Origin: Promethearchaeota archaeon
GTDB taxonomy: Archaea; Asgardarchaeota; Lokiarchaeia; Sigyniarchaeales; SOKP01
Direction of reading: 5' to 3'
Length of the DNA: 64,000 bases
Assembly (NCBI GenBank): GCA_016930515.1
Contig: JAFGGO010000158.1
Location: 59,632-123,631 of the forward strand
Made by a program: the position numbers and the translations under genes. Positions within the stretch are counted from its first letter, which is position 1, and every line of letters starts with the position of its first letter. The notes beneath the pieces are model-generated. The model did not search any database. It was not told the DNA's origin and saw only the letters and a list, made by a program, of their open reading frames with translations. This document shows positions 1-64,000 of this stretch, one piece after another.

Positions 1-267
1 GATACTTGCCATATTTTTAACGCATTTGATTCTATCATCAAGAATGCTCTTGAAAACTTCAAAAAACTTGATTTGGTTAAATTCGCTCGCGTGAACTGCT
101 CGCTTTGCCAAAAAACAATCGTAGTTATCGTAAAAAAATCAATAATTGAAAACTCGAAAAAAACTACCATACCTTTTGTTTACGTGCATTCTGGGCACTC
201 AATTTTAATCTATTTCGACCGAAATTTTAAAATTCGTGGAAGCGAATTCGTGACGCTTTCTTATTGA
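1..267 (+). CDS. C-terminal part of a protein truncated by the window edge; CxxC / GHS...D.N..R module
   Basis: Frame 1 is open from base 1 (DTCHIFNAFDSIIKNALENFKKLDLVKFARVNCSLC...), so the 73..267 ORF is the tail of a longer gene; the tail resembles the N-terminus of the 44071..44916 product. Confidence 0.6.
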   Translation, partial: DTCHIFNAFDSIIKNALENFKKLDLVKFARVNCSLCQKTIVVIVKKSIIENSKKTTIPFVYVHSGHSILIYFDRNFKIRGSEFVTLSY

Positions 268-359
268 ATTCTGTCATTTTCTCATCAGATCAAATGCAAA
301 AATTTTAATGATCGAAGCTTTACCTTTAGTCTAAGACGATAGAGGTAAACCAACAACAA

Positions 360-1235
360 ATGACTATTTTCGAATTAAGCATTATAAGCACGACGGGACA
401 TCCGTATTACAATGTAAAACTTAACGACATTCCAGAAGGAGTGATAGTTAGTCTTAGGTTCTTTGATTTTTCTCATGAACTTGACGAAGATGAGCTAATC
501 GATCCTGAATCTCGTGCTGAACTCACGGCAGGGTTAATATCTGCCTTGTTTGAATTTTCTCGAGCTATTGATAAAAAAATTCACGCATTGGAATTTCAAT
601 CTCGAAGTGTATCAAAAAATATCAACATCCCTCCTCCTGAGAACGCATCCGATACGCTCATCACGTGCATGTCTGAATCGTTCCTCAACAAGAATGCCAT
701 AAAAAAAAAAATAACACTATTATATCATGCTGTTATCGAACCTAAAATCCCTCTTATAACGGCTGACGAATTACTAACGCCGGAACAGGACTTGATCTGG
801 AATATATTAACTGACAATGACGCGAGAACTCATTTTAAAAATAAGGAAAAGATTTTTTCCAAGGTTGCTAACGAAATTATAATGGAATACAGGAACACTC
901 GTCTCGAAGGAATTTGCGTTTTTTCCTTTGATTATTCCATTTTAGGAATTTATGGTTCAAAATATTCCTTGGAAGCCATTACCACCATTTTAAGAGACCT
1001 TAAGGAATTACCCGAGGTAATTCCACGCCATTCAAAGGTTATTAGCTTTAATTTCCAAGAAGAAGATTCCTACTTGATTTTCATGCATTCGGGTATCGAA
1101 ATTACCATCGAAATTTTAACAGATAAATTGTTTGAACCCTTTTATTATTGTTATATATGCAATTCTAAGGTTATAGATGATGATGTTGTAAATAAAATAA
1201 CAAGACAATTGAACGATGTCTTGGAGGGAATATAA
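360..1235 (+). CDS. Longin-like / small-GTPase-regulator-like protein, possibly tandem
   Basis: 291 aa; N-terminal FELSIISTTGHPYYNVKL and C-terminal LEGICVFSFDYSILGIYG segments have longin/roadblock-like hydrophobic patterning. Confidence 0.45.
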   Translation: MTIFELSIISTTGHPYYNVKLNDIPEGVIVSLRFFDFSHELDEDELIDPESRAELTAGLISALFEFSRAIDKKIHALEFQSRSVSKNINIPPPENASDTLITCMSESFLNKNAIKKKITLLYHAVIEPKIPLITADELLTPEQDLIWNILTDNDARTHFKNKEKIFSKVANEIIMEYRNTRLEGICVFSFDYSILGIYGSKYSLEAITTILRDLKELPEVIPRHSKVISFNFQEEDSYLIFMHSGIEITIEILTDKLFEPFYYCYICNSKVIDDDVVNKITRQLNDVLEGI

Positions 1236-1240
1236 TCAGT

Positions 1241-2005
1241 TTAAATATTGGTTGCTGCTTTTATGATTTCGTGGAAGGAATCTGCTTGAAGTGATGCGCC
1301 TCCTACCAAGGCTCCGTCAATGTTCGCTTGTTTAAATAATTCCAAAGCGTTCGATGGATTTACCGAACCACCGTATTGAATTCTCACGGTGTCAGCAACT
1401 TCGTTGTTATAAATCCCGGCTATAGTATCTCTTATAAAAGCGTGAATCTCTTCTGCCTGTTCTGGTGTTGCCGTCTTACCCGTCCCAATAGCCCATATGG
1501 GCTCGTAAGCAATGACGGTTTTGACCATTTCTTCGGGGGATAGGCCTTGAAAAGAACCCATAATTTGCTTTTCAACGATTTCCTTGGTTTTACCCTCTTC
1601 CCGTTCTTCTAGATGTTCACCAATGCATGCTATGGGGTTTAAACCCGTTGAAAGCGCTTTTTTCAATTTTTTATTAACTAAATCGTCGTTTTCCTTGAAA
1701 ATATCTCTTCTTTCGCTATGACCGAGAATCACGTATTCGCAACCCAAAGCTTTCAGGAATCCAGGTGCTACTTCGCCCGTGAAGGCGCCTTTATCCTCGT
1801 AATACATGTTCTGGGCACCAATTTTTATAGAGGTGCCTTTTGTTACTTCGCACGCTTTATGGACGCTCGTATACGGGGGCGCAACCACGATGTCAATGTT
1901 ATTGTAATCGTTTACGAGAGGGATAAGCTTGACAAGCATCTCCTCCGCTTCTATGGGTAATCCCCTGTTCATCTTCCAATTTCCTCCAATTATTGGCTTT
2001 CTCAA
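1241..2005 (-). CDS. tpiA: Triosephosphate isomerase, long bacterial/eukaryal type
   Basis: 254 aa; GGNWKMN, ILGHSERR, AYEPIWAIGTGKTATPEQ, IQYGGSVNPSN, DGALVGGASL. Confidence 0.95.
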   Translation of the reverse strand: MRKPIIGGNWKMNRGLPIEAEEMLVKLIPLVNDYNNIDIVVAPPYTSVHKACEVTKGTSIKIGAQNMYYEDKGAFTGEVAPGFLKALGCEYVILGHSERRDIFKENDDLVNKKLKKALSTGLNPIACIGEHLEEREEGKTKEIVEKQIMGSFQGLSPEEMVKTVIAYEPIWAIGTGKTATPEQAEEIHAFIRDTIAGIYNNEVADTVRIQYGGSVNPSNALELFKQANIDGALVGGASLQADSFHEIIKAATNI

Positions 2006-2107
2006 CTTTTTTTACAACTCCTCTGACTCAATTATTGGTGACCGATGAAATCTTATAATGAATCTACGATAATTTAAAGAAATGAGGAAAATACGCAATT
2101 TAAAGGA

Positions 2108-2611
2108 TTAGTCCTTCTTGGGTAATTTTTCAGGTAATTTTGTGGCTTCCAATATCTTCTTTATTTCCTCTAAATCGGGAGCCAAGATGCTCGGCAAGCC
2201 TAATTGCTGCCTTCTTTTTTCAATAGCGGGTTGCATGGGTATTGCCTTGCCGTTTTCTAAAATCGTAGCGGCTTGCGTCGTGTAATAATCGGGAGCTTCC
2301 CCTCTCTCAACGCTCATGTTCTTGAGAATGGTGAATATTTCCGTGAGCTCTACTTTCTGAGGGCACACCTCGTCGCATGTGTCGCACACCGTACAACCCC
2401 AAATGTTAAATGTATTTTCTGCACCAAAAATTTTCTCCTTAAGACCTAAAAGAGAATCCAAGATCAATCTCCGAGGATTGTACTTTCCTCCCGTAACCTG
2501 AGCCACGGGGCACGCACCGGAGCATGTCGCACATTGATAACAATAAGCTAGCGTGTTGCCAATGTCGTTTCCAAGAATTTGATTTCTGAACTTGAAATCT
2601 ATCGTAGCCAT
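2108..2611 (-). CDS. hdrC: Heterodisulfide reductase subunit C-like Fe-S protein
   Basis: Two 4Fe-4S motifs: CYQCATCSGACP and CTVCDTCDEVCP; HdrC size (167 aa). Confidence 0.8.
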   Translation of the reverse strand: MATIDFKFRNQILGNDIGNTLAYCYQCATCSGACPVAQVTGGKYNPRRLILDSLLGLKEKIFGAENTFNIWGCTVCDTCDEVCPQKVELTEIFTILKNMSVERGEAPDYYTTQAATILENGKAIPMQPAIEKRRQQLGLPSILAPDLEEIKKILEATKLPEKLPKKD

Positions 2612-2870
2612 TTTTTCGTCACCATTAAATGCTTCTTAAGTAATTAATATCCTTAGTATAATTTAAGAATTTTTAACTATTAAGGTTTTGATAAGTTTTA
2701 TTCTAAAATTTTGACAAGAATCATTGTTAAAATTTATGGTCCAAAACACGAGAAAATAAATAAATTGTCATGTTCGGATAAAATAACAAAACATTTATTT
2801 TTTCCATGTTTTATAAAAATAGATCAAACCCATAAAGAAAAATATAACCTACTTGAGATGAAAAAAATCG

Positions 2871-3215
2871 TTGCATGTTGAAGATTTAAAAAAAGTTGGA
2901 ATTGATGGGCCTACGGAAGGGAAACTTATTATCGATGTTTATACCACGTGGTGCGGACCGTGTAAGGCCGTTGCACCAATTCTTCATAAACTCCAAGGCG
3001 AAGGGCTTTTTAAACTCGTTCAGGTGGATCTCGATCAGAATCGACCCTTGGGTGAGATCTTCGGAATCACGGCAATACCCACGCTTCTATTTTTCAAGGA
3101 CGGTCAATTATTAGAAAAAACCATAGAAGTTAATGGCCAAGTTTTAGTCAAGAGAGGAATGATGGTAGGGGCCGCAGGAGAGAGCATTCTCAGAGCCATT
3201 GTCGATCAGATGTAG
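2871..3215 (+). CDS. Thioredoxin-fold protein
   Basis: YTTWCGPCKAVAPIL active site and AIPTLLFFKDGQ; TTG start. Confidence 0.9.
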   Translation: MHVEDLKKVGIDGPTEGKLIIDVYTTWCGPCKAVAPILHKLQGEGLFKLVQVDLDQNRPLGEIFGITAIPTLLFFKDGQLLEKTIEVNGQVLVKRGMMVGAAGESILRAIVDQM

Positions 3216-3334
3216 TAATTTCGGTAAAATAAATAACAATTTCTTTCTTATCCAAACGACCCTTCCGTTTCTTTTTTTACTCTTCTCTATTAGTGATGGA
3301 TTTATCGATTACATTACATGCTGATTTTTTAAAT

Positions 3335-3374
3335 GTCACACTATTCCTCTTGTGGAATCTCCTTTATGTGTGAC
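3335..3374. repeat. Nested inverted repeat / potential hairpin
   Basis: GTCACAC-t-ATTCC-tcttgt-GGAAT-ctcctttat-GTGTGAC, followed by a T-rich stretch. Confidence 0.55.
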
Positions 3375-3513
3375 TTAATGGGGTTTTTTAGAATTTTATT
3401 CAAAAGAATTTCGAATTAATTAAAAAATTGCAAATTTTAATACAAATCGTTGTTTTTCAATTATATCAAAGAGTTATTTAAATTAGTTGTTCGTGAAATA
3501 ATATCACGTGTAG

Positions 3514-4047
3514 ATGATAATGATGAATAAATCAAGTAACATGACTCGTGAAGAATTGGTAAATTTCGAAGCTGCAATGAATCAAAGCCGTAACATGATT
3601 TATCATTTAATTCGCTTCATGAAAAAAAATAAGACGGTAGATGTAAGGGAAAGGCTGCGAGGAATGGGTAAAAATATCGCCAGAACATTTTACAATTATT
3701 GGAAACCAATCGATGATGTAAATACTTTTAACCTCAAGGATGTTTTGACGACGATATATAAAAAAGTCTTGGGTAGCTCGATCGTCATTGATATTGATGA
3801 AGTTAAAAAAACTATTAAAATAAAAGATTCAAAATGCGCTTTATGTAAATATCATTACGAAGATATAGGCAATATTGCTGGATGCGAAGTATTGTTAGGC
3901 ATGTCGTCTGAATTTATCAAGTTAATTAACGAAAATTCAAAAAATCGATCCAAATTGACTTTAATTCCCATCGAAGTGAGTGAATCGTTGTCGTATGGCG
4001 ATGACGCTTGCGTGCAACTTTTTAACTACAAGGAGGGAGGAAAATAA
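3514..4047 (+). CDS. V4R-like (4-vinyl reductase/hydrocarbon-binding-like) domain protein
   Basis: DSKCALCKYHYEDIGNIAGCEVLLG...ESLSYGDDACVQLF pattern. Confidence 0.4.
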   Translation: MIMMNKSSNMTREELVNFEAAMNQSRNMIYHLIRFMKKNKTVDVRERLRGMGKNIARTFYNYWKPIDDVNTFNLKDVLTTIYKKVLGSSIVIDIDEVKKTIKIKDSKCALCKYHYEDIGNIAGCEVLLGMSSEFIKLINENSKNRSKLTLIPIEVSESLSYGDDACVQLFNYKEGGK

Positions 4048-4048
4048 A

Positions 4049-5521
4049 ATGGTATCTGCGTTTCAATGGATCATGAAAAAAGTCACGAAAGTTTTTTCTC
4101 GTACTACAAATTCCCTATTTTATACGCTTTTATATAGGGAAATATTAAAGGAAGTTCAAGAAATAACGAAAAACGAAGAAGATAGCGTTGTTATTTTCCG
4201 GGAATTTGGAAAACGATCTGCTTATGAATCTTGTGAGCGACATTCAAGCATTTTTAAATTCATGCCAGGAGATCCTAAAAAGGTATTGGATTACTTTTCA
4301 ATCCTGTGGTCAATCGTATTTGGGATGGAAATTGGCGAATTTTCCTACGAAACCATCCCAAAGAAAGGTAAATATAACGATTATGTCTTAACTGTAAATA
4401 GTAACCCGATTTGTGCTGGATACGGGAACGATCCCGAAGATACCTTTAATTTCAAGAAATTAGGCTCCGAATCTGAAGGATGTTCTGCAGGTTTGTCAGG
4501 GATGCTTGAAAGCGTGGCAAATTTCATTTTGAAAACGAAAAATGTTGAATATAGGATTTCGATTACTGAAAAAGAATGCATCGCAAAAGGTCAAGGAGCC
4601 TTAAAGCTCAATTGCTTCATATATGACTACGCAGAATGGCAAAAATTAAACGCATCAACGATTAGCGATCAAATATCGTCTAAAGTAAAACTCGAAGAAC
4701 CTAAGGATGAACCTGAATTTGTACAGCAAACAAAACTGGATTTCGTTGATAAGCTCCAAGACTCTTTATCTTTAGATAAAATTGAGGAAATTCTCAATGA
4801 ACCTTTAGAAAGAATAAAAGAAAAGATTTCGGAAATCATAAGAGACAAGTTGAACATGGACCCCGAGAATTTTTTCGATTACTTCAGGAACTACGAGGAT
4901 GACATGCTAAGAATTATTGGATTCCTAATCGTCCATGTTTTAAATGAGTTTGGTGGAATTGTCGAAAAAATTCTAAAAAATGATACTTTCGCAAAGGTCG
5001 TAGGTTACTTATTTAATCACTTTAAAGAAATGACTTTCCTGTTCATACCTTTAGATGTTGCTAACGATTATCACCAGTTGCTAATTGATTTCCTCGATGG
5101 AATGGCCCCTCCCGAGATGGTGGACAATGTAAGAAAATACGCTGGGAAGGACGATATTAATTTCCTCTTTGAAGGCGCTCAAACGGCCCTAGAAAACCTA
5201 GGAGTTAATTTTTCTGAATTAAGAGAAAATATCTGGGAAGAATTGAAAAAGGATGAAAGTAGTGGCTTGATGCCATCGGAAAAATTCGAGGTAGAAAACT
5301 CAAAAGATAAATTTCCAAAAATAATTAAAATAATTCAGGAAATGTTAATGCTTATTAGCGAAATACTCACATTACCAATTAGAATGCTGGTCTCTGAGGG
5401 ACATCACGGTGTAAAAACTGCCATTAATTCAGTTGTTTCAGAAGAAGAGGGCGGTTTATTTGAAAGGGTGAAAGATAGATTAGATGTAATTTTTGACGCC
5501 TTTCAAGAATTAAGGCAATAA
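4049..5521 (+). CDS. V4R-like domain protein with a long helical C-terminal extension
   Basis: In-frame ATG at 4049 preceded by aaggagggagg; N-terminal half SEGCSAGLSGMLESVANFILKTKNVEYRISITEKECIAKGQGALKLNCFIYD resembles the upstream gene. Confidence 0.45.
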   Translation: MVSAFQWIMKKVTKVFSRTTNSLFYTLLYREILKEVQEITKNEEDSVVIFREFGKRSAYESCERHSSIFKFMPGDPKKVLDYFSILWSIVFGMEIGEFSYETIPKKGKYNDYVLTVNSNPICAGYGNDPEDTFNFKKLGSESEGCSAGLSGMLESVANFILKTKNVEYRISITEKECIAKGQGALKLNCFIYDYAEWQKLNASTISDQISSKVKLEEPKDEPEFVQQTKLDFVDKLQDSLSLDKIEEILNEPLERIKEKISEIIRDKLNMDPENFFDYFRNYEDDMLRIIGFLIVHVLNEFGGIVEKILKNDTFAKVVGYLFNHFKEMTFLFIPLDVANDYHQLLIDFLDGMAPPEMVDNVRKYAGKDDINFLFEGAQTALENLGVNFSELRENIWEELKKDESSGLMPSEKFEVENSKDKFPKIIKIIQEMLMLISEILTLPIRMLVSEGHHGVKTAINSVVSEEEGGLFERVKDRLDVIFDAFQELRQ

Positions 5522-5648
5522 ATTGCCAATCCTTTATTTTATTAATTTTTTTTGTTTTAGTATTAGTTCTTAATTTCTCTGCTTTTAAATAGGTGAGTGT
5601 AAATACTATTTCAGATTATTTTGAAAAAAGGAAATAAAGGATATAAAC

Positions 5649-8381
5649 TTGAAAAATTTAAAAAGAACAACGATTCGAAATTTCTTAGCTCCAGTATTTC
5701 TATCCATCGTTATCATGTCAATATTGACTATTCCGCTTACGAATGCGATTGCTCCATTGGGGGAAATCTTATTACCTGGTAATGGTTTGTGGAGAGTCCC
5801 AGGAGAAATACAAGAAAAGGAGTTTATCTGCGAAGCAACTCTGAACAATACGATAACAATATATAGAGATGAGTGGGGTATTCCGCACGTGTATGCAAGT
5901 ACTGAGAAAGACGCATCCTTCGCTTTTGGATACCTCCATGCCCAAGATAGGATGTTTCAGATGGATCTCATGAGGAGATTGGTTCGTGGAACGCTTTCTG
6001 AAATTATTGGAGAAGACGCTTTAGAACTCGATAAATTTAACTTGGCTACGGGTAAACTTTTTTGGGCGCAAAAAACGGTTGAAAATATGATAGAAAAGGC
6101 AGATAACGGAGAAATAAATTATTTAGAATCGTTAATTCGTTATTGCGATGGAGTAAATTATTTCATTAAAACTCACCTAGATGAATTACCAATAGAATAT
6201 GCTATATTGGGTTTCAAACCAACTCGTTGGACCTTGCTTGATATTGCTTGCTTGGTTAAATACATGGCTGAGATGCTTACTTGGAGTTATACAGATCTTT
6301 ATGAGACGATTGCGTGCTATAATCTTGGGTCATCCAACTTTCTGGAATTGTTTAGGTCAACATATGGACAAATTCCAGTCTGTCCAAATTATGGGTCCTT
6401 CAATTTATCTTTTCACCTCCCTTTTGAACAGGGTGCGCAAATCGCAACCAAATCGATAATCGACACGATAACTTATTTTTTATCGGATGTTAAAAAAGTC
6501 GAATCCCAGAATCTAATAGCTTCCGTTAAAAATCAAGAAGTTATAGGATCGAATAACTGGGTAGTGGATGGTTCCAAAACGAGAAGTGGAAGACCAATTC
6601 TCTGTAACGATATGCATTTGGCGTGGACGCTCCCCGGTATTTGGTACGAGGGACATGTAGTAATTACTAGTAAAAGCCTCAATCTTTATGGATTCACCTT
6701 GCCTGGTGCTCCAATGGTCATAGTTGGACACAACGAACGAATTGCGTGGGGTTTTACTAACACTGCTTACGATGTAATGGATTGGTATTACTATGAAAAA
6801 ATAGACGAAGATCAATATGTTTATAACAATTCAATTGAGCAATTTAAAATCCGTCCGTACTCCATAGCAGTTAAGAATGAAGAACCAGTGGCTTTCGAAG
6901 TAAAAGAAACCGTTCATGGTCCTGTTTTAAACGAATTTCTCGGAATTCAGGAAATTCCAACTAATTTAAACAATGCAAACATCATTTTAGCAACTAAATG
7001 GATAGCGCACGATGTATCAACCTTGATTCAAGCAATCTATGGATTTAATCACGCTAAAAATAGGGACGATTTTAACCAGGCTTCCAAATATTTCGATTGT
7101 CCTGCCCAAAACATCGTCTATGCCGACATAAATGGAAACATCGCAATGAGACCTACGGGAAAAATACCCATAAGAGATGGAAACGGCACTTTTATTTACA
7201 ACGGTTCCGCAGGGGAGGGTGAATGGATGGGTTTTATAGATTTTGAAGATTTGCCTCAAACAGAAAATCCAGCTCAAGGTTATTTGGTATCTGCAAACCA
7301 GATCGTTGCTGGGCCCGAGTATTCGAGATATTTATTGCAAAATGACTATTCAACAGGGTATCGATCAAGACGAATAAACGAACTAATTAACGCCACGGAC
7401 GATATTACATTGGAAAAAATGAAGGAGATCCAACTTGATGTAAAATCAACTCCAGCAAGAGCCCTCATACCATTTCTAATCGATTTAATCGAAAATATCC
7501 CCTCTTCGCACCAAACGGATGTGATATTAGACATTTATTCCCTTCTTATTCAATGGAACTACGATATGGATAAGGATTTATCTCAACCTTCCATCTATCG
7601 CGTCTGGAGAGAATTTTATTATTCTTATACCTTCGACGACGAATTTGACGCTTTTAATTCTGAAATTAAGCCTCGTTTGGATGTTTTAGAAAGATTAACG
7701 AGAGAAAATGACTCTTCAATCTGGTTTGACGATAGTACAACTAGCGATAGAAAAGAAAATCGTTCGGATATTATTTATAAGGCACTCAACGCGAGCATTA
7801 ATTTTTTAATAAAATACTACGGAACAAAGGATGTTGCAGCCTGGAAATATGGATTATTGCATCGCCTCGAGTTTCTTCATATTGCACCGGGTTTAGACGC
7901 TCTAGGAAAAGGTCCTTTCGAAGGCGATGGAGAACAATACACGGTGAATCCCTCTTATATTTCAATAAATTCCCTTGGATTGGTCTCAACGGCGCGATTT
8001 GGAGCATCTGAAAGAATGATTGTGGATTTGAACGATTTAGAGAATTCTATTAGCGTGATACCTTCGGGTCAAAGAGGAATTGTCAGCTCAAGACATTATT
8101 CCGATCAATTGATTGATCTGTTTTTGCATGGTAATTATCACCGACAATATTTTTACACTCAACCTGATGCATTTCCAAGTAACTTGATTGAATCTGGAAT
8201 TATCTTTATGGCCACTTCCGAAACTTCAGGCATATTATTTGTTCAATCATTCATTATTTGCTCATTTTGTGGAATCTGTGTTGCAATTTTTGGGTGGAAA
8301 ATAAAAAAAAACAGATCATTAATTCGGTTTAAAAAAAAATTTGAAAAAAAGAGTGATTGTGTTGAAAAACAGAACTCATAG
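5649..8381 (+). CDS. Penicillin acylase-family Ntn hydrolase, predicted exported and membrane-anchored
   Basis: GSNNWVVDGSKTRSGRPILCNDMHLAWTLPGIWYEGHV, IVGHNERIAWGFTN; signal-like N-terminus and C-terminal hydrophobic helix; TTG start. Confidence 0.88.
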   Translation: MKNLKRTTIRNFLAPVFLSIVIMSILTIPLTNAIAPLGEILLPGNGLWRVPGEIQEKEFICEATLNNTITIYRDEWGIPHVYASTEKDASFAFGYLHAQDRMFQMDLMRRLVRGTLSEIIGEDALELDKFNLATGKLFWAQKTVENMIEKADNGEINYLESLIRYCDGVNYFIKTHLDELPIEYAILGFKPTRWTLLDIACLVKYMAEMLTWSYTDLYETIACYNLGSSNFLELFRSTYGQIPVCPNYGSFNLSFHLPFEQGAQIATKSIIDTITYFLSDVKKVESQNLIASVKNQEVIGSNNWVVDGSKTRSGRPILCNDMHLAWTLPGIWYEGHVVITSKSLNLYGFTLPGAPMVIVGHNERIAWGFTNTAYDVMDWYYYEKIDEDQYVYNNSIEQFKIRPYSIAVKNEEPVAFEVKETVHGPVLNEFLGIQEIPTNLNNANIILATKWIAHDVSTLIQAIYGFNHAKNRDDFNQASKYFDCPAQNIVYADINGNIAMRPTGKIPIRDGNGTFIYNGSAGEGEWMGFIDFEDLPQTENPAQGYLVSANQIVAGPEYSRYLLQNDYSTGYRSRRINELINATDDITLEKMKEIQLDVKSTPARALIPFLIDLIENIPSSHQTDVILDIYSLLIQWNYDMDKDLSQPSIYRVWREFYYSYTFDDEFDAFNSEIKPRLDVLERLTRENDSSIWFDDSTTSDRKENRSDIIYKALNASINFLIKYYGTKDVAAWKYGLLHRLEFLHIAPGLDALGKGPFEGDGEQYTVNPSYISINSLGLVSTARFGASERMIVDLNDLENSISVIPSGQRGIVSSRHYSDQLIDLFLHGNYHRQYFYTQPDAFPSNLIESGIIFMATSETSGILFVQSFIICSFCGICVAIFGWKIKKNRSLIRFKKKFEKKSDCVEKQNS

Positions 8382-8802
8382 CAAAATTTTAAGCGAAGAA
8401 AAAGTAATCGAGAAAAGATTATTTATAATTTCTATCGTCATTTCAATTTTGTTACAAATTTTAGGCTTATTTATCTATATTTGGCAATATAGTATTCTTC
8501 CCGGAATTATTGCGGGATTAATCAATAAAAAAGCGAGCCGAAGTATCATTGCAAGCGCAATTGGTGTTTTAAGCGTTTGGATTCCTTACATGTTATTTGC
8601 TTTTACGAGCAAAAACACATTTTTAACTCTGGATTATTTTGCGACTTTAATTTTTGGAGAGTTGGGGTATGGCCCCGTGCTTTTAATTGTTATTCTCTGC
8701 TTAGGAACAATACTTGGTGCCCTTGGGGGGGCTATAGGATATGGAACACACAATCTTTTATGTTTAAAACAATCTAATGAATCAAAAATCCAAATCCAAT
8801 AA
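8341..8802 (+). CDS. Multi-pass membrane protein
   Basis: Several hydrophobic helices; overlaps the 3' end of the acylase gene. Confidence 0.5.
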   Translation: MKKRVIVLKNRTHSKILSEEKVIEKRLFIISIVISILLQILGLFIYIWQYSILPGIIAGLINKKASRSIIASAIGVLSVWIPYMLFAFTSKNTFLTLDYFATLIFGELGYGPVLLIVILCLGTILGALGGAIGYGTHNLLCLKQSNESKIQIQ

Positions 8803-8918
8803 ATTAAAGCTGATTTTAAATCTTTTAGAAGAATAAATTGCAAGTTAATTGAAAAAATAGGTCACGATTCTGGAATGGAATAAAGGAGACAATTTGAGAC
8901 AATATATGTCTTGGAAAT

Positions 8919-10298
8919 TTATTTCCAACTTTTTGCGTATTCTTTAAGAAATATCTTATAAAACCATTCTATTACATATTGGAAAAAAAAGCGCTCCCGA
9001 AGAACGTCATAGTGCGATTTTTCCCGAAGAGAAGTAAATTTTGCAATTTCTTCAGAAGTGAGTTTCTCTTGTTCAACCAATTTCATTCTTGCTTTAAATT
9101 GGTCTTCCATGCGAATCTCTCTAAAAATTAGATCTAGAGCTTTCGAAATTTTTTCCGTTAAATTGAGAATGTTATCTTCAGTAAGTATTGTTGATTGAAT
9201 GGATTCTTTTAAAAATATGGATATTCTTGTTAAAATTTGGTTCTTTCTGTATATGTTAATAACTTCGTCTTGTTTGATTTTTTTTTTCAAGTAGATTATT
9301 ATTTTTTTTCTCGTTTCTTTGTTAATGTGATACTCAGTTAATTGCCTGTCAAGCCTTTTTAAAAACTGTTGCTTGAAAAATTGTTTTTGTTTTACAATGA
9401 TAGCTTGATTTTCTGTTCGATCGCTACAGATCTCTATAACCTCTCCCTTAGGAGTTGAATATAAGAAACCGTGTCCTTGGGGACCGATTCCCTTGAATAA
9501 AACCATTGCGAGGCTGTAAAAATTGTAAATTCTTTTATCGAGTATCTTCTTGCGATTTCTTGAGATATTGGTGGGAGAAACTAAAATGGTTTTTTCATTA
9601 AATACATATTTTAAAAAGAGTTCAGAATTAGTTGATGTTTTTGAATTTGTGAAGCCTTGCTTCGCTTCTTCGTCAAAAGCGTTTAAAAAATGAGAAATAG
9701 GTCCCAAGTTCAAAACGCTCAAGCCATATGTAGAATAATGGTTAAAATACATTCGAATAAGATTCGCGCTGTCTAATTGGTTATATCGTAATAAATCAAA
9801 CCCGACATATGGCATTTCTTGAAAATACTCGTAAATTTCTTTAGGCATTTCAAATCTTATATAATATAAGAACGATGTGGAATACCCACCAAAGAGATCT
9901 TCCAAATTTTTAAGTAATAGGCGATCTTGTTTGATTTCTTCGATCAATTCCAAAGACTTAAGCGGAATTTCTTCCATTTCAAAAAGATTATATCGAAAAC
10001 AAAACCTCAAGAGGTTGATTATTTCACCTAAAAAGGTTTGATATTGATCGGTCATTGATGTTCTAAGCAGTTTTTTATGGAGTATTGAAATAATTTCAAG
10101 TCTTTTTGGAATGCGTTTAAGATCAAGGTGAATGTTAAAGGGTATTGATTTTTCTATCAAGGTTTTAAAACACTCAAGTTCTCCCTTTTCAAATAAGATC
10201 GATAGTTGTTGATGGAAATAATCTTCGAGTTCTTCTTGACTTTCTCCGATGTTGTTTTTTGACTTGATGATGTTGATAATATTATCCAAAGAAGTCAT
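8919..10298 (-). CDS. Hypothetical helical protein (459 aa)
   Basis: Long single ORF; no family recognised. Confidence 0.65.
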   Translation of the reverse strand: MTSLDNIINIIKSKNNIGESQEELEDYFHQQLSILFEKGELECFKTLIEKSIPFNIHLDLKRIPKRLEIISILHKKLLRTSMTDQYQTFLGEIINLLRFCFRYNLFEMEEIPLKSLELIEEIKQDRLLLKNLEDLFGGYSTSFLYYIRFEMPKEIYEYFQEMPYVGFDLLRYNQLDSANLIRMYFNHYSTYGLSVLNLGPISHFLNAFDEEAKQGFTNSKTSTNSELFLKYVFNEKTILVSPTNISRNRKKILDKRIYNFYSLAMVLFKGIGPQGHGFLYSTPKGEVIEICSDRTENQAIIVKQKQFFKQQFLKRLDRQLTEYHINKETRKKIIIYLKKKIKQDEVINIYRKNQILTRISIFLKESIQSTILTEDNILNLTEKISKALDLIFREIRMEDQFKARMKLVEQEKLTSEEIAKFTSLREKSHYDVLRERFFFQYVIEWFYKIFLKEYAKSWK

Positions 10299-10367
10299 TT
10301 ACAAGTAAGCACGATGATTTTCAATATAAATCATTATTAAAATCACATGTATGATAAAAAACTTGTT

Positions 10368-10718
10368 CTAATCTAATAGTTCTGCTATTTTTTTACTCAC
10401 GCTCTTGATATTAAGAAATACCATTCCCAAACTTGCCCCTGGTTTCGTTAGCGTGCATAAAATGGCGTTGTTTCCCGCTTTTGAAAGGATGATGTTTCCG
10501 TCTTCTCCTTCAATGAGAATCCTAGTTAATGTACCCCTCGATAGCTCTTCCACGGCTCGTTCAGAGACGCTTTGGATTGCAGCTGACATTGCGCTCACGA
10601 TCCCATCGTTAACATTTCTCGCTAGCGCAGAACAAATGGGAAGTCCTTGGACGCTTACGATGGAACTTCCTTGAACGTCTGAATTTACGCTTTCAAGCTT
10701 GCGTAAGAGTTCAGTCAA
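10368..10718 (-). CDS. Roadblock/LC7 domain protein
   Basis: 116 aa: SSIVSVQGLPICSAL..., AVEELSRGTLTRILIEGEDGNIILSKAGNNAILCTLTKPGASLGMVFLNIK. Confidence 0.85.
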   Translation of the reverse strand: MTELLRKLESVNSDVQGSSIVSVQGLPICSALARNVNDGIVSAMSAAIQSVSERAVEELSRGTLTRILIEGEDGNIILSKAGNNAILCTLTKPGASLGMVFLNIKSVSKKIAELLD

Positions 10719-10942
10719 TTGATCAATATTTTCGGACAGTAATATTCTCCTCCAATCGGTTGTACAGTATCGAGAGCGTGGATCGTTTCTATCTTCTTAG
10801 AATACTAGTAAGTAATTTATAACTTAATAATAGTTATGATATTAATATTTTATTCTTAATATAATTTAATATTAACATGTGTGACTAATAATAATTTATT
10901 AAATTAATAAATTAAAAATATTTTTATCTACTTTATAATCTA

Positions 10943-11923
10943 ATGACGGAGAATCAAAATTCAAAAAAAGCTTTGAAAGATAAAAAAAGCAACGAAGACC
11001 CTGAGAAAGAGGAAGAAGAAAAAAAATTAAAGCTAGATTCCCTTAAGAAAGCTGGAGAAATCGCAAAGGAAGTTAAAAAGATAATAAAACCAGAAATTAA
11101 GGTTGGTGCGAAAGTTCTAGATATAATAAACCTAACAGAATTAAAAATCAACGAATTAGGTGGTGGTATTGCCTTTCCTGCAAATGTGAGCGTAAATAAC
11201 ATTGCTGCTCATTATACATCTCCCTTAAGAGACGATAACTTGGTCATTGGTGATTCTGATCTTGTGAAACTAGATCTGGGAGTTCATGTGGAAGGATATA
11301 TAGTTGATACGGCTTACTCCGTAAATTTTAATGATGACGAGCTCCTTTCGAACATCGTCCAAGCTACTGAAGTTGCAGTTGACGCGGCTAAAATGATGGC
11401 AAAACCAGGCGTAAATACGAGAGAAATTGGAAAGAAAATCGAATCCATAGTAAAGGGTTTTAAATATAATCCAATTAAAGAATTAGGCGGACATCAAGTG
11501 GAACGATGGACCGTACACGGAAAAAAACAGCTACCCGAATTAGGCTCTCAGCGTGGAAGTACGATGGAAGAGGGAGATGTATTTGCAGTTGAAATATTTG
11601 CATCTACGGGTGAAGGATCCGTTCACGCCATGAATAATTCGTATATCTACGAAATTAACCCTTATTCTGGTAGGGTTCCGCTAAGAAGGAAAATCTCCAA
11701 ACAATTGTTAGGTTTTATCAGTAATAATTATAAGACGCTCCCTTTTGCAGAACGATGGTTATTAAAAGAGTTCAAGACAGGAGTAGCTTTTGGGCTTCAA
11801 GAACTAGTCCAACAGGGAAAACTACACGCTCACAATGTTCTTGCCGAAAAGAAGGGAGTATATGTGGCCCAAACAGAAGAAACAATTTTAATTACCGAAG
11901 ACGGATTCATACAACTAACATGA
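10943..11923 (+). CDS. map: Type II methionine aminopeptidase with Lys/Glu-rich N-terminal extension
   Basis: GGGIAFPANVSVNNIAAHYTSP, VKLDLGVHVEGYIVDTAYSV, GGHQVERWTVHGKK, VFAVEIFASTGEG. Confidence 0.93.
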   Translation: MTENQNSKKALKDKKSNEDPEKEEEEKKLKLDSLKKAGEIAKEVKKIIKPEIKVGAKVLDIINLTELKINELGGGIAFPANVSVNNIAAHYTSPLRDDNLVIGDSDLVKLDLGVHVEGYIVDTAYSVNFNDDELLSNIVQATEVAVDAAKMMAKPGVNTREIGKKIESIVKGFKYNPIKELGGHQVERWTVHGKKQLPELGSQRGSTMEEGDVFAVEIFASTGEGSVHAMNNSYIYEINPYSGRVPLRRKISKQLLGFISNNYKTLPFAERWLLKEFKTGVAFGLQELVQQGKLHAHNVLAEKKGVYVAQTEETILITEDGFIQLT

Positions 11924-11942
11924 TCAGATTTTAATATTATCA

Positions 11943-13055
11943 ATGAGACCATTGAATATTTGTTTAGTATCGCTTACGATTCCGCCTGATAGGCAGGATG
12001 GTGCGGCAAAATTCTTCAGGGGCATTTACGATTACCTCAAAAAACAAGGTCACAATGTCGTTTTGATTACTGGTAAGTGGGGAATGAGGCTAAACGATCC
12101 AAACATCTTTCAAATAAAGATAATAAAAAAAAGATTTATGTGGATGCCCCAATTCACGTTAGGCGCAATTAAATATCTTCGTTCTCACCGATTTGACATC
12201 GTTCACGGTAATGCACCAAAAGGGACATTGCCAATTATATTATCAAATACGAAAAATTTTATTACTACAATTCACGATTTAGGCCCCTTCGAAACAAGAT
12301 TTTCCCTATTTCCTATTGAAAAAAACCTCATTAAATATGTAGTAAGAAAAGCTAAGAATATAACTACTTGTTCAGAATCCATCAGAAGAGAAATTAAATA
12401 CTACAATCCGAGAATCGAGCTAGATAAAATCGTAAATTTATATTCCGCGATAGAGACGAAATTTAAACCCCTTCCCGAAAAAGCAAAAAACTTAAAAGAA
12501 AAACTGCGAATAAAGGGGCCTGTCCTGCTATATATTGGTCGTATTGCGCATTACAAGGGCATTGAAGATATCATTCGTGCTTACGAAATTGCTAAGGAAA
12601 AAATACCTGATCTTACTTTAGTAGTTGGTGGAAAACCAGATTTTATCATGAAATCTAAGTACGAAAGTTGGAAGCGAATTCATACAGAAATTAAGTTTGT
12701 TGGGTTCGTATCGGAGGAAGAAATTCCTGCTTATTATTCTATGGGGGATGTTTTCGTAACATATTCTCACGCGTCCGAAGGATTTGGTCTAACTCCTATT
12801 GAAGCCATAGCTTGTGGGACGCTTGTGATATGTTCTTCTTTACCCGCTTATAAGGAAGTACTCGAGGAAAATGGAGTTTTTGTTCCTCCAAAAAAACCCG
12901 ATTTGCTTGCCGAAAAAATTGTATATTGGATCAAAAATCCTGAAAAAAGGAACGAAATGGTAAAAAGAGCCCAACAATTCATTAAAAGGTACAGCTGGGA
13001 CGAAGTAGGAAGAAACCTTGAAAAACTTTATCTAAGATTTGTAGATGGACTTTAA
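11943..13055 (+). CDS. Glycosyltransferase, GT4-type
   Basis: LLYIGRIAHYKGIEDIIRAY, VTYSHASEGFGLTPIEAIACGTLVICSSLPAYKEV. Confidence 0.9.
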   Translation: MRPLNICLVSLTIPPDRQDGAAKFFRGIYDYLKKQGHNVVLITGKWGMRLNDPNIFQIKIIKKRFMWMPQFTLGAIKYLRSHRFDIVHGNAPKGTLPIILSNTKNFITTIHDLGPFETRFSLFPIEKNLIKYVVRKAKNITTCSESIRREIKYYNPRIELDKIVNLYSAIETKFKPLPEKAKNLKEKLRIKGPVLLYIGRIAHYKGIEDIIRAYEIAKEKIPDLTLVVGGKPDFIMKSKYESWKRIHTEIKFVGFVSEEEIPAYYSMGDVFVTYSHASEGFGLTPIEAIACGTLVICSSLPAYKEVLEENGVFVPPKKPDLLAEKIVYWIKNPEKRNEMVKRAQQFIKRYSWDEVGRNLEKLYLRFVDGL

Positions 13056-13067
13056 AAATCATGTGAT

Positions 13068-14174
13068 TTATTCCAGGAGTTTTTTTTTAACCTGTTCAAA
13101 ACATATTTTAATGGGATTTTCCAAATTCTTGATTTTTTCCTTAAACGAAAGGTCAAATCTCCCCGGCTTGGGGCCCTCTTCGAGAATTTTTTCCGCCTTT
13201 TGAACTAATTCATTAGTATTTTTTATGTGTTGCAGGGGAAATTCGTTTTGGATTAAAAATCTTTCCTGAGGCGCTGATTCTCCAGGAAAATATTCGAGAC
13301 TTGGTACGTTCAGAAGACTAGATTCTCTAACTATGGTCCCTCCGCCACTAATAACGAGTGCTGCAAAAAAGCACAGGTCAACAATGTTTGGCAAATATCG
13401 TGTTATGATTATATTTCCTTCTTTTTTATACGATTCTAACTTCTCTTTGAGGTAGTTTTCCTGCATTTCGTTGCGAACTAGAAGGAGATATTTATGGTTA
13501 GGAAATTTTTTAAATAGAGGCGGCAATATTTGGCTGATTTTTGTTTCTTCGGGGTTCATGCTATTTATTAAATAACAAGCAAGAGAGGGTTCGCTTCTTA
13601 TCACGATATACTTGCCTTTCTCGAGATCAAATTTTTTTAACACTTCTGGTTTTGGAACATAGTCTGAAATCCATGCTATTTCGTCAAGACCATTATAACG
13701 TATGATCTTTTCTTTATCAGCGTGGTATTTAATATAGGATTCAATAGGAATGCACATTGGTGTTATTAATTTATCTATAAAAGGAAATAAAAGCTTGCAC
13801 ACGGGCATGTTACGAGGTTCGTCATTTATACCTATCGAAGGTAAACCCAGTCCATAGGCGATTCGGGTTCCTTCAATCGAGGAAAATGTTACGAAATGGT
13901 CAGGTGAAAATTTGATGATGTGTGGTAAAAGATCGTTTAACCTATCGATGTATGTTTGAAGTTTCTCCTCCAAGAGCGCACCTCCGTGCTTCCCCACTTT
14001 GATATAGTCCACACCGTGGTCGTCTAAGATCTTATAGGTTGAATCGTAATCGCGAGCGGTGATTAAAAGTTCAGCACCCTCTTCTTTAAACATCCTAAAT
14101 ATGGAATTAAACATTATTCCTGTTTTAGGTTGTTCCACATCAATCCATACTTTTTTTCCTTTGAGGCTCATCAT
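13068..14174 (-). CDS. DUF354-family protein (GT-B-like fold)
   Basis: KVWIDVEQPKTGIMFNSIFRMFKEEGAELLITARDYDST; ISGGGTIVRESSLLNVPSLEYFPG. Confidence 0.8.
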   Translation of the reverse strand: MMSLKGKKVWIDVEQPKTGIMFNSIFRMFKEEGAELLITARDYDSTYKILDDHGVDYIKVGKHGGALLEEKLQTYIDRLNDLLPHIIKFSPDHFVTFSSIEGTRIAYGLGLPSIGINDEPRNMPVCKLLFPFIDKLITPMCIPIESYIKYHADKEKIIRYNGLDEIAWISDYVPKPEVLKKFDLEKGKYIVIRSEPSLACYLINSMNPEETKISQILPPLFKKFPNHKYLLLVRNEMQENYLKEKLESYKKEGNIIITRYLPNIVDLCFFAALVISGGGTIVRESSLLNVPSLEYFPGESAPQERFLIQNEFPLQHIKNTNELVQKAEKILEEGPKPGRFDLSFKEKIKNLENPIKICFEQVKKKLLE

Positions 14175-14303
14175 TTTCCCTTGGGTATTTTTACTAAAAC
14201 AATAGCTAAAAATTTGTTACTCTTTTAATAATATTCGTTTTAGTTTAAAGGTGAAGAATAAGTAATAAAATGGAAAAATTAATCATTATAATTCGGGTAA
14301 ATT

Positions 14304-14612
14304 TTAGGTGTTTCTTGAGGAACATTTACATGGATTGTTATTACATTTTATACATTTCTTAGGATATTTTTCGAGTAAGGCGCTCTCTAAATCGATATTT
14401 AATAAATTTGCTAAAGAACTTGTCCAAGCCACGATATCTGCCATCTCATTTGAGATGTCCTTTAAGTTGAGGTTATGCGGTCCGTATTTTAGGAGATCGG
14501 CGAGTTCACCAATCTCTTCAACTAACCAGATGAAAGTTCTATCCACGCCTCGTTTAGAATCTTGATGATAGTAGAGGGTTTTCATTAATTCTTGAAAATC
14601 TGATATCTTCAT
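14304..14612 (-). CDS. MazG-like nucleotide pyrophosphohydrolase
   Basis: WLVEEIGELADLLKYG...ISNEMADIVAWTSSLAN; Cys-rich C-terminus CIKCNNNPCKC. Confidence 0.85.
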   Translation of the reverse strand: MKISDFQELMKTLYYHQDSKRGVDRTFIWLVEEIGELADLLKYGPHNLNLKDISNEMADIVAWTSSLANLLNIDLESALLEKYPKKCIKCNNNPCKCSSRNT

Positions 14613-14633
14613 TAGTTCAGGCTTTTTCTGGGT

Positions 14634-14843
14634 TTAAGCGAAAATCCAGTTAAATAATCCAATATGTGCTAAAATTACAAGTACTATCAATCCTGCAGAA
14701 ATTAACGCGGTGGAAATTGGGCCGATCTTGATTCCAATGGACGAGTCCTCGAAAAACCTCATCAAACCAGCACCTCCCATTGGCATGGGAGCGTTACTCG
14801 CTCTCCTCTTTTTTCGTCTTGATTGACTTTTTCTTACAGACAT
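14634..14843 (-). CDS. secG: Protein translocase Sec61 beta subunit
   Basis: 69 aa; basic N-terminus, MPMGGAGLMRFFEDSSIGIKIGP, single TM helix. Confidence 0.9.
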   Translation of the reverse strand: MSVRKSQSRRKKRRASNAPMPMGGAGLMRFFEDSSIGIKIGPISTALISAGLIVLVILAHIGLFNWIFA

Positions 14844-14986
14844 TTGCGTTGTTAAAGTCTTGTATTTATAAATACAATAAATTACTAAGAATAATAAATA
14901 TTGTTAAAAATTTAACCCTAATTTTAATAAATTTTTATTTATTGGATTAATTATTAATTGTTAATTTCAAGAAAAAGTATAAAATT

Positions 14987-16849
14987 ATGTTCAAGTCAAA
15001 ACTATCTCGATTGGTAGCATTAGGGCTTTTATTCGTAATCGTGGGAATATCACTAATACCAAAAATTCCTAATGAATATTGTCCCGATAATCGTGCAGGT
15101 GAAGATATTAAATTAGCTGCAGATATTATGGGGATGGATGATATCTTATTTACAAATGTAACAAGAATTGCGAACTTAAGTGGCTATGGCATTGTATATA
15201 TTGAAGATTATCTTGAATTTCAAAATAATTATGAAAATTCTATTAACATCATATATATTGGGATTTCGCCCCATTTTTCAGATAATCTCATATATCATCG
15301 CGCATTTAAGGGAAACAATAGCGAATCTCTATTAATTGAGCGGACTTCGTACATATCTAACGGTTATGAGATGATTGCTATAACCCTTGATGCCCCGTTA
15401 TATCCTGGTCAAAAAGCGAATATAAAATATGTTCATTCATATAGGGATTTAATTGAATATGTTGATTTAGGTAAAACTGATGAACAACATCTTATATTTT
15501 CTGGAAATGTTTTTCCTCTGCTTCCATATAGGGCATTAGGGGAGATTAAATCTTGGTATTACACACCGACACAAGTAGAGCCAGATGATAGTACTTGGAG
15601 GCTGATGGATAATGTATATAACTTCACATTCTTTTCTTATGAGAATTATCTTATTGCGAATGATCTACCATCACAGTATCTCGAACCTTTTATGAAAAAT
15701 ATGGGTGCAGAAATGAATTCATCAATAAAGTTCTACGAAATGGCACTTTCTAAACTGGAAATATCTGATATGAATAGGGAAATATTAATTTCTCCTTGGG
15801 GGATGATAAAAGTAACAGAAAGATTTCAACTTCAAAATAACGGATTTATAACTATCGATAAGATTCCTTTACACATTCCAAAAACCGCGTATGAAATATC
15901 TTTAACGGATTATTTAGGCGAAATTTCAAAAACAAACAATGGTGACGGCAAAATCGTCATTAATTTAATAAGCTTTGGAAATCGGCCAAAACTTACGGCG
16001 GGAAGCAGCATGTCATTAATAATGAGCTATTATCTTCCGTTCGAACAATATTCCTCAATAAATTGGTTCCAAGAATCTATAGAATTGAATATGTTAACCT
16101 CAACATTTGATTTTCTCGTAAAAGGCCAAACGGTCAATATTCGTATAGATGGATGTCAAAAAATGGATTATTGTACCATTACTCCAGATAAAGTTCAAAA
16201 ATCTCAAGGAGCTATTATCAATTCTTATTACTCTGATTTTGTAAGTCCATTCGAAAGTAAAGAAATTTTGATTACATTTACAATCAATGTCTTGGATTTA
16301 TCCATAAGACCCATAATATTCATGATTTTAATAGTAATGTTATGTGCTTCTTTCGCGGTTCTCTCTAAAAGAATCAAGAAAAGGCAAGGTGAGGATAAAC
16401 TCGAGCTTATTGGTGCTGAGCGCTTGCCCGTGCGCGAGATCCGAGAATACTGCTCTTTATGTGAAGAAAAAAATGCATTGATTATTGAAATAAGAACAAT
16501 GGACGATTTTCTTCAAAGGAAGAAAATACCTAAGAAAAAATATACTAGCGTCGTTCAAACCAACACGAAGAAGATTGAAGAAATAAACAACGAAATAATT
16601 CCTTTCAAGAATGTTCTCATAGAAACTAGTCTGGCTTTTGAAAATATTATTCGGAAAATCGATGTTTTTGACGCTGAAAGAGTTTCTATTGACGATAGCG
16701 TTAACCTTCTCGATGCTAGATACAAGCAGGGGAAACTACCTTCTAGAGCGGCTTATCAAAAACTTGCAGATGGATTCTTAAAAAGGAGGAGAAAGATCGA
16801 TAGGAACTACGACAAGCTCATCCAACAATTAAGGAGCTATTTGCTTTAA
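14987..16849 (+). CDS. Predicted exported single-pass protein with cytoplasmic coiled coil
   Basis: Signal-like N-terminus, ectodomain, TM (PIIFMILIVMLCASFAVL), C-terminal CSLC plus coiled coil. Confidence 0.6.
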   Translation: MFKSKLSRLVALGLLFVIVGISLIPKIPNEYCPDNRAGEDIKLAADIMGMDDILFTNVTRIANLSGYGIVYIEDYLEFQNNYENSINIIYIGISPHFSDNLIYHRAFKGNNSESLLIERTSYISNGYEMIAITLDAPLYPGQKANIKYVHSYRDLIEYVDLGKTDEQHLIFSGNVFPLLPYRALGEIKSWYYTPTQVEPDDSTWRLMDNVYNFTFFSYENYLIANDLPSQYLEPFMKNMGAEMNSSIKFYEMALSKLEISDMNREILISPWGMIKVTERFQLQNNGFITIDKIPLHIPKTAYEISLTDYLGEISKTNNGDGKIVINLISFGNRPKLTAGSSMSLIMSYYLPFEQYSSINWFQESIELNMLTSTFDFLVKGQTVNIRIDGCQKMDYCTITPDKVQKSQGAIINSYYSDFVSPFESKEILITFTINVLDLSIRPIIFMILIVMLCASFAVLSKRIKKRQGEDKLELIGAERLPVREIREYCSLCEEKNALIIEIRTMDDFLQRKKIPKKKYTSVVQTNTKKIEEINNEIIPFKNVLIETSLAFENIIRKIDVFDAERVSIDDSVNLLDARYKQGKLPSRAAYQKLADGFLKRRRKIDRNYDKLIQQLRSYLL

Positions 16850-16874
16850 ATTATTTTTTTATTATTTTTCTAAG

Positions 16875-17516
16875 TTGATGTATATGAAACCTTGGCTTAA
16901 CGAAATTCTTGCATGTCCAATGGATAAACACTATCCTTTAAAATTATTTGTTTTTGAATACGAAACCAAATCAGAAGAATTCGATCGAATTATTAAAATC
17001 TATTCGGAAAGAAATATCGAAAAGATACAAGAAGAAAACTTAATTCTTATTAGTAAAAATGCATCAAATAATGTGGTACAGATCAAGGATAATATCGTTA
17101 TAAAACCAACACCCGTGCCTGAATACCTACATAGGATAATTCAAAGCATTGAGGAATTAAAAGATTTTTACGATAAAACTTCGGAATTAATTGGTAAAAA
17201 ATGTTTGGAAATCGTACAATCGACTGTAAAAAATAACATATCTCATTATTTGGATCACGGAACTTCTAAATCTTTTGATAATATCCTTCCAGAGCTCTAT
17301 ATCTTGAATAAATTAAAGCTAGATGTTGAGATCAGCTTGGGTTTGTTGTTTTGTGAAGAATGTTGCCGTTTTTATCCAATAGTAGATACCATACCAAAAA
17401 TGTTACCTGATGAATTTCGCAATGAGCAAGAAGACCTTGAGTTTCTTTCGCAAGCAGTGAAAAAGAATTACATCCAAGAGGATTTTTTAAAAGGTTTAAA
17501 ACCATTTACGCTCTGA
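16875..17516 (+). CDS. Trm112-family-like protein with a long central insertion
   Basis: KPWLNEILACPMDKHYPLKL at the N-terminus; GLLFCEECCRFYPIVDTIPKMLPDE at the C-terminus. Confidence 0.7.
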   Translation: MMYMKPWLNEILACPMDKHYPLKLFVFEYETKSEEFDRIIKIYSERNIEKIQEENLILISKNASNNVVQIKDNIVIKPTPVPEYLHRIIQSIEELKDFYDKTSELIGKKCLEIVQSTVKNNISHYLDHGTSKSFDNILPELYILNKLKLDVEISLGLLFCEECCRFYPIVDTIPKMLPDEFRNEQEDLEFLSQAVKKNYIQEDFLKGLKPFTL

Positions 17517-17590
17517 TCTTACTTAAAAATCTTTTTTTAAGAAATACATTCGTTTTAAAAAAAATTAGTTTGTTATAAATTAATAAAAAT

Positions 17591-17694
17591 AGCCCAGAGC
17601 GGATTCGAACCGCTGTCGCGGGGTATCCTCGAAAGCATTTAAAAAAATTACATTCTTCAAAGCCCCAAATGCTTGGCCACTACACCACTGGGCT
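17591..17694 (-). tRNA. tRNA-Gln(UUG) with 32-nt intron (17625..17656) at position 37/38
   Basis: Acceptor AGCCCAG/CTGGGCT, T-arm AGCGGTTCGAATCCGCT, spliced anticodon arm TGGGG-CTTTGAA-CCCCG; intron junctions fit a bulge-helix-bulge. Confidence 0.93.
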
Positions 17695-17895
17695 TTATTT
17701 TCTAAGTATCAATAAAATTGGGTACTTAAAAAATTTATATGATTATTTAGTTGATCAACATTAAAGTATTTTTCTCTTTCATATTGCTTTAAAGGATTAA
17801 TAGATCTTATATTGTAAATGTAAAAAAAGAAATAAAAGCAAGACACAATTACAATATCCATATCATCCTTAAAATAAGTCAAAAAAGTCTGAAAA

Positions 17896-19284
17896 ATGAT
17901 ACCTTTAACCAATCTATCGTGGGGATTTTTCGAAATTTTATCTTTGCTAATTGTTTTTGCCGTTGGGTTCGTTGTAACGGCTTTAATCCTTCCACATCTC
18001 ATAAAGTTTATGAAAAGAAAAGGTTTCGTTGGTCATGACATCCATAAGAATTCAAGACCTGCCGTTGCTGAATCGGGTGGTTTTAGCATGGTTTTTGGCA
18101 TCATTATTGCCCTGATTGTACTATTTGCTTTTTTTCCGGTGTTAACAAACGAGATTGTCGTGTTTATATTCACGGTAATTTCTGCTGGTATAATTGGATT
18201 TATTGACGATCGCTTGAGACTTCGTTCTCGAACAAAGATACTCCTTACAATTTTTTCTGGTGGCATCATATTTCTCGCCAATTTCTTTGGTTTCATTACA
18301 ATTAATTCTCCTACCATACCGTTTCTAGGTAGGCTAAGAATCTCTATTATATATCCTTTTGTTGTTCCAATTATCGTGGCTATTTTCGCTAATACTGTTA
18401 ATATGTTGGAGGGATATAACGGAGAGGGTTCGGGAACGTGCCTTATTGCCATGAGTTTCCTGTTTGTTTGTGGTTTTATCTTTAATTCGGCTCAGGGCGT
18501 TATTTTTTCCGTGCCGGTGATCGCCGTGTTAATTCCATTTTTCATTTATAACAAATTCCCAGCAAAAGTCTTTCCAGGAGATGTGGGTACTCTAAGTATG
18601 GGCGCAATGATTTCATGTGTTATGCTTTTCGGTTCTTTAGAGGTTGCCGCTCTTTCAGCTCTCTTAATACACATTTTTAATAGTTTTTATGTGATACGCT
18701 CGATGAAAGGATTTCTTGAAAGCGAAGATATTCACGGTTCAAGAAGCGATATCGTTTTACTTGAGGACGATAGGATCAAGGCTTCAGAAAAGAAAGACGC
18801 TGCCTTAACGCTTCCTCGCCTCATTCTCGCAAGAGGGCCGTTAACGGAACCACAATTGACTAAGAATTTTTACGCTATTACCTTTTTTTGTGGTTTTTTC
18901 TCTATTTTTATGACTTTATTGATGCTATTCACAAAAGGAGCATTATCTTTCGAGGAGATAATCGTTGCAGAACTGATCTTTTTCGTAATTATTAGCATGC
19001 CTTCTGCTGTCCTACTTTATTTTTTCCCGCGTATAAGGGGAATTATTGCTATAATGATTATTTTACTCCTCTTTGTATGTATCTTTTTGATTTTCATAGA
19101 TCATCTCATTTTACCTCTTCAAATACCTGATATTGATTTAGGATTTGTGCAAATTCCTGTAAATGTTTTGATCTCGCTTTTACTTACTATCCCTGGTATT
19201 GCTGCCTGGTATTATGTTTCAATCAAATACTTCTGGTATGAAATTAATAAAATGAAGCGCAATATAAAATCAACTAATAAATAA
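17896..19284 (+). CDS. Alg7/MraY-like polyprenyl-phosphate sugar-phosphate transferase
   Basis: LIKFMKRKGFVGHDIHKNSRPAVAESGG, GFIDDRLRLRSRTKI, NTVNMLEGYNGEGSG, FPGDVGTLSMGA. Confidence 0.88.
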   Translation: MIPLTNLSWGFFEILSLLIVFAVGFVVTALILPHLIKFMKRKGFVGHDIHKNSRPAVAESGGFSMVFGIIIALIVLFAFFPVLTNEIVVFIFTVISAGIIGFIDDRLRLRSRTKILLTIFSGGIIFLANFFGFITINSPTIPFLGRLRISIIYPFVVPIIVAIFANTVNMLEGYNGEGSGTCLIAMSFLFVCGFIFNSAQGVIFSVPVIAVLIPFFIYNKFPAKVFPGDVGTLSMGAMISCVMLFGSLEVAALSALLIHIFNSFYVIRSMKGFLESEDIHGSRSDIVLLEDDRIKASEKKDAALTLPRLILARGPLTEPQLTKNFYAITFFCGFFSIFMTLLMLFTKGALSFEEIIVAELIFFVIISMPSAVLLYFFPRIRGIIAIMIILLLFVCIFLIFIDHLILPLQIPDIDLGFVQIPVNVLISLLLTIPGIAAWYYVSIKYFWYEINKMKRNIKSTNK

Positions 19285-19296
19285 GAATGAAGTTAC

Positions 19297-21828
19297 ATGA
19301 AATCTCATAATAGAAATTTTATTTTTTTTGGTTACTTGTTTATATCCTTTGTTTTTATCTACCTTTTCGGTTTCGTCATCCTTAGCCCTGATTGGATGTC
19401 TTTAATCATTGATTGGAGCTTTTGGTTAACTCTTGTCATGTTCGTGCTATCGATAGAAGAAACATATCATTGGACAAGGAATGGGAGGAGAAGCGAGATG
19501 AGCGATATAATAGCTATCATTTTCTTCTTTTCGCTAATCTTTTTCTTCACAAAGGACTTGCTAACAGCAATTATGGGTGCTTTCTCAATCTATCTATTAG
19601 TGGGTGTTTTTGAGCTTAAAGAATATCCAATACTCAACAAGATATTAATCATATCCTTGGTTACTTATAATGCCATATTTATTGCTGGAATTCTATCGTT
19701 TTATTTTGGAAATCCAATTTTTATTAATACGACTTTTTCCTTCAGCATATGGATCATATTGGGATTGGGACTGCTTTTATTTGGAAGGAAATATATTATC
19801 GTTTGGAGGTTTATGAGTCCTCAATATTTAATGCTATTTCTCTACATCATTGCTTGGTTAGCTATATCCCTTGTTGAACAATATAGTCCCATTGATTTTG
19901 TGTACGGTTCACCCATTAAATTCCCGTTAAACTTATTAGACTTCTTTCTAAATGTTTATTTTGTTTTGATGATCGTGAATTGGGTTGTATATTTCGTATC
20001 TGGTCCAATTTTGGACAAATTTCTCGGCATTAAGAAAGTAAAAAGCGAAGATTTGCTAGATTTAGTTGAAGAGGTTAAAATAAAACTTGGGATTAAAGGA
20101 AAGATCAAGATTGGTTTCGGAAAATATCCTATTCTGAATGCTATGGCATATGGTTCTGTGTTTGATAAAAGGATAGCTATTATTGCAGAAGATTTGGAAC
20201 AAATCCCTCAAGATGAACTAAAAGGCATAGTCGCTCACGAGCTAGGACATACCAAGGGTAAACATACTTTAATTTTAACGCTAATTACATGTGGGGATTT
20301 AGTTTTTCGAATGATATTAGGAATTCCCGCAACTTATTACGATTACACATTTGGAAATCCTGTAATGCCGATGATCGTTTTTATAATGTTAAATGTGCTT
20401 ATTTACGCCATAATTTATATTTTTGTTCGAATTCTCGAAGGAAAGGCAGATTTGAAGACAAAACAGGCGGGATACGCCACGCATCTTGTTAAAGCCCTTT
20501 ATAATTTAGAAAGCTTTTACGCCAGCGGTCGCGAGATAGGACTTAATACAATGCTTTTATGCGAAGAAAAAATAACACGAGACAATAAAATGTTAGATTA
20601 CATGGAAACCGCAGAATACTTAAATCGTTCGCTGGTGAAACCCTCGAGAACTTCTTTAATTGCAAATGTATTGAATTCTCATCCTCCCACTTATTTTCGC
20701 ATTGCGGCTGTTTTAGGCGAGAATCTCAAACCCGCAAAGGAAGCTTTCCTACCTTTTATTTGCTTAAAAAGATCTAAGCAAAAGAAATACGCACAATTAT
20801 TTGAATCTGCTCGGGAAGATTTCAAGGGTATTACCAACCAAAAATTCAAAGACTTGTTTGGTGTCGATAGCTTTTCCCACTTTTCTGAAAATCTTGATAG
20901 AAAAGAGGCTTATAAATTACAACTTAAAAAAGATTATCTATTTAAAAATATCGTTACTGGAGAAATTATTCTTGGAAGGTTAGAAGACGTTAAATTTGAA
21001 GACGATGTCAACGAATCTCTATCATATATCGTCCTTGATCTTAAAAATAAGGAAAAAATACTCTTAAATTCCGTGCTTTACAAAAAAAATCTTGTAGAAC
21101 CAGATGAGACCTATTTCTTTGAGAATAACGAATCGCTTGTTTTAAAAGAAATAAAAATTGATGAAAATAAAATGTCAGGAAATTATGTCTTTATAAGAGA
21201 TGATAGTGAAGTCGTTTTAAAGCCGATTCTGAAGACAAAACTCCCGTGGCCAGATTCCTTGGTAAAACAACTTAAAGGGAAGAATGTTTTCTTAAGATTA
21301 AAAGAAAGGATTAAAATATTCACGGTTATTAATGTCATCCCGGGATCCACTTTAGATGATTACAAGTTAGTTCTAAATGCATCTGAAATTCAAGAAAACC
21401 ACCAAATAGAATTAAAATTAAGCGATCTTATAATCGTACCACATAAAATAAGTATCACTATTAGAAAAAGTGAAACAAATCGAAAATCAGAAATTGAAGT
21501 AATAAATTGGTTAATTGATAATAATAGGAGATGCACGGTCTGGTTAAAAAAGCCCGTAAATAATTTTGAAATTGGTCATATTAATAAAGTCCTCAATGCA
21601 AGCTTGGAAAAAGATAATTTTGGAAAAAAAGAATTAAATAAGCAAAAAATCATACAGATGACAAATATCTTTAAAAAAAAGATAGAAATCCCATATAGTA
21701 AAATCGAACAAATATCGTTCGAAAGCGATTCGGTCTTGATTCAAAAAAAAAATGAGACTTCTTTCCTGAGCAAGTTTGGCTATAAGCTTTTAAAGAAGTT
21801 CAGGCCGAGAAATGTGCTAATTCCTTGA
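19297..21828 (+). CDS. M48-family membrane metalloprotease with large C-terminal extension
   Basis: GIVAHELGHTKGKH zinc motif within a polytopic N-terminal half; about 350 aa uncharacterised C-terminus. Confidence 0.8.
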   Translation: MKSHNRNFIFFGYLFISFVFIYLFGFVILSPDWMSLIIDWSFWLTLVMFVLSIEETYHWTRNGRRSEMSDIIAIIFFFSLIFFFTKDLLTAIMGAFSIYLLVGVFELKEYPILNKILIISLVTYNAIFIAGILSFYFGNPIFINTTFSFSIWIILGLGLLLFGRKYIIVWRFMSPQYLMLFLYIIAWLAISLVEQYSPIDFVYGSPIKFPLNLLDFFLNVYFVLMIVNWVVYFVSGPILDKFLGIKKVKSEDLLDLVEEVKIKLGIKGKIKIGFGKYPILNAMAYGSVFDKRIAIIAEDLEQIPQDELKGIVAHELGHTKGKHTLILTLITCGDLVFRMILGIPATYYDYTFGNPVMPMIVFIMLNVLIYAIIYIFVRILEGKADLKTKQAGYATHLVKALYNLESFYASGREIGLNTMLLCEEKITRDNKMLDYMETAEYLNRSLVKPSRTSLIANVLNSHPPTYFRIAAVLGENLKPAKEAFLPFICLKRSKQKKYAQLFESAREDFKGITNQKFKDLFGVDSFSHFSENLDRKEAYKLQLKKDYLFKNIVTGEIILGRLEDVKFEDDVNESLSYIVLDLKNKEKILLNSVLYKKNLVEPDETYFFENNESLVLKEIKIDENKMSGNYVFIRDDSEVVLKPILKTKLPWPDSLVKQLKGKNVFLRLKERIKIFTVINVIPGSTLDDYKLVLNASEIQENHQIELKLSDLIIVPHKISITIRKSETNRKSEIEVINWLIDNNRRCTVWLKKPVNNFEIGHINKVLNASLEKDNFGKKELNKQKIIQMTNIFKKKIEIPYSKIEQISFESDSVLIQKKNETSFLSKFGYKLLKKFRPRNVLIP

Positions 21829-21862
21829 TAAACCTTAATTTACATGAGAAGTTAAAACCATT

Positions 21863-22804
21863 ATGACGAATAAAATTAAAAATATTTTCACTCTTTTACG
21901 AGTTCGACAATACTATAAAAATTTGTTAGTGTTTGTTGGGGCTTTTTTTAGCGTTAATATGCTTGATTTTTCCATTTATCCCTCTCTATTGGCAGGTTTG
22001 GTTGTTTTATGTTGCGTATCTTCAATTAATTACATAATCAACGATTTAAAAGATATTGAAGACGATAAGAAGCACCCCGAGAAGGTGAAAAAAAAGCCTC
22101 TAGCTTCTGGCGAAATTTCAAAATTCCTAGCTATATTGATCTTATGTTTACTTGTGTTAATAGCACTCTTTTTAATAATATTTTTTACCTTGAATATTGG
22201 ATATATAATAACCGTTGTACTTCTCTTGTTGACGGGACAATTATATAACCATTTACTGAAAAACTATGCTTTCGTGGATGTTTTGACCCTTTCCACGGGA
22301 TACTTGTGGAGGGCTCTCGCGGGAACTTTTTTGATAGAAGTGATCATATCGCCTTGGTTATTCTTGGCGATTTTTGAAATTGCTATGTTTTTAAGTCTCG
22401 CCAAACGAAAGGGAGATTTAATGATTTTAGGAGATAAAGAAAACGCAATTGGACACAAGAAAGTATACGAGATTTATTCTCAAAAAATACTCGACCAATC
22501 TTATATTATGATGGCTTCGTCTTTATTTCTTACATACGCCCTTTATCTCATATTTCATTTTAATTTAAACGAAATGAGTGAATTGTATAACATTAATGAA
22601 TATTTAGTTATTATATCAATCCCTGTTTTTCTCTATATCATAATGAAATACATGTATCTCACTTCCTCGAAGCCTGAGATCGCAAGAAATCCCGAAAAGG
22701 CTTTTTTTAACAAGGGGATGCTAATTGCAATGATTATACTCGGCGGAATTCTTACTTATGCTTATTATTTTGACGAGTTCCTTCTATTTATATCTAGTTT
22801 TTAG
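21863..22804 (+). CDS. UbiA-family prenyltransferase (decaprenyl-phosphate phosphoribosyltransferase-like)
   Basis: LLRVRQYYKNLLVFVGAFFS, YIINDLKDIEDDKKHPEKVKKKPLASGEIS, FLSLAKRKGDL. Confidence 0.85.
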   Translation: MTNKIKNIFTLLRVRQYYKNLLVFVGAFFSVNMLDFSIYPSLLAGLVVLCCVSSINYIINDLKDIEDDKKHPEKVKKKPLASGEISKFLAILILCLLVLIALFLIIFFTLNIGYIITVVLLLLTGQLYNHLLKNYAFVDVLTLSTGYLWRALAGTFLIEVIISPWLFLAIFEIAMFLSLAKRKGDLMILGDKENAIGHKKVYEIYSQKILDQSYIMMASSLFLTYALYLIFHFNLNEMSELYNINEYLVIISIPVFLYIIMKYMYLTSSKPEIARNPEKAFFNKGMLIAMIILGGILTYAYYFDEFLLFISSF

Positions 22805-22827
22805 TTATAATACTTAATGGTGGCGCC

Positions 22828-23517
22828 ATGAGTTCAGTAAGATTAGACTTGCACCTTCACACGTGGTATTCAGGAGATTCTTTAATAGCACCAGAGGCAC
22901 TTTTATCTCAAGCTAGAAAGGAAGGATTAAACGGGTTTGCGATCACGGATCACGGCTCGTTAAAGGCTTATAGGATGTTAAAACAAAAAGCTCGCTCAAA
23001 AAATATAATTTTAATTCCTGGGATGGAAATAGAGACGCATATAGGAGAAATTATAGCCCTTTTCGTTGATGATGATTTTGCAATATCTGATAATCGCTTT
23101 TTAGTTGTTTGTGATCACATAAAGGATGAGAATGGTTTGATTATTATACCCCATCCATTTGATTTTTTAAGGACTAATCATCTAAAAACGAAATTATTGA
23201 CAAATAATATCGTTAAGAAATACATCGATGGAATCGAAATAATTAATTCAAGAATAATTTTTAAAAATTGTGTGAAAAAAGCAAAAAAGTTCAATCAAAA
23301 ATATTGCTTATTCGAAACGGGAGGTTCAGATGCTCATACTTTAAAGGAAATTGGTGCTGGATATACAATTGTGAATGATATATCGAGTACTTCTCTTGAT
23401 GATCTTTACGAATCGATGGATTATAATAACACGATTAGTTGTGGGAAGCTTTCCTCTCCGTTAGTACACATAAAAACGATAATTAACAAGCTTCAAAAAG
23501 GATTGTATTTTAGGTAG
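22828..23517 (+). CDS. PHP-domain phosphoesterase
   Basis: LDLHLHTWYSGDSL, FAITDHGSLKAYR, GGSDAHTLKEIGAGYT. Confidence 0.9.
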   Translation: MSSVRLDLHLHTWYSGDSLIAPEALLSQARKEGLNGFAITDHGSLKAYRMLKQKARSKNIILIPGMEIETHIGEIIALFVDDDFAISDNRFLVVCDHIKDENGLIIIPHPFDFLRTNHLKTKLLTNNIVKKYIDGIEIINSRIIFKNCVKKAKKFNQKYCLFETGGSDAHTLKEIGAGYTIVNDISSTSLDDLYESMDYNNTISCGKLSSPLVHIKTIINKLQKGLYFR

Positions 23518-23522
23518 ATATA

Positions 23523-24722
23523 ATGAAAACAACAAGACCTCAAATATTCGTGCAAAAAACGTCGCCTGAGACAGTTATAGACGATTACGCAAACTTGATG
23601 CACTCTGCGAAATATCAAAATCGATTTCATAAAGATCAAAAAACGGTTGTTAAATTAAACTTGAGCTGGTCAAAATTTTTTCCAGCTTGTTCGAGTCCTC
23701 CTTGGCAGGTTGATGGAGTGCTAAAAACCATGATCAACGACGGCTACGACCCTAAAAAGATCTTCGCAGCTGAAAATAGGACAGTCGTCACGAATTTGTC
23801 TAAAGGAATTGAACAAAATCGGTGGTCGGGAATCATTAAAGATTACGGTGTTTGGTTTATTCCTTTAACTCGCGTGAAATTCGTTCCCTATGACTCCCTT
23901 CGACAAAAATTTGTAGATTTGAAAAACAAACCCCTTCATGTCTTGGATTCAAAGATTTTTCCAAAAGGATTTAATATTCCCCTCGCTTATCTTCATAAAA
24001 ATATGATTCACACGCCTACAATGAAAACTCATGGTCATACAGGAGCGGTGGGAGGAAAACTTAAAGATACTGATAATGAAATGAAAAACGGTGGCATAAC
24101 CGCTAGTATGAAAAATGCTTTTGGAGGATTATTAACGAAACGTCGTCACTTCAGTCACCAATTCATGTCGGAGGTGTTGGTCGACTTGCTAATCGTTCAA
24201 AAACAGATTCATCCCAACGTAATGGCAGTAGTAGATGGTACCGTGTGTGGAGATGGTGCCGGCCCGCGCACAATGATTCCAAGAATTAAAAACCATATAC
24301 TAGCGGGATACGATCAAGTTGCCGTGGACGCCGTGATCGCAAAAATGTTAGGTTTTGAGCCTTTAAAACTTCCCGCCATAAGAATGGCTCACGATGAAGG
24401 TCTAGGATGTGGTGATTTTGACCAAATCGAAATAATTGGGGAAGATGTTTCTAAAACAAATTGGAATTTCAAGGTCAAAAGAAGCGTGGTCATTTGGGGA
24501 GATCAAATGGTTCGAAAAGGATTCCTGTCTTTTTTACATCCCCTGTTTCACAATAGACTTTTTATGGTCTTGCCTATATTGGGTTCTTTAGTGTATCATG
24601 ATATGTTTTGGTATCCATTTATAGGAAAAAAGCGCGTGAAAACATTTATGGAATCCAAATGGGGAAATGTATTTAAAAAATATCCCCTCACAAAATCAAC
24701 TGCTTTAAATAAATTTAACTAA
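23523..24722 (+). CDS. DUF362-family protein
   Basis: KTVVKLNLSW, HTPTMKTHGHTGAVGGKLK, MAVVDGTVCGDGAGPR, DQVAVDAVIAKMLGF. Confidence 0.7.
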   Translation: MKTTRPQIFVQKTSPETVIDDYANLMHSAKYQNRFHKDQKTVVKLNLSWSKFFPACSSPPWQVDGVLKTMINDGYDPKKIFAAENRTVVTNLSKGIEQNRWSGIIKDYGVWFIPLTRVKFVPYDSLRQKFVDLKNKPLHVLDSKIFPKGFNIPLAYLHKNMIHTPTMKTHGHTGAVGGKLKDTDNEMKNGGITASMKNAFGGLLTKRRHFSHQFMSEVLVDLLIVQKQIHPNVMAVVDGTVCGDGAGPRTMIPRIKNHILAGYDQVAVDAVIAKMLGFEPLKLPAIRMAHDEGLGCGDFDQIEIIGEDVSKTNWNFKVKRSVVIWGDQMVRKGFLSFLHPLFHNRLFMVLPILGSLVYHDMFWYPFIGKKRVKTFMESKWGNVFKKYPLTKSTALNKFN

Positions 24723-25498
24723 TCTAAGGTTTTTTTAACACTATTTATGAAGTTAATTGGCTGATTATCATTTTTTTTAAAAAATATAAAGAACTCAACA
24801 GCCCCTCCTGATCCTAGTATTGGAGATTTCATTAAATTTTGTGGATAAATATCATATTTCACACACCACTCCATTGTTTCTAAAAGAATGTTTTTTAACT
24901 GTTCTTTGTCTGATATAATATCAAATTTTGACTTTTCGTAGAAATTCGTTTCAAAAATTGGTTTTATTAAACTAATAATAATCCCCTCTTGCTTGAGAAA
25001 TGAAAACGCTTTTGGAAGAATTTCTTTTATCGAGGTGAAAGTAACATCAATTACGACAAGATCCATTAATTCATCTAAGCTGTTCATATTACGCATATCT
25101 ACACCTAAAATCGGTATTACCTTGTCACGCATTTTCTCACAACGCAAGGAAGGGTGGAGGAAATCCTTGGCAATATCGATGGCATACACCTTCTGAGCAC
25201 CACTTTTGATCAAACAATCAGTAAAACCTCCAATAGATGCCCCAATATCTGCGCAAACCAGTTTATGAACATTGATTGAAAAATATTTTAATGCGGCTTC
25301 TAACTTGAGCCCCCCTCTTCCAACATATGGATATTCCTTAATTAAACGGAGCGTGCTTGAATTATCGATTAACTTACCCGGTTTTATGATTTTTTTATCA
25401 TCTACTAACACGAGACCGTTCTTTATCAACCATTGAGCTTTTGTTCGACTTTCAACTAATCTTCGCTCTACAAGCACGATATCCAAGCGCTCTTTCAT
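24719..25498 (-). CDS. tlyA: TlyA-family rRNA 2'-O-methyltransferase (S4 + FtsJ-like)
   Basis: RLDIVLVERRLVESRTKAQWLIKNGLVLVDDKKIIKPG; YVGRGGLKLEAAL; CADIGASIGGFTDCLIKSGAQKVYAIDIA. Confidence 0.92.
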   Translation of the reverse strand: MKERLDIVLVERRLVESRTKAQWLIKNGLVLVDDKKIIKPGKLIDNSSTLRLIKEYPYVGRGGLKLEAALKYFSINVHKLVCADIGASIGGFTDCLIKSGAQKVYAIDIAKDFLHPSLRCEKMRDKVIPILGVDMRNMNSLDELMDLVVIDVTFTSIKEILPKAFSFLKQEGIIISLIKPIFETNFYEKSKFDIISDKEQLKNILLETMEWCVKYDIYPQNLMKSPILGSGGAVEFFIFFKKNDNQPINFINSVKKTLD

Positions 25499-25523
25499 GA
25501 AATCGTCTAAATAATGTAATTAA

Positions 25524-26387
25524 TTATAATAAATTTGTTATTTTCCAATTATGAATTTTTTCTAATGAACTAGTAAGAGAAAGTTCCCCCTTTATTATTT
25601 TTAAAATTAAATCTTTTAAAAAAGATGTATATCCATTATTTTCTTTCTGAAAATTAGCAGAATATGAGATTAATTTTATTTTTTTTTTTTTAATGTTCGT
25701 GAAGATATTGATATAATTTTTTTTACTGATTTCAATTCCGTCTCTTAAAGCTAATATTAAGGCTGATACTTCGTGCTTGGGCATTCTCCTACCGTCAATA
25801 ACAACGCTTATTTTTGATGACTTAGATTCGTCAATGAGATAAAATCTCACGAGATCGTCGTTTTCAAAGAGACTATATAAATTACTAACGAGTTCTAATG
25901 TTAAAGATAAAATTCCCATGCCAAATTTGAATTCTAAATATAAATTTGATTGATTTTCTTCTAAAAATTCGATATAAGACTTAATCTTTTCAATGAGCGA
26001 ATCTAAGTTGTAGAAAGTATGAGAATTTAAGTAAAAATCCTCCAAAAAAACGACAAAACCGATATGTTTTACACCTGGATCGATCGCAAATTCCATTTTT
26101 GAATAGTTTTCCATGCATCCTATTCGATATGCGGCCAATACCTTCAGTAAATATTTTTCTAGGGGTTCTTCTGGATTTTTAGCTAAAATTTTTACAAGAT
26201 CTGGGTTAGGATTTGTAATTTGATCCAAATCATTAGAAGTTGTTAGAATTATGCAAGGCAAATTTGGTATCTTGTTATTAAAGTTAAGGATTTTAAATTT
26301 TATGCCATATTGCGCTAGTTCTTTATTTATTCTAAAAAAGAACTTAGAATTATCGCTTAGTAAAAAGATTTTTAACTTGTTCTGCAA
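25524..26387 (-). CDS. Putative RNase H-fold (RuvC-like) protein
   Basis: EFAIDPGVKHIGFVVF, LYLEFKFG, GRRMPKHEVSALILALRDG; divergent from radB. Confidence 0.5.
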   Translation of the reverse strand: MQNKLKIFLLSDNSKFFFRINKELAQYGIKFKILNFNNKIPNLPCIILTTSNDLDQITNPNPDLVKILAKNPEEPLEKYLLKVLAAYRIGCMENYSKMEFAIDPGVKHIGFVVFLEDFYLNSHTFYNLDSLIEKIKSYIEFLEENQSNLYLEFKFGMGILSLTLELVSNLYSLFENDDLVRFYLIDESKSSKISVVIDGRRMPKHEVSALILALRDGIEISKKNYINIFTNIKKKKIKLISYSANFQKENNGYTSFLKDLILKIIKGELSLTSSLEKIHNWKITNLL

Positions 26388-26427
26388 ATTAAATCTAATA
26401 ATTAACTATAAATTATAAAATTTAATT

Positions 26428-27132
26428 TTGATATTCCCAACTAAACACCTTAATAAATTGCTTAATACATCTCGTTTCTCTCAAGTAAGAATGATTTCCG
26501 TCTATGGAGATACTGGAGTTGGGAAAACGACTTTCGCCCTCCAAACTGCAAGCAAGATGGTGGCATTAGGGAAAAAAAATTTGATAATTTATACGAAAAA
26601 CGAATTTCCGATCGAGCGACTTTTCGCCATTGAAAACAACGATAAGAATAGATTGGAAACTTTTCTCAATAATTCATTGATTCTGAAGCCTTTAAATTTT
26701 AAGGAATTAAGAACAATTTCCTTTTATCTAGAGCCTCTATTTGCGTATTTAATTCAAGAAGAAAATTTTTTACCAAATCTTATTATCTTGGATTCAATTA
26801 CCGACTTGTATAAATTAGAACTAAATACAGAAAAAAAAGAAAAAAATATCGAATTAAACTACGAACTTAATCAAGTCTTGGCAAATCTCCTAAAATTAAG
26901 TGAAAATCATGATCTTGAGATTCTTTTAGTAAACGACTCGAGTCGAAAAACGGTTGACGATCAAATTACGGAAGTTCAAGGCGGAGGTCAAGTAATGGAT
27001 TATTGGGTTTCAGTTTCGATAAAAATTGCTCGTACTATGAATTTAAACGAGAGATCGTTTGAACTGATAAAGTCGCCTGAAAAAATAAAAAAAAAGTTTG
27101 TTTCAAGGCTTACAGGGAATGGATTTCAATAA
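26428..27132 (+). CDS. radB: RadB-like RecA-superfamily ATPase
   Basis: VYGDTGVGKTTFALQTA Walker A, LIILDSITDLYKLE Walker B, VQGGGQVMDYWVSVSIKI; TTG start. Confidence 0.8.
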   Translation: MIFPTKHLNKLLNTSRFSQVRMISVYGDTGVGKTTFALQTASKMVALGKKNLIIYTKNEFPIERLFAIENNDKNRLETFLNNSLILKPLNFKELRTISFYLEPLFAYLIQEENFLPNLIILDSITDLYKLELNTEKKEKNIELNYELNQVLANLLKLSENHDLEILLVNDSSRKTVDDQITEVQGGGQVMDYWVSVSIKIARTMNLNERSFELIKSPEKIKKKFVSRLTGNGFQ

Positions 27133-27219
27133 GTTAAAATTAAGCTTTTTTGAGGAAGATCTGAACCAAACGACAAAATAATTATCAATAAGGTTTCATT
27201 AAATTATGTTAGTGTTATT

Positions 27220-28203
27220 ATGAGCAAAATTTATGAAAAAATTAAGTTATCGCGCTGGTTAGACAAAAAACTCCCTAATTATTTTCCTAATAGAAGCGAT
27301 ATCATAGACATCATTGATAAGATAGCTGAAGCAACCATCCCAATTAGGGGTTTATTAGAAAAAGGGATAACTTCTCGAGAGATTGGGTATCGAATGGATA
27401 TTGCGGAGCCCAAACAAGGATCTAAAAATCTGTATGACGAGGAACAAATTCACGAAGACATTCTAACACATTCGATTATCCTCAAAGCCTTGGAGGAAGG
27501 TGAAACAGATTTCCTATTTATTGCGTCCGAGGAAGCAGAGCCCGTAATTGGGAACGGTAAATTTGGGATCACGACAGATCCTGTCGATGGCTCCTCAAAT
27601 GTGGCCGTTAATAGAACTGTAGGCACTATCGTAGGAATATTTGATGAACAAGGTGTAATTATTGCAGCGATGTATATCCTTTACGGGATTTTCACGAACT
27701 TGGTATTAGCTATAAATGGACAGGTTGCCGAATTCATATTAGACACTTCTCCTTATAGCATGACTTTTTATCACTATGTCTTTCATGAAAAGAAGACAAT
27801 GCCAGATAACGACACTGGCGGAATAAGATGTATGGGAGGAAATTCGAGATTTTGGTCGGATAAATGCAGGAATTACGAGAGATTGCTCATTGAGAGAGAT
27901 TTTAAAGACCGTTATAGCGGTAGTTTTGTAGGTGATTTTCACGCAATTGTTAACTACGGAGGAATTTATTCTTATTTCCTTCAAAACAATAAAGCAAAAA
28001 TACGGCTTTATTATGAATGGCTTCCTTTAGCGTTTATAGCAAGAACCTTAGGTGGAGAATTTCTTATCGTTGGAGAAAACGACGAAATTAAGATGATTGA
28101 GGATGTTTCACCTTTAAAAAAAGAATTAATACAAAATATTCACGCTGATATATGTGGCGGACTTTTAGGAAGTAAAAAAGCAGTAGATTTATTTTTAAAA
28201 TAA
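27220..28203 (+). CDS. Fructose-1,6-bisphosphatase class I-like / sugar phosphatase superfamily
   Basis: IASEEAEPV...GKFGITTDPVDGSSNVAVNRTVGTIVGIF; AIVNYGGIYSYF. Confidence 0.75.
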   Translation: MSKIYEKIKLSRWLDKKLPNYFPNRSDIIDIIDKIAEATIPIRGLLEKGITSREIGYRMDIAEPKQGSKNLYDEEQIHEDILTHSIILKALEEGETDFLFIASEEAEPVIGNGKFGITTDPVDGSSNVAVNRTVGTIVGIFDEQGVIIAAMYILYGIFTNLVLAINGQVAEFILDTSPYSMTFYHYVFHEKKTMPDNDTGGIRCMGGNSRFWSDKCRNYERLLIERDFKDRYSGSFVGDFHAIVNYGGIYSYFLQNNKAKIRLYYEWLPLAFIARTLGGEFLIVGENDEIKMIEDVSPLKKELIQNIHADICGGLLGSKKAVDLFLK

Positions 28204-28219
28204 CAAGAAAAACAAATCA

Positions 28220-29479
28220 ATGATTGAAAAGGAAGGAAAGACTAACCACGACGAAGAATTAGCGATTAAAACCGAAGGAAAGGCAAAATTCTATATGTAC
28301 GAAGCAGACGAAAATCAGATTCCTTCAAAATCGATGAAAGTCTTCTATAACGAAAAGATGATCATCAATAGAGATATCACAACCCTCGCAATCAATGCAT
28401 ATAATAGAACATTTGCTAAGGAACTTGTAGTAGTGGATTCGATGGCTGCCTCTGGGATTGGATCAATGCGATTGATGCTTGAATGCCAAGGAATAAAAAG
28501 GATTTACATCAACGACATCAATCCGATAGCAGTTGAATTAATAAACAAGAATTTGGTCTTAAATCAATTGGATGGAACCGCCCATCAAGATATAATACTT
28601 AGCCGAAAGGATGCTAATTTTTTATTTTCCGAACTTGCACAGGAATCTTTATTAAGCGAAATAAATAATATATCGCGACCAAATGTCGTGTCAATAGATC
28701 CTTTTGGAGCCCCAAATCTTTACATCAATTCGGCTTTCAACGCTATTCAAAGAACAAACGGATTGATTTGCGTTACCGCAACGGATACTGCTGTTTTATT
28801 TGGTATAAAACCGCAAGCATGCGTGCGAAAATACATGTCAAAACCCCTTCATGTGGAATATTGCAAGGAAATAGGTGCGCGGATCTTGTTTCATTTTATT
28901 TCCAGAATGGCAAATATAAACAAAATGGGTGTTGTTCCCTTATTAACTTTTTATTCAAACCATTTTATAAGGATCTTTGCCTTGACTTTTAAGCATCAAA
29001 AAAAAGTTGCAGCGGATTTTAGTAATTATGGTTATATAATTCATTGTAAGGTGTGTAATAATCGAATAATTTTAGAAAACATTCTTGATTTGCCTAAAAA
29101 TTGCTCCTATTGCGGCGAAAAAGCTAAAATCGATTACGCAGGACCACTTTGGCTTGGAAAATTACACGACGAGATCTTTCTTAAACAAGTTTATGAATTA
29201 AACGAGGCGTGTTCTTTAAAAAATAAAAAAAGAATAAAAAAAATCCTCATATGCGCTCAAGGAGAGTTAAATATGCCAATATCTTATTACAATATTCACA
29301 AGCTCAGTCAAACATTAAACCTGCGTTGCGTTCCAAAGATGGAGGATTTAATATTAAAGATAACTGAATGCGGGTTCAAGGCTTCCAGAACGCATTTTGA
29401 CTTCACTTCTATAAAAACGGATTTAAAACTTGACGAACTTAAAAAACTGCTATTAAAGAACTATAACAACGGTGATTAA
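28220..29479 (+). CDS. trm1: tRNA (guanine26-N2)-dimethyltransferase
   Basis: KVFYNEKMIINRDITTLAINAY, DSMAASGIGSMRLMLE, VSIDPFGAPNLYINSAF, ATDTAVLFG; zinc-ribbon cysteines. Confidence 0.95.
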   Translation: MIEKEGKTNHDEELAIKTEGKAKFYMYEADENQIPSKSMKVFYNEKMIINRDITTLAINAYNRTFAKELVVVDSMAASGIGSMRLMLECQGIKRIYINDINPIAVELINKNLVLNQLDGTAHQDIILSRKDANFLFSELAQESLLSEINNISRPNVVSIDPFGAPNLYINSAFNAIQRTNGLICVTATDTAVLFGIKPQACVRKYMSKPLHVEYCKEIGARILFHFISRMANINKMGVVPLLTFYSNHFIRIFALTFKHQKKVAADFSNYGYIIHCKVCNNRIILENILDLPKNCSYCGEKAKIDYAGPLWLGKLHDEIFLKQVYELNEACSLKNKKRIKKILICAQGELNMPISYYNIHKLSQTLNLRCVPKMEDLILKITECGFKASRTHFDFTSIKTDLKLDELKKLLLKNYNNGD

Positions 29480-29482
29480 AGC

Positions 29483-30118
29483 GTGACAAAAAATCCTAAA
29501 GAACACAGGAAAGATCCTCACTATAAACAGGCAAAACGAGAAAATTATCGTGCTAGATCTGCTTATAAACTACTCGATATTAATAAGCGATTCAATGTAT
29601 TTAAACGAGCGTTTTATATCTTGGACATTGGAGCAACCCCGGGCTCTTGGCTTCAAGTTGCAAGAAAATTTGCAGAAGAAAACATTTCTCTCTATAAAGA
29701 CGGATTTTACCACAGAGATAATTTTAAAATAATGGGTGTGGACTTAAAATCTGTAACTCCTGTAGAGGACGTTAAAATAATTAAAATGGATGTGAGAAAT
29801 CCCGCTTTTTTAGAAGAAGTTAGGTCTTTTTTTGGTGGTAAGATCGATCTATTGTTGTCGGACGCCTCGATAAAAAAATCTGGGATCAAGTTCCAAGATG
29901 ATGTGAATCAAATTAAGTTATGTAACAAAATTCTTGAAATTGGAAATGAAATCATTCGAAATAAGGGAGCCATGGTAATTAAGGTATTTCAAGGTTCTGA
30001 TTTCGACGAATTTTACGCTTCGATGAAAAATAAATTTCGTTTGATGAAATCCTACAAACCTAAAGGATCTCGAAAGAATTCGAACGAAATTTACCTAATT
30101 GGAATGAAAAAAATATAA
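29483..30118 (+). CDS. rlmE: FtsJ/RlmE-like RNA 2'-O-methyltransferase
   Basis: ENYRARSAYKLLDINKRF, ILDIGATPGSWLQVARK, IDLLLSDASIKKSG, KVFQGSDFDEF; GTG start. Confidence 0.92.
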   Translation: MTKNPKEHRKDPHYKQAKRENYRARSAYKLLDINKRFNVFKRAFYILDIGATPGSWLQVARKFAEENISLYKDGFYHRDNFKIMGVDLKSVTPVEDVKIIKMDVRNPAFLEEVRSFFGGKIDLLLSDASIKKSGIKFQDDVNQIKLCNKILEIGNEIIRNKGAMVIKVFQGSDFDEFYASMKNKFRLMKSYKPKGSRKNSNEIYLIGMKKI

Positions 30119-30739
30119 TTACGATTCTTCCATATATTCCTGAATCGTGTCAAAATCGATGATGTATTCTGTCCCTTGAATATTTGCCTGGATCCAATCT
30201 GTTAACCATTGGCAATAGTTGGGATTAAATTGGTCCAAGTTTGTATCGTTACATTTCTCTTCGTACGGACATACGAAGCAGGGAATGTATCCAAATTTTT
30301 CCCAGATGAACCTATCGTTGTTCATGTCAACTTCGGTCTCATCCACATCCATATCGATTTTTTCTATCGATTTAATTCGTTTCGTCCAAGAACTCTCCCT
30401 AAGTTCGCGTTCGATCGTTATTTTTGACTGAAGAGCAAGTTGTTCGAGTATGGGTTCCAAGTAGTCCCTGTTTTCTTGGGTCATTTCCAAGAGTTCATTA
30501 AAATAAATGTCCTTTTCTTTTTCAATTATGGATAATATGGCTTTTTCGTCCTTTCGAAGGTCACGACTATAATTTTTCTTTTTTTCCTCTATTCTTTCAA
30601 TTCTACGCTCCGAGTCTGATTTCTCGTCTGTCGTCCCTTCAACTCGCTCCTTGATCTTGCATTTGTGGCGACTTAAATAAGCGAAACTTTTTCCACAATA
30701 TGGACAGGTTTCTTTCTTTTTTTTAGCCATGTGATTCAA
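30119..30739 (-). CDS. C2HC zinc-finger + winged helix protein with RPC34-like C-terminal Fe-S signature
   Basis: CPYCGKSFAYLSRHKC; wHTH-like LRKDEKAILSIIEKEKDIYFNELLEMT...; C-terminal PCFVCPYEEKCNDTNLDQFNPNYCQWLTDWI. Confidence 0.6.
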   Translation of the reverse strand: MNHMAKKKKETCPYCGKSFAYLSRHKCKIKERVEGTTDEKSDSERRIERIEEKKKNYSRDLRKDEKAILSIIEKEKDIYFNELLEMTQENRDYLEPILEQLALQSKITIERELRESSWTKRIKSIEKIDMDVDETEVDMNNDRFIWEKFGYIPCFVCPYEEKCNDTNLDQFNPNYCQWLTDWIQANIQGTEYIIDFDTIQEYMEES

Positions 30740-30900
30740 TCCCAGATCCTTTTTAGCACCTATCGTAAAGATAGATTGTTATGGAAATATTGAGAATTAA
30801 TTTTAAGTATAAAATAAAGTTAATGTATAGTAAGAATTAAATTTTCGGTTTTTATAGTATTTCCATTACCAATACTATTTACCAAATTCATTCCTATAAA

Positions 30901-31704
30901 ATGATAAATAAAAAACGCTTGGAAAAGATCATTGGCATGAATACCGATCAAATAATCGAATCTAAAATACTTCTTGATTTGATTGATCAAAAAATAAATT
31001 TTAAAAACTTGTTACCTCTAAATTCTACTGGTTTCGACGATCTCCTTGGAGGAGGATTCTGTCCGGGTAAAATGTACCTCGTTTATGGTGCCAATAAAAC
31101 TGGAAAAACTCAATTATGCCATCAATTATGCCTCCAAGCTGTAAAAAACGGCAGAAAAGCTTATTATTTAGATACGGAAAACACTTTTCGAGCTGAAAGA
31201 ATGGTTGAATTAGCCCGGCTTCAATGTTTCAATCCCGATGATATTCTGAAGAACATTCATATATCAAAAATAAAAAGTAATTCAATGCTGTTGCTTGTAA
31301 TTTCGGACATCCAACACGCTTTAAACAATAAAAAAGATCAAGTCTTAGTAGTTGATTCTATTAACAATTATTTTCGATACGAACGAGATGCTCCGAACCT
31401 AACTTTTTCAAATGTAAAACAAGTATTTATGCGTGTTTTAAGCAAGCTTCAAGAAATCACATCTAAATTCAATACGGTAACGGTTGTAACTGCTCAAATC
31501 ACGCCTAATTTTGAGATCAAGCCAGTATTAAAGGAATTACCGGTTGGAAATCAATATCTAAATCATTTTTTTTCCGAATACATATATCTGAGAAGACTAG
31601 AACTAGGATTAAACCAAGCGCGTCTTATAAATTCTCAAGATCTTCCAGAGAGGATAATTAATTACAAAATCACACAGTCAGGTATCGATCCATTTACCCC
31701 TTAG
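30901..31704 (+). CDS. RadA/RecA-superfamily paralogue
   Basis: STGFDDLLGGGFCPGKMYLVYGANKTGKTQLCHQLCLQA; AYYLDTENTFRAERM; QVLVVDSINNYFR. Confidence 0.85.
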   Translation: MINKKRLEKIIGMNTDQIIESKILLDLIDQKINFKNLLPLNSTGFDDLLGGGFCPGKMYLVYGANKTGKTQLCHQLCLQAVKNGRKAYYLDTENTFRAERMVELARLQCFNPDDILKNIHISKIKSNSMLLLVISDIQHALNNKKDQVLVVDSINNYFRYERDAPNLTFSNVKQVFMRVLSKLQEITSKFNTVTVVTAQITPNFEIKPVLKELPVGNQYLNHFFSEYIYLRRLELGLNQARLINSQDLPERIINYKITQSGIDPFTP

Positions 31705-31720
31705 AACTTATCAAAGTATT

Positions 31721-32626
31721 CTATTTTAAAAGTAATATCTTATTTTTAGCTTCCTCTAAAGTCAAGGATTTGAATTTTTTCGATATTGATGGGGAATTTA
31801 CAAAATAAATATCGTTATCTATTGAACTCAAAACTAGTTCCATCAATTTAGCGGCGTGATTTAACTTTTTTTGCTTGAAAACGCTCGCCTTTTGGTTACT
31901 TTTTATGTACGGTTTGGAATACTTTCCAACAATATTATTAAAGTCCATTCCTATCAAAAATATTGAATGATTTGTAGTTAAAAATGGCCTTAAAAAATAT
32001 AAGATCCTATCACCATCCGTGAATCCTCCAGAATTAATGAGATTCTCCGTAGATTTTACTTGGGTCGTACCGATTAGATTTTTTGATCGAATTAACGCAT
32101 CGTGATATGTTTTTAATCTTTTGATATTATCTCCGTGACCAAGAATTATAAAAAAGCGAGAGGCGTTTATCTCTTCTTCGGTTACGCCGTCTAGATCTGA
32201 AAAGACCGCGTGCAAGGAGATTTCTTGCTCTCTTAAAAGTATTGATGCACCATCAGCTACCAGATTAACGATATTCTGGCAATGTTTTAGATCCATTTCT
32301 TTTACAAGATAGTTAACGGATTCTTCCAAAGATGGACCGCACCCATAAATAATAATGATGGATTTTGATTGAATCTCCCGTCTAAAAGAATGGAGCACCC
32401 TTTCTATGTCGTAATTAAGGACTCTTTTTTTTTCCTCTATGTATTGAGAAAGCAGGTCTCTCGCTTCATTATCCTTTTTCTCGCTTAAACATAAATCTTT
32501 TACGATTTTTAAATACAACCCTCTAAATTCAGCATACATATCAAGTTGTTTTTGTATTGGTTGATCGTTTTCTGACATGAAAAGGATGGACCTATTGCAC
32601 TGATACAAGTGCATTATTTTTTTCAA
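31721..32626 (-). CDS. DUF115 / MptE-like 6-hydroxymethylpterin diphosphokinase family
   Basis: IIIYGCGPSLEESVNYL, VADGASILLREQEISLHAVFSDLDG, ILGHGDNI, GTTQVKSTENLINSGGFTDGDRI. Confidence 0.8.
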   Translation of the reverse strand: MKKIMHLYQCNRSILFMSENDQPIQKQLDMYAEFRGLYLKIVKDLCLSEKKDNEARDLLSQYIEEKKRVLNYDIERVLHSFRREIQSKSIIIIYGCGPSLEESVNYLVKEMDLKHCQNIVNLVADGASILLREQEISLHAVFSDLDGVTEEEINASRFFIILGHGDNIKRLKTYHDALIRSKNLIGTTQVKSTENLINSGGFTDGDRILYFLRPFLTTNHSIFLIGMDFNNIVGKYSKPYIKSNQKASVFKQKKLNHAAKLMELVLSSIDNDIYFVNSPSISKKFKSLTLEEAKNKILLLK

Positions 32627-32711
32627 TTTTTGTTGTAAAAATGCTTGGCAGTTATATTTTAAAAAAAAAACATATTTATTTAGATTTTTTCTTGATGATA
32701 TTTAGAGAAAG

Positions 32712-32966
32712 ATGTTTGAAACGGAAAACAAAGAGGAATGTTGTTTGCAGGGTGTTTGGAAAAGAATCGCCGACTCATCCAAAAAAACACTCGAAAATAG
32801 CATAGTGGTCAAGGGAAGAGAAATAAAAAGCATTATCGATAGGATCATGGAACTAACCTCTGATGAGGGTGTGATAGAGATCTATAAATTAAAGGACAAT
32901 ACACAGAAATCTTTACCCTTCAAAACTCTTAGGGTTTGTAACGATATAGACTTGTGTTTTTCTTAA
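32712..32966 (+). CDS. Small hypothetical protein
   Basis: 84 aa ORF in its own intergenic space. Confidence 0.4.
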   Translation: MFETENKEECCLQGVWKRIADSSKKTLENSIVVKGREIKSIIDRIMELTSDEGVIEIYKLKDNTQKSLPFKTLRVCNDIDLCFS

Positions 32967-33086
32967 ACCTTGTTTTTCTTTTAGCTAATTTTTAATCTGA
33001 TGAATCTAATTTTATGTTCTGGTTGAATTAAGAGAAAAAATTAGAAAAAAAAAGAAAAAGAAAATATGATAATATATTTTCTTACC

Positions 33087-33479
33087 CTATAAAGAATCAC
33101 AGTAGGCCTTGTATGCAGCTTCGTCCATCAAGTTGGCTTTTTCTGCTCCAAAGTTGGAGGCATCAATCTTGAATAACCACGCTGCCATGGCGTTTTCGTT
33201 AATTTTTTCTGGTTCGTCCATCAAGTCCGTGTTCACGGCAGTGACCGTTCCAGAAACGGGACTGTAAATATCGCCAACCGCTTTGCTACTTTCAACGGTG
33301 CAATCGATTGGGTCAGAGTCTTCAGTACCTTGTTCTAAGGTAGCACCATCAATTCCTTCCACATCAACGAAACTAATTTCTCCTAATTGTTCGGCGGCGT
33401 AAGGAGTCAATCCAACTTCTCCGGTTGCGTCGTTGTACCATTGATGGGTTTTATTATACCAAATTGCCATTTTTTTCAA
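33087..33479 (-). CDS. gcvH: Glycine cleavage system H protein
   Basis: GLTPYAAEQLGEISFVDV, ESSKAVGDIYSPVSGTVTAVN with lipoyl Lys. Confidence 0.96.
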   Translation of the reverse strand: MKKMAIWYNKTHQWYNDATGEVGLTPYAAEQLGEISFVDVEGIDGATLEQGTEDSDPIDCTVESSKAVGDIYSPVSGTVTAVNTDLMDEPEKINENAMAAWLFKIDASNFGAEKANLMDEAAYKAYCDSL

Positions 33480-33641
33480 ACCTCTTTGAATTAATTTTAT
33501 GCGGATTAATTTATATACAATTTAATGATATGGTTTATTTAATTTTATAAATGATTTAAAATTTATTCATTAATATTTTTTTTCAAAAAAAAAAAAGCGA
33601 TCCCACTCGAATTTGGATGTAAAATCAAACTTAGATGAGGC

Positions 33642-34787
33642 ATGATGGATAATAGTAGACATTTGATTGGTTTGATAATTAATCCAATTTCCGGAATGGG
33701 CGGTGCCGTGGGACTAAAAGGAACTGACGGAGCCGAAACTTTACAAAAGGCAGTTGAATTGGGTGCAATACCTTTCGCTTTAAAGAGAGCTGAATATTTT
33801 CTTAAAGAATTAAACCCAATAAAATCAAAACTCATGGTTATTTCCTGCCCAGGAGAGATGGGGGAGAAAAAATTAAATTCTCTCGAATTCACTTATAAAT
33901 GCGTTTCTCACGCCTTATTTAACGACATTCAAGAGCTTTCCCAGACGAGCGCGGCGCATACAATTGCAGCCGCAAGAATAATGAGGGAGATGGAGGATCT
34001 CGAGTTGATCGTCTTTATCGGAGGGGACGGAACCGCTCGAGATATTTTATCGGCAATTAAATTGGATAAACCTTGTTTGGGAGTTCCGTCTGGGGTAAAA
34101 GTATACTCCTCGTGCTTTTCTCTCAATCCAAAGAACGCCGCAAACCTCGTCATGCAATACCTTTGGGGTGAGATCCCGCTTCAGAAATCCGAAGTGCTTG
34201 ACATTAACGAGGAAGAATATCGGAATGGCAGGCTAGTTTCAAAAATTTTTGGACACCTTCTTACTCCTTCCAATCCAAATTTTTCCCAAAATTCTAAAAT
34301 GGGAACGCCTCATTCTGACTTGAGCAATCAGCAACGAATAGCGCGCCGAATCGTTGAAATGATGGAAGAGGACACATATTACTTGATTGGGCCCGGTACT
34401 ACGACAAAAGCCATAACTGATGTTTTAGGTCAAGAAAAGACAGTATTAGGGGTCGACTTGGCTCTCAACGGAAAAATAATTGAATGCGATCTCAACGAAG
34501 AAAGAATAATTGAATCCATACGGGGTAAGAAGGCCAAAATAATAACTTCTTTAATAGGAAGGCAAGGTTTTTTATTTGGTAGGGGAAATTTACAGTTTTC
34601 TCCCAAAGTTTTAAAAACGATTGGTGTTAAAAACATTATTATTATTTCTACTGTTTTTAAAATGACAAATATCCCGAATCAAGTGTTGAGAATTGATACT
34701 CGGGATCCCGAATTAGACGAAGCAATGAAGGGTTTATATAAGATAGTCGTAGATTACGATCAAGAAATGATCTGCATGGTAAATTAA
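33642..34787 (+). CDS. ATP-NAD/AcoX kinase family protein
   Basis: LIGLIINPISGMGGAVGLKGTDG, LIVFIGGDGTARDIL, YLIGPGTTTKAI. Confidence 0.88.
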   Translation: MMDNSRHLIGLIINPISGMGGAVGLKGTDGAETLQKAVELGAIPFALKRAEYFLKELNPIKSKLMVISCPGEMGEKKLNSLEFTYKCVSHALFNDIQELSQTSAAHTIAAARIMREMEDLELIVFIGGDGTARDILSAIKLDKPCLGVPSGVKVYSSCFSLNPKNAANLVMQYLWGEIPLQKSEVLDINEEEYRNGRLVSKIFGHLLTPSNPNFSQNSKMGTPHSDLSNQQRIARRIVEMMEEDTYYLIGPGTTTKAITDVLGQEKTVLGVDLALNGKIIECDLNEERIIESIRGKKAKIITSLIGRQGFLFGRGNLQFSPKVLKTIGVKNIIIISTVFKMTNIPNQVLRIDTRDPELDEAMKGLYKIVVDYDQEMICMVN

Positions 34788-34817
34788 TAATTTAAAATAA
34801 GAGATAATAAAGAATTC

Positions 34818-35348
34818 TTATATATTGAATAACTCGGCACCACTTTTAATCTGGATCATGGCTTGGAGCCCAAAAAAGGTTCCAAGAATGATTAAAAGTC
34901 CGATTATAATGTATCTCCTCGCCACTCGCTTGTCATATAGGTGTTGCGAGGCTTTATACAACATCAAAAATCCCGCCGAACTGAAAATCATCAAGATGGA
35001 AGCTACAATGCTCTCGTTAATGAAAGCTTCTTGAGTGCTCGGGTAAAGAAATAGCGCTTCTCCGTTTGAATCTTGGCCAACAGCTGGCGTTTCCCTATAT
35101 GCTAAATACACGACTCCCGTTTGAAGAACAAACAAAATGATGTAAATTGCTAAAACTACAATAGCCTTTGTTGACATTTTAGTTACTCGTTGGGCGACTC
35201 TACGACGTTTTACTGATGGAAATTTTATGTTGGGCTTTCTGGCCACGCTCCCCATTACCCATGGGGTTTTTCTCTTGATCATCTCCATTACCGTTTCAGA
35301 ACCAACAACATCTTCTTTCTTTTTCTCTTTCGGTTCGCTTTCTTCCAT
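34818..35348 (-). CDS. Membrane protein, 3-4 TM
   Basis: Acidic/basic N-terminus followed by hydrophobic helices. Confidence 0.55.
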   Translation of the reverse strand: MEESEPKEKKKEDVVGSETVMEMIKRKTPWVMGSVARKPNIKFPSVKRRRVAQRVTKMSTKAIVVLAIYIILFVLQTGVVYLAYRETPAVGQDSNGEALFLYPSTQEAFINESIVASILMIFSSAGFLMLYKASQHLYDKRVARRYIIIGLLIILGTFFGLQAMIQIKSGAELFNI

Positions 35349-35526
35349 GACGATTTTCTTCTAATTCAATTTTTATATTTAATCTATCTAAATTAAAATG
35401 GTTCTTAAAATTTTCGCGAATGCTAAATTTTTCAAATATTTTTGAAGAATAATTGAGAAAAAATTCGCGCCGTTAGATTTATCATTAACCATTATTTATT
35501 GAATGAAAATAAACAATTTTATATAG

Positions 35527-36546
35527 ATGAAAGGGATAAAACAAAGAACTCTGGGAAAGACCGGAATCAGAACAAGTTCACTTGGAATGGGTTGTTGGGC
35601 TATAGGTGGTGTGCTCCTAGATTTGCAGGGTAAACAATCTGGGTATGGTACTGTAAACGACGAAGAATCTATCAAAGCAATTCATCGAGCTATTGATTTA
35701 GGTATTAATTTCTTTGATACAGCGGATGTGTATGGCGCAGGTCATGGTGAAAGAATTTTAGGAAAAGCAATTAAAGGACATAGGGATGATCTCGTCGTCT
35801 CAACGAAGTTTGGAAATGTGTTTAATGAGGAGAAAAAAGTCATAACTGGGGAAAATTACTCTTCAAAATACATTAGAACAGCCTGCGAAGCGTCATTAAA
35901 AAGGTTAAACACGGATTATATCGATTTGTACCACCTTCATTCTTGGAGCGTTCTAAAATCGAGTTTAAAACCCATAATAGCCACCTTGGATGATTTAAAG
36001 GAAGAAGGAATGATTAAAGCATATGGATGGAGCACTGATCTTCACGATCTAGCTAAATATTTCGTTGAAAACTCCAAGGCCGCATCGATCCAACACGAAC
36101 TTAATGTCCTACACGATACAAAGGAATTAATAGACATTTGCGAGGAATACGATGTATCCAGCATCAATAGGACCGTACTTGCTATGGGCTTACTTACAGG
36201 TAAATATACGGCGGGTTCCAGTATTCCTGAGAATGATGTACGGGGACCCCATTCTCCTGAATGGTTGAAATACTTTAAGCAAGGAAGACCTGACTTTGAA
36301 TGGTTAAAAAAGTTAGAAATGATTAAAGATATTCTCGCTAGCGACGGACGAACTATAGTCCAGGGGGCATTGGCTTGGGTCTGGGCGCGAAGCGATAAAA
36401 CCGTCCCCATTCCTGGATTTAAAACAGTCAAACAAGTAGAGGAAAATGTGGGTGCAATGGAATTTGGACCCATGTCTATGGATCAAATGAAACAAATAAA
36501 TGAGGTACTAGGTGACAGAAACTTTATCTATACTAGCGAAGACTAG
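35527..36546 (+). CDS. Aldo/keto reductase
   Basis: RTLGKTGIRTSSLGMGCWAIGG, INFFDTADVYGAGHGERILGKAI, YIDLYHLHSW. Confidence 0.95.
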   Translation: MKGIKQRTLGKTGIRTSSLGMGCWAIGGVLLDLQGKQSGYGTVNDEESIKAIHRAIDLGINFFDTADVYGAGHGERILGKAIKGHRDDLVVSTKFGNVFNEEKKVITGENYSSKYIRTACEASLKRLNTDYIDLYHLHSWSVLKSSLKPIIATLDDLKEEGMIKAYGWSTDLHDLAKYFVENSKAASIQHELNVLHDTKELIDICEEYDVSSINRTVLAMGLLTGKYTAGSSIPENDVRGPHSPEWLKYFKQGRPDFEWLKKLEMIKDILASDGRTIVQGALAWVWARSDKTVPIPGFKTVKQVEENVGAMEFGPMSMDQMKQINEVLGDRNFIYTSED

Positions 36547-36671
36547 GTTATCTGATAGCTTAATGCCAGAATAATTATTCCTAATAAATCACGCAATCTG
36601 GGAGCATTCAGGGCACTTCCAAGAATATAATTATCGTGGATTCAAGAAAATAAAAGATCTTGAATGTTAAC

Positions 36672-36693
36672 AATTGTTTTAATTGAAACAATT
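36672..36693. promoter_or_regulatory. Operator-like inverted repeat before a TATA-like element
   Basis: AATTGTTT-taattg-AAACAATT directly followed by taatataaata. Confidence 0.45.
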
Positions 36694-36770
36694 TAATATA
36701 AATAAGCTCGAAGCTATTATTATTATTAAAAAGAATGCAAATAAATAATGACTACTAAACCGGAGAAAAA

Positions 36771-37895
36771 ATGAGCTACAAAGACCTTTATTCTGAAGTG
36801 AAAAAGCGTAAGATGGAGGCACTGAACAAGAAAAATGTGGTTAAGGCAGTCGAAAAACACGGAAGAATTCTTGCCGTTGAGGGAAGGTTCGAGAAACCCA
36901 AACATGTCGTCAATAACATGTACGCTGCGGAAAAAACGATCATTAGCCCTGGCAAACTCGTGAAATATGACTTGGACTTGTACGATTTAGTGCTCATTGG
37001 ATGTCCTGGTGACCAAGTTTCTGAAAAATTACATCCGAGAATTAAAACATATGTAGAAAACGGCGGATGGTTGTTGTCAACGGACTGGTGCTTGGTAACC
37101 ATTGTCGAAAAGATATTTCCCGGATACATCCGGTGGAACCAGCAAAAAACCGCAGATTCCGTGGTAGCCTGCCAGATTGACGAGCCAAGTCACCCGTTTT
37201 TGGACGGCGTGACTCAAGAAATTCAGCGGTCTAAATGGTCCGCAAAAACCTCGAAGGACGTCCAGAGGAACGAGTTTAAGTGGTGGCTCGAAACAAAAAG
37301 CTACCCGGTTCAAATTATCGACCATCAAAAAGTGCGAGTCCTCATCTCCTCGAGGGATATTAAGTACAAGTGGGGCGAGGGCGCCGTGCTGTGCTATTTT
37401 GACTTCGGAACGAAAGGAGGGCGAGTGATCCATATCATCAGCCACACACACCTTCAAAAGGGGGGAGAAAAGGGAAAATACGCTTCCGCTTTGATCTTGA
37501 CAAACATGTTAGACGATAAAATTTCTCAAAAAATGGGCATTAGTCAAGAGCCACGAGTACCAATTTGGAATCAACCAACCCAAGCGTTTCAGGGAGTACC
37601 ACGTGAATCAGATGATTGGCTAAATCCCCCTTCTACGCAAGATAATTATTTCACGCCGAGCACTACGGAATTTCCTGGGAACGCAGAACTGACAGGAACC
37701 TCTCAAATAGTCGAACTTGAGAGATCGAATTTTTCTCTGGCTATCTCGTGTTCTTATTGTGGTTTTGATTTTACAAGCACCACTGGTAAAGTCTATAAGT
37801 GCCAAGAATGCGGCGCTCTGTACCACGAAGAATGCCTTAACCTGCAGATTAACGAAGGAGTCTGCAAGAGTTGCAACAGGATTCTTTTGTGGTAA
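36771..37895 (+). CDS. GATase1/DJ-1-like domain protein with C-terminal RING-like zinc finger
   Basis: GRILAVEGRF...YDLVLIGCPGDQ...IKTYVENGGWLLSTDW; C-terminal CSYCGFDF...YKCQECGALYHEECL...GVCKSCNRIL. Confidence 0.6.
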   Translation: MSYKDLYSEVKKRKMEALNKKNVVKAVEKHGRILAVEGRFEKPKHVVNNMYAAEKTIISPGKLVKYDLDLYDLVLIGCPGDQVSEKLHPRIKTYVENGGWLLSTDWCLVTIVEKIFPGYIRWNQQKTADSVVACQIDEPSHPFLDGVTQEIQRSKWSAKTSKDVQRNEFKWWLETKSYPVQIIDHQKVRVLISSRDIKYKWGEGAVLCYFDFGTKGGRVIHIISHTHLQKGGEKGKYASALILTNMLDDKISQKMGISQEPRVPIWNQPTQAFQGVPRESDDWLNPPSTQDNYFTPSTTEFPGNAELTGTSQIVELERSNFSLAISCSYCGFDFTSTTGKVYKCQECGALYHEECLNLQINEGVCKSCNRILLW

Positions 37896-38106
37896 TTTGT
37901 CTTTATTTTAATTAGGGGATATTTCTTATAAAATTCTCTATAAAGGTATGATTGAAAAATTCTCGTTCAAAAATAAAATTTCATATTAGATTGTTGAGAA
38001 AATGACGCTATTGGCAATTTTATTGGTTTTTTCGTTCTGTAAAATAAAAAAGGAAAATAGAAAAAAATATCAAAATTTATGAAATTTGTTTTAGGTTAGC
38101 AATTGC

Positions 38107-38301
38107 TTATTCTGTGATTTCGATTGCTTCTTCAGGACATTGAGTTTCGCACGCTCTACAGCCCACGCACTCTTCTCTGTTGTCCTCATTCACTTTAACC
38201 TTGCCACCTTCTGGTTCATCGAAGCATTCGCTGGGACAAACCTCAAAACATGTCCCGCATCCAGTACAGGCGTCCATGTCAATTTTAATTCCAAAGCTCA
38301 T
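38107..38301 (-). CDS. 2x[4Fe-4S] ferredoxin
   Basis: CTGCGTCFEVCPSECF and CVGCRACETQCPEEAI. Confidence 0.93.
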   Translation of the reverse strand: MSFGIKIDMDACTGCGTCFEVCPSECFDEPEGGKVKVNEDNREECVGCRACETQCPEEAIEITE

Positions 38302-38614
38302 TTCAATTTTTCACCTATGCTTGTTTTCTTGATTGGTAATTGCACTTTTGTACATGCCAATACTAACTATTGTAATTATTGAAAAAATATAAATTTCGCT
38401 TTTATGGGAACGAGGTAAATGATCCGATCTCGCTTTTTAAACATCATATATGCTCTATTAATTTTTTAAAAATCGTTAATTTGCATTGTATTGGTGATTT
38501 TGATTCCAGATTATTTTATTTGGCACCATTAAGAAAGAGAATTTAATAGAATAGGGGCTAAAAGCAATAATTTGGTTTTATACATATACTTTTTTTAAGG
38601 TGAAAATCTTCTAT

Positions 38615-41600
38615 TTATGGTTTGCTCTCAGAATGTGTGTTGATTTCTTCGAATTTTTTCCTGTTTAATTGGTAAAATTTTGTCTTGAAAATGGATATTA
38701 AGTCGAATTCATCGAGCTTGTCAAGGTATTTCTTGACCGTGTTGTAATGCATGCCTAGTTCTTGGGAAATTTCCGTGAGTTGACAGCCTTCGGTGTTCTC
38801 TTGTAAGTATTTAATTATTCTTTTGCATTTTTCTCGCGATATGATATGAAGTACTTCAGCGTTATCGAGCGTTCTATATTGGTCGTAATAAGCAACGAGA
38901 TTCCCCACCTTTTTCCCTCGAATGAATTGAAACCTTTCCAAAACGTTTAAATGCCACCTGACCACTGCACTACTCAAGCTTGTTTTTTTCAAAAGCTGGC
39001 TCAAGTGTATTCCCGGATTTTTTTGAATGCTACTAAATACAGTATATCTATTGGTGTTTTTTAAAATCTCATTTTTCGTCAATATAGATCCTTCGACAAC
39101 GATGTTCTTCTCGATGAGAGATCTCATTATTTTTTTAATTCCATTTTGATTAATGTTAATGGACGCCCGAGAAAAGCGAGAACTAAGGTAAGAAACAATG
39201 TTGGTAGGATCAAATTTCTTGTGTTTTTCCACATATTCTTGAATTAATTCTATCACAAACCCTTCGTAGACCAAGATGTCCTCAAATTCTTCTCGTTTTT
39301 TCCATCTTGACACGGGTGAGATCTCATTTCCGCTTATAATGTCGTTGATCATTTGCGTTCTTTCATTAGGTGAGAACGATAAGATCTCTCTGATGAAATC
39401 TTCCTTGACACTTCCTGAAAATCCGATATTATCCGTGATCTTAAGAAAGTCCTCTGAAACGATAGTTAAGGGGTGTTCTCCTGCTTGTGCAATGTCTTGC
39501 ATTGACACGTCTTCTTTAAATAGCTCTAATAACTTTTCCTTGTTACTGAGCTTGTTTAAAATTTCTTTCGAAGATTTGGTTGGATTTTTAAACTTGTTGA
39601 TTTTGTCTTTTGAAATTTTTTTCTTTCTTAGCTTTTTTAGTTTTCTTTGAGTTAATTTCCTTGCAAGCTTGGTTGCTTTTCTTAAGCTATATAAGACATA
39701 TCCAGAGGCGGTTCCTACTCCAGCAACTGTACCTACAGTTGTTAACACGATAATTAAATTCGTTAACGAATCGTCCTTTTCTTGAGGGGTGATGGAACTG
39801 ATCAGATTTTTCTCCAAGATTAAATCGAAAGTCCCAGTATTTCCAACAGTGTCATTAAACATAAAATGCACGATAACTGTGCCGTTTCCCATTTGATCCC
39901 AAATTTTCTGCTCTATATAGCCGTTCCACGCGCACTCAAGAGTGTGATGTGCGCCATTTGTTCCGTTGATGAGAAGATAACATATTGAATCAATCCCACT
40001 AGGATCTGTTATTACGATGGTAAAATTGTTCGTGTTTGGTGCAATGGTACTAAATATAATTCCCCTAGATGGATTATTCACTGTAATACTTGGGCTTATT
40101 ATATCTTTTCGAAGTATTATCTGAGCCATGACGATGTGTCCGTAAGAATTATTGATAAAAAACTGGATCTCGACCGTTCCATTTCCCATTTGATCCCAAA
40201 TGGCCTGCTCAACGAACCCCAACCAGGTGTAATTTGAAGTATGATGGGCGATATTGGTCGAGTTAATTAACATGTAAGTTATTGAATTTACGGTTGGATC
40301 AACCGTAACGATATCGATTTCTGGACCCGTTCTTCCAATAATTTGGTTATCTAATTGTGTATTAAAATAAAACTTGCATAACGGTAATTGATCATTTATG
40401 TTGCCTGTAACATAGGCCGTGCTTCCAATACCATCTCCTCGATCTGTTCCTTCATAATCATCCCAATAATTTCCAACTATTGAATTGTTCCAGAAGTTAT
40501 TTATATTATTATCTAAAGCGTGTAAAGTGTTGTTAACAAAGAAATTATTGAAAAAAAAATTATCGTTTCCATTTGAAATGTTCACGCCAATCAAGAGACT
40601 ATCTTGCACGATATTATATGATACCTGACTACTATTACACTTAGAAAGAATGAATCCATAAGAATTACTGTGAAAGACATTTTCGGAAACATTATTTCGA
40701 TTTCCTTGTTTGATTACTGTGCCATAATTAGTATAACTAATATTATTTCCAACAATTTCATTATCGGAGCAATTTTCCATTGTTATGGCATTTTGAGTTC
40801 TTATAATAGATGCCCCTTCCCAACTTATCAATAGATTAGTGCAATCTTTGTTTACACCATTTTCCAAGATGGAGTTATTGTTACTCCCAATGAGATTGAT
40901 GCTATTATTTGTTTCGTATATAGAATTCCCTACAATGGTGCTGTGATTGTTTCGATATAAGTTAATACCATTTATGTGACTACTGATATTGTTGTTTAAT
41001 ACTATATTATACTCGCTTTCCGTCAGATTTATCCCGTGAGTCCCGTTCAGAACAATATTCCCTGTTATATTGTTAAAATTACCTCTTACAAAAATTCCGT
41101 GGATAGTATTGTTAACCACTTTATTTCCTGAAACGGTGTTCTTATTACCATTTATATATATGCCCATTAAATTGTTATTAGAAACATTGTTTCCTGAAAC
41201 TAGTGTATCTTCACCATAGATATTTATGCCCTGTTTATTATCTGTTAAATTATTATTTATTATATTATTATTTTCGCTGTAAAAAACCCTTATACCGCTA
41301 GTATTGTAAATATGGTTATCTGAAATAATTGAATCGTTTAAATAATTAATATTAATAGATTCCGCAATGTAATTGGATAATGTATTTTTAGATATGATAT
41401 AGTTGCTTGAACAATATACATAAATTCCACTTTGAAGATAATCAGTTCCAACAATATTGTTTTTTGAAATGTTAATATCATTGCATTGAGACGTCCATAT
41501 ATTATATGAACTTTGAACATAATTGGTAAAACTATTATTGAACACGATGCAATTCGAAACATTATCCAGACGAAGTCCAAATTTAACGAAATTGTTAAAA

Positions 41601-41938
41601 ACGCAATTTTGGATTCTTACATAAGCGTCAGAATTATTTATTACGAGATTATCCTGAATGGAAGATGTAAAGGTGTGCCCTTCAATGATGTACGGCCACT
41701 CTTGAGTTCCATTTCCCGTGCAGATTCCTTGACTCTTGGCCCATTCCCAATTGATGGTACTTCCAGGAAGATCGTCGATAACGATGTTATTAAATGTTCC
41801 TGATTGTTTTGGTTTGATAAATTCAATTTCCGTCATATCATGTTTATTCTCCCCTAAAAGAGGAGAGAAAGCAACTAAAGACATTAAGATTATTGTGATA
41901 AACACTAATAGACGCAGTCCTTTTTTATTAGAATCCAA
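38615..41938 (-). CDS. Exported right-handed beta-helix (NosD/PbH1-like) + Ig-like repeats + TM + cytoplasmic tandem winged helices
   Basis: Signal-like N-terminus; many I.(N/G)N.(I/V) Asn-rich repeats; duplicated EQ.IWDQMGNGTV modules; TM LIIVLTTVGTVAGVGTASGYVLYSL; C-terminal IHLSQLLKKTSLSSAVVRWHLNVLE and CQLTEISQELGMHYNTVKKYLDKLDE. Confidence 0.8.
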   Translation of the reverse strand: MDSNKKGLRLLVFITIILMSLVAFSPLLGENKHDMTEIEFIKPKQSGTFNNIVIDDLPGSTINWEWAKSQGICTGNGTQEWPYIIEGHTFTSSIQDNLVINNSDAYVRIQNCVFNNFVKFGLRLDNVSNCIVFNNSFTNYVQSSYNIWTSQCNDINISKNNIVGTDYLQSGIYVYCSSNYIISKNTLSNYIAESININYLNDSIISDNHIYNTSGIRVFYSENNNIINNNLTDNKQGINIYGEDTLVSGNNVSNNNLMGIYINGNKNTVSGNKVVNNTIHGIFVRGNFNNITGNIVLNGTHGINLTESEYNIVLNNNISSHINGINLYRNNHSTIVGNSIYETNNSINLIGSNNNSILENGVNKDCTNLLISWEGASIIRTQNAITMENCSDNEIVGNNISYTNYGTVIKQGNRNNVSENVFHSNSYGFILSKCNSSQVSYNIVQDSLLIGVNISNGNDNFFFNNFFVNNTLHALDNNINNFWNNSIVGNYWDDYEGTDRGDGIGSTAYVTGNINDQLPLCKFYFNTQLDNQIIGRTGPEIDIVTVDPTVNSITYMLINSTNIAHHTSNYTWLGFVEQAIWDQMGNGTVEIQFFINNSYGHIVMAQIILRKDIISPSITVNNPSRGIIFSTIAPNTNNFTIVITDPSGIDSICYLLINGTNGAHHTLECAWNGYIEQKIWDQMGNGTVIVHFMFNDTVGNTGTFDLILEKNLISSITPQEKDDSLTNLIIVLTTVGTVAGVGTASGYVLYSLRKATKLARKLTQRKLKKLRKKKISKDKINKFKNPTKSSKEILNKLSNKEKLLELFKEDVSMQDIAQAGEHPLTIVSEDFLKITDNIGFSGSVKEDFIREILSFSPNERTQMINDIISGNEISPVSRWKKREEFEDILVYEGFVIELIQEYVEKHKKFDPTNIVSYLSSRFSRASININQNGIKKIMRSLIEKNIVVEGSILTKNEILKNTNRYTVFSSIQKNPGIHLSQLLKKTSLSSAVVRWHLNVLERFQFIRGKKVGNLVAYYDQYRTLDNAEVLHIISREKCKRIIKYLQENTEGCQLTEISQELGMHYNTVKKYLDKLDEFDLISIFKTKFYQLNRKKFEEINTHSESKP

Positions 41939-42035
41939 ATAGTTCGCCTCCTAGTCCCAAGTTATGAGTATTAAAAATGCTAATTTGAAAAAGTTTTTTA
42001 TCGCTCCTATTTGACTTGTTTATAATCTTTCCTTT

Positions 42036-42053
42036 ATTATGATGTGTCATAAT
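42036..42053. promoter_or_regulatory. Operator-like palindrome upstream of the beta-helix/winged-helix gene
   Basis: ATTATGA-tgtg-TCATAAT. Confidence 0.4.
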
Positions 42054-42456
42054 TTTGCTCTTTGTTTTTGTATAAAGGATAATTAATTAGATATTTAAGA
42101 GGATATAGCAGGATATTGAAAAACGAATTGCTTAATTTTATCGTATTATAGCGATTCTTCGCACGTTTTGATAAAATTTCTTCAATTTCAAATATCCAAC
42201 AAAATTGGTTCTTTTTTCTTGTTTAACTCTCCCTTAGATTCTTTAAATTTACTAATTTTAAGTTCTCTTAACATAAATGGAACTTATTTCAATAAATCTT
42301 TACAACTTAGAGTTACCATTATAGGTACTTGATAATCTTTATTTTATAGTCATCGAATCGTATTTATTTAAAAATTCACTTTCCGATACTACTATTAAGC
42401 AAGTAAACTGTATTAAAATAAGGATATTTGATAAGTAATGTTTTTTAATTGAAATC

Positions 42457-43593
42457 ATGAAGACGGAAGAAAATCCGCTGATTTTTAAAGATTCTTGGAT
42501 TTACGAGCATCAAGAATCCATTTTGTGTCTTGAATTCGGTGACATTAATGGAAATGGAAGAATCGAGATCATTGCTGCCACGAATAAAGGTAGGATCTTG
42601 ATAATCTCTTCGGATGGGACTTTATTACGAGATACCGTCGTTTGCAATAATTCTGCTATATTCCACATGCTAGCTATCAACTTAAACGAAAACGGGAAGA
42701 TTAAGTTAATAGTTGGAGGCATTGACGGGCTTTTAAGAGCGTTCATGGTTGCGAATTCCTACGAACTCGAACCAGATTGGGTCCATCAATTTGGCGGCTC
42801 GATAAGCGGAATCCTTTTCAATGACGTGAATTCGGACGGCGTGAAGGAAATAATTGGATACTCGCTCGATAAAACCATTCGAGTATTAAATCCTAGCGAT
42901 GGTTCGCTTGTTTGGGGGCAAGTATTCGAGGAGGGTGTTAGCGAAGCTATCGTGTTAAAAAAAAAACCTACAGAAAGTGGCTTACAAGTGCTTGCGTGCG
43001 GAAACGACGGGACGCTTCGATGTTTTTCGGGAATTAAAGGAGAGATGCTTTGGTTTAAACATTTCTCTGACAAATTAAGATGTATTTCCATCTTATCTAC
43101 TAGTGCTGATGTCATCATTGCCTGTGGTGGGGACGATAAAAGGTTACATTTCTTACGAGAAAGCGATAGGGAAGATATTGGTCATGTGGAATTCGAGGAT
43201 TACGCGTGGAAATGCTTTTCTTTAGGTAAAGATAAAATCGTCGCAAGCAGCTATTCGTTTGCGTTTTTTAACGACAACGCAGTTCTGGAACGCCTCGATT
43301 TTAGCTCTAAGATCTGTTGCGTTGATAATAATCTCCATGTATTATGGGAGATAAATGGTTTTAATGTTGAAGCGCTTGAACTCGTGGTATTAAAGACTCG
43401 TACCTCGATCGTTGCTGGTACTACGAAAGGTGAAATTGTGATGATCGATCCGATAAATGGAAATTACGAAAAATTACTAAAGGCAGGGTCGTGCGTGAAC
43501 GACATCATGCATGTGCCCAAATTGGGGATGATGCTCAGTTGTCACGACGATGGTCAAGTTAAGGCTTGGTATCTATCTGATGTTTCTAACTGA
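42457..43593 (+). CDS. WD40/PQQ-like beta-propeller protein
   Basis: Repeats such as GDINGNGRIEIIAATNKGRILIISSDG, KLIVGGIDGLLRAF, LACGNDGTLRCFSG. Confidence 0.75.
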   Translation: MKTEENPLIFKDSWIYEHQESILCLEFGDINGNGRIEIIAATNKGRILIISSDGTLLRDTVVCNNSAIFHMLAINLNENGKIKLIVGGIDGLLRAFMVANSYELEPDWVHQFGGSISGILFNDVNSDGVKEIIGYSLDKTIRVLNPSDGSLVWGQVFEEGVSEAIVLKKKPTESGLQVLACGNDGTLRCFSGIKGEMLWFKHFSDKLRCISILSTSADVIIACGGDDKRLHFLRESDREDIGHVEFEDYAWKCFSLGKDKIVASSYSFAFFNDNAVLERLDFSSKICCVDNNLHVLWEINGFNVEALELVVLKTRTSIVAGTTKGEIVMIDPINGNYEKLLKAGSCVNDIMHVPKLGMMLSCHDDGQVKAWYLSDVSN

Positions 43594-43696
43594 GATTTTT
43601 ACCATTTTATACTCGTGAGTAAAGGTGTTACCGAATGGTTTTTATTTAAATAAAATTTAAAAATTTATATCAAACCTATAACATTAAAAAAAAGGA

Positions 43697-44017
43697 TTGA
43701 AAAATATGGCAAAAGATAAGATAATTGGTGCAATTGTCATGATCGTCGGAGTCCTAATTGCGGTGATTTACACGATGGGTTCTGTCGTGGACCTTTACAT
43801 GACCACGCTCGGAAACAATGTAAATTGGGACGCCGCGTTTAGACTATTTAACGTTGACCTCCTCGATTGGAGGTTGTTCGTGGTTGCTCCAATCTGGTTG
43901 ATCGTGATCTTGATCGCGATCATTGCAATTTGGATTGGTTACAGCATGCTCACGACGCCCGCTCCAGTTCCCTTGGAAGAGTTAGAAGAGGAACTCGCAG
44001 CGGAAGAAAACGCCTAA
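43697..44017 (+). CDS. Two-TM membrane protein with acidic tail
   Basis: Two hydrophobic helices; LEELEEELAAEENA C-terminus. Confidence 0.55.
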   Translation: MKNMAKDKIIGAIVMIVGVLIAVIYTMGSVVDLYMTTLGNNVNWDAAFRLFNVDLLDWRLFVVAPIWLIVILIAIIAIWIGYSMLTTPAPVPLEELEEELAAEENA

Positions 44018-44070
44018 ATTTCACATATTTTTTTATTTTTTTTCTCCTTTATTAAAATTAAAAAAAAGGA

Positions 44071-44916
44071 TTAGATCCCCTTGAAAAAATCCGCAGCGTC
44101 AATTATTTTAATGTCGTAGTAATGCCTGACAACCTCCACGAGAAAATCGATGTAGGAAGGCGAGATTTTAGCGTTGTGTATCTGAGAAAGGTACACATTT
44201 AGTTTGGAAGCGTCTAATGGGGCTCCTTTTTCCATGGTCTCTATGAAATCTAATGTTTCGTTAGTGAGCAAGTAAATTTTCAAGATTTCGTTTTTCAGCA
44301 CGATCAATCCCGTTTTAGAATCGTTCTCGTTGAAGAAATCTTGGATTATTTTGCTTTCAATCTTGAGATTTTTTTGTTTTAAAATCTTGTTTTTATCGTT
44401 AAACGCCTTTTCTCCGTCGAGAACGATGTAATTATTGAATAATTTCTTGTTTTCTCGAAATTCGGCGTGTGGAATGACCAAGAATTTCACATTGAAAGTA
44501 CCTTGAAAGGCGAATTCGAATAAGTTTACCAAGTGTCGATCAAGGAGGTCGAGATCGTTTATAATGACAAATTTAGCGTTGAAAAGACAGCATCGGATGA
44601 CGTTTGCGAAGAATTGGGCGTGAAAATTAAGCGTTAACAAGTACGTGTTGATCATACTCTCCGTCGGAATGAAGACTTCCTCTGGTTGCTGCTGTTCTAC
44701 CGTAATCTGTGGGAGTTCGATGGTAAAATCTGCGATGAAACAGTCTCTCACGCTCAGATTCTTATCAATATATGCAACGAAGGAATGTTGGCATATCGAG
44801 AGTTCTTCAATGTTAACTGCCGTGATACCACGAGAGCTTTTCAGCACGATATTGTCTTCGATATTTATGGTCCCCTTTTTTGCACATAAAGGACATTGGA
44901 TGTTAATTTTAGCCAT
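44071..44916 (-). CDS. Hypothetical protein with N-terminal CxxC / QHS..AYIDKN module
   Basis: IQCPLCAKKGTINI...SICQHSFVAYIDKNLSVRDCF, similar to the ORF at 1..267. Confidence 0.6.
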   Translation of the reverse strand: MAKINIQCPLCAKKGTINIEDNIVLKSSRGITAVNIEELSICQHSFVAYIDKNLSVRDCFIADFTIELPQITVEQQQPEEVFIPTESMINTYLLTLNFHAQFFANVIRCCLFNAKFVIINDLDLLDRHLVNLFEFAFQGTFNVKFLVIPHAEFRENKKLFNNYIVLDGEKAFNDKNKILKQKNLKIESKIIQDFFNENDSKTGLIVLKNEILKIYLLTNETLDFIETMEKGAPLDASKLNVYLSQIHNAKISPSYIDFLVEVVRHYYDIKIIDAADFFKGI

Positions 44917-45087
44917 TTTCTTTTACCCCAAAAAAGTCATGACTGACAAATTTGTACTTTCCTGTATTTCATATTACTAATGGGAAAATGGCTTTTTAAA
45001 TATTGGTAATTCACTTGTTGTTCTTTGAAAAAGTACATCAAATGCCAAAGTTTTTTTCATTAAAAACGATTCAAGAGTGTGATATAG

Positions 45088-46056
45088 ATGAGATATGTTG
45101 TCGTGGTGGGGTCATCTAATGTTGACATGAACATTTATTCCGAACGACTCCCAAAACCAGGAGAAACGGTAACGGGAGGCACATTCAAGCGATTCCTGGG
45201 AGGAAAAGGCGCAAACCAAGCAGTTGCTGCTGCCAGAGCGGGCGCAAGCACTTTTTTTTTGGGAAAAGTCGGAACTGATTTGTTTGGGGACGAGATCCTC
45301 AAGCGTCTTGAGCAAGCACAAATCGATGTAAAACATGTGGCACGATCCCAAACAGAAGCAACTGGAATTGCTTTCATACTGGTTGATAAATTCGGAGAAA
45401 ATATGATATCCGTGGCTCCAGGGGCAAACGCTACGCTTTCAAAAGAACAAGTCTTAAAAAGCGCCGATTTGATCGAAAAAGCCAGAGTTGTCATGACGCA
45501 AATGGAAATACCTTTAGAGACCATCGAAAACATTTATGCAATCGCAGAAAAAGGGAACACGATAAAAATATTAAATCCTGCTCCCTTGCGTAACGTTTCG
45601 CGCGATATCTTGAAGCGAGTGGATATCATCATCCCTAACGAGGGCGAGTTGTTCAAACTTAATGCATTAATGGATTTCAGCGATGTAAATCTTGGAAATA
45701 TCGAACATGTAGTGCAAGCCTCTTCGAATATTGCGTCTATAGGAACCAAGTACATTATAACGACCTTAGGAAGCAAGGGAAGCGTTTTATACGAAAAGCG
45801 AACGGGTCATGCGCTTCATATCCCCGCGCTTAAGGCCAACGCTATCGACACTGTCGGAGCAGGAGATTGCTATAATGGGGTGCTAGCGAGCAAGCTATGC
45901 GAGGGTAAGGATGTGCTTACTGCCGTCAAGTACGCAACCGCTGCAGCTTCGATTGCTGTCACCCGGAAAGGAGCGCAGGAATCGATGCCCTATCAGGACG
46001 AAATAAAAATAAAATTTAAAGAAATTGAGAATATAGAACCAGAAAAGTTGAATTAA
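45088..46056 (+). CDS. rbsK: Ribokinase (PfkB family)
   Basis: VVVGSSNVDMNIYSERLPKPGETVTGGTFKRFLGGKGANQAVAAARAGA; NAIDTVGAGDCYNGVLA. Confidence 0.93.
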   Translation: MRYVVVVGSSNVDMNIYSERLPKPGETVTGGTFKRFLGGKGANQAVAAARAGASTFFLGKVGTDLFGDEILKRLEQAQIDVKHVARSQTEATGIAFILVDKFGENMISVAPGANATLSKEQVLKSADLIEKARVVMTQMEIPLETIENIYAIAEKGNTIKILNPAPLRNVSRDILKRVDIIIPNEGELFKLNALMDFSDVNLGNIEHVVQASSNIASIGTKYIITTLGSKGSVLYEKRTGHALHIPALKANAIDTVGAGDCYNGVLASKLCEGKDVLTAVKYATAAASIAVTRKGAQESMPYQDEIKIKFKEIENIEPEKLN

Positions 46057-46173
46057 AAAAGAAAATTTAACTTTTTTAATTAATTTTTAAAATTTTAATA
46101 TAAGGTAAGGCAATTACTAGCGGATTTTAAAAAACACGATACCAATAAAACAAATAAAGATGATTAAGATAAA

Positions 46174-46845
46174 TTGAATGTTGAAACTATTAAACCAAGA
46201 AAGAGCACGATTCTAAGAAGAAATTCCTCGAAAAACATGCGAATTTCAATTAGTGAAGAAAATTTAGATCTTGTTTATTTGATTAATGGAACAACATTAA
46301 AAACTGAAAAGATCTCCATGTCAGATCTTAATGTAAAACCAAGCGATTATTACATGATAATCAATGTTTCACGCGATAAGACTATTGAAGTTATCTATGA
46401 CGAAGACATCTCGCTTCACGAAATCGTATATGATCCATGTAAAGAAGAAAATGCTCCTAAAGAGTTGTTAAAGGAAGATTATTTTTTAAGAAATTATGAA
46501 ATACCTGATGGATACATTGACACGCTTCCCAAGTGGTATAGCTTTAAATTTACTTACGAGGATTTCAACTTGATCTTTATCAAGCCCGATATGGGTCTTT
46601 CATTTCAACGCCATAAACTTCGAACTGAGCATTGGAAGATCTTATCGGGAAAACCCATAATTATTTGCAATAAGAAAGTCAATTACTTTGTAGAGCCTGG
46701 TAGCGAATTCAACATGAAGAAAAACCAGCTCCACACGATCATTAATCCCCACCTGAACAACTACGTTCTGTTAAAAGAAAATTGGACAGGCGAGTTCGAC
46801 GAAAACGACATAGAAAGACTATTTAATCCAAATAATTACGTGTAA
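46174..46845 (+). CDS. Cupin protein, mannose-6-phosphate isomerase type II-like
   Basis: PDMGLSFQRHKLRTEHWKILSGKPIIICN...TIINPHLNNYVLLKENWTGEFDENDIERL. Confidence 0.65.
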   Translation: MNVETIKPRKSTILRRNSSKNMRISISEENLDLVYLINGTTLKTEKISMSDLNVKPSDYYMIINVSRDKTIEVIYDEDISLHEIVYDPCKEENAPKELLKEDYFLRNYEIPDGYIDTLPKWYSFKFTYEDFNLIFIKPDMGLSFQRHKLRTEHWKILSGKPIIICNKKVNYFVEPGSEFNMKKNQLHTIINPHLNNYVLLKENWTGEFDENDIERLFNPNNYV

Positions 46846-47021
46846 GCGCTTGAAAAACGCTGTATCACCTTAATTTGAAAAATTAGCGCTTTCAATCTTG
46901 GTCGAGAAATTTTAAAAATTTGAAAAATACATGTTTCTTCCAAGAGAATAGAATTATATCGATGCGATGTCTTGCCTTATAAGTTTTGTGTTTTTTATCG
47001 GTCGAAATCGTTCGTTTTGAT

Positions 47022-47062
47022 AAAATTAAAATTCTATAGTCGATTATTTCTAATATTACGCG
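47022..47062 (+). promoter_or_regulatory. Bipartite motif upstream of uS19 block (copy 1)
   Basis: AAAATTAAAATT-N11-TATTTCTAATATTACGCG. Confidence 0.65.
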
Positions 47063-47122
47063 TTAAAAAAATTACGTGAACATATTTACAATAAATTATA
47101 GACATCTTAGATTGGTTTTAAT

Positions 47123-47680
47123 ATGACTCCGAACGAAGACCCTAACGAGGAAGACCGAGAAGATCTCGAAGAAGAAGAATTCGACGAAGAAGAATTCGAC
47201 GAGGAATCCGAAGAAGAATCTTCTGAAGACTCTGAGGAAGAAGAATCCGAAGAATTCGACGCCGAAGCAGAATTGGCCCAATTGCAGTTCAAATATCGTG
47301 GTTTCACGCTAGACGAACTCAAGAAAATGAACGCCGATCAATTCATCAAGATCTTACCTTCACGGGCTCGGCGCTCTCTTAAGAGGGGTCTTCCACCTCG
47401 ACAGAAAAAGCTCTTGGAACGCTTGAGAAGGGCGTATAGGGCAAAAAAGCGGGGTAAGGACCTGGTAACAAGAACTCATGTGCGAGACATGATCATTTTT
47501 CCAGAAATGGTTGGCTTAACCATTGGAATCTACAATGGCAAGCAATTCCAGAATGTCGAGATCAAACCCGAAATGATCGGACATTATCTTGGAGAATTTT
47601 CACTCACGCGCAAGCATGTACAGCACGGAAGCCCAGGAATAGGTGCAACAAGATCCTCAAAATATGTTCCATTGAAGTAA
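47123..47680 (+). CDS. rps19: Ribosomal protein uS19 with acidic N-terminal extension
   Basis: [12 protein letters not shown]..., [57 protein letters not shown]. Confidence 0.97.
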
Positions 47681-47734
47681 TTAAGGAGTCGTACTATAAA
47701 TTATAAAATAAAAATAACGATTAAGTGATGACAA

Positions 47735-48214
47735 ATGCCTAACTGGGGATATAGTTTTACAGAACAAAAATACGATTCTGACAGGCTCGCAAAAGCCTCG
47801 GGAAGAGATCTCAGGATCAAACCCAAGCACGCAAGAGAAATTTGTGCGGCGATAAAGGGAATGAAAGTGGAAAGAGCAAAAAACTTTTTAGAAAAAGTTA
47901 TAAGATTAGAACAATCGGTTCCTTTTAGACGATATAAGAAACACCAAGCTCATAGGCACGATTTAAAAGAATTCAAGTGGTATGCGGGGAGATATCCTCA
48001 AAAAGCAGCCGCAGTAATTTATGAAATCTTGTCTTCTGTGGAATCAAACGCAGAATTTAAGGGATTAGATGTTGAAATGTGCCGCATCATTCACGCAGCA
48101 ACTCATCATGGTAGAATCATAAAAAGATATATCCAGAGAGCACACGGGCGATCCTCGGCGAGATATAAGCATTTATCACATGTGGAACTTGTCATCTACG
48201 AAATGCCAAATTAA
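47735..48214 (+). CDS. rpl22: Ribosomal protein uL22
   Basis: AKASGRDLRIKPKHAREICAAIKGM...GRYPQKAAAVIYEIL...QRAHGRSS. Confidence 0.97.
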   Translation: MPNWGYSFTEQKYDSDRLAKASGRDLRIKPKHAREICAAIKGMKVERAKNFLEKVIRLEQSVPFRRYKKHQAHRHDLKEFKWYAGRYPQKAAAVIYEILSSVESNAEFKGLDVEMCRIIHAATHHGRIIKRYIQRAHGRSSARYKHLSHVELVIYEMPN

Positions 48215-48248
48215 ATTAAAATCACGATAAAAAATAAGGAATTAAATA

Positions 48249-49040
48249 ATGCCGTTAGCAAAACATTTCATTGAGCAAGGAATAAAACTAATGCAAATAA
48301 ACGAATACCTGCGATCTGAGCTAGTAAGAGCTGGATTTGCGGGTGTTGACTTGCAAAAGACGCCATTAGGCGTAAGAATCACCCTAAGAACCTCTCGTCC
48401 TGGATTGGTTATTGGAAAGGGCGGTAAGAGAATTCAAGAAATAACAGATGTTCTAAAGGATGTATACAAGCTTGAAATGCCTCAAATCGAAGTGGAAGAA
48501 GTAAAGAATCCCGACCTCGACGCTCAAATAATGGCCGAACGATTAGCCTACAGTCTCGATCGAGGAAGGCACTATCGAAGGGCTGGTTATTACATTTTGA
48601 GGAAAGTAATGGATGCTGGAGCTCGAGGCGTTGAAATTCAAGTTTCAGGAAAAGTCACTTCTCAAAGAGCGAGAACTCAAATCTTCAGGGCAGGAACGAT
48701 GTCGAAAAGCGGACAACCTGCCCAAGAAGGTGTAGACAAGGGCGTTGCTCAATGCATTCAAAAATCGGGAACTTTGGGCGTAATAGTAAAAATTATGCGA
48801 GCAGATTACAGGCAAGGTGATGGAGTTACCCTTAATCACGAAGCCCTTGAATCTGCTCAAGCGAAAGCAAAAGCTGAAGCTGCAAAGACTAAAGTCGAAA
48901 AGAAATATAAGATTGAAGAAGAAGAAGTTCCAATAACAGAAGAAGCAAAAGAACTCCTCGACGATGTTGACGAGGACGACATAACCGAAATATCGGACAT
49001 TTCCTTGACACCAAACCAAGACGAGGAAAAAGATAAATAA
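48249..49040 (+). CDS. rps3: Ribosomal protein uS3 with acidic C-terminal tail
   Basis: KTPLGVRITLRTSRPGLVIGKGGKRIQEI KH domain; GARGVEIQVSGKV. Confidence 0.97.
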   Translation: MPLAKHFIEQGIKLMQINEYLRSELVRAGFAGVDLQKTPLGVRITLRTSRPGLVIGKGGKRIQEITDVLKDVYKLEMPQIEVEEVKNPDLDAQIMAERLAYSLDRGRHYRRAGYYILRKVMDAGARGVEIQVSGKVTSQRARTQIFRAGTMSKSGQPAQEGVDKGVAQCIQKSGTLGVIVKIMRADYRQGDGVTLNHEALESAQAKAKAEAAKTKVEKKYKIEEEEVPITEEAKELLDDVDEDDITEISDISLTPNQDEEKDK

Positions 49041-49062
49041 ATAACATATGGTGTAATGTCGC

Positions 49063-49260
49063 ATGAAACTAATAACAGCTAAAGAAATACGAGAAATGGA
49101 CGATCGAGAAAAGCAAAGAAAGTTAAAAGATCTAAGAGAAGAATTAATGATGTTATTTAGCATGCAAACTGGAGGAGGAATATCCGATAATCCAGCAAAA
49201 GCAAAACAAATAAGAAAGCAAATAGCGCGAATATTAACAGTAATGAACGAGAAAAAATGA
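49063..49260 (+). CDS. rpl29: Ribosomal protein uL29
   Basis: KEIREMDDREKQRKLKDLREELMMLFSMQTGG...IRKQIARILTVMNEK. Confidence 0.93.
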   Translation: MKLITAKEIREMDDREKQRKLKDLREELMMLFSMQTGGGISDNPAKAKQIRKQIARILTVMNEKK

Positions 49261-49574
49261 GCGTTAGTCCAAAATTTTTAATATATCACGATTTAATTGG
49301 CTTCCTCGTTATGGTGAGGTCTAAGTCAAATCGTAATGTTGGAACTTTCTCTGATGCAGGTATTGTCATCGACGAGTCGAAAAATTTGCTTATAACAAAA
49401 AAAAATGGAATGATAAAGAAATACATTAAAAAAGACAATGTGTTTATGTTTAGCCCGCCAGAAGGATCTAGCGACGCAGGATTCAATCTGGAAGTAAACG
49501 GGGAAAAAATCGTGGGAATTCCCGAAAATAGGTTAAGAACGCTTAAAAAAAAGAAAAAATGGTTGAGAATTTAA
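49257..49574 (+). CDS. rnp1: RNase P protein component 1 (p29/Rpp29)
   Basis: FLIYHDLIGFLVMV..., GIVIDESKNLLITKKNG, VGIPENRLRTLKKKKK; canonical position between uL29 and uS17. Confidence 0.9.
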   Translation: MSVSPKFLIYHDLIGFLVMVRSKSNRNVGTFSDAGIVIDESKNLLITKKNGMIKKYIKKDNVFMFSPPEGSSDAGFNLEVNGEKIVGIPENRLRTLKKKKKWLRI

Positions 49575-49928
49575 ATGAGTAGAAATATTGGAATACCTGG
49601 AGTAAATCCTCCAAAATCGAAGGAAGATTGCATGGATAAGTATTGTCCGTTTCATGGAAGTACGAAAATCAGGGGTAAAATTACGAAGGGTGTTATCGTT
49701 AACAAGAAGGCTCGTAATTCCGTTATCATAAGACAAGATTATGTTAAATTTGTTAAAAAATATCAAAGATACGAGCGTCGTAACTCGCGACTTGCGTGTC
49801 ACTTGCCAGAATGCTTGAGACAAGAAATGCAAGTGGGAGACCTCGTAATCGTAGGAGAATCCCGCAAGATTTCGAAAACAAAAGCATTCGTCGTCTTAGA
49901 CAAGATAAAAAGTCAGGAGGCAACTTAA
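49575..49928 (+). CDS. rps17: Ribosomal protein uS17
   Basis: CMDKYCPFHGSTKIRGKITKGVIVNKK...YQRYERRNSRLACHLP. Confidence 0.96.
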   Translation: MSRNIGIPGVNPPKSKEDCMDKYCPFHGSTKIRGKITKGVIVNKKARNSVIIRQDYVKFVKKYQRYERRNSRLACHLPECLRQEMQVGDLVIVGESRKISKTKAFVVLDKIKSQEAT

Positions 49929-50354
49929 ATGGGATCTCGAAGAAAGTCAGGAAGGAAGAAAACCTCGCGCCCGAGATTAAGTTACGGAGTGCAAAATAAC
50001 ACGAGATTGGTAATAGCCGATAACTCTGGAGCTAAAATAGCCCAGATCATTGGCGTCGATCATTATAAAGGAAGACAGAGGCGATTACCAAAAGCAACTT
50101 TAGGGAGCGTAGTGACGGTTTCTATAAAAAAAGGAAAACCAGAATTAAAAGGAAATATTTTAAAATGCGTCATCGTGCGCCAAAAACAAATAGTTAGAAG
50201 ATTAGATGGATCGAGATTGTGCTTCGAGGACAACGCAGGCGTGATAATATCGAAAGAAGGAGACCCAAAAGGCACGGAAATTCGTGGACCAATCGCTCGA
50301 GAGGCGGCAGAAGCGTTTCCACGCTTGGCGTCAATATCGTCCTTAATAATATAA
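49929..50354 (+). CDS. rpl14: Ribosomal protein uL14
   Basis: TRLVIADNSGAKIAQIIGV...FEDNAGVIISKEGDPKGTEIRGPIAREAAEAFPRLASI. Confidence 0.97.
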   Translation: MGSRRKSGRKKTSRPRLSYGVQNNTRLVIADNSGAKIAQIIGVDHYKGRQRRLPKATLGSVVTVSIKKGKPELKGNILKCVIVRQKQIVRRLDGSRLCFEDNAGVIISKEGDPKGTEIRGPIAREAAEAFPRLASISSLII

Positions 50355-50391
50355 TTTTAAATTAAAGATAAACACGAAAAAGGTTGAACTA

Positions 50392-50829
50392 ATGAAAGTA
50401 GCGTCAAAAAAGCCGGGTAAGCAGAGAAAAGCCCTCTATACGCATAAAAACCACCAGAGATCGAGGCTTAATTCGGTAAGGGTAGCTGATTTCTTGCGAG
50501 AAGAATATGGTGTCAAGAAACTACCCCTCCGGGTTGGTGATAATGTGAGGGTGTGTAGGGGTGAATTTAAAGATTTCGAAGGAGAAATCTTGGAAATCCT
50601 GAAAAATCACAGGGCAAAAATTAAAGAATGCACATTCGAAAGAACTGACGGAACTCAATTTTATCCCGGCATTCATGTTTCAAATCTCATCATAACAAAA
50701 TTTTATAAGGAAAAAAAGATGGATGCGTATCGCGCAAGAATGATCGAAAGAAAATCTGGATATAATCTTGAAGAGGAGATTACTGCTCCTAAAAAACAAA
50801 AGGGTAAAAACCCAGACGAGGTGGCTTAA
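50392..50829 (+). CDS. rpl24: Ribosomal protein uL24
   Basis: LREEYGVKKLPLRVGDNVRVCRGEFKDFEGEI. Confidence 0.95.
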   Translation: MKVASKKPGKQRKALYTHKNHQRSRLNSVRVADFLREEYGVKKLPLRVGDNVRVCRGEFKDFEGEILEILKNHRAKIKECTFERTDGTQFYPGIHVSNLIITKFYKEKKMDAYRARMIERKSGYNLEEEITAPKKQKGKNPDEVA

Positions 50830-51576
50830 ATGACTAGACACGGCGGAACTCGCTCGGTAAAAAGATTGAACACTCCTGCATACTTGCAAATTAAGAGAAA
50901 ACACGGTAAATTCTTCGTAAAACCTTCTCCAGGGCCTCATCCAAGTAATTTTTGTTTGCCTTTATTACATGTCGTGAGAGATCTTCTCAAGGTCGTGGAT
51001 ACACACAGAGAAGCAAAAAAATTGATTGGCCAAGGTTTGTTCAAAGTAGATCAGAAAGTTGTTCGAGATAAGACCTATCCAATCGGCTTGATGGATGTGA
51101 TTTCGATAGAAAAGGAGGGTAAAGATTATCGTGTATTTCCCGATTCTCATCACGGTTTAGTAGTGAAAGAGATCCCCAAAAAGAACAACGAATTTAAACT
51201 CTGTAGAATCGCTCAAAAAACGACCGTAAAAGGTGGACATGTCCAACTTAACTTGCACGACGGAAGAAACATACTCATCAATGTAAAGGATCCTAAAAAT
51301 CCAAAAGAAGCTAAAAATTTTTCCCGGATGGATGTGTTAAAAATTTCCCTTCCCACGCAAGAAATACAAAAAACATTTAAGTTCAAGGAGGGAAACATTG
51401 CAATGATCATGTCTGGAAAAAATATTGGACAAGTTGGAAAAGTGCATTCGATTACAAAACGATTTGGTCCAAAAGCAAGTACCGTAACAATTGAAGACGA
51501 GAACGGAGTGCTCACGGAAACCTTGTACGATTATACTTTCATCATTGGAGATGCCAAATCGGAAATAAATGTATAA
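50830..51576 (+). CDS. rps4e: Ribosomal protein eS4
   Basis: GTRSVKRLNTPAYLQIKRKHGKFFVKPSPGPHPSNFCLPL. Confidence 0.97.
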   Translation: MTRHGGTRSVKRLNTPAYLQIKRKHGKFFVKPSPGPHPSNFCLPLLHVVRDLLKVVDTHREAKKLIGQGLFKVDQKVVRDKTYPIGLMDVISIEKEGKDYRVFPDSHHGLVVKEIPKKNNEFKLCRIAQKTTVKGGHVQLNLHDGRNILINVKDPKNPKEAKNFSRMDVLKISLPTQEIQKTFKFKEGNIAMIMSGKNIGQVGKVHSITKRFGPKASTVTIEDENGVLTETLYDYTFIIGDAKSEINV

Positions 51577-51595
51577 ATATCAGGTGGAATATAGC

Positions 51596-52198
51596 ATGTC
51601 AACAACTACCAAAAGGAAGGAAAGTAAACTCAAGGATCAAGAAGCAGAATTCGAAGAAAAATGGAGTAATCCAATGAAAAAACCTTTTCTCGAAAAAATT
51701 GTGCTAAATATAGGCGTTGGTTCGGGTGGTGAAGAACTTGAGCGAGCCTCAACGGTTTTAGAAACCATTTCGGGAATGAAGGCGGTCAAAACGATTTCAA
51801 AAACGAATGTGAAAGAATTTGATTTAAGAAAAGGACGACCTATAGGCACGAAAGTTACCATTCGAGGAGAAGAAGCAGAAAAGTTATTAAAAAGACTGCT
51901 CATCGTGAATAACAATCGCATGTTGAGAAAAAGCTTTGATAACTTTGGTAACTTTGGATTCGGTATTGTAGAACATATTACCATTCCAGGAATTGATTAC
52001 GACGCAGACATTGGAATTTGGGGCTTAGATGTTATCGGAAGGATTGTCAGACCAGGAATGAGAGTTAAGGTTAGAAAACAACCGAGACGTGCAAAAATTC
52101 CCAAACATCACTATGTATCCCGAGCTGAAGCTCATTACTTTTTAAAGAAGAATTTTAAAGCAAAAATAGTCGATAAATTAGATGTCGAGTTTATATAA
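51596..52198 (+). CDS. rpl5: Ribosomal protein uL5
   Basis: NPMKKPFLEKIVLNIGVGSGGEELERA...EFDLRKGRPIGTKVTIRG; ORF opens at 51569 but ATG 51596 follows the eS4 stop. Confidence 0.96.
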   Translation: MSTTTKRKESKLKDQEAEFEEKWSNPMKKPFLEKIVLNIGVGSGGEELERASTVLETISGMKAVKTISKTNVKEFDLRKGRPIGTKVTIRGEEAEKLLKRLLIVNNNRMLRKSFDNFGNFGFGIVEHITIPGIDYDADIGIWGLDVIGRIVRPGMRVKVRKQPRRAKIPKHHYVSRAEAHYFLKKNFKAKIVDKLDVEFI

Positions 52199-52223
52199 AC
52201 TAATAATATTTGAGTGAAAAAAT

Positions 52224-52376
52224 ATGCCACAATCAAAAACAACCCAAGGAAAAGGAAAAAGAGAGTGCAGGCGTTGCCATACTCATAGAGGTATAATAAG
52301 AAGATATGGGTTAAATCTTTGCCGACGATGTTTTTACGAAATAGGAGACAACATCGGCTTTCATCGCTTTGATTAA
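52224..52376 (+). CDS. rps14: Ribosomal protein uS14 (50 aa, zinc-binding; missing from ORF track)
   Basis: Manual translation: MPQSKTTQGKGKRECRRCHTHRGIIRRYGLNLCRRCFYEIGDNIGFHRFD*. Confidence 0.96.
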   Translation: MPQSKTTQGKGKRECRRCHTHRGIIRRYGLNLCRRCFYEIGDNIGFHRFD

Positions 52377-52613
52377 GCGAGCTTAGCTCTATTTCTTTTA
52401 ATTTTTATTAACAAAATATAATATCGTGCTCTTCTTTTCGTTCTCTTTCTTTTATTTTTGCTGGTTCTTCCTTCTGTTTGAATTGAATAATATTTTGGAA
52501 AAGAAATTAATCATATTGAGAAAAAATCAATTGTTTTTCTTCACCACTTTCCTTAAACGCGACAAAAAAAGCTGCAATATAAATTTTTTGGTTTTCTGCG
52601 GTTCCATTTTCAC

Positions 52614-52654
52614 AAAATTAAAATTATATCATGTACTATTTCTAATATTGCGAG
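52614..52654 (+). promoter_or_regulatory. Bipartite motif upstream of uS8 block (copy 2)
   Basis: AAAATTAAAATT-N11-TATTTCTAATATTGCGAG. Confidence 0.65.
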
Positions 52655-52696
52655 TAGAAAATATTTATAAAAAAAAAAACAAGGTGCTATGGTAAT

Positions 52697-53080
52697 ATGG
52701 TTAATACGCTGGCAGACGCGTGCAATGTACTGAAAAATGCCGAATTTGCGCGAAAGAAGCAGGTGATCGTATCCCCCGCCTCGAAGCTACTACAAAGAGT
52801 GCTCCGCATCTTTCAACAACACGCTTATATTGGTGAATTTGAGAGATATGACGATGGAAGGCAAGGAAAATTTAAGATCGCTCTCCTCGGTAAGATTAAC
52901 GAATGCAAGGCGTTAATGAGGCTCAATTATAAGTTCCACGATCTAGAAAAACTAGAGAGGAGGTTATTGCCAGCTCCAGGATTGGGTATCGTCATTATGA
53001 CGACCAACGAGGGAATAATGACGATGAAAGAAGCCGAAGAAAAAGGAATCGGCGGCATGGCTCTCTGTTATATATATTAG
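52697..53080 (+). CDS. rps8: Ribosomal protein uS8
   Basis: NTLADACNVLKNAEFARKKQVIVSPASKLLQRVLRI...PGLGIVIMTTNEGIMT. Confidence 0.96.
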   Translation: MVNTLADACNVLKNAEFARKKQVIVSPASKLLQRVLRIFQQHAYIGEFERYDDGRQGKFKIALLGKINECKALMRLNYKFHDLEKLERRLLPAPGLGIVIMTTNEGIMTMKEAEEKGIGGMALCYIY

Positions 53081-53099
53081 ATTATGAGGTCGAGATAAA

Positions 53100-53675
53100 A
53101 TGGTAAAAACTACTTTTTTTAGGGAAGAACTTGAAGTACCCAAGGGCGTGAAGATCACGGTTTCTGAAGATCATAACATCACTGTTAAGGGCCCTAATGG
53201 AGAAGTAAAAAAGGATTTTTCTCACATCAGAGGTGTCAAGATTTCCCAAGAAAATGGCAAACTGATTTTTTCGGCTCATTTTCCGCAAAATAAAACACTT
53301 GCGTTAACTAAAACGATTATTCACATCATTCAAAATTTAATAACTGGCGTTCAAACGAATTACACGTATGTTTTAATGGTATGCTACTCCCACTTTCCCT
53401 GCAATGTCGAAATTAAAAACGACGAGATACAAGTTGTAAACTTTTTGGGGGAAAGAGCGCCACGAAAAACAAAATACGACAAAGAAAACGTAAAGATTGA
53501 AGTTAAAGGGGACGAAGTATTTTTAGAAGGTCCCGATAAGGAAAAACTCGGACAAATTGCGGCAAACATAAAAAAATGTTGTCGAATTCGAAAAAAAGAT
53601 CCTCGGGTTTTTCAAGACGGTGTATATTTATACAAAAAAATGCTTGGAGACGAGATCCTCTGGCAGATTAAATAG
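53100..53675 (+). CDS. rpl6: Ribosomal protein uL6
   Basis: EELEVPKGVKITVSEDHNITVKGPNGEVKKDF. Confidence 0.96.
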   Translation: MVKTTFFREELEVPKGVKITVSEDHNITVKGPNGEVKKDFSHIRGVKISQENGKLIFSAHFPQNKTLALTKTIIHIIQNLITGVQTNYTYVLMVCYSHFPCNVEIKNDEIQVVNFLGERAPRKTKYDKENVKIEVKGDEVFLEGPDKEKLGQIAANIKKCCRIRKKDPRVFQDGVYLYKKMLGDEILWQIK

Positions 53676-53684
53676 GTGATTTGA

Positions 53685-54122
53685 GTGGCAAAAAAAGATA
53701 AAAGGTTAATGGAACTCAGAAAATCCATGAAAAAGAAAAGACCCCCCTTCCGACGAGTTGAATCTTGGAGGTGGAATCGGGTAAAAGATTCTTGGCGAGC
53801 AGCGAGAGGTATAGACTCTAAAACTAGAAAAAAGAGTAAGGCCGGAATCACGTCTCCTGAGATTGGATATAGAGTACCCAAAAAAATAAGAGGATTGCAC
53901 CCTTCTGGATATCAAGAGGTAAGGGTTGAGACTTTAAAAGACATTGAAAACCTTAACAATAAGAAGCACGCAATAAAGATTGCAACCACATTGGGGGCAA
54001 AGAAAAGAATGACCCTGATAGAATATGCAAGAAGAAGAGGATTTAAAGTTTTAAACATTGGAACAACCCAAGCTGAAATGCAAAAACTTCAGGCATTATC
54101 GGGTACTTCCATTGAAGATTAA
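53685..54122 (+). CDS. rpl32e: Ribosomal protein eL32
   Basis: PPFRRVESWRWNRVKDSWRAARGIDSKTRKK...GYRVPKKIRGLHPSGYQEV; GTG start. Confidence 0.95.
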   Translation: MAKKDKRLMELRKSMKKKRPPFRRVESWRWNRVKDSWRAARGIDSKTRKKSKAGITSPEIGYRVPKKIRGLHPSGYQEVRVETLKDIENLNNKKHAIKIATTLGAKKRMTLIEYARRRGFKVLNIGTTQAEMQKLQALSGTSIED

Positions 54123-54149
54123 TATGATTGATGAGAATCGTGATGAATT

Positions 54150-54605
54150 ATGAATATTAGCGCTCAAAAAAGGATGGCAGCGGAAATCTTGAAATGTGGA
54201 GAAAATAGGGTGTTTCTAGACCCATATTTTATGGAAGACATCAAGATGGCGATCACTCGCGAAGATATACGCAACTTGATAAAGGAAGGGGCCATCCAAA
54301 AAAGATACAAAAAAGGTATTAGCAAGACCCGAAAAATTATAAGGCACGAAAGGAAGAAGAAAGGTCGTGCGCGCGGTCTAGGAAAACGAAAAGGTCCGAA
54401 AGGCGCTCGAACTCCGAAAAAGAAGGCTTGGATGAAAAGAATTCGACCTCAACGAAGGGAACTAAAAAAAATGCGAGATAGAAAGCAAATTACTGCTTCT
54501 ACCTATCGTCAATTATACAAGAACGCCAAAGGCGGCATGTTCAATAGCGTCGCACAGATGAACAGGTATATCAAAGAAAAAGAATTAATGAGAAGAGGTA
54601 GGTAA
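54150..54605 (+). CDS. rpl19e: Ribosomal protein eL19
   Basis: QKRMAAEILKCGENRVFLDP...REDIRNLIKEGAIQKR...RGLGKRKGPKGARTPKK. Confidence 0.97.
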   Translation: MNISAQKRMAAEILKCGENRVFLDPYFMEDIKMAITREDIRNLIKEGAIQKRYKKGISKTRKIIRHERKKKGRARGLGKRKGPKGARTPKKKAWMKRIRPQRRELKKMRDRKQITASTYRQLYKNAKGGMFNSVAQMNRYIKEKELMRRGR

Positions 54606-54607
54606 AT

Positions 54608-55198
54608 ATGGCAAAAGGACCAAGATATAAGAGACCCCTTCGAAGAAGAGTCGAAGGTAAGACTAATTATCACAGTAGACTTCGATTAATTAAGTCTAAG
54701 AAATTAAGGGCTGTAATTAGAGCTTCGACGAACCATATCACGGTTCAAATCGTAGAATCTTCAGTGGGAGGCGATAAAGTTTTAGTATCTGCGTTTTCAA
54801 AAGAATTGAAATCAAAATATGGATGGAACGCAAGCACGGGAAATATTCCTGCCGCATATTTAACGGGATATATGGCGGGATTGAGAGCGAAAAAGAAAAA
54901 TATTGGCGAAGCTATTCTCGATTTGGGCGTGTTTTATCATAGGAATAGAGTACTGGCAGCTTTTAAGGGATTATTATTGTCTGGACTTGAAATTCCTCAT
55001 AGCGACGAGTTCTTTCCCGAAGATATAGATAAAATAATAAAGGGCACCCATATTGAAAATTATGCAGGAATTATGAAAAAAGAAGACCCTGAAAAATTTG
55101 ACAAGCATTTTTCGGGCTACCTGAAAAACAAGGTAAATCCCTTGAAGATTAGTCAAGAAATTACAAATACACAAAAAAAGATTGAATCTAACGCATAA
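54608..55198 (+). CDS. rpl18: Ribosomal protein uL18
   Basis: YKRPLRRRVEGKTNYHSRLRLIKSKKLRAVIRASTNHITVQIV. Confidence 0.97.
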   Translation: MAKGPRYKRPLRRRVEGKTNYHSRLRLIKSKKLRAVIRASTNHITVQIVESSVGGDKVLVSAFSKELKSKYGWNASTGNIPAAYLTGYMAGLRAKKKNIGEAILDLGVFYHRNRVLAAFKGLLLSGLEIPHSDEFFPEDIDKIIKGTHIENYAGIMKKEDPEKFDKHFSGYLKNKVNPLKISQEITNTQKKIESNA

Positions 55199-55218
55199 AT
55201 CAAATTTACGTGATAATA

Positions 55219-55833
55219 ATGAGTAGAAATAGAAAAGTAGAAAATATCTGGGTGCCTCGAACCAAGCTCGGAGAATTAGTCCAACAAGGCTTAATTACGC
55301 TCGATAAAATTTTTCAAAATAATTTAGTAGTTAAAGAAAAGGAAATTGTAGATTTATTGCTGCCTCAACTCGCAGAAGATGTGGTTACCATTAAGATGGT
55401 GCAACAAATGACTGCGAGTGGTCAGCGTTCGCGATTTAAAGCAGTAGTAATTGTGGGTTCTGATGGATTTTTAGGCGTGTCTGCCTCAAAAAGCCGAGAA
55501 GTTGGCCCCGCAATAAGAAAAGCAATAGACAAAGCAAAACTTTCGGTAATTCCCGTCCTTCGAGGATGTGGAAGTAAAGAATGTGGTTGTGGAGGGTCTC
55601 ACAGTATACCCTTTAGGGTGGAGGGAAAGTGCGGAAGCGTCAAGATTAGGCTCATCCCAGCACCAGCAGGAGTAGGATTAGCCTGCGCCGATAAAGTCAA
55701 GCAAGTGTTGAGATTAGCAGGTATAGAAGACGTGTGGAGCAAAACCTACGGTGATACTCGAACGAGTGAAAATCTCGTAAAAGCCACGTTTGACGCGTTG
55801 AAAAACGCTCATAAATATAATTTTAATGCATGA
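55219..55833 (+). CDS. rps5: Ribosomal protein uS5
   Basis: RSRFKAVVIVGSDGFLGVSASKSREVGPAIRKAI; RGCGSKECGCGGSHSIPF. Confidence 0.97.
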   Translation: MSRNRKVENIWVPRTKLGELVQQGLITLDKIFQNNLVVKEKEIVDLLLPQLAEDVVTIKMVQQMTASGQRSRFKAVVIVGSDGFLGVSASKSREVGPAIRKAIDKAKLSVIPVLRGCGSKECGCGGSHSIPFRVEGKCGSVKIRLIPAPAGVGLACADKVKQVLRLAGIEDVWSKTYGDTRTSENLVKATFDALKNAHKYNFNA

Positions 55834-55847
55834 AGAAAAGTGGTTAG

Positions 55848-56369
55848 ATGACGATGGTAAAAAATAAGGCTAAATTTGAGGAAGCACATTTACCCCAATT
55901 GTATTTTGCAGTGAGGATTAGGGGTGCTCCCGGAATGAATAGGAAAATCCTTGACACCCTAAAAATGCTCAGGATGCATAAGGTCAATCACGGTGTATTG
56001 GTTTGGGCAGAACCAAGTTTCCGAGGGATGCTAAATAAATGCAAGGATTTCATTGCGTTCGGAGAAATCGACGAAAAAACGTTATTGAGATTATTGCGAG
56101 CAAGAGGAAAAATTGAAGGCAATAAACCACTTACCGAAGAGCACATTAAGAACATGACGAATTACAAAACAATGAAAGATTTTGCTCAGGGATTATTAAA
56201 AGGAGAAGTTCAATACCGAGAAAAGGATGTGTACAAAATTAAACCCGTGTTTCGCTTGCATCCGCCTCGAAAGGGACATCGCGGAACTATTAAAAAGCAC
56301 TACGCTGAAGGCGGAGTATTGGGGAATGTGGGCGTTTATATTAACGAGATCATACATAAAATGATGTAA
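55848..56369 (+). CDS. rpl30: Ribosomal protein uL30
   Basis: YFAVRIRGAPGMNRKILDTLKMLRMHKVNHGVLV; PVFRLHPPRKGHRG. Confidence 0.96.
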   Translation: MTMVKNKAKFEEAHLPQLYFAVRIRGAPGMNRKILDTLKMLRMHKVNHGVLVWAEPSFRGMLNKCKDFIAFGEIDEKTLLRLLRARGKIEGNKPLTEEHIKNMTNYKTMKDFAQGLLKGEVQYREKDVYKIKPVFRLHPPRKGHRGTIKKHYAEGGVLGNVGVYINEIIHKMM

Positions 56370-56392
56370 TAAATTAAAGGTGAAAAACCACA

Positions 56393-56869
56393 ATGAGAAA
56401 ATACCCTAAGAGTATCAGAAAATATAGAGGCACGCGACTTGTCGGTTACGGTACGCAGGGTCAGCACAGGAAAACTGGACAACGCGCTGGGCGAGGAAAG
56501 ACCACTCAATGGAATGCAAGCATGAAATCCTATTATTTTAAACAAAAAGAATTAGGTTTTCCAGATCCAGATTGGGACTTTGGCAAAAAGGGTTTTAAAA
56601 GACCTCAAGACATGGTTAGGATATATAAGGTAAACGCAATCAATGTGAAAGATTTGGACCTTAAACTCGATGATCTCGTTCAAGACAACAAGGCATCTAA
56701 ATCGGGCAACACTTACACCGTAAATCTCGAAGAACTTAACATTCAAAAAATCTTGGGTCGAGGAGACCTGAATAAAAAAATTAATGTCACCGTCAAAAGC
56801 GCTTCTCAAAAAGCGATTGATAAGGTACAATCTGCCGGTGGAAAAGTAACTCTTCTTTCTAAAAATTAA
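56393..56869 (+). CDS. rpl15: Ribosomal protein uL15
   Basis: RKYRGTRLVGYGTQGQHRKTGQRAGRGKT; C-terminal KAIDKVQSAGGKVTL. Confidence 0.95.
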   Translation: MRKYPKSIRKYRGTRLVGYGTQGQHRKTGQRAGRGKTTQWNASMKSYYFKQKELGFPDPDWDFGKKGFKRPQDMVRIYKVNAINVKDLDLKLDDLVQDNKASKSGNTYTVNLEELNIQKILGRGDLNKKINVTVKSASQKAIDKVQSAGGKVTLLSKN

Positions 56870-56972
56870 TTTTTATATCTTATTTACTTTAACTCTTTAT
56901 TTTGTCTTGTCAAGTAAATCATTAAGATATTGACCATCAAATATGTATTTTTTTTAAAGGTTTTTGGTAATC

Positions 56973-57404
56973 TCAGTGCTGTAATAATCTATGTTTTTTT
57001 AATCTCCACATTTTAGCTTTTATGATATCCTCAACAATCTCAGAGAAGGATTTGAATATTGATATCTCTCCGTTAAAATTTTTGAGCTTATTCTTGAATA
57101 ATACTATAAAATTCTCTATCGTAATATCTGCTAACAAGTTTAGCAAGTCGATATCGATGCGATCGTTATTGCAAATAAACACGAGGTGCAAACCCGATTC
57201 GTGAGAAAAGAAAAAAACCATTTGATTTTCAAGGGTGAAAGATTTCAAGCTGGCATTCATCTCATTTTTTACGTATCGACATATCAAATCGAAATAACTG
57301 GCAATGAGTTGTATGTCAAGGCGATTTTTATCTCCTGAAAACCGATGGTGAAATAACGCTATTCCTGATTCGTTTAAAATCAATAATTCTTGAATCGTTC
57401 CCAT
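56973..57404 (-). CDS. Longin/AP-sigma-like small protein
   Basis: MGTIQELLILNESGIALFHHRFSGDKNRLDIQLIASYFDLICRYVKNEM...SFTLENQMVFFFSHESGLHLVFI patterning. Confidence 0.5.
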   Translation of the reverse strand: MGTIQELLILNESGIALFHHRFSGDKNRLDIQLIASYFDLICRYVKNEMNASLKSFTLENQMVFFFSHESGLHLVFICNNDRIDIDLLNLLADITIENFIVLFKNKLKNFNGEISIFKSFSEIVEDIIKAKMWRLKKHRLLQH

Positions 57405-57622
57405 CTAAATCAAATTTCAATTTATTAATTATTTAACCCTAATTCCCTTAACTAACAATACTACAAAACTGTCACTATAGATAATGGTTATATACCTTTT
57501 TAAAATTTTATGTTATTTTTTATTTACGAGAAACGAGTAAAAATAGCGCCTTAAACCTAAATTTATTAAATTTTTTAGAACTATGTATATTTTAATGCAG
57601 TGGGCTTTTTATTAAAAAATTC

Positions 57623-58414
57623 TTGTGGGAAAAAATGACATTTAATACCGTGACCGAAGTATCTCGTTCGTTTCAATACGATTACATATTTTTTGACGCC
57701 ATATTCTTGGCGATATGGCTTGCCGTACTTGTTAAATTCAAGAAATGGAAGGCAATAAAAGCTGGAATAATTACGGGAATAATTGTATATTTTATTGATG
57801 CTGTATGGTGGTGGAACGCCCCGTGGAACGATACATTCATACGAGAATATTGGATAGGGGGAGTTGCTATTCCTCGTCAATTAGGATCGTATTTTTTCTT
57901 AAAATTTGGAGCGGACTTTATGATGTGCATGTCCTATTCGTTATACGCCTTTGCTTGGTTGTGGATTGCTTTTGAAAACATTGAAAAAAAGAATAAAAAC
58001 GAGTTATTATTGTTCACTTTTCTTTATTTTGCATTTTGGATGATCGTGCCATTATTATCAACCATTGTTCCTTTATACGATGTTTCCGTATACACCATAC
58101 GTCACATGGACTCCCAAATCATCGTGTGGATCGTAAATGTGTTCGTTGGGTATCTCCTGCTTGCCATTATTTACGGAACCAAGTATTTCGGAAAAAAAGA
58201 TCTCAAAATTTTGTTATATGTGCTAATTATTGGTTGTACTGAATCTTTTTTCATGGAAGTACCTTTATTTATTTTTGGGATACGACCTAACAATGGATGG
58301 TTGTTGTTATACGAAATTTTCTTCCTTTTTAACCAAGGAGCACCTTATTTATATATCTTTTGGGATAAAATATTACCATTTCTTAAAAAGAAAAAAGAAC
58401 AATTCTTCAAGTAG
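57623..58414 (+). CDS. Multi-pass membrane protein
   Basis: 263 aa with several TM helices. Confidence 0.6.
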   Translation: MWEKMTFNTVTEVSRSFQYDYIFFDAIFLAIWLAVLVKFKKWKAIKAGIITGIIVYFIDAVWWWNAPWNDTFIREYWIGGVAIPRQLGSYFFLKFGADFMMCMSYSLYAFAWLWIAFENIEKKNKNELLLFTFLYFAFWMIVPLLSTIVPLYDVSVYTIRHMDSQIIVWIVNVFVGYLLLAIIYGTKYFGKKDLKILLYVLIIGCTESFFMEVPLFIFGIRPNNGWLLLYEIFFLFNQGAPYLYIFWDKILPFLKKKKEQFFK

Positions 58415-58450
58415 AAAAATAAAACACAATAAAGGATTAAAAATCTATTT

Positions 58451-58885
58451 TTAGGTATAAGAACCGTTTGGAATGATTTTATCCAAGATGGGTCTCATTT
58501 CGTTAAAAGCTTTTCTAATTTTGTGAAAATAATAGCCTAATTTATATCCTTTTGAACAATTGGTAAAAAGCATGAAATTATCTTCATGGCCGGTTACTAA
58601 AATGATAGTGTAACCTTTCGTCCCGCGAATTACGATTTCTTTTAGCTCGCCTTGAGCCAGATCTTGACTAATTTTTTCGCCCAAGGAAATGAGTGTTGCG
58701 GGGCTTGCGGAGTAAATGTCAGCCACGACATCGGCGGTTTCAGAACTCGCAATTCTCAAGCCGGTCTTGGAAACGATGGCCGTGCCTTCCAAGTCCGTGC
58801 TGCTTTCGAGGTCTTCCAGGTTTCTCATAAGCTCGTCTAGAATTTCTTGGCTCACATTTATTTCTTTTAGGTGACTTTCAGACAT
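58451..58885 (-). CDS. Roadblock/LC7 domain protein
   Basis: ILDELMRNLEDLESSTDLEGTAIVSKTGLRIASSE...ATLISLGEKISQDLAQGELKEIVIRGTKGYTIILV. Confidence 0.85.
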   Translation of the reverse strand: MSESHLKEINVSQEILDELMRNLEDLESSTDLEGTAIVSKTGLRIASSETADVVADIYSASPATLISLGEKISQDLAQGELKEIVIRGTKGYTIILVTGHEDNFMLFTNCSKGYKLGYYFHKIRKAFNEMRPILDKIIPNGSYT

Positions 58886-58932
58886 TTGTTCACGCTCGTT
58901 TTGTAGTTAATATTATAATAGTTTTTGAAAAT

Positions 58933-60354
58933 TTAAATCTTTTTTAGGCGATATTGTCTTAATTCTTTTAAAATTACAGGATCATTTTCGTCGATCTTGG
59001 TATTTGGAGAGACTCCAACGATGACGGCGCCCTTGGTTCCGAATGTGGCCAATACCTTGGTGAACGGTGGTTCCAGCCTCTTTCCAACTTCTTTTTTAGC
59101 ACCAATTGCGCTCTGAGCCAGTCCAGTACAAATTATCCCTTGTGAATGATATGGATTTGTTATGCGACCTTCTTTGACCTTGAATTTATGCAATACGGGT
59201 GTCGTGCCCTCTTCTAAGGCGTTGAGTAAGGACGCCGAACCAAGAATTCGAAGGTTACTTGGAGGCAAGTCCAATCTACTCAACAAAATCGTGGTTTTTT
59301 GATTTCTTAACAAGATTTTCTCGTTGAGTAGTAGAAAAGCTTTAAATTCCTTGATGTTATTTGGTATAGAGGTTTGTATCTTCTTACCTTGGTCTTCGTA
59401 ATATGGATAAATGTTTCCAACAATGGTGTTCATTCCAATGGTTAAATGTACTTGGGTTCCATACCTGGTTTCGGGCTTGAACAAGGCGCTTTTCTTGACC
59501 TGCACTTCAATAATATCTGTATAAGTAAATGATTTTTCGTCGTCAGTCATGATACAACCTCTATATACTTTGTTCAATTCAAGGTTTTTCATGTTCACGC
59601 CCACTCGATCTCCTGCTTCGGCACTCTCGACTCCTTGGTGAAACACTTCAATGCTTTTAACTCTACCCGTTTCTTGAATCGGGAGCACGTGTATGGTCTG
59701 ACCGACTTTTATTCTTCCGCTTAACACGGTACCCGTCAAGATGGCACCCATCCCTTTGATTGGAAAGTGGTGATCGATTGGAATGACCAAGTTAGCTTCA
59801 ATTTCACGCTTGATTTCCAGCTTTTTTATAGTTTCGAGAATGCCGTTCTTTAATTCTTCCACACCTTCTTTTTTTTTTGCCGATATGGGGTAGATGGGAA
59901 CATTTGTACCAAAGTCCGTGGTTGCAAAAAAATTTCTTGCTTTTTTAATCTCCATTGCCACTTCTCCCTTGAATATATCGGTTTTGTTAAGCACCACTAT
60001 CAAGTTTTTAATATCGAGCGATTCTATCATGATAATGTGTTCTCCCGTTTGAACTTGGGGGCCCTTGTTTATGTCGATAACGATTATGGCACAATCAATT
60101 ATCTCCACGGATGAAGCACTGATCTTTATCAAATCAGCGTGCCCCGGTCCGTCTACAAGGGTCACAAGATAATCTCCCAGTACGAGGCTCGTAAATCCAA
60201 GATCTATCGTGATCCCTCGCTCTTTACTTTGCGGATGAGCGTCGATGCCCGCAGTTGAGATTACTTCACTAAGCGAGGATGCCAATTCGGTCTTTCCAGA
60301 GTCTATATGCCCGAATAAACCAATGTGTACGGGAGTTTTCTTCTTGTTTTCCAT
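58933..60354 (-). CDS. selB: Selenocysteine-specific elongation factor (archaeal/eukaryal SelB/EFsec type)
   Basis: GHIDSGKTELASSLSEVISTAGIDAHPQSKERGITIDLGF, VDGPGHADLIKISASSVEIIDCAIIVID, DHHFPIKGMGAILTGTVLSG, RLDLPPSNLRILG, C-terminal GLAQSAIGAKKEVGK...TFGTKGAVI. Confidence 0.93.
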   Translation of the reverse strand: MENKKKTPVHIGLFGHIDSGKTELASSLSEVISTAGIDAHPQSKERGITIDLGFTSLVLGDYLVTLVDGPGHADLIKISASSVEIIDCAIIVIDINKGPQVQTGEHIIMIESLDIKNLIVVLNKTDIFKGEVAMEIKKARNFFATTDFGTNVPIYPISAKKKEGVEELKNGILETIKKLEIKREIEANLVIPIDHHFPIKGMGAILTGTVLSGRIKVGQTIHVLPIQETGRVKSIEVFHQGVESAEAGDRVGVNMKNLELNKVYRGCIMTDDEKSFTYTDIIEVQVKKSALFKPETRYGTQVHLTIGMNTIVGNIYPYYEDQGKKIQTSIPNNIKEFKAFLLLNEKILLRNQKTTILLSRLDLPPSNLRILGSASLLNALEEGTTPVLHKFKVKEGRITNPYHSQGIICTGLAQSAIGAKKEVGKRLEPPFTKVLATFGTKGAVIVGVSPNTKIDENDPVILKELRQYRLKKI

Positions 60355-60592
60355 TTATGATTTAAAAAGCGTTTCGTTTTCTGTAACAAGATAAAGCATT
60401 CTTTCTTCTAAAATATTGATTTTTTATTTGATTTGTGCCTCTTCGCATCGTCCTTATTGAGTATTTAATTAAGATAAATCAAATTAGAAAAATCAAAAAC
60501 CGAACTCCCAATATTTTTTATTAAATTGTTCTGATTATATAATTAATCCAAACATTTTCGTTTGGTAAAACATTTAAAATTTGAAATAAAAA

Positions 60593-61462
60593 ATGAAATT
60601 TTGTGTATATTGTGGTAATCCTGTCAAACCAAACGACAAGTATTGCATTGCCTGCGGAAAACCCTTGCTTACGAACTCCGCTTATAAAGAAGCGGCAACA
60701 GGTAAAAAAGAAAAGGAGAAAGTAGCCTCGAAACAAGTGGAAATATTACCTAAGGAAGAAGAAGAAATTAAACCAAAAAAGGAGGAAAAGGAAGTAGAGA
60801 AAGAGAATCTGGGAGAAGATGAGGAAAGCAAGCCCGAGAATTTTGTTGTTGAAGCCATCCCCCTTCCAGACGATGTGAAGCATCAAATCGATTTATATAT
60901 TCGATCCACGGAAATAGACTTCAACAAGCAAACACTCTCTCAAAAATTAACAGATATCCTTAATGAAACGAAATCAGCTCAATATGAAACAGATTTTGAC
61001 TTCAAGCAGAAAACAAATGTAAAATTGGAAGCCGTAAAACAATTGATTTCTGACCTAAAACAAGAAGAGTCCGAGATAAAAGGTGAAATGGACGATGTGT
61101 TCATAATCAAGAGGTTAAACAAGAACATCGATACCAAGGTTTTTCAACTCAAGAATCTAACCAGAGAATATCGTTTAAAAAAGATGAACAAGGAAACGTT
61201 TGAAAAGCTAAGAGAAAAATATAAGACCGAAAAGGATTCCGCAGATATGGAAAAAGCCGAATTGCTCATGGGAATCAAGCTCTGGATTCAAGAACTAAAA
61301 ACGGAAAAAACTGAACTCATGGGCGACAAAAAACTGAATAAAGGACGATTTTCTTCGAAAGAAATCACGCAGGAACAGTACAAAACTTCAGACGCGGACT
61401 ATAAAATCAAGATCGAAAAACTTACTAAGAAAATTGCAACACTAGAAGATCTTTCCAAATAA
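60593..61462 (+). CDS. Double zinc-ribbon protein with coiled-coil C-terminus
   Basis: MKFCVYCGNPVKPNDKYCIACGKPL; long charged helical region. Confidence 0.7.
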   Translation: MKFCVYCGNPVKPNDKYCIACGKPLLTNSAYKEAATGKKEKEKVASKQVEILPKEEEEIKPKKEEKEVEKENLGEDEESKPENFVVEAIPLPDDVKHQIDLYIRSTEIDFNKQTLSQKLTDILNETKSAQYETDFDFKQKTNVKLEAVKQLISDLKQEESEIKGEMDDVFIIKRLNKNIDTKVFQLKNLTREYRLKKMNKETFEKLREKYKTEKDSADMEKAELLMGIKLWIQELKTEKTELMGDKKLNKGRFSSKEITQEQYKTSDADYKIKIEKLTKKIATLEDLSK

Positions 61463-61521
61463 GAATGAAAATTTGCCAAAATGGAAATTTTATTTAACGG
61501 TAAAAAATTAAATTTCTTAAA

Positions 61522-61641
61522 ATGAGACGCTCACTAATTGCTACTATCATACTGTTGGTTGCTCTATCGTTATTAACTTTTGGGATCATCCAAGGTCAAT
61601 ACGAGTCGATAGCGTACTTTTACCAACAGATGGGTGCATAA
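61522..61641 (+). CDS. Single-TM microprotein (39 aa; missing from ORF track)
   Basis: Manual translation: MRRSLIATIILLVALSLLTFGIIQGQYESIAYFYQQMGA*. Confidence 0.5.
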   Translation: MRRSLIATIILLVALSLLTFGIIQGQYESIAYFYQQMGA

Positions 61642-61670
61642 ACAAGAATATTTTTTTGAGAAAATCAAAT

Positions 61671-61970
61671 TCATTCTCCCAAGTACTGGCCTTTCTTGCC
61701 TGCTTTTAAGTCGTCTAAAAAACCCTTCTTCTGGTATAATTTCTCTTCTGATTTTCTGACCTTATTCGCTTCTTTATAGTGTGACTTACAAAGAAAGACC
61801 TTATGTTGCTTGTTTTCTTCAATGTTTAGCTTGGCCTTTTCCAAATACTTGTTCCACTTATTTTCCGAAAGCGAACGAATCGCTGGTTGCTTGCACTCCA
61901 CTACGGAGCAACTCTTCGATTTACTCACGCCTATTTCCTTTTTTTCTCTCATTTCCTTGGGAAGTTTCAT
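61671..61970 (-). CDS. Small basic Cys-containing hypothetical protein
   Basis: CSVVECKQPAIRSL...VFLCKSHYKEANK suggests one zinc site (C-x5-C...C-x2-H). Confidence 0.55.
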   Translation of the reverse strand: MKLPKEMREKKEIGVSKSKSCSVVECKQPAIRSLSENKWNKYLEKAKLNIEENKQHKVFLCKSHYKEANKVRKSEEKLYQKKGFLDDLKAGKKGQYLGE

Positions 61971-62050
61971 TTTTTCTCACGTGCTAAATTTAATTTTGAA
62001 TACAGAATTATGAAAAATAATAGTTAGTGTTTTATATTTTTTGTCATACG

Positions 62051-62782
62051 ATGAGTTCTCTAAATCTCTTGTTCAACGAGGAGCTAATTAAGGAAAAGAT
62101 ATATACCCTTAGTTCTCCCAATAGGATAACCCTGACGGACGATCACTTTACTAAGTCTGCGGTTTTGTTTACGATAATTCCTTGCGAGGAAAAACCATAC
62201 GAATTGGTTTTGATTCGACGCTCTGAAGAGGGAAGGCGCCATAGGGGAGAAATGGCCTTTCCTGGAGGAAAGTTTGATCCCAAGTTTGATAATTCTTTGA
62301 CCGATACGGTTTTAAGGGAAACTTGCGAGGAAATTGGCGTGCCAAGGAAAAAGGTGAAATTGTTAGGGTGCCTCCACGACTATCCTACCATGACTAATTT
62401 CATCATAACTCCCTTCGTAGGAGTGATCGATAAAGACCAGCAGCTTACAAAACAAGAAAGAGAAGTGCAACAAATCGTGAAAGTACCAATAGAATTTTTC
62501 GCTAATAAAATAAATTTTAGCGAGCGACCAATGTCATTTGGCAATAGTTATTTTCCCGTATATTATTTCAATTTCAAAACAAATAAAAAGAACTACATGA
62601 TATGGGGCGCAACGGCTTTCATGATAGTAAGTTTCATTAAGATAGTCTACGATTACGAGATCTCCGAGTTAGGCTCGCAAGAATTTCGAGTGAAGGAATT
62701 GAAAAACTTTAAGAATTTCATTCTCAGCGAAGATTACGCCAATTACCTCCGCCAATTCAAGGATTTTTCGCACAAATTCTAA
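62051..62782 (+). CDS. NUDIX hydrolase, CoA pyrophosphatase-like
   Basis: GEMAFPGGKFDPKFDNSLTDTVLRETCEEIG Nudix box; RRSEEGRRHRGEMAFPGG; ATG at 62051. Confidence 0.9.
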   Translation: MSSLNLLFNEELIKEKIYTLSSPNRITLTDDHFTKSAVLFTIIPCEEKPYELVLIRRSEEGRRHRGEMAFPGGKFDPKFDNSLTDTVLRETCEEIGVPRKKVKLLGCLHDYPTMTNFIITPFVGVIDKDQQLTKQEREVQQIVKVPIEFFANKINFSERPMSFGNSYFPVYYFNFKTNKKNYMIWGATAFMIVSFIKIVYDYEISELGSQEFRVKELKNFKNFILSEDYANYLRQFKDFSHKF

Positions 62783-62844
62783 TCCTTTAAATAGCGCATT
62801 TGAAAAGATCAAGTATTAATATATAAAAAGCGATTAATAATTAC

Positions 62845-63582
62845 ATGAAAAAAAAAACTATAGCAAAAAATAAAACCAATATATTTCTTATCATTTTTGC
62901 AGTAATCCTCGTTGTGATCACGATATTGTGTGTATTATATCCTGATGTTGGTCAGTATTTTGACTTGGGAAAGTGGTTCAACCCGAATGCATTAGGAGCG
63001 GTGAATTATTGGGTCGCCATCGGGTTCGTCTCCTTGCTGTGTTTTCTTGGTGCTCTCGTGCCCGTCCCCATACCTTACATGATACCTGTTGCCTTATTCA
63101 CTCAAGCTTGGATTGGTGTTTTTGATTACGCTTGGATTCTGATCGTGGGATTGGTCTTCTTTTCGGCGCTTTCGAACACGATAGGCGACCTCTTGGATTA
63201 TTACGTGGGTCGCGGTGCGGAACACGTGCTCAGTCAAGACGATCCGGAAATTCAGAATCGATGGTCCCAGATCATTTTAAAAAAACCCCAATTTATTCCG
63301 TTTATCATCTTGATATTTGGCATTACTCCACTTCCAGAATCGCTTTTAATGATTCCCCTTGGTATCGTAAAGTACGACTTGAAAAAGACATTCTTTTGGA
63401 TGTTTATGGGAAAGATACTCATGATGCTCTTGATGGTGCTTTTTGGAGTTTTTGCTTGGAATCTTGGAATTTTTTCAGGTGAAGGTGAAAGTGGGTGGAT
63501 TTTGGGAGTCGCTTCTTTATGGGCAATATGGGCAATCATGCTATTGATGGTAAAGTACAAACCAAAAAAGAACTCCGCTTGA
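62845..63582 (+). CDS. VTT/DedA-like (SNARE-associated-type) membrane protein
   Basis: SNTIGDLLDYYVGRGAEHVL...PFIILIFGITPLPESLLMIPLGIVKYDLKKTFFWMFMGKIL. Confidence 0.65.
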   Translation: MKKKTIAKNKTNIFLIIFAVILVVITILCVLYPDVGQYFDLGKWFNPNALGAVNYWVAIGFVSLLCFLGALVPVPIPYMIPVALFTQAWIGVFDYAWILIVGLVFFSALSNTIGDLLDYYVGRGAEHVLSQDDPEIQNRWSQIILKKPQFIPFIILIFGITPLPESLLMIPLGIVKYDLKKTFFWMFMGKILMMLLMVLFGVFAWNLGIFSGEGESGWILGVASLWAIWAIMLLMVKYKPKKNSA

Positions 63583-63602
63583 ATTTATTATTGGAAGTGA
63601 TA

Positions 63603-63821
63603 TTATTTTTTTATTTTAACCCCTATAGTAGTTGAAATGGGATAGAAGACACCACAATCAATGCATCGAAAAACAAACTTGTTGGATTTTTCCTCCCAAA
63701 AGCTTATTCTCTCGCTTCCACAATACTCGCATGTTTTTGGGAGGGCGTCTAGGACTCTTTTACTGATCTTGTTTAACATTCTTTTTTTCTCATCTTCTTC
63801 ATGTGAAACGAATCCATACAT
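63603..63821 (-). CDS. Small zinc-ribbon protein
   Basis: CEYCGSERISF...FRCIDCGVFY. Confidence 0.6.
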   Translation of the reverse strand: MYGFVSHEEDEKKRMLNKISKRVLDALPKTCEYCGSERISFWEEKSNKFVFRCIDCGVFYPISTTIGVKIKK

Positions 63822-63953
63822 TTTTGTAAAATTGCACTTTTAAAAATTTCGATTCTGAAAAATGTACTGAATTAAAAATCAAATTAAAAAAAAAATCCCG
63901 AATCGAAATATTCAATAAATTTCGCTCGTTTTATTATTTAAAAAAACTCACAT

Positions 63954-64000
63954 GGCCCTTGACGGTTAGAGTGGTCTCTGACGCTGGGCTTCAAACCCAG
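63954..64000 (+). tRNA. selC: tRNA-Sec (UCA), 5' part, truncated by window end
   Basis: GGCCCTTGA acceptor strand; 7-bp D-stem GTTAGAG-tggt-CTCTGAC; anticodon arm CTGGG-CTTCAAA-CCCAG with TCA anticodon. Confidence 0.88.

Follow-up and report, generated by a model that had tools for sequence, protein, structure and literature searches.

An open reading frame on the minus strand (30119–30739) of the window, the 64,000-nucleotide stretch of contig JAFGGO010000158.1 analysed here, encodes a small protein with two cysteine motifs separated by a predicted winged helix (Table 1). It is convergent with an FtsJ/RlmE-type 2'-O-methyltransferase gene, which is preceded on its own strand by a Trm1 gene, and the next gene is a RadB/Rad51-type recombinase gene that is conserved within the order. 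Homologues begin MAKKKKE or similar, which places the start codon at the ATG at 30730 and not at the TTG at 30739. Two RecA/Rad51-type ATPase genes, one of them the RadB/Rad51-type gene, lie less than 5 kb apart near this locus, an arrangement kept in most loci of the lineage.

Table 1. Genes and protein features at the locus (window coordinates)
Feature	Coordinates	Strand	Basis
RecA/Rad51-type ATPase	26428..27132		
Trm1 tRNA dimethylguanosine methyltransferase	28220..29479	+	Pfam PF02005, E 2.2e-92
FtsJ/RlmE-type 2'-O-methyltransferase, convergent with the TFE-beta gene	29483..30118	+	Pfam PF01728, E 5.5e-46
Very probable Lokiarchaeal TFE-beta (archaeal RPC34/RPC39 orthologue) with N-terminal putative zinc finger, 203 aa + stop	30119..30730	-	Homologues, profile matches
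Putative [4Fe-4S] domain, residues 150–180, C-x2-C-x5-C-x12-C then T-x-W	30191..30283	-	Invariant Cys; aligns with human RPC39 residues 282–315
Predicted winged helix, residues 60–121, order H-S-H-H-S-S	30368..30553	-	pLDDT; aligns with human RPC39 winged helix 2
Linker helix, charged, residues 39–55	30566..30616	-	Predicted helix
C-x2-C-x9-H-x-C finger, residues 9–24, CPYCGKSFAYLSRHKC	30659..30706	-	Ligand conservation
RadB/Rad51-type recombinase, next gene, conserved within the order	30901..31704	+	Pfam PF08423, E 1.6e-32

From the N- to the C-terminus the protein has a Lys-rich start, the finger (ligands C9, C12, H22 and C24), a charged linker with a helix, the winged helix, a variable linker, a four-Cys tail (C151, C154, C160 and C173; PCFVCPYEEKCNDTNLDQFNPNYCQWLTDW) and a short helix. 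The AlphaFold2 model contains one winged helix, with pLDDT values of about 91–95 over residues 61–120. The full tail pattern was not recovered in 20,000 shuffles of the protein, and the bare four-Cys spacing occurred 13 times in the same number.

The protein taken alone gives no significant family or PDB match, so that its identification requires a profile. When 177,635 PDB sequences are searched with a profile of 37 Asgard homologues, human RPC39/RPC34 (RPC6) comes first (E 3.3e-12), matched once over winged helix 2 and separately over the Fe-S tail. In the tail, the Asgard 'PCFiCpfiekCnagqedinPkkCekLteWie' is aligned with RPC39 'PCGLCPVFDDCHEGGE-ISPSNCIYMTEWLE'. RPC6 is again first with a stricter profile containing 18 finger-bearing members and no canonical ones (E 0.0014, via the Fe-S tail), and 12 of the 37 Asgard members match Pfam Rpc34 (best E 2.5e-6). 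A preliminary description of this DNA had proposed a relationship to RPC34 from the C-terminal motif, quoting the human C-terminus; the relationship holds for the winged helix and the Fe-S tail separately, and the quoted C-terminus is correct, the PDB sequence of human RPC39 reading PCGLCPVFDDCHEGGEISPSNCIYMTEWLE.

A search of 61 related genomes finds full-length homologues with ~42–71% identity throughout the family to which the window belongs (f1), weaker homologues in a sister family (f2), and little beyond f2. A profile built from these homologues (A1) finds matches in 180 of the 197 Asgard genomes, and its only match in the window's own genome is a full-length copy. An apparent absence from a further family (f4) was rejected, as a more diverse profile finds homologues of 120–140 aa there. 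The distant Asgard members are mostly 115–150 aa in length and consist of the winged helix and a tail of the form PCF.C....C.......P..C..L..W. In one genome (locus L102, G110:C138) there are two adjacent TFE-beta-like open reading frames (3691–4260 and 4400–4699), each with a four-Cys tail, and these may represent a duplication.

The predicted metal ligands are strongly conserved. Neither the four tail cysteines nor the four finger ligands vary among 18 family members with 41–70% identity, and the tail cysteines, together with Leu98, are also invariant across the 37 aligned Asgard homologues, down to about 17% identity. Finger and tail motif are both present in all 55 named Lokiarchaeal TFE-beta loci (a 56th locus, L219, belongs to an unrelated finger protein, while L218 is truncated by a contig end), and the named records of the finger version are all from Lokiarchaeota/Lokiarchaeia metagenome genomes. 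The preliminary description had also proposed a winged-helix-like segment, an Fe-S-type tail and the fusion of a C2HC finger as an Asgard variant, and all three stand; it had named the lack of a winged helix or of cysteine conservation as the outcomes that would count against it, and a winged-helix fold is predicted and the cysteines are invariant.

The gene neighbourhood extends well beyond the lineage. Of 56 lineage loci, 54 have an FtsJ gene beside the TFE-beta gene, as do 35 of 50 loci of other families, many of them phylum-distant, and Trm1 is nearby in 54/56 and 29/50 loci, respectively. Crenarchaeal and thaumarchaeal RPC34 genes have also been reported among tRNA and rRNA modification genes (PMC2770514), and the FtsJ/Trm1 synteny agrees with TFE-beta orthology. 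With the RPC39 profile match, and with canonical versions (winged helix and Fe-S tail) present across the Asgards, mostly beside FtsJ/RlmE and Trm1 genes, the gene is identified as the Asgard orthologue of archaeal RPC34.

Blombach and colleagues found that the RPC34-like protein of Sulfolobus is TFE-beta, which forms a dimer with TFE-alpha, acts as a basal initiation factor and is not stably incorporated in the polymerase (PMC4495717). The window protein is therefore taken for a variant of TFE-beta and not for a subunit of the Pol III type, and the gene very probably encodes Lokiarchaeal TFE-beta, the archaeal homologue of TFIIE-beta and RPC34/RPC39, with functions that would correspond to those in Sulfolobus. 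The likeness to RNA polymerase III RPC34 named in the preliminary description is accordingly kept for kinship, and the functional label is refined to that of the basal factor (PMC4495717). An alternative in which the Asgard RNA polymerase has the protein as a stable subunit of the Pol III type, acting as RPC34 does in eukaryotes, is in keeping with the similarity to RPC39 in both domains; however, the Sulfolobus orthologue pairs with TFE-alpha and is not stable in the polymerase (PMC4495717), TFE-alpha is encoded in Lokiarchaea, and the protein is without the other winged helices of RPC39, and we consider this reading very improbable.

The predicted fold supports the winged helix and does not by itself identify the protein. 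Foldseek searches with the predicted structure return generic winged helices, none below E 0.001, with TFIIE (7nvs_W, 5gpy_A) and Pol III RPC6 (8iue_P) among the top 18. The winged helix is also MarR-like in these searches and in sequence, with 15 of the 37 Asgard members matching Pfam MarR, as would be expected of a gene-specific MarR-type regulator with a metal sensor and not a basal factor. However, an Fe-S tail is not a known feature of MarR proteins, and the gene is present as a single full-length copy, is near-universal in the phylum, is syntenic and has invariant cysteines. The winged helices of TFE-beta are themselves MarR-like (PMC4495717, PMC2770514), and a role as a MarR-type regulator is highly unlikely. 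A cofactor of RNA modification or processing acting with the neighbouring Trm1 and RlmE-type enzymes can be given scarcely any credence, for although the neighbourhood is conserved over the Asgards and reported for TACK archaea (PMC2770514), the genes are convergent here and so do not form one operon, and the role of the orthologue in transcription initiation has been directly demonstrated (PMC4495717).

The expected partner of TFE-beta, TFE-alpha, is present in 58 of the 61 related genomes and was not found with two profiles (one of them family-specific) in the three assemblies of the window's genus. Matches to Pfam TFIIE_alpha in the window's genome, where inspected, are generic HTH proteins or a GTPase and were rejected. 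In relatives TFE-alpha lies in a block with the order rpo2 – gene5 – TFE-alpha – MBF1 – proteasome ATPase (the gene names being our own reading of the sequences). In the window's genome one contig (C19; L224, G000:C19:1-3600) starts 57 bp past gene5, which precedes TFE-alpha elsewhere, and another (C43; L225, G000:C43:9500-12276) ends 457 bp beyond the proteasome ATPase gene; MBF1, which would lie between these ends, is likewise missing. In a second assembly of the genus (G002), contig C141 ends beside rpo2 and C138 starts beside the proteasome ATPase gene. Because the contigs of these two genomes, the best of the three assemblies, break inside the block, loss of TFE-alpha, which the profile searches had at first suggested, is rejected for them and its absence probably reflects an assembly gap. 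The third assembly (G001) is 74% complete.

The TFE-beta core is already known and expected in Asgards, for which TFE-beta has previously been listed (PMC7289017), and the novelty of the gene is the N-terminal finger. The finger is present throughout f1 and in one f2 genus (g13); in other f2 genera a Lys-rich tail takes its place, and both are lacking from canonical TFE-beta elsewhere. In a tree built from the winged helix and tail, the finger-bearing proteins require two changes, which fits either a single gain combined with partial loss or two gains. Thaumarchaeal RPC34 has a low-complexity N-terminal extension (PMC2770514), so that TFE-beta has been extended at its N-terminus in other lineages too. 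The literature searched contains no description of a finger on any TFE-beta, and the finger is a lineage-specific addition to the factor.

An exact match to the finger pattern is found only once in the window's genome. Close versions are present on other Lokiarchaeal proteins, namely the aIF2-gamma of one genus (g6) and two further protein families. The g6 aIF2-gamma has an N-terminal CPYCGKEFKRLSAHKC finger (L245/L250, G007:C49:22301-23749; L251), and two further g6 genomes have a finger-bearing frame of 90 aa ahead of the aIF2-gamma frame. The aIF2-gamma of most other f1 genomes examined is extended differently, by ~100–130 aa at the N-terminus (L254–L257, L259, L261), and the sequence of this extension ('LEDVSGIGKATAERLKAAGI...IKGVGTATAKKYIENA') reads like a helix-hairpin-helix; in the f2 genus g10 the protein has a Lys-rich tail (L258). 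The first of the two further families is a protein of 340–358 aa with an N-terminal finger of the TFE-beta type (L043:2637-3710, L244) and no Pfam match for the copy scanned (L244). The second is a family of ~215–265 aa with several CxxC motifs and two short C-terminal fingers (L242, L243, L246, L248, L249), a copy of which is present at a contig end in the window's genome. The finger seems to be a small module that can move among the information-processing proteins of this Lokiarchaeal lineage.

In Sulfolobus a [4Fe-4S] cluster is bound by the four C-terminal cysteines of TFE-beta, as it is in human RPC39, and in the Sulfolobus protein three of the four are required for cluster retention and dimerisation; the TFE-alpha/TFE-beta complex makes the initiation complex more stable and favours opening of the DNA, and the TFE-beta gene is essential (PMC4495717). 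By analogy, the tail cysteines of the Lokiarchaeal protein would hold a structural [4Fe-4S] cluster that docks it onto TFE-alpha, and the winged helix would contact the non-template strand and help in promoter opening. With less certainty than these steps, the finger may bind one zinc and, on its flexible Lys-rich arm, add a contact to nucleic acid or the polymerase, possibly serving as a lineage-specific tether in place of the Lys-rich tail of sister Lokiarchaea. The broader proposal, that it is an exchangeable lineage-specific tether on basal factors of transcription (TFE-beta) and, in one genus, translation (aIF2-gamma), is speculative and on balance unlikely; if it is true, these factors would be recruited to or held on nucleic acid or a shared partner, and initiation would come under a further level of control that is not known from other archaea.

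Both TFIIE-beta and Pol III RPC34 have their archaeal root in TFE-beta, and as Asgard archaea are the closest relatives of eukaryotes the form of TFE-beta in this phylum bears on how the factors came to be divided among the eukaryotic polymerases. Like human RPC39, the Lokiarchaeal protein has retained the full set of four Fe-S ligands; with its added finger it is a defined case in which to ask whether basal initiation has changed within a lineage.

Of the closest known systems, archaeal TFE-beta (Sulfolobus Sso0944) likewise joins a winged helix to a four-Cys Fe-S domain at the C-terminus, is single-copy and is encoded near tRNA and rRNA modification genes; TFE-alpha is encoded in relatives. 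It differs in lacking the ~55–60 residue N-terminal extension with the C2HC finger and charged helix, and the Fe-S loop of the window protein exceeds that of canonical Asgard versions by 1–3 residues. Eukaryotic RPC34/RPC39 (POLR3F) aligns with the protein over winged helix 2 and the Fe-S tail, and the two proteins share the ending PC..CP....C...P..C...T.WL, whereas RPC39 has additional winged helices (the AlphaFold2 model of the window protein has one, against the several of eukaryotic RPC34), is a built-in Pol III subunit and has no N-terminal zinc finger. By homology of the archaeal factor, TFIIE-beta is likewise a winged-helix initiation factor that pairs with an alpha subunit, but it has lost the Fe-S ligands (PMC5861453). 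The finger itself resembles zf-C2HC_2 (Pfam PF13913) in its CPYCG.x.F start and C2HC ligands, with a match that is well below the Pfam cut-off (12.8 vs 27 bits) and covers only the first half of the finger; its ligand spacing appears to be shorter than that of the family.

Follow-up and report, generated by a model that had tools for sequence, protein, structure and literature searches.

The window, by which we mean the whole 64,000-nt stretch of DNA analyzed here, carries at its right end a gene for the selenocysteine (Sec)-specific elongation factor SelB and the 5′ half of a tRNA-Sec gene, the remainder of which lies on a second contig of the same assembly. The features of the locus are:

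58451–58885, minus strand: Roadblock/LC7 protein, conserved neighbor immediately downstream of SelB
58933–60354, minus strand: SelB/archaeal EFSec, selenocysteine-specific elongation factor (473 aa), assigned by domain, structure and tree matches
60593–61462, plus strand: zinc-ribbon protein, conserved neighbor between SelB and tRNA-Sec
61671–61970, minus strand: small conserved ORF, at the same position in relatives
62027–62782, plus strand: NUDIX hydrolase, conserved neighbor, start codon tentative
63954–64000, plus strand: 5′ 47 nt of tRNA-Sec (UCA), with the acceptor 5′ strand, 7-bp D-stem and anticodon arm
Contig C134: remainder of tRNA-Sec, with the variable arm, T arm with 30-nt intron, acceptor 3′ strand, G73 and encoded CCA

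The ORF at 58933–60354 contains the GTPase motifs named in a preliminary description of this DNA, which had assigned it to a SelB-type GTPase of the archaeal/eukaryal kind, with a short domain IV and not the winged helices of bacteria. Both assignments are borne out. The protein matches the Pfam domain aSelB_III (E = 3e-8), and scores with the EF-Tu, EF1A and aIF2-gamma models lie far under the respective cut-offs. The top solved structure is SelB of Methanococcus maripaludis (4ac9, E = 2.2e-87), with residues 9–468 aligned end to end with residues 20–481 of 482, and because the alignment runs through to the C-terminal end of 4ac9, domain IV is of the archaeal form; the match with human EFSec in the structure search is limited to the N-terminal domains. 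The architecture consists of EF-Tu-like domains I–III and the short archaeal domain IV (PF21440), without bacterial winged helices. In a tree built with archaeal SelB, human EFSec, bacterial SelB and the EF1A of this genome, with aIF2-gamma left out, the window's SelB joins the archaeal SelB and human EFSec sequences with support of 98/100, and this EF1A and bacterial SelB fall outside; this is not the placement within aEF1A/aIF2-gamma, in a genome with no Sec genes elsewhere, that the preliminary description had named as the contrary outcome. The tree defines the group and not the branching order inside it, and consequently no claim is made on the closeness of this SelB to eukaryotes. Among 227 genomes from the phylum, 121 have a relative of SelB at E ≤ 1e-30. 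The score of 238.4 bits with the NCBIfam selB model, slightly below its cut-off of 242.25 bits, could be taken to indicate a general EF1A-like factor in a genome that does not decode UGA as Sec, but the tree placement, the full-length alignment with the solved archaeal SelB, and, as described below, the full set of pathway genes together with UGA-containing frames followed by SECIS-like hairpins all contradict this explanation, to which we assign a negligible probability. Four other genomes of the class show an in-frame UGA in their SelB gene, a possible sign that SelB is a selenoprotein there, but this UGA is the normal stop, the few residues beyond it being aligned by chance.

Window base 64000 is the end of contig C27, and because the contig stops there the 5′ half of tRNA-Sec alone scores under the Rfam threshold. 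The segment from 63954 to 64000 nevertheless includes the whole D arm, with a stem of 7 bp and a loop of 4 nt, and the anticodon arm CTGGG-CTTCAAA-CCCAG. An exact copy of the window's final 31 bases, the only one, sits at the end of C134, another contig in this assembly. Joining of the two contigs yields, in the 5′ part, GGCCCTTGA-CG-GTTAGAG-TGGT-CTCTGAC-G-CTGGG-CTTCAAA-CCCAG-TTATCCTGCGGAGGGATA, followed in the 3′ part by GGGG-TTCGA[insert]TT-CCCC-TCGAGGGCC-G-CCA. The joined gene has a UCA anticodon, 9/4 acceptor-T geometry, a 7-bp D-stem with a 4-nt loop, a long variable arm and G73, with 9/7/5/4 pairs formed, and SepSecS starts a few tens of bases past it. The overlap is merely 31 nt and both contigs stop there, as might be expected if the UCA tRNA were broken or unrelated and the join to C134 a chance overlap. 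However, the match is exact and at two contig ends, the acceptor stem pairs 9/9 across the join, SepSecS lies directly behind, and long contigs of relatives share the gene order, making a chance join extremely unlikely. The UCA tRNA noted earlier at the right edge is the 5′ half of tRNA-Sec, and in place of the failure to fold with its 3′ half that had been envisaged as evidence against it, the fold is complete once C134 is added. The T-loop of the joined gene is interrupted by the 30-nt insert, an intron that lies in the 3′ half and was thus out of view of the preliminary description. A second tRNA-Sec candidate in the genome, on C126, is actually tRNA-Ser GCT.

Contig breaks occur at or within ∼100 nt of tRNA-Sec in several genomes (window base 64000; L133, L134, L138 and L166), perhaps because the exons are near-identical among co-occurring species and the introns differ. 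Of the 89 complete tRNA-Sec genes in the phylum (e.g., L114, L119, L131), 88 have a CCA encoded behind G73, as against only 4 of the 20 other tRNA genes counted in the window's genome; a 2022 review states that CCA is not encoded in archaeal tRNA-Sec (PMC9499178).

Relatives on long contigs have the order Roadblock-SelB / zinc ribbon-small ORF-NUDIX-tRNA-Sec-SepSecS, the same as in the joined locus. SelB and tRNA-Sec are divergent in 40 of 41 same-contig cases, 3.1–6.5 kb apart with a median gap of 3.8 kb. Elsewhere in the class and phylum, other families have SelB next to SepSecS on the same strand (L056, L057, L058, L059, L075), and the divergent ∼4-kb order therefore looks specific to the window's family. 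One genome assembled as a single 3.34-Mb contig (G121) holds two SelB/tRNA-Sec/SepSecS loci in opposite orientation (L061 and L062), the tRNA-Sec genes of which differ in the D-stem intron.

The expectation of more Sec genes immediately outside the window is confirmed by SepSecS directly behind tRNA-Sec on C134 (TIGR03531, 470 bits against a cut-off of 225; PDB match 2z67), and two other genes that the preliminary description proposed to seek, PSTK and SPS, are present on C20 and, as a Sec-containing SelD, on C18. PSTK scores 128 bits, under the curated cut-off of 290, and its closest PDB structure is L-seryl-tRNA(Sec) kinase 3a4l. SelD has a UGA in frame at KIHGUSCKLG, and three HdrA-VhuD pairs (C122, C46, C75) have two UGAs per gene, e.g., at FVCRUGIN and CSIUILGP in HdrA and CWKUGYG and VGUYP in VhuD; the in-frame UGA of SelD, HdrA and VhuD falls at Sec/Cys sites. 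Since the genomes are MAGs (this one 94% complete and 5.3% contaminated), such selenoprotein counts may mix strains. Hairpins resembling SECIS elements, with a predicted function as such, follow the pattern [A/G]TGA-stem-A run-stem-GA and occur in all four 3′ UTRs (SelD and the three HdrA-VhuD sets), one of them starting with GTGA rather than ATGA. A search for SECIS elements of archaeal or eukaryal type had been suggested, and in four of four sets the type is eukaryote-like, as reported for Lokiarchaeia and other Asgard archaea (PMC11227280). This gene content (PSTK, SepSecS, SelD, UGA genes, SECIS) supports the earlier proposal that the genome would make selenoproteins. The window itself holds no selenoprotein, as also previously stated; its read-through ORFs are shadow frames with several UGAs. 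FlpD/VhuD domains without UGA are found in two very long frames, L085 (C111, 1162 aa) and L091 (C104, 852 aa), which are probably fusions beside Sec-containing stand-alone copies.

A pattern search over the 227 genomes of the phylum yielded about 90 tRNA-Sec genes, of which 62 complete genes belong to the window's family. Introns are present in 43 of these, two together in 30, at three sites: the D-stem (D), the anticodon loop (37/38; A) and the T-loop (T). The classes are none, 19; D, 9; T, 2; A, 2; D+T, 21; and A+T, 9, with D-intron boundaries uncertain by a few nucleotides. On removal of the introns all 62 genes become 93-nt cloverleaves with well-paired stems. The T-loop intron is found also in three genomes of a more distant family, and G081, from another family of the class, has a candidate triple-intron gene in which one D-stem mismatch remains. 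Apparent D-introns of G157 and G211 were excluded as alignment artefacts. Intron-bearing genes lie deep in long contigs (G121, 3.3 Mb; G107, 1.3 Mb; G156, 0.6 Mb) and hence are not contig-end artefacts. Many other tRNA genes in the window's genome likewise look interrupted; among them, a tRNA-Gln(TTG)-like gene with an anticodon-loop intron at 17590–17694 (minus strand) was found with the Rfam tRNA model in a whole-genome search, having been missed by ARAGORN and by a gathering-threshold scan of the window.

We infer from sequence that the insertions are introns removed by splicing. The bulge-helix-bulge form is clear at the anticodon loop, where exon CTTC pairs with intron GAAG beside a 3-nt bulge, and relaxed but strongly covarying at the T and D sites. 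The T arm has an outer T-stem, a pairing of exon TTC with intron GAA, a bulge of 3 nt on the 3′ side and an inner helix of 7 bp with double changes at every pair; in the D arm exon TCG pairs with intron CGA, with a 3-nt bulge and two inner helices. The consensus fold of the D arm contains the mature D-stem only; the intron helices were tested with a hand-written structure. In the T arm 93% of cells are paired, with 63 double-change cells versus 19 after shuffling (0/500), and in the D arm 91%, with 44 versus 11 (0/500), counts that include relatedness since the shuffle leaves kinship in. Sliding the partner columns by 1–3 reduces pairing to 50–69% (T) and 30–53% (D). Of the 32 genes that have a T-intron, 14 carry a GGAG T-stem, and none of the 30 that lack the intron does. 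The genome encodes two EndA paralogues, as expected for the heteromeric EndA, which removes introns at unusual sites. The insertions could alternatively be expanded arms retained in the mature tRNA, in keeping with the odd insertions and deletions, with introns unmentioned, that Sun et al. (2021; PMC9723677) describe in some Lokiarchaeial tRNA-Sec. However, the insertions break the T-loop, the 5′ strand of the D-stem and the anticodon loop, all of which are intact on removal; the exon-intron pairs and bulges match the splicing motif; sister genomes lack insertions entirely; both EndA paralogues are at hand; and a T-arm intron has previously been accepted for Lokiarchaeota (PMC9499178). Retention of expanded arms is therefore very unlikely, and the insertions are treated below as introns.

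Intron states were mapped on a SelB gene tree of 43 sequences, and as a gene tree of MAGs it gives only approximate minimum numbers of changes (D-intron, 11; T-intron, 12; anticodon intron, 4). Near relatives differ wholly, for instance G127 (D+T) from G110 (none) and G117 (D+T) from G124 (none), and the window's own genus includes the states T, none and D. In a test with 20 loci, the Rfam tRNA-Sec model and ARAGORN each detected all 9 intronless genes and none of the 11 with introns, indicating that intron-broken tRNA-Sec is hidden from standard gene finders. It is likely, on this evidence, that Lokiarchaeia tRNA-Sec has repeatedly gained and lost short introns at three sites, often two and possibly three together, such that Sec decoding would depend on multi-site splicing that is invisible to standard tRNA finders. 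Calls of Sec use rely on detection of tRNA-Sec, and with 43 of 62 genes in one family interrupted, these two programs missed the structure of the interrupted tRNA-Sec in every tested case. Sister genomes differ by introns that have repeatedly appeared and been lost at three sites, with exons changing to match, which makes turnover testable in a single-purpose tRNA.

The genes, in-frame UGAs, SECIS-like hairpins, intron positions and covariation are apparent in the DNA itself and are compatible with the following course, in which transcription, splicing, charging and decoding are steps that we infer. tRNA-Sec would be transcribed from just ahead of SepSecS, a two-subunit splicing endonuclease would excise the T-loop intron, and the halves would be ligated. 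SerRS would load the tRNA with serine and PSTK would phosphorylate it, after which SepSecS would carry out the conversion using selenophosphate from the Sec-containing SelD. SelB would then bring the charged tRNA to UGA codons of the HdrA, VhuD and SelD mRNAs, each presumably marked by the eukaryote-like SECIS in its 3′ UTR. With a high degree of confidence, then, the locus is read as the selB–tRNA-Sec–SepSecS region of a Lokiarchaeon that has a Sec pathway of archaeal/eukaryal type, the intron presumably being spliced, in a family whose introns occupy up to three sites with repeated gain and loss.

The Sec pathway and one T-arm intron are already established for Lokiarchaeia. According to the accessible portions of the sources, a Sec-encoding system of Lokiarchaeota was described by Mariotti et al. 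(2016; doi 10.1093/molbev/msw122, via PMC5330540, PMC9499178 and PMC11227280), and a 31-nt T-arm intron in Lokiarchaeota tRNA-Sec, reported in 2016, has been called the sole archaeal case (PMC5330540, PMC9499178). Introns in tRNA-Sec go unmentioned in Huang et al. (2024; PMC11227280) and in a 2026 review. The window's locus belongs to an ordinary Lokiarchaeial Sec system of the kind described in 2016 (Mariotti et al.) and 2024 (Huang et al.). What is new, as far as the accessible literature goes, are the family-wide counts of introns at three sites, the two-intron genes, the covariation and the turnover. Given the multi-intron tRNAs of other Asgard classes, as far as these are described in the available parts of PMC11291895, and the other interrupted tRNAs of this genome, the phenomenon is known and the tRNA-Sec detail is new. 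The Asgard Sec system is a leading candidate ancestor of the eukaryotic one, and for this reason its parts list matters.

Relative to the system of Mariotti et al. (2016), as represented in the accessible sources, the genome is a different one, the selB / tRNA-Sec–SepSecS linkage is seen family-wide, and relatives have introns at two further sites and in combinations. The genes resemble those of Atabeyarchaeia and Freyarchaeia (PMC11291895), Asgard archaea whose tRNA genes have several introns at non-canonical positions, although that survey, in its accessible portions, concerns tRNA genes generally in other Asgard classes and does not describe introns of tRNA-Sec. The anticodon-loop intron is shared with tRNA-Sec of Daphnia pulex (PMC5330540), which is, however, eukaryotic and interrupted at one site only. 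The likeness to the bulge-helix-bulge tRNA introns of Thermoproteales extends to short length, exon-intron pairing, non-canonical positions and two EndA paralogues; unlike those, the introns described here are in tRNA-Sec, and the D-arm intron lies within its typical extra-long D-stem.
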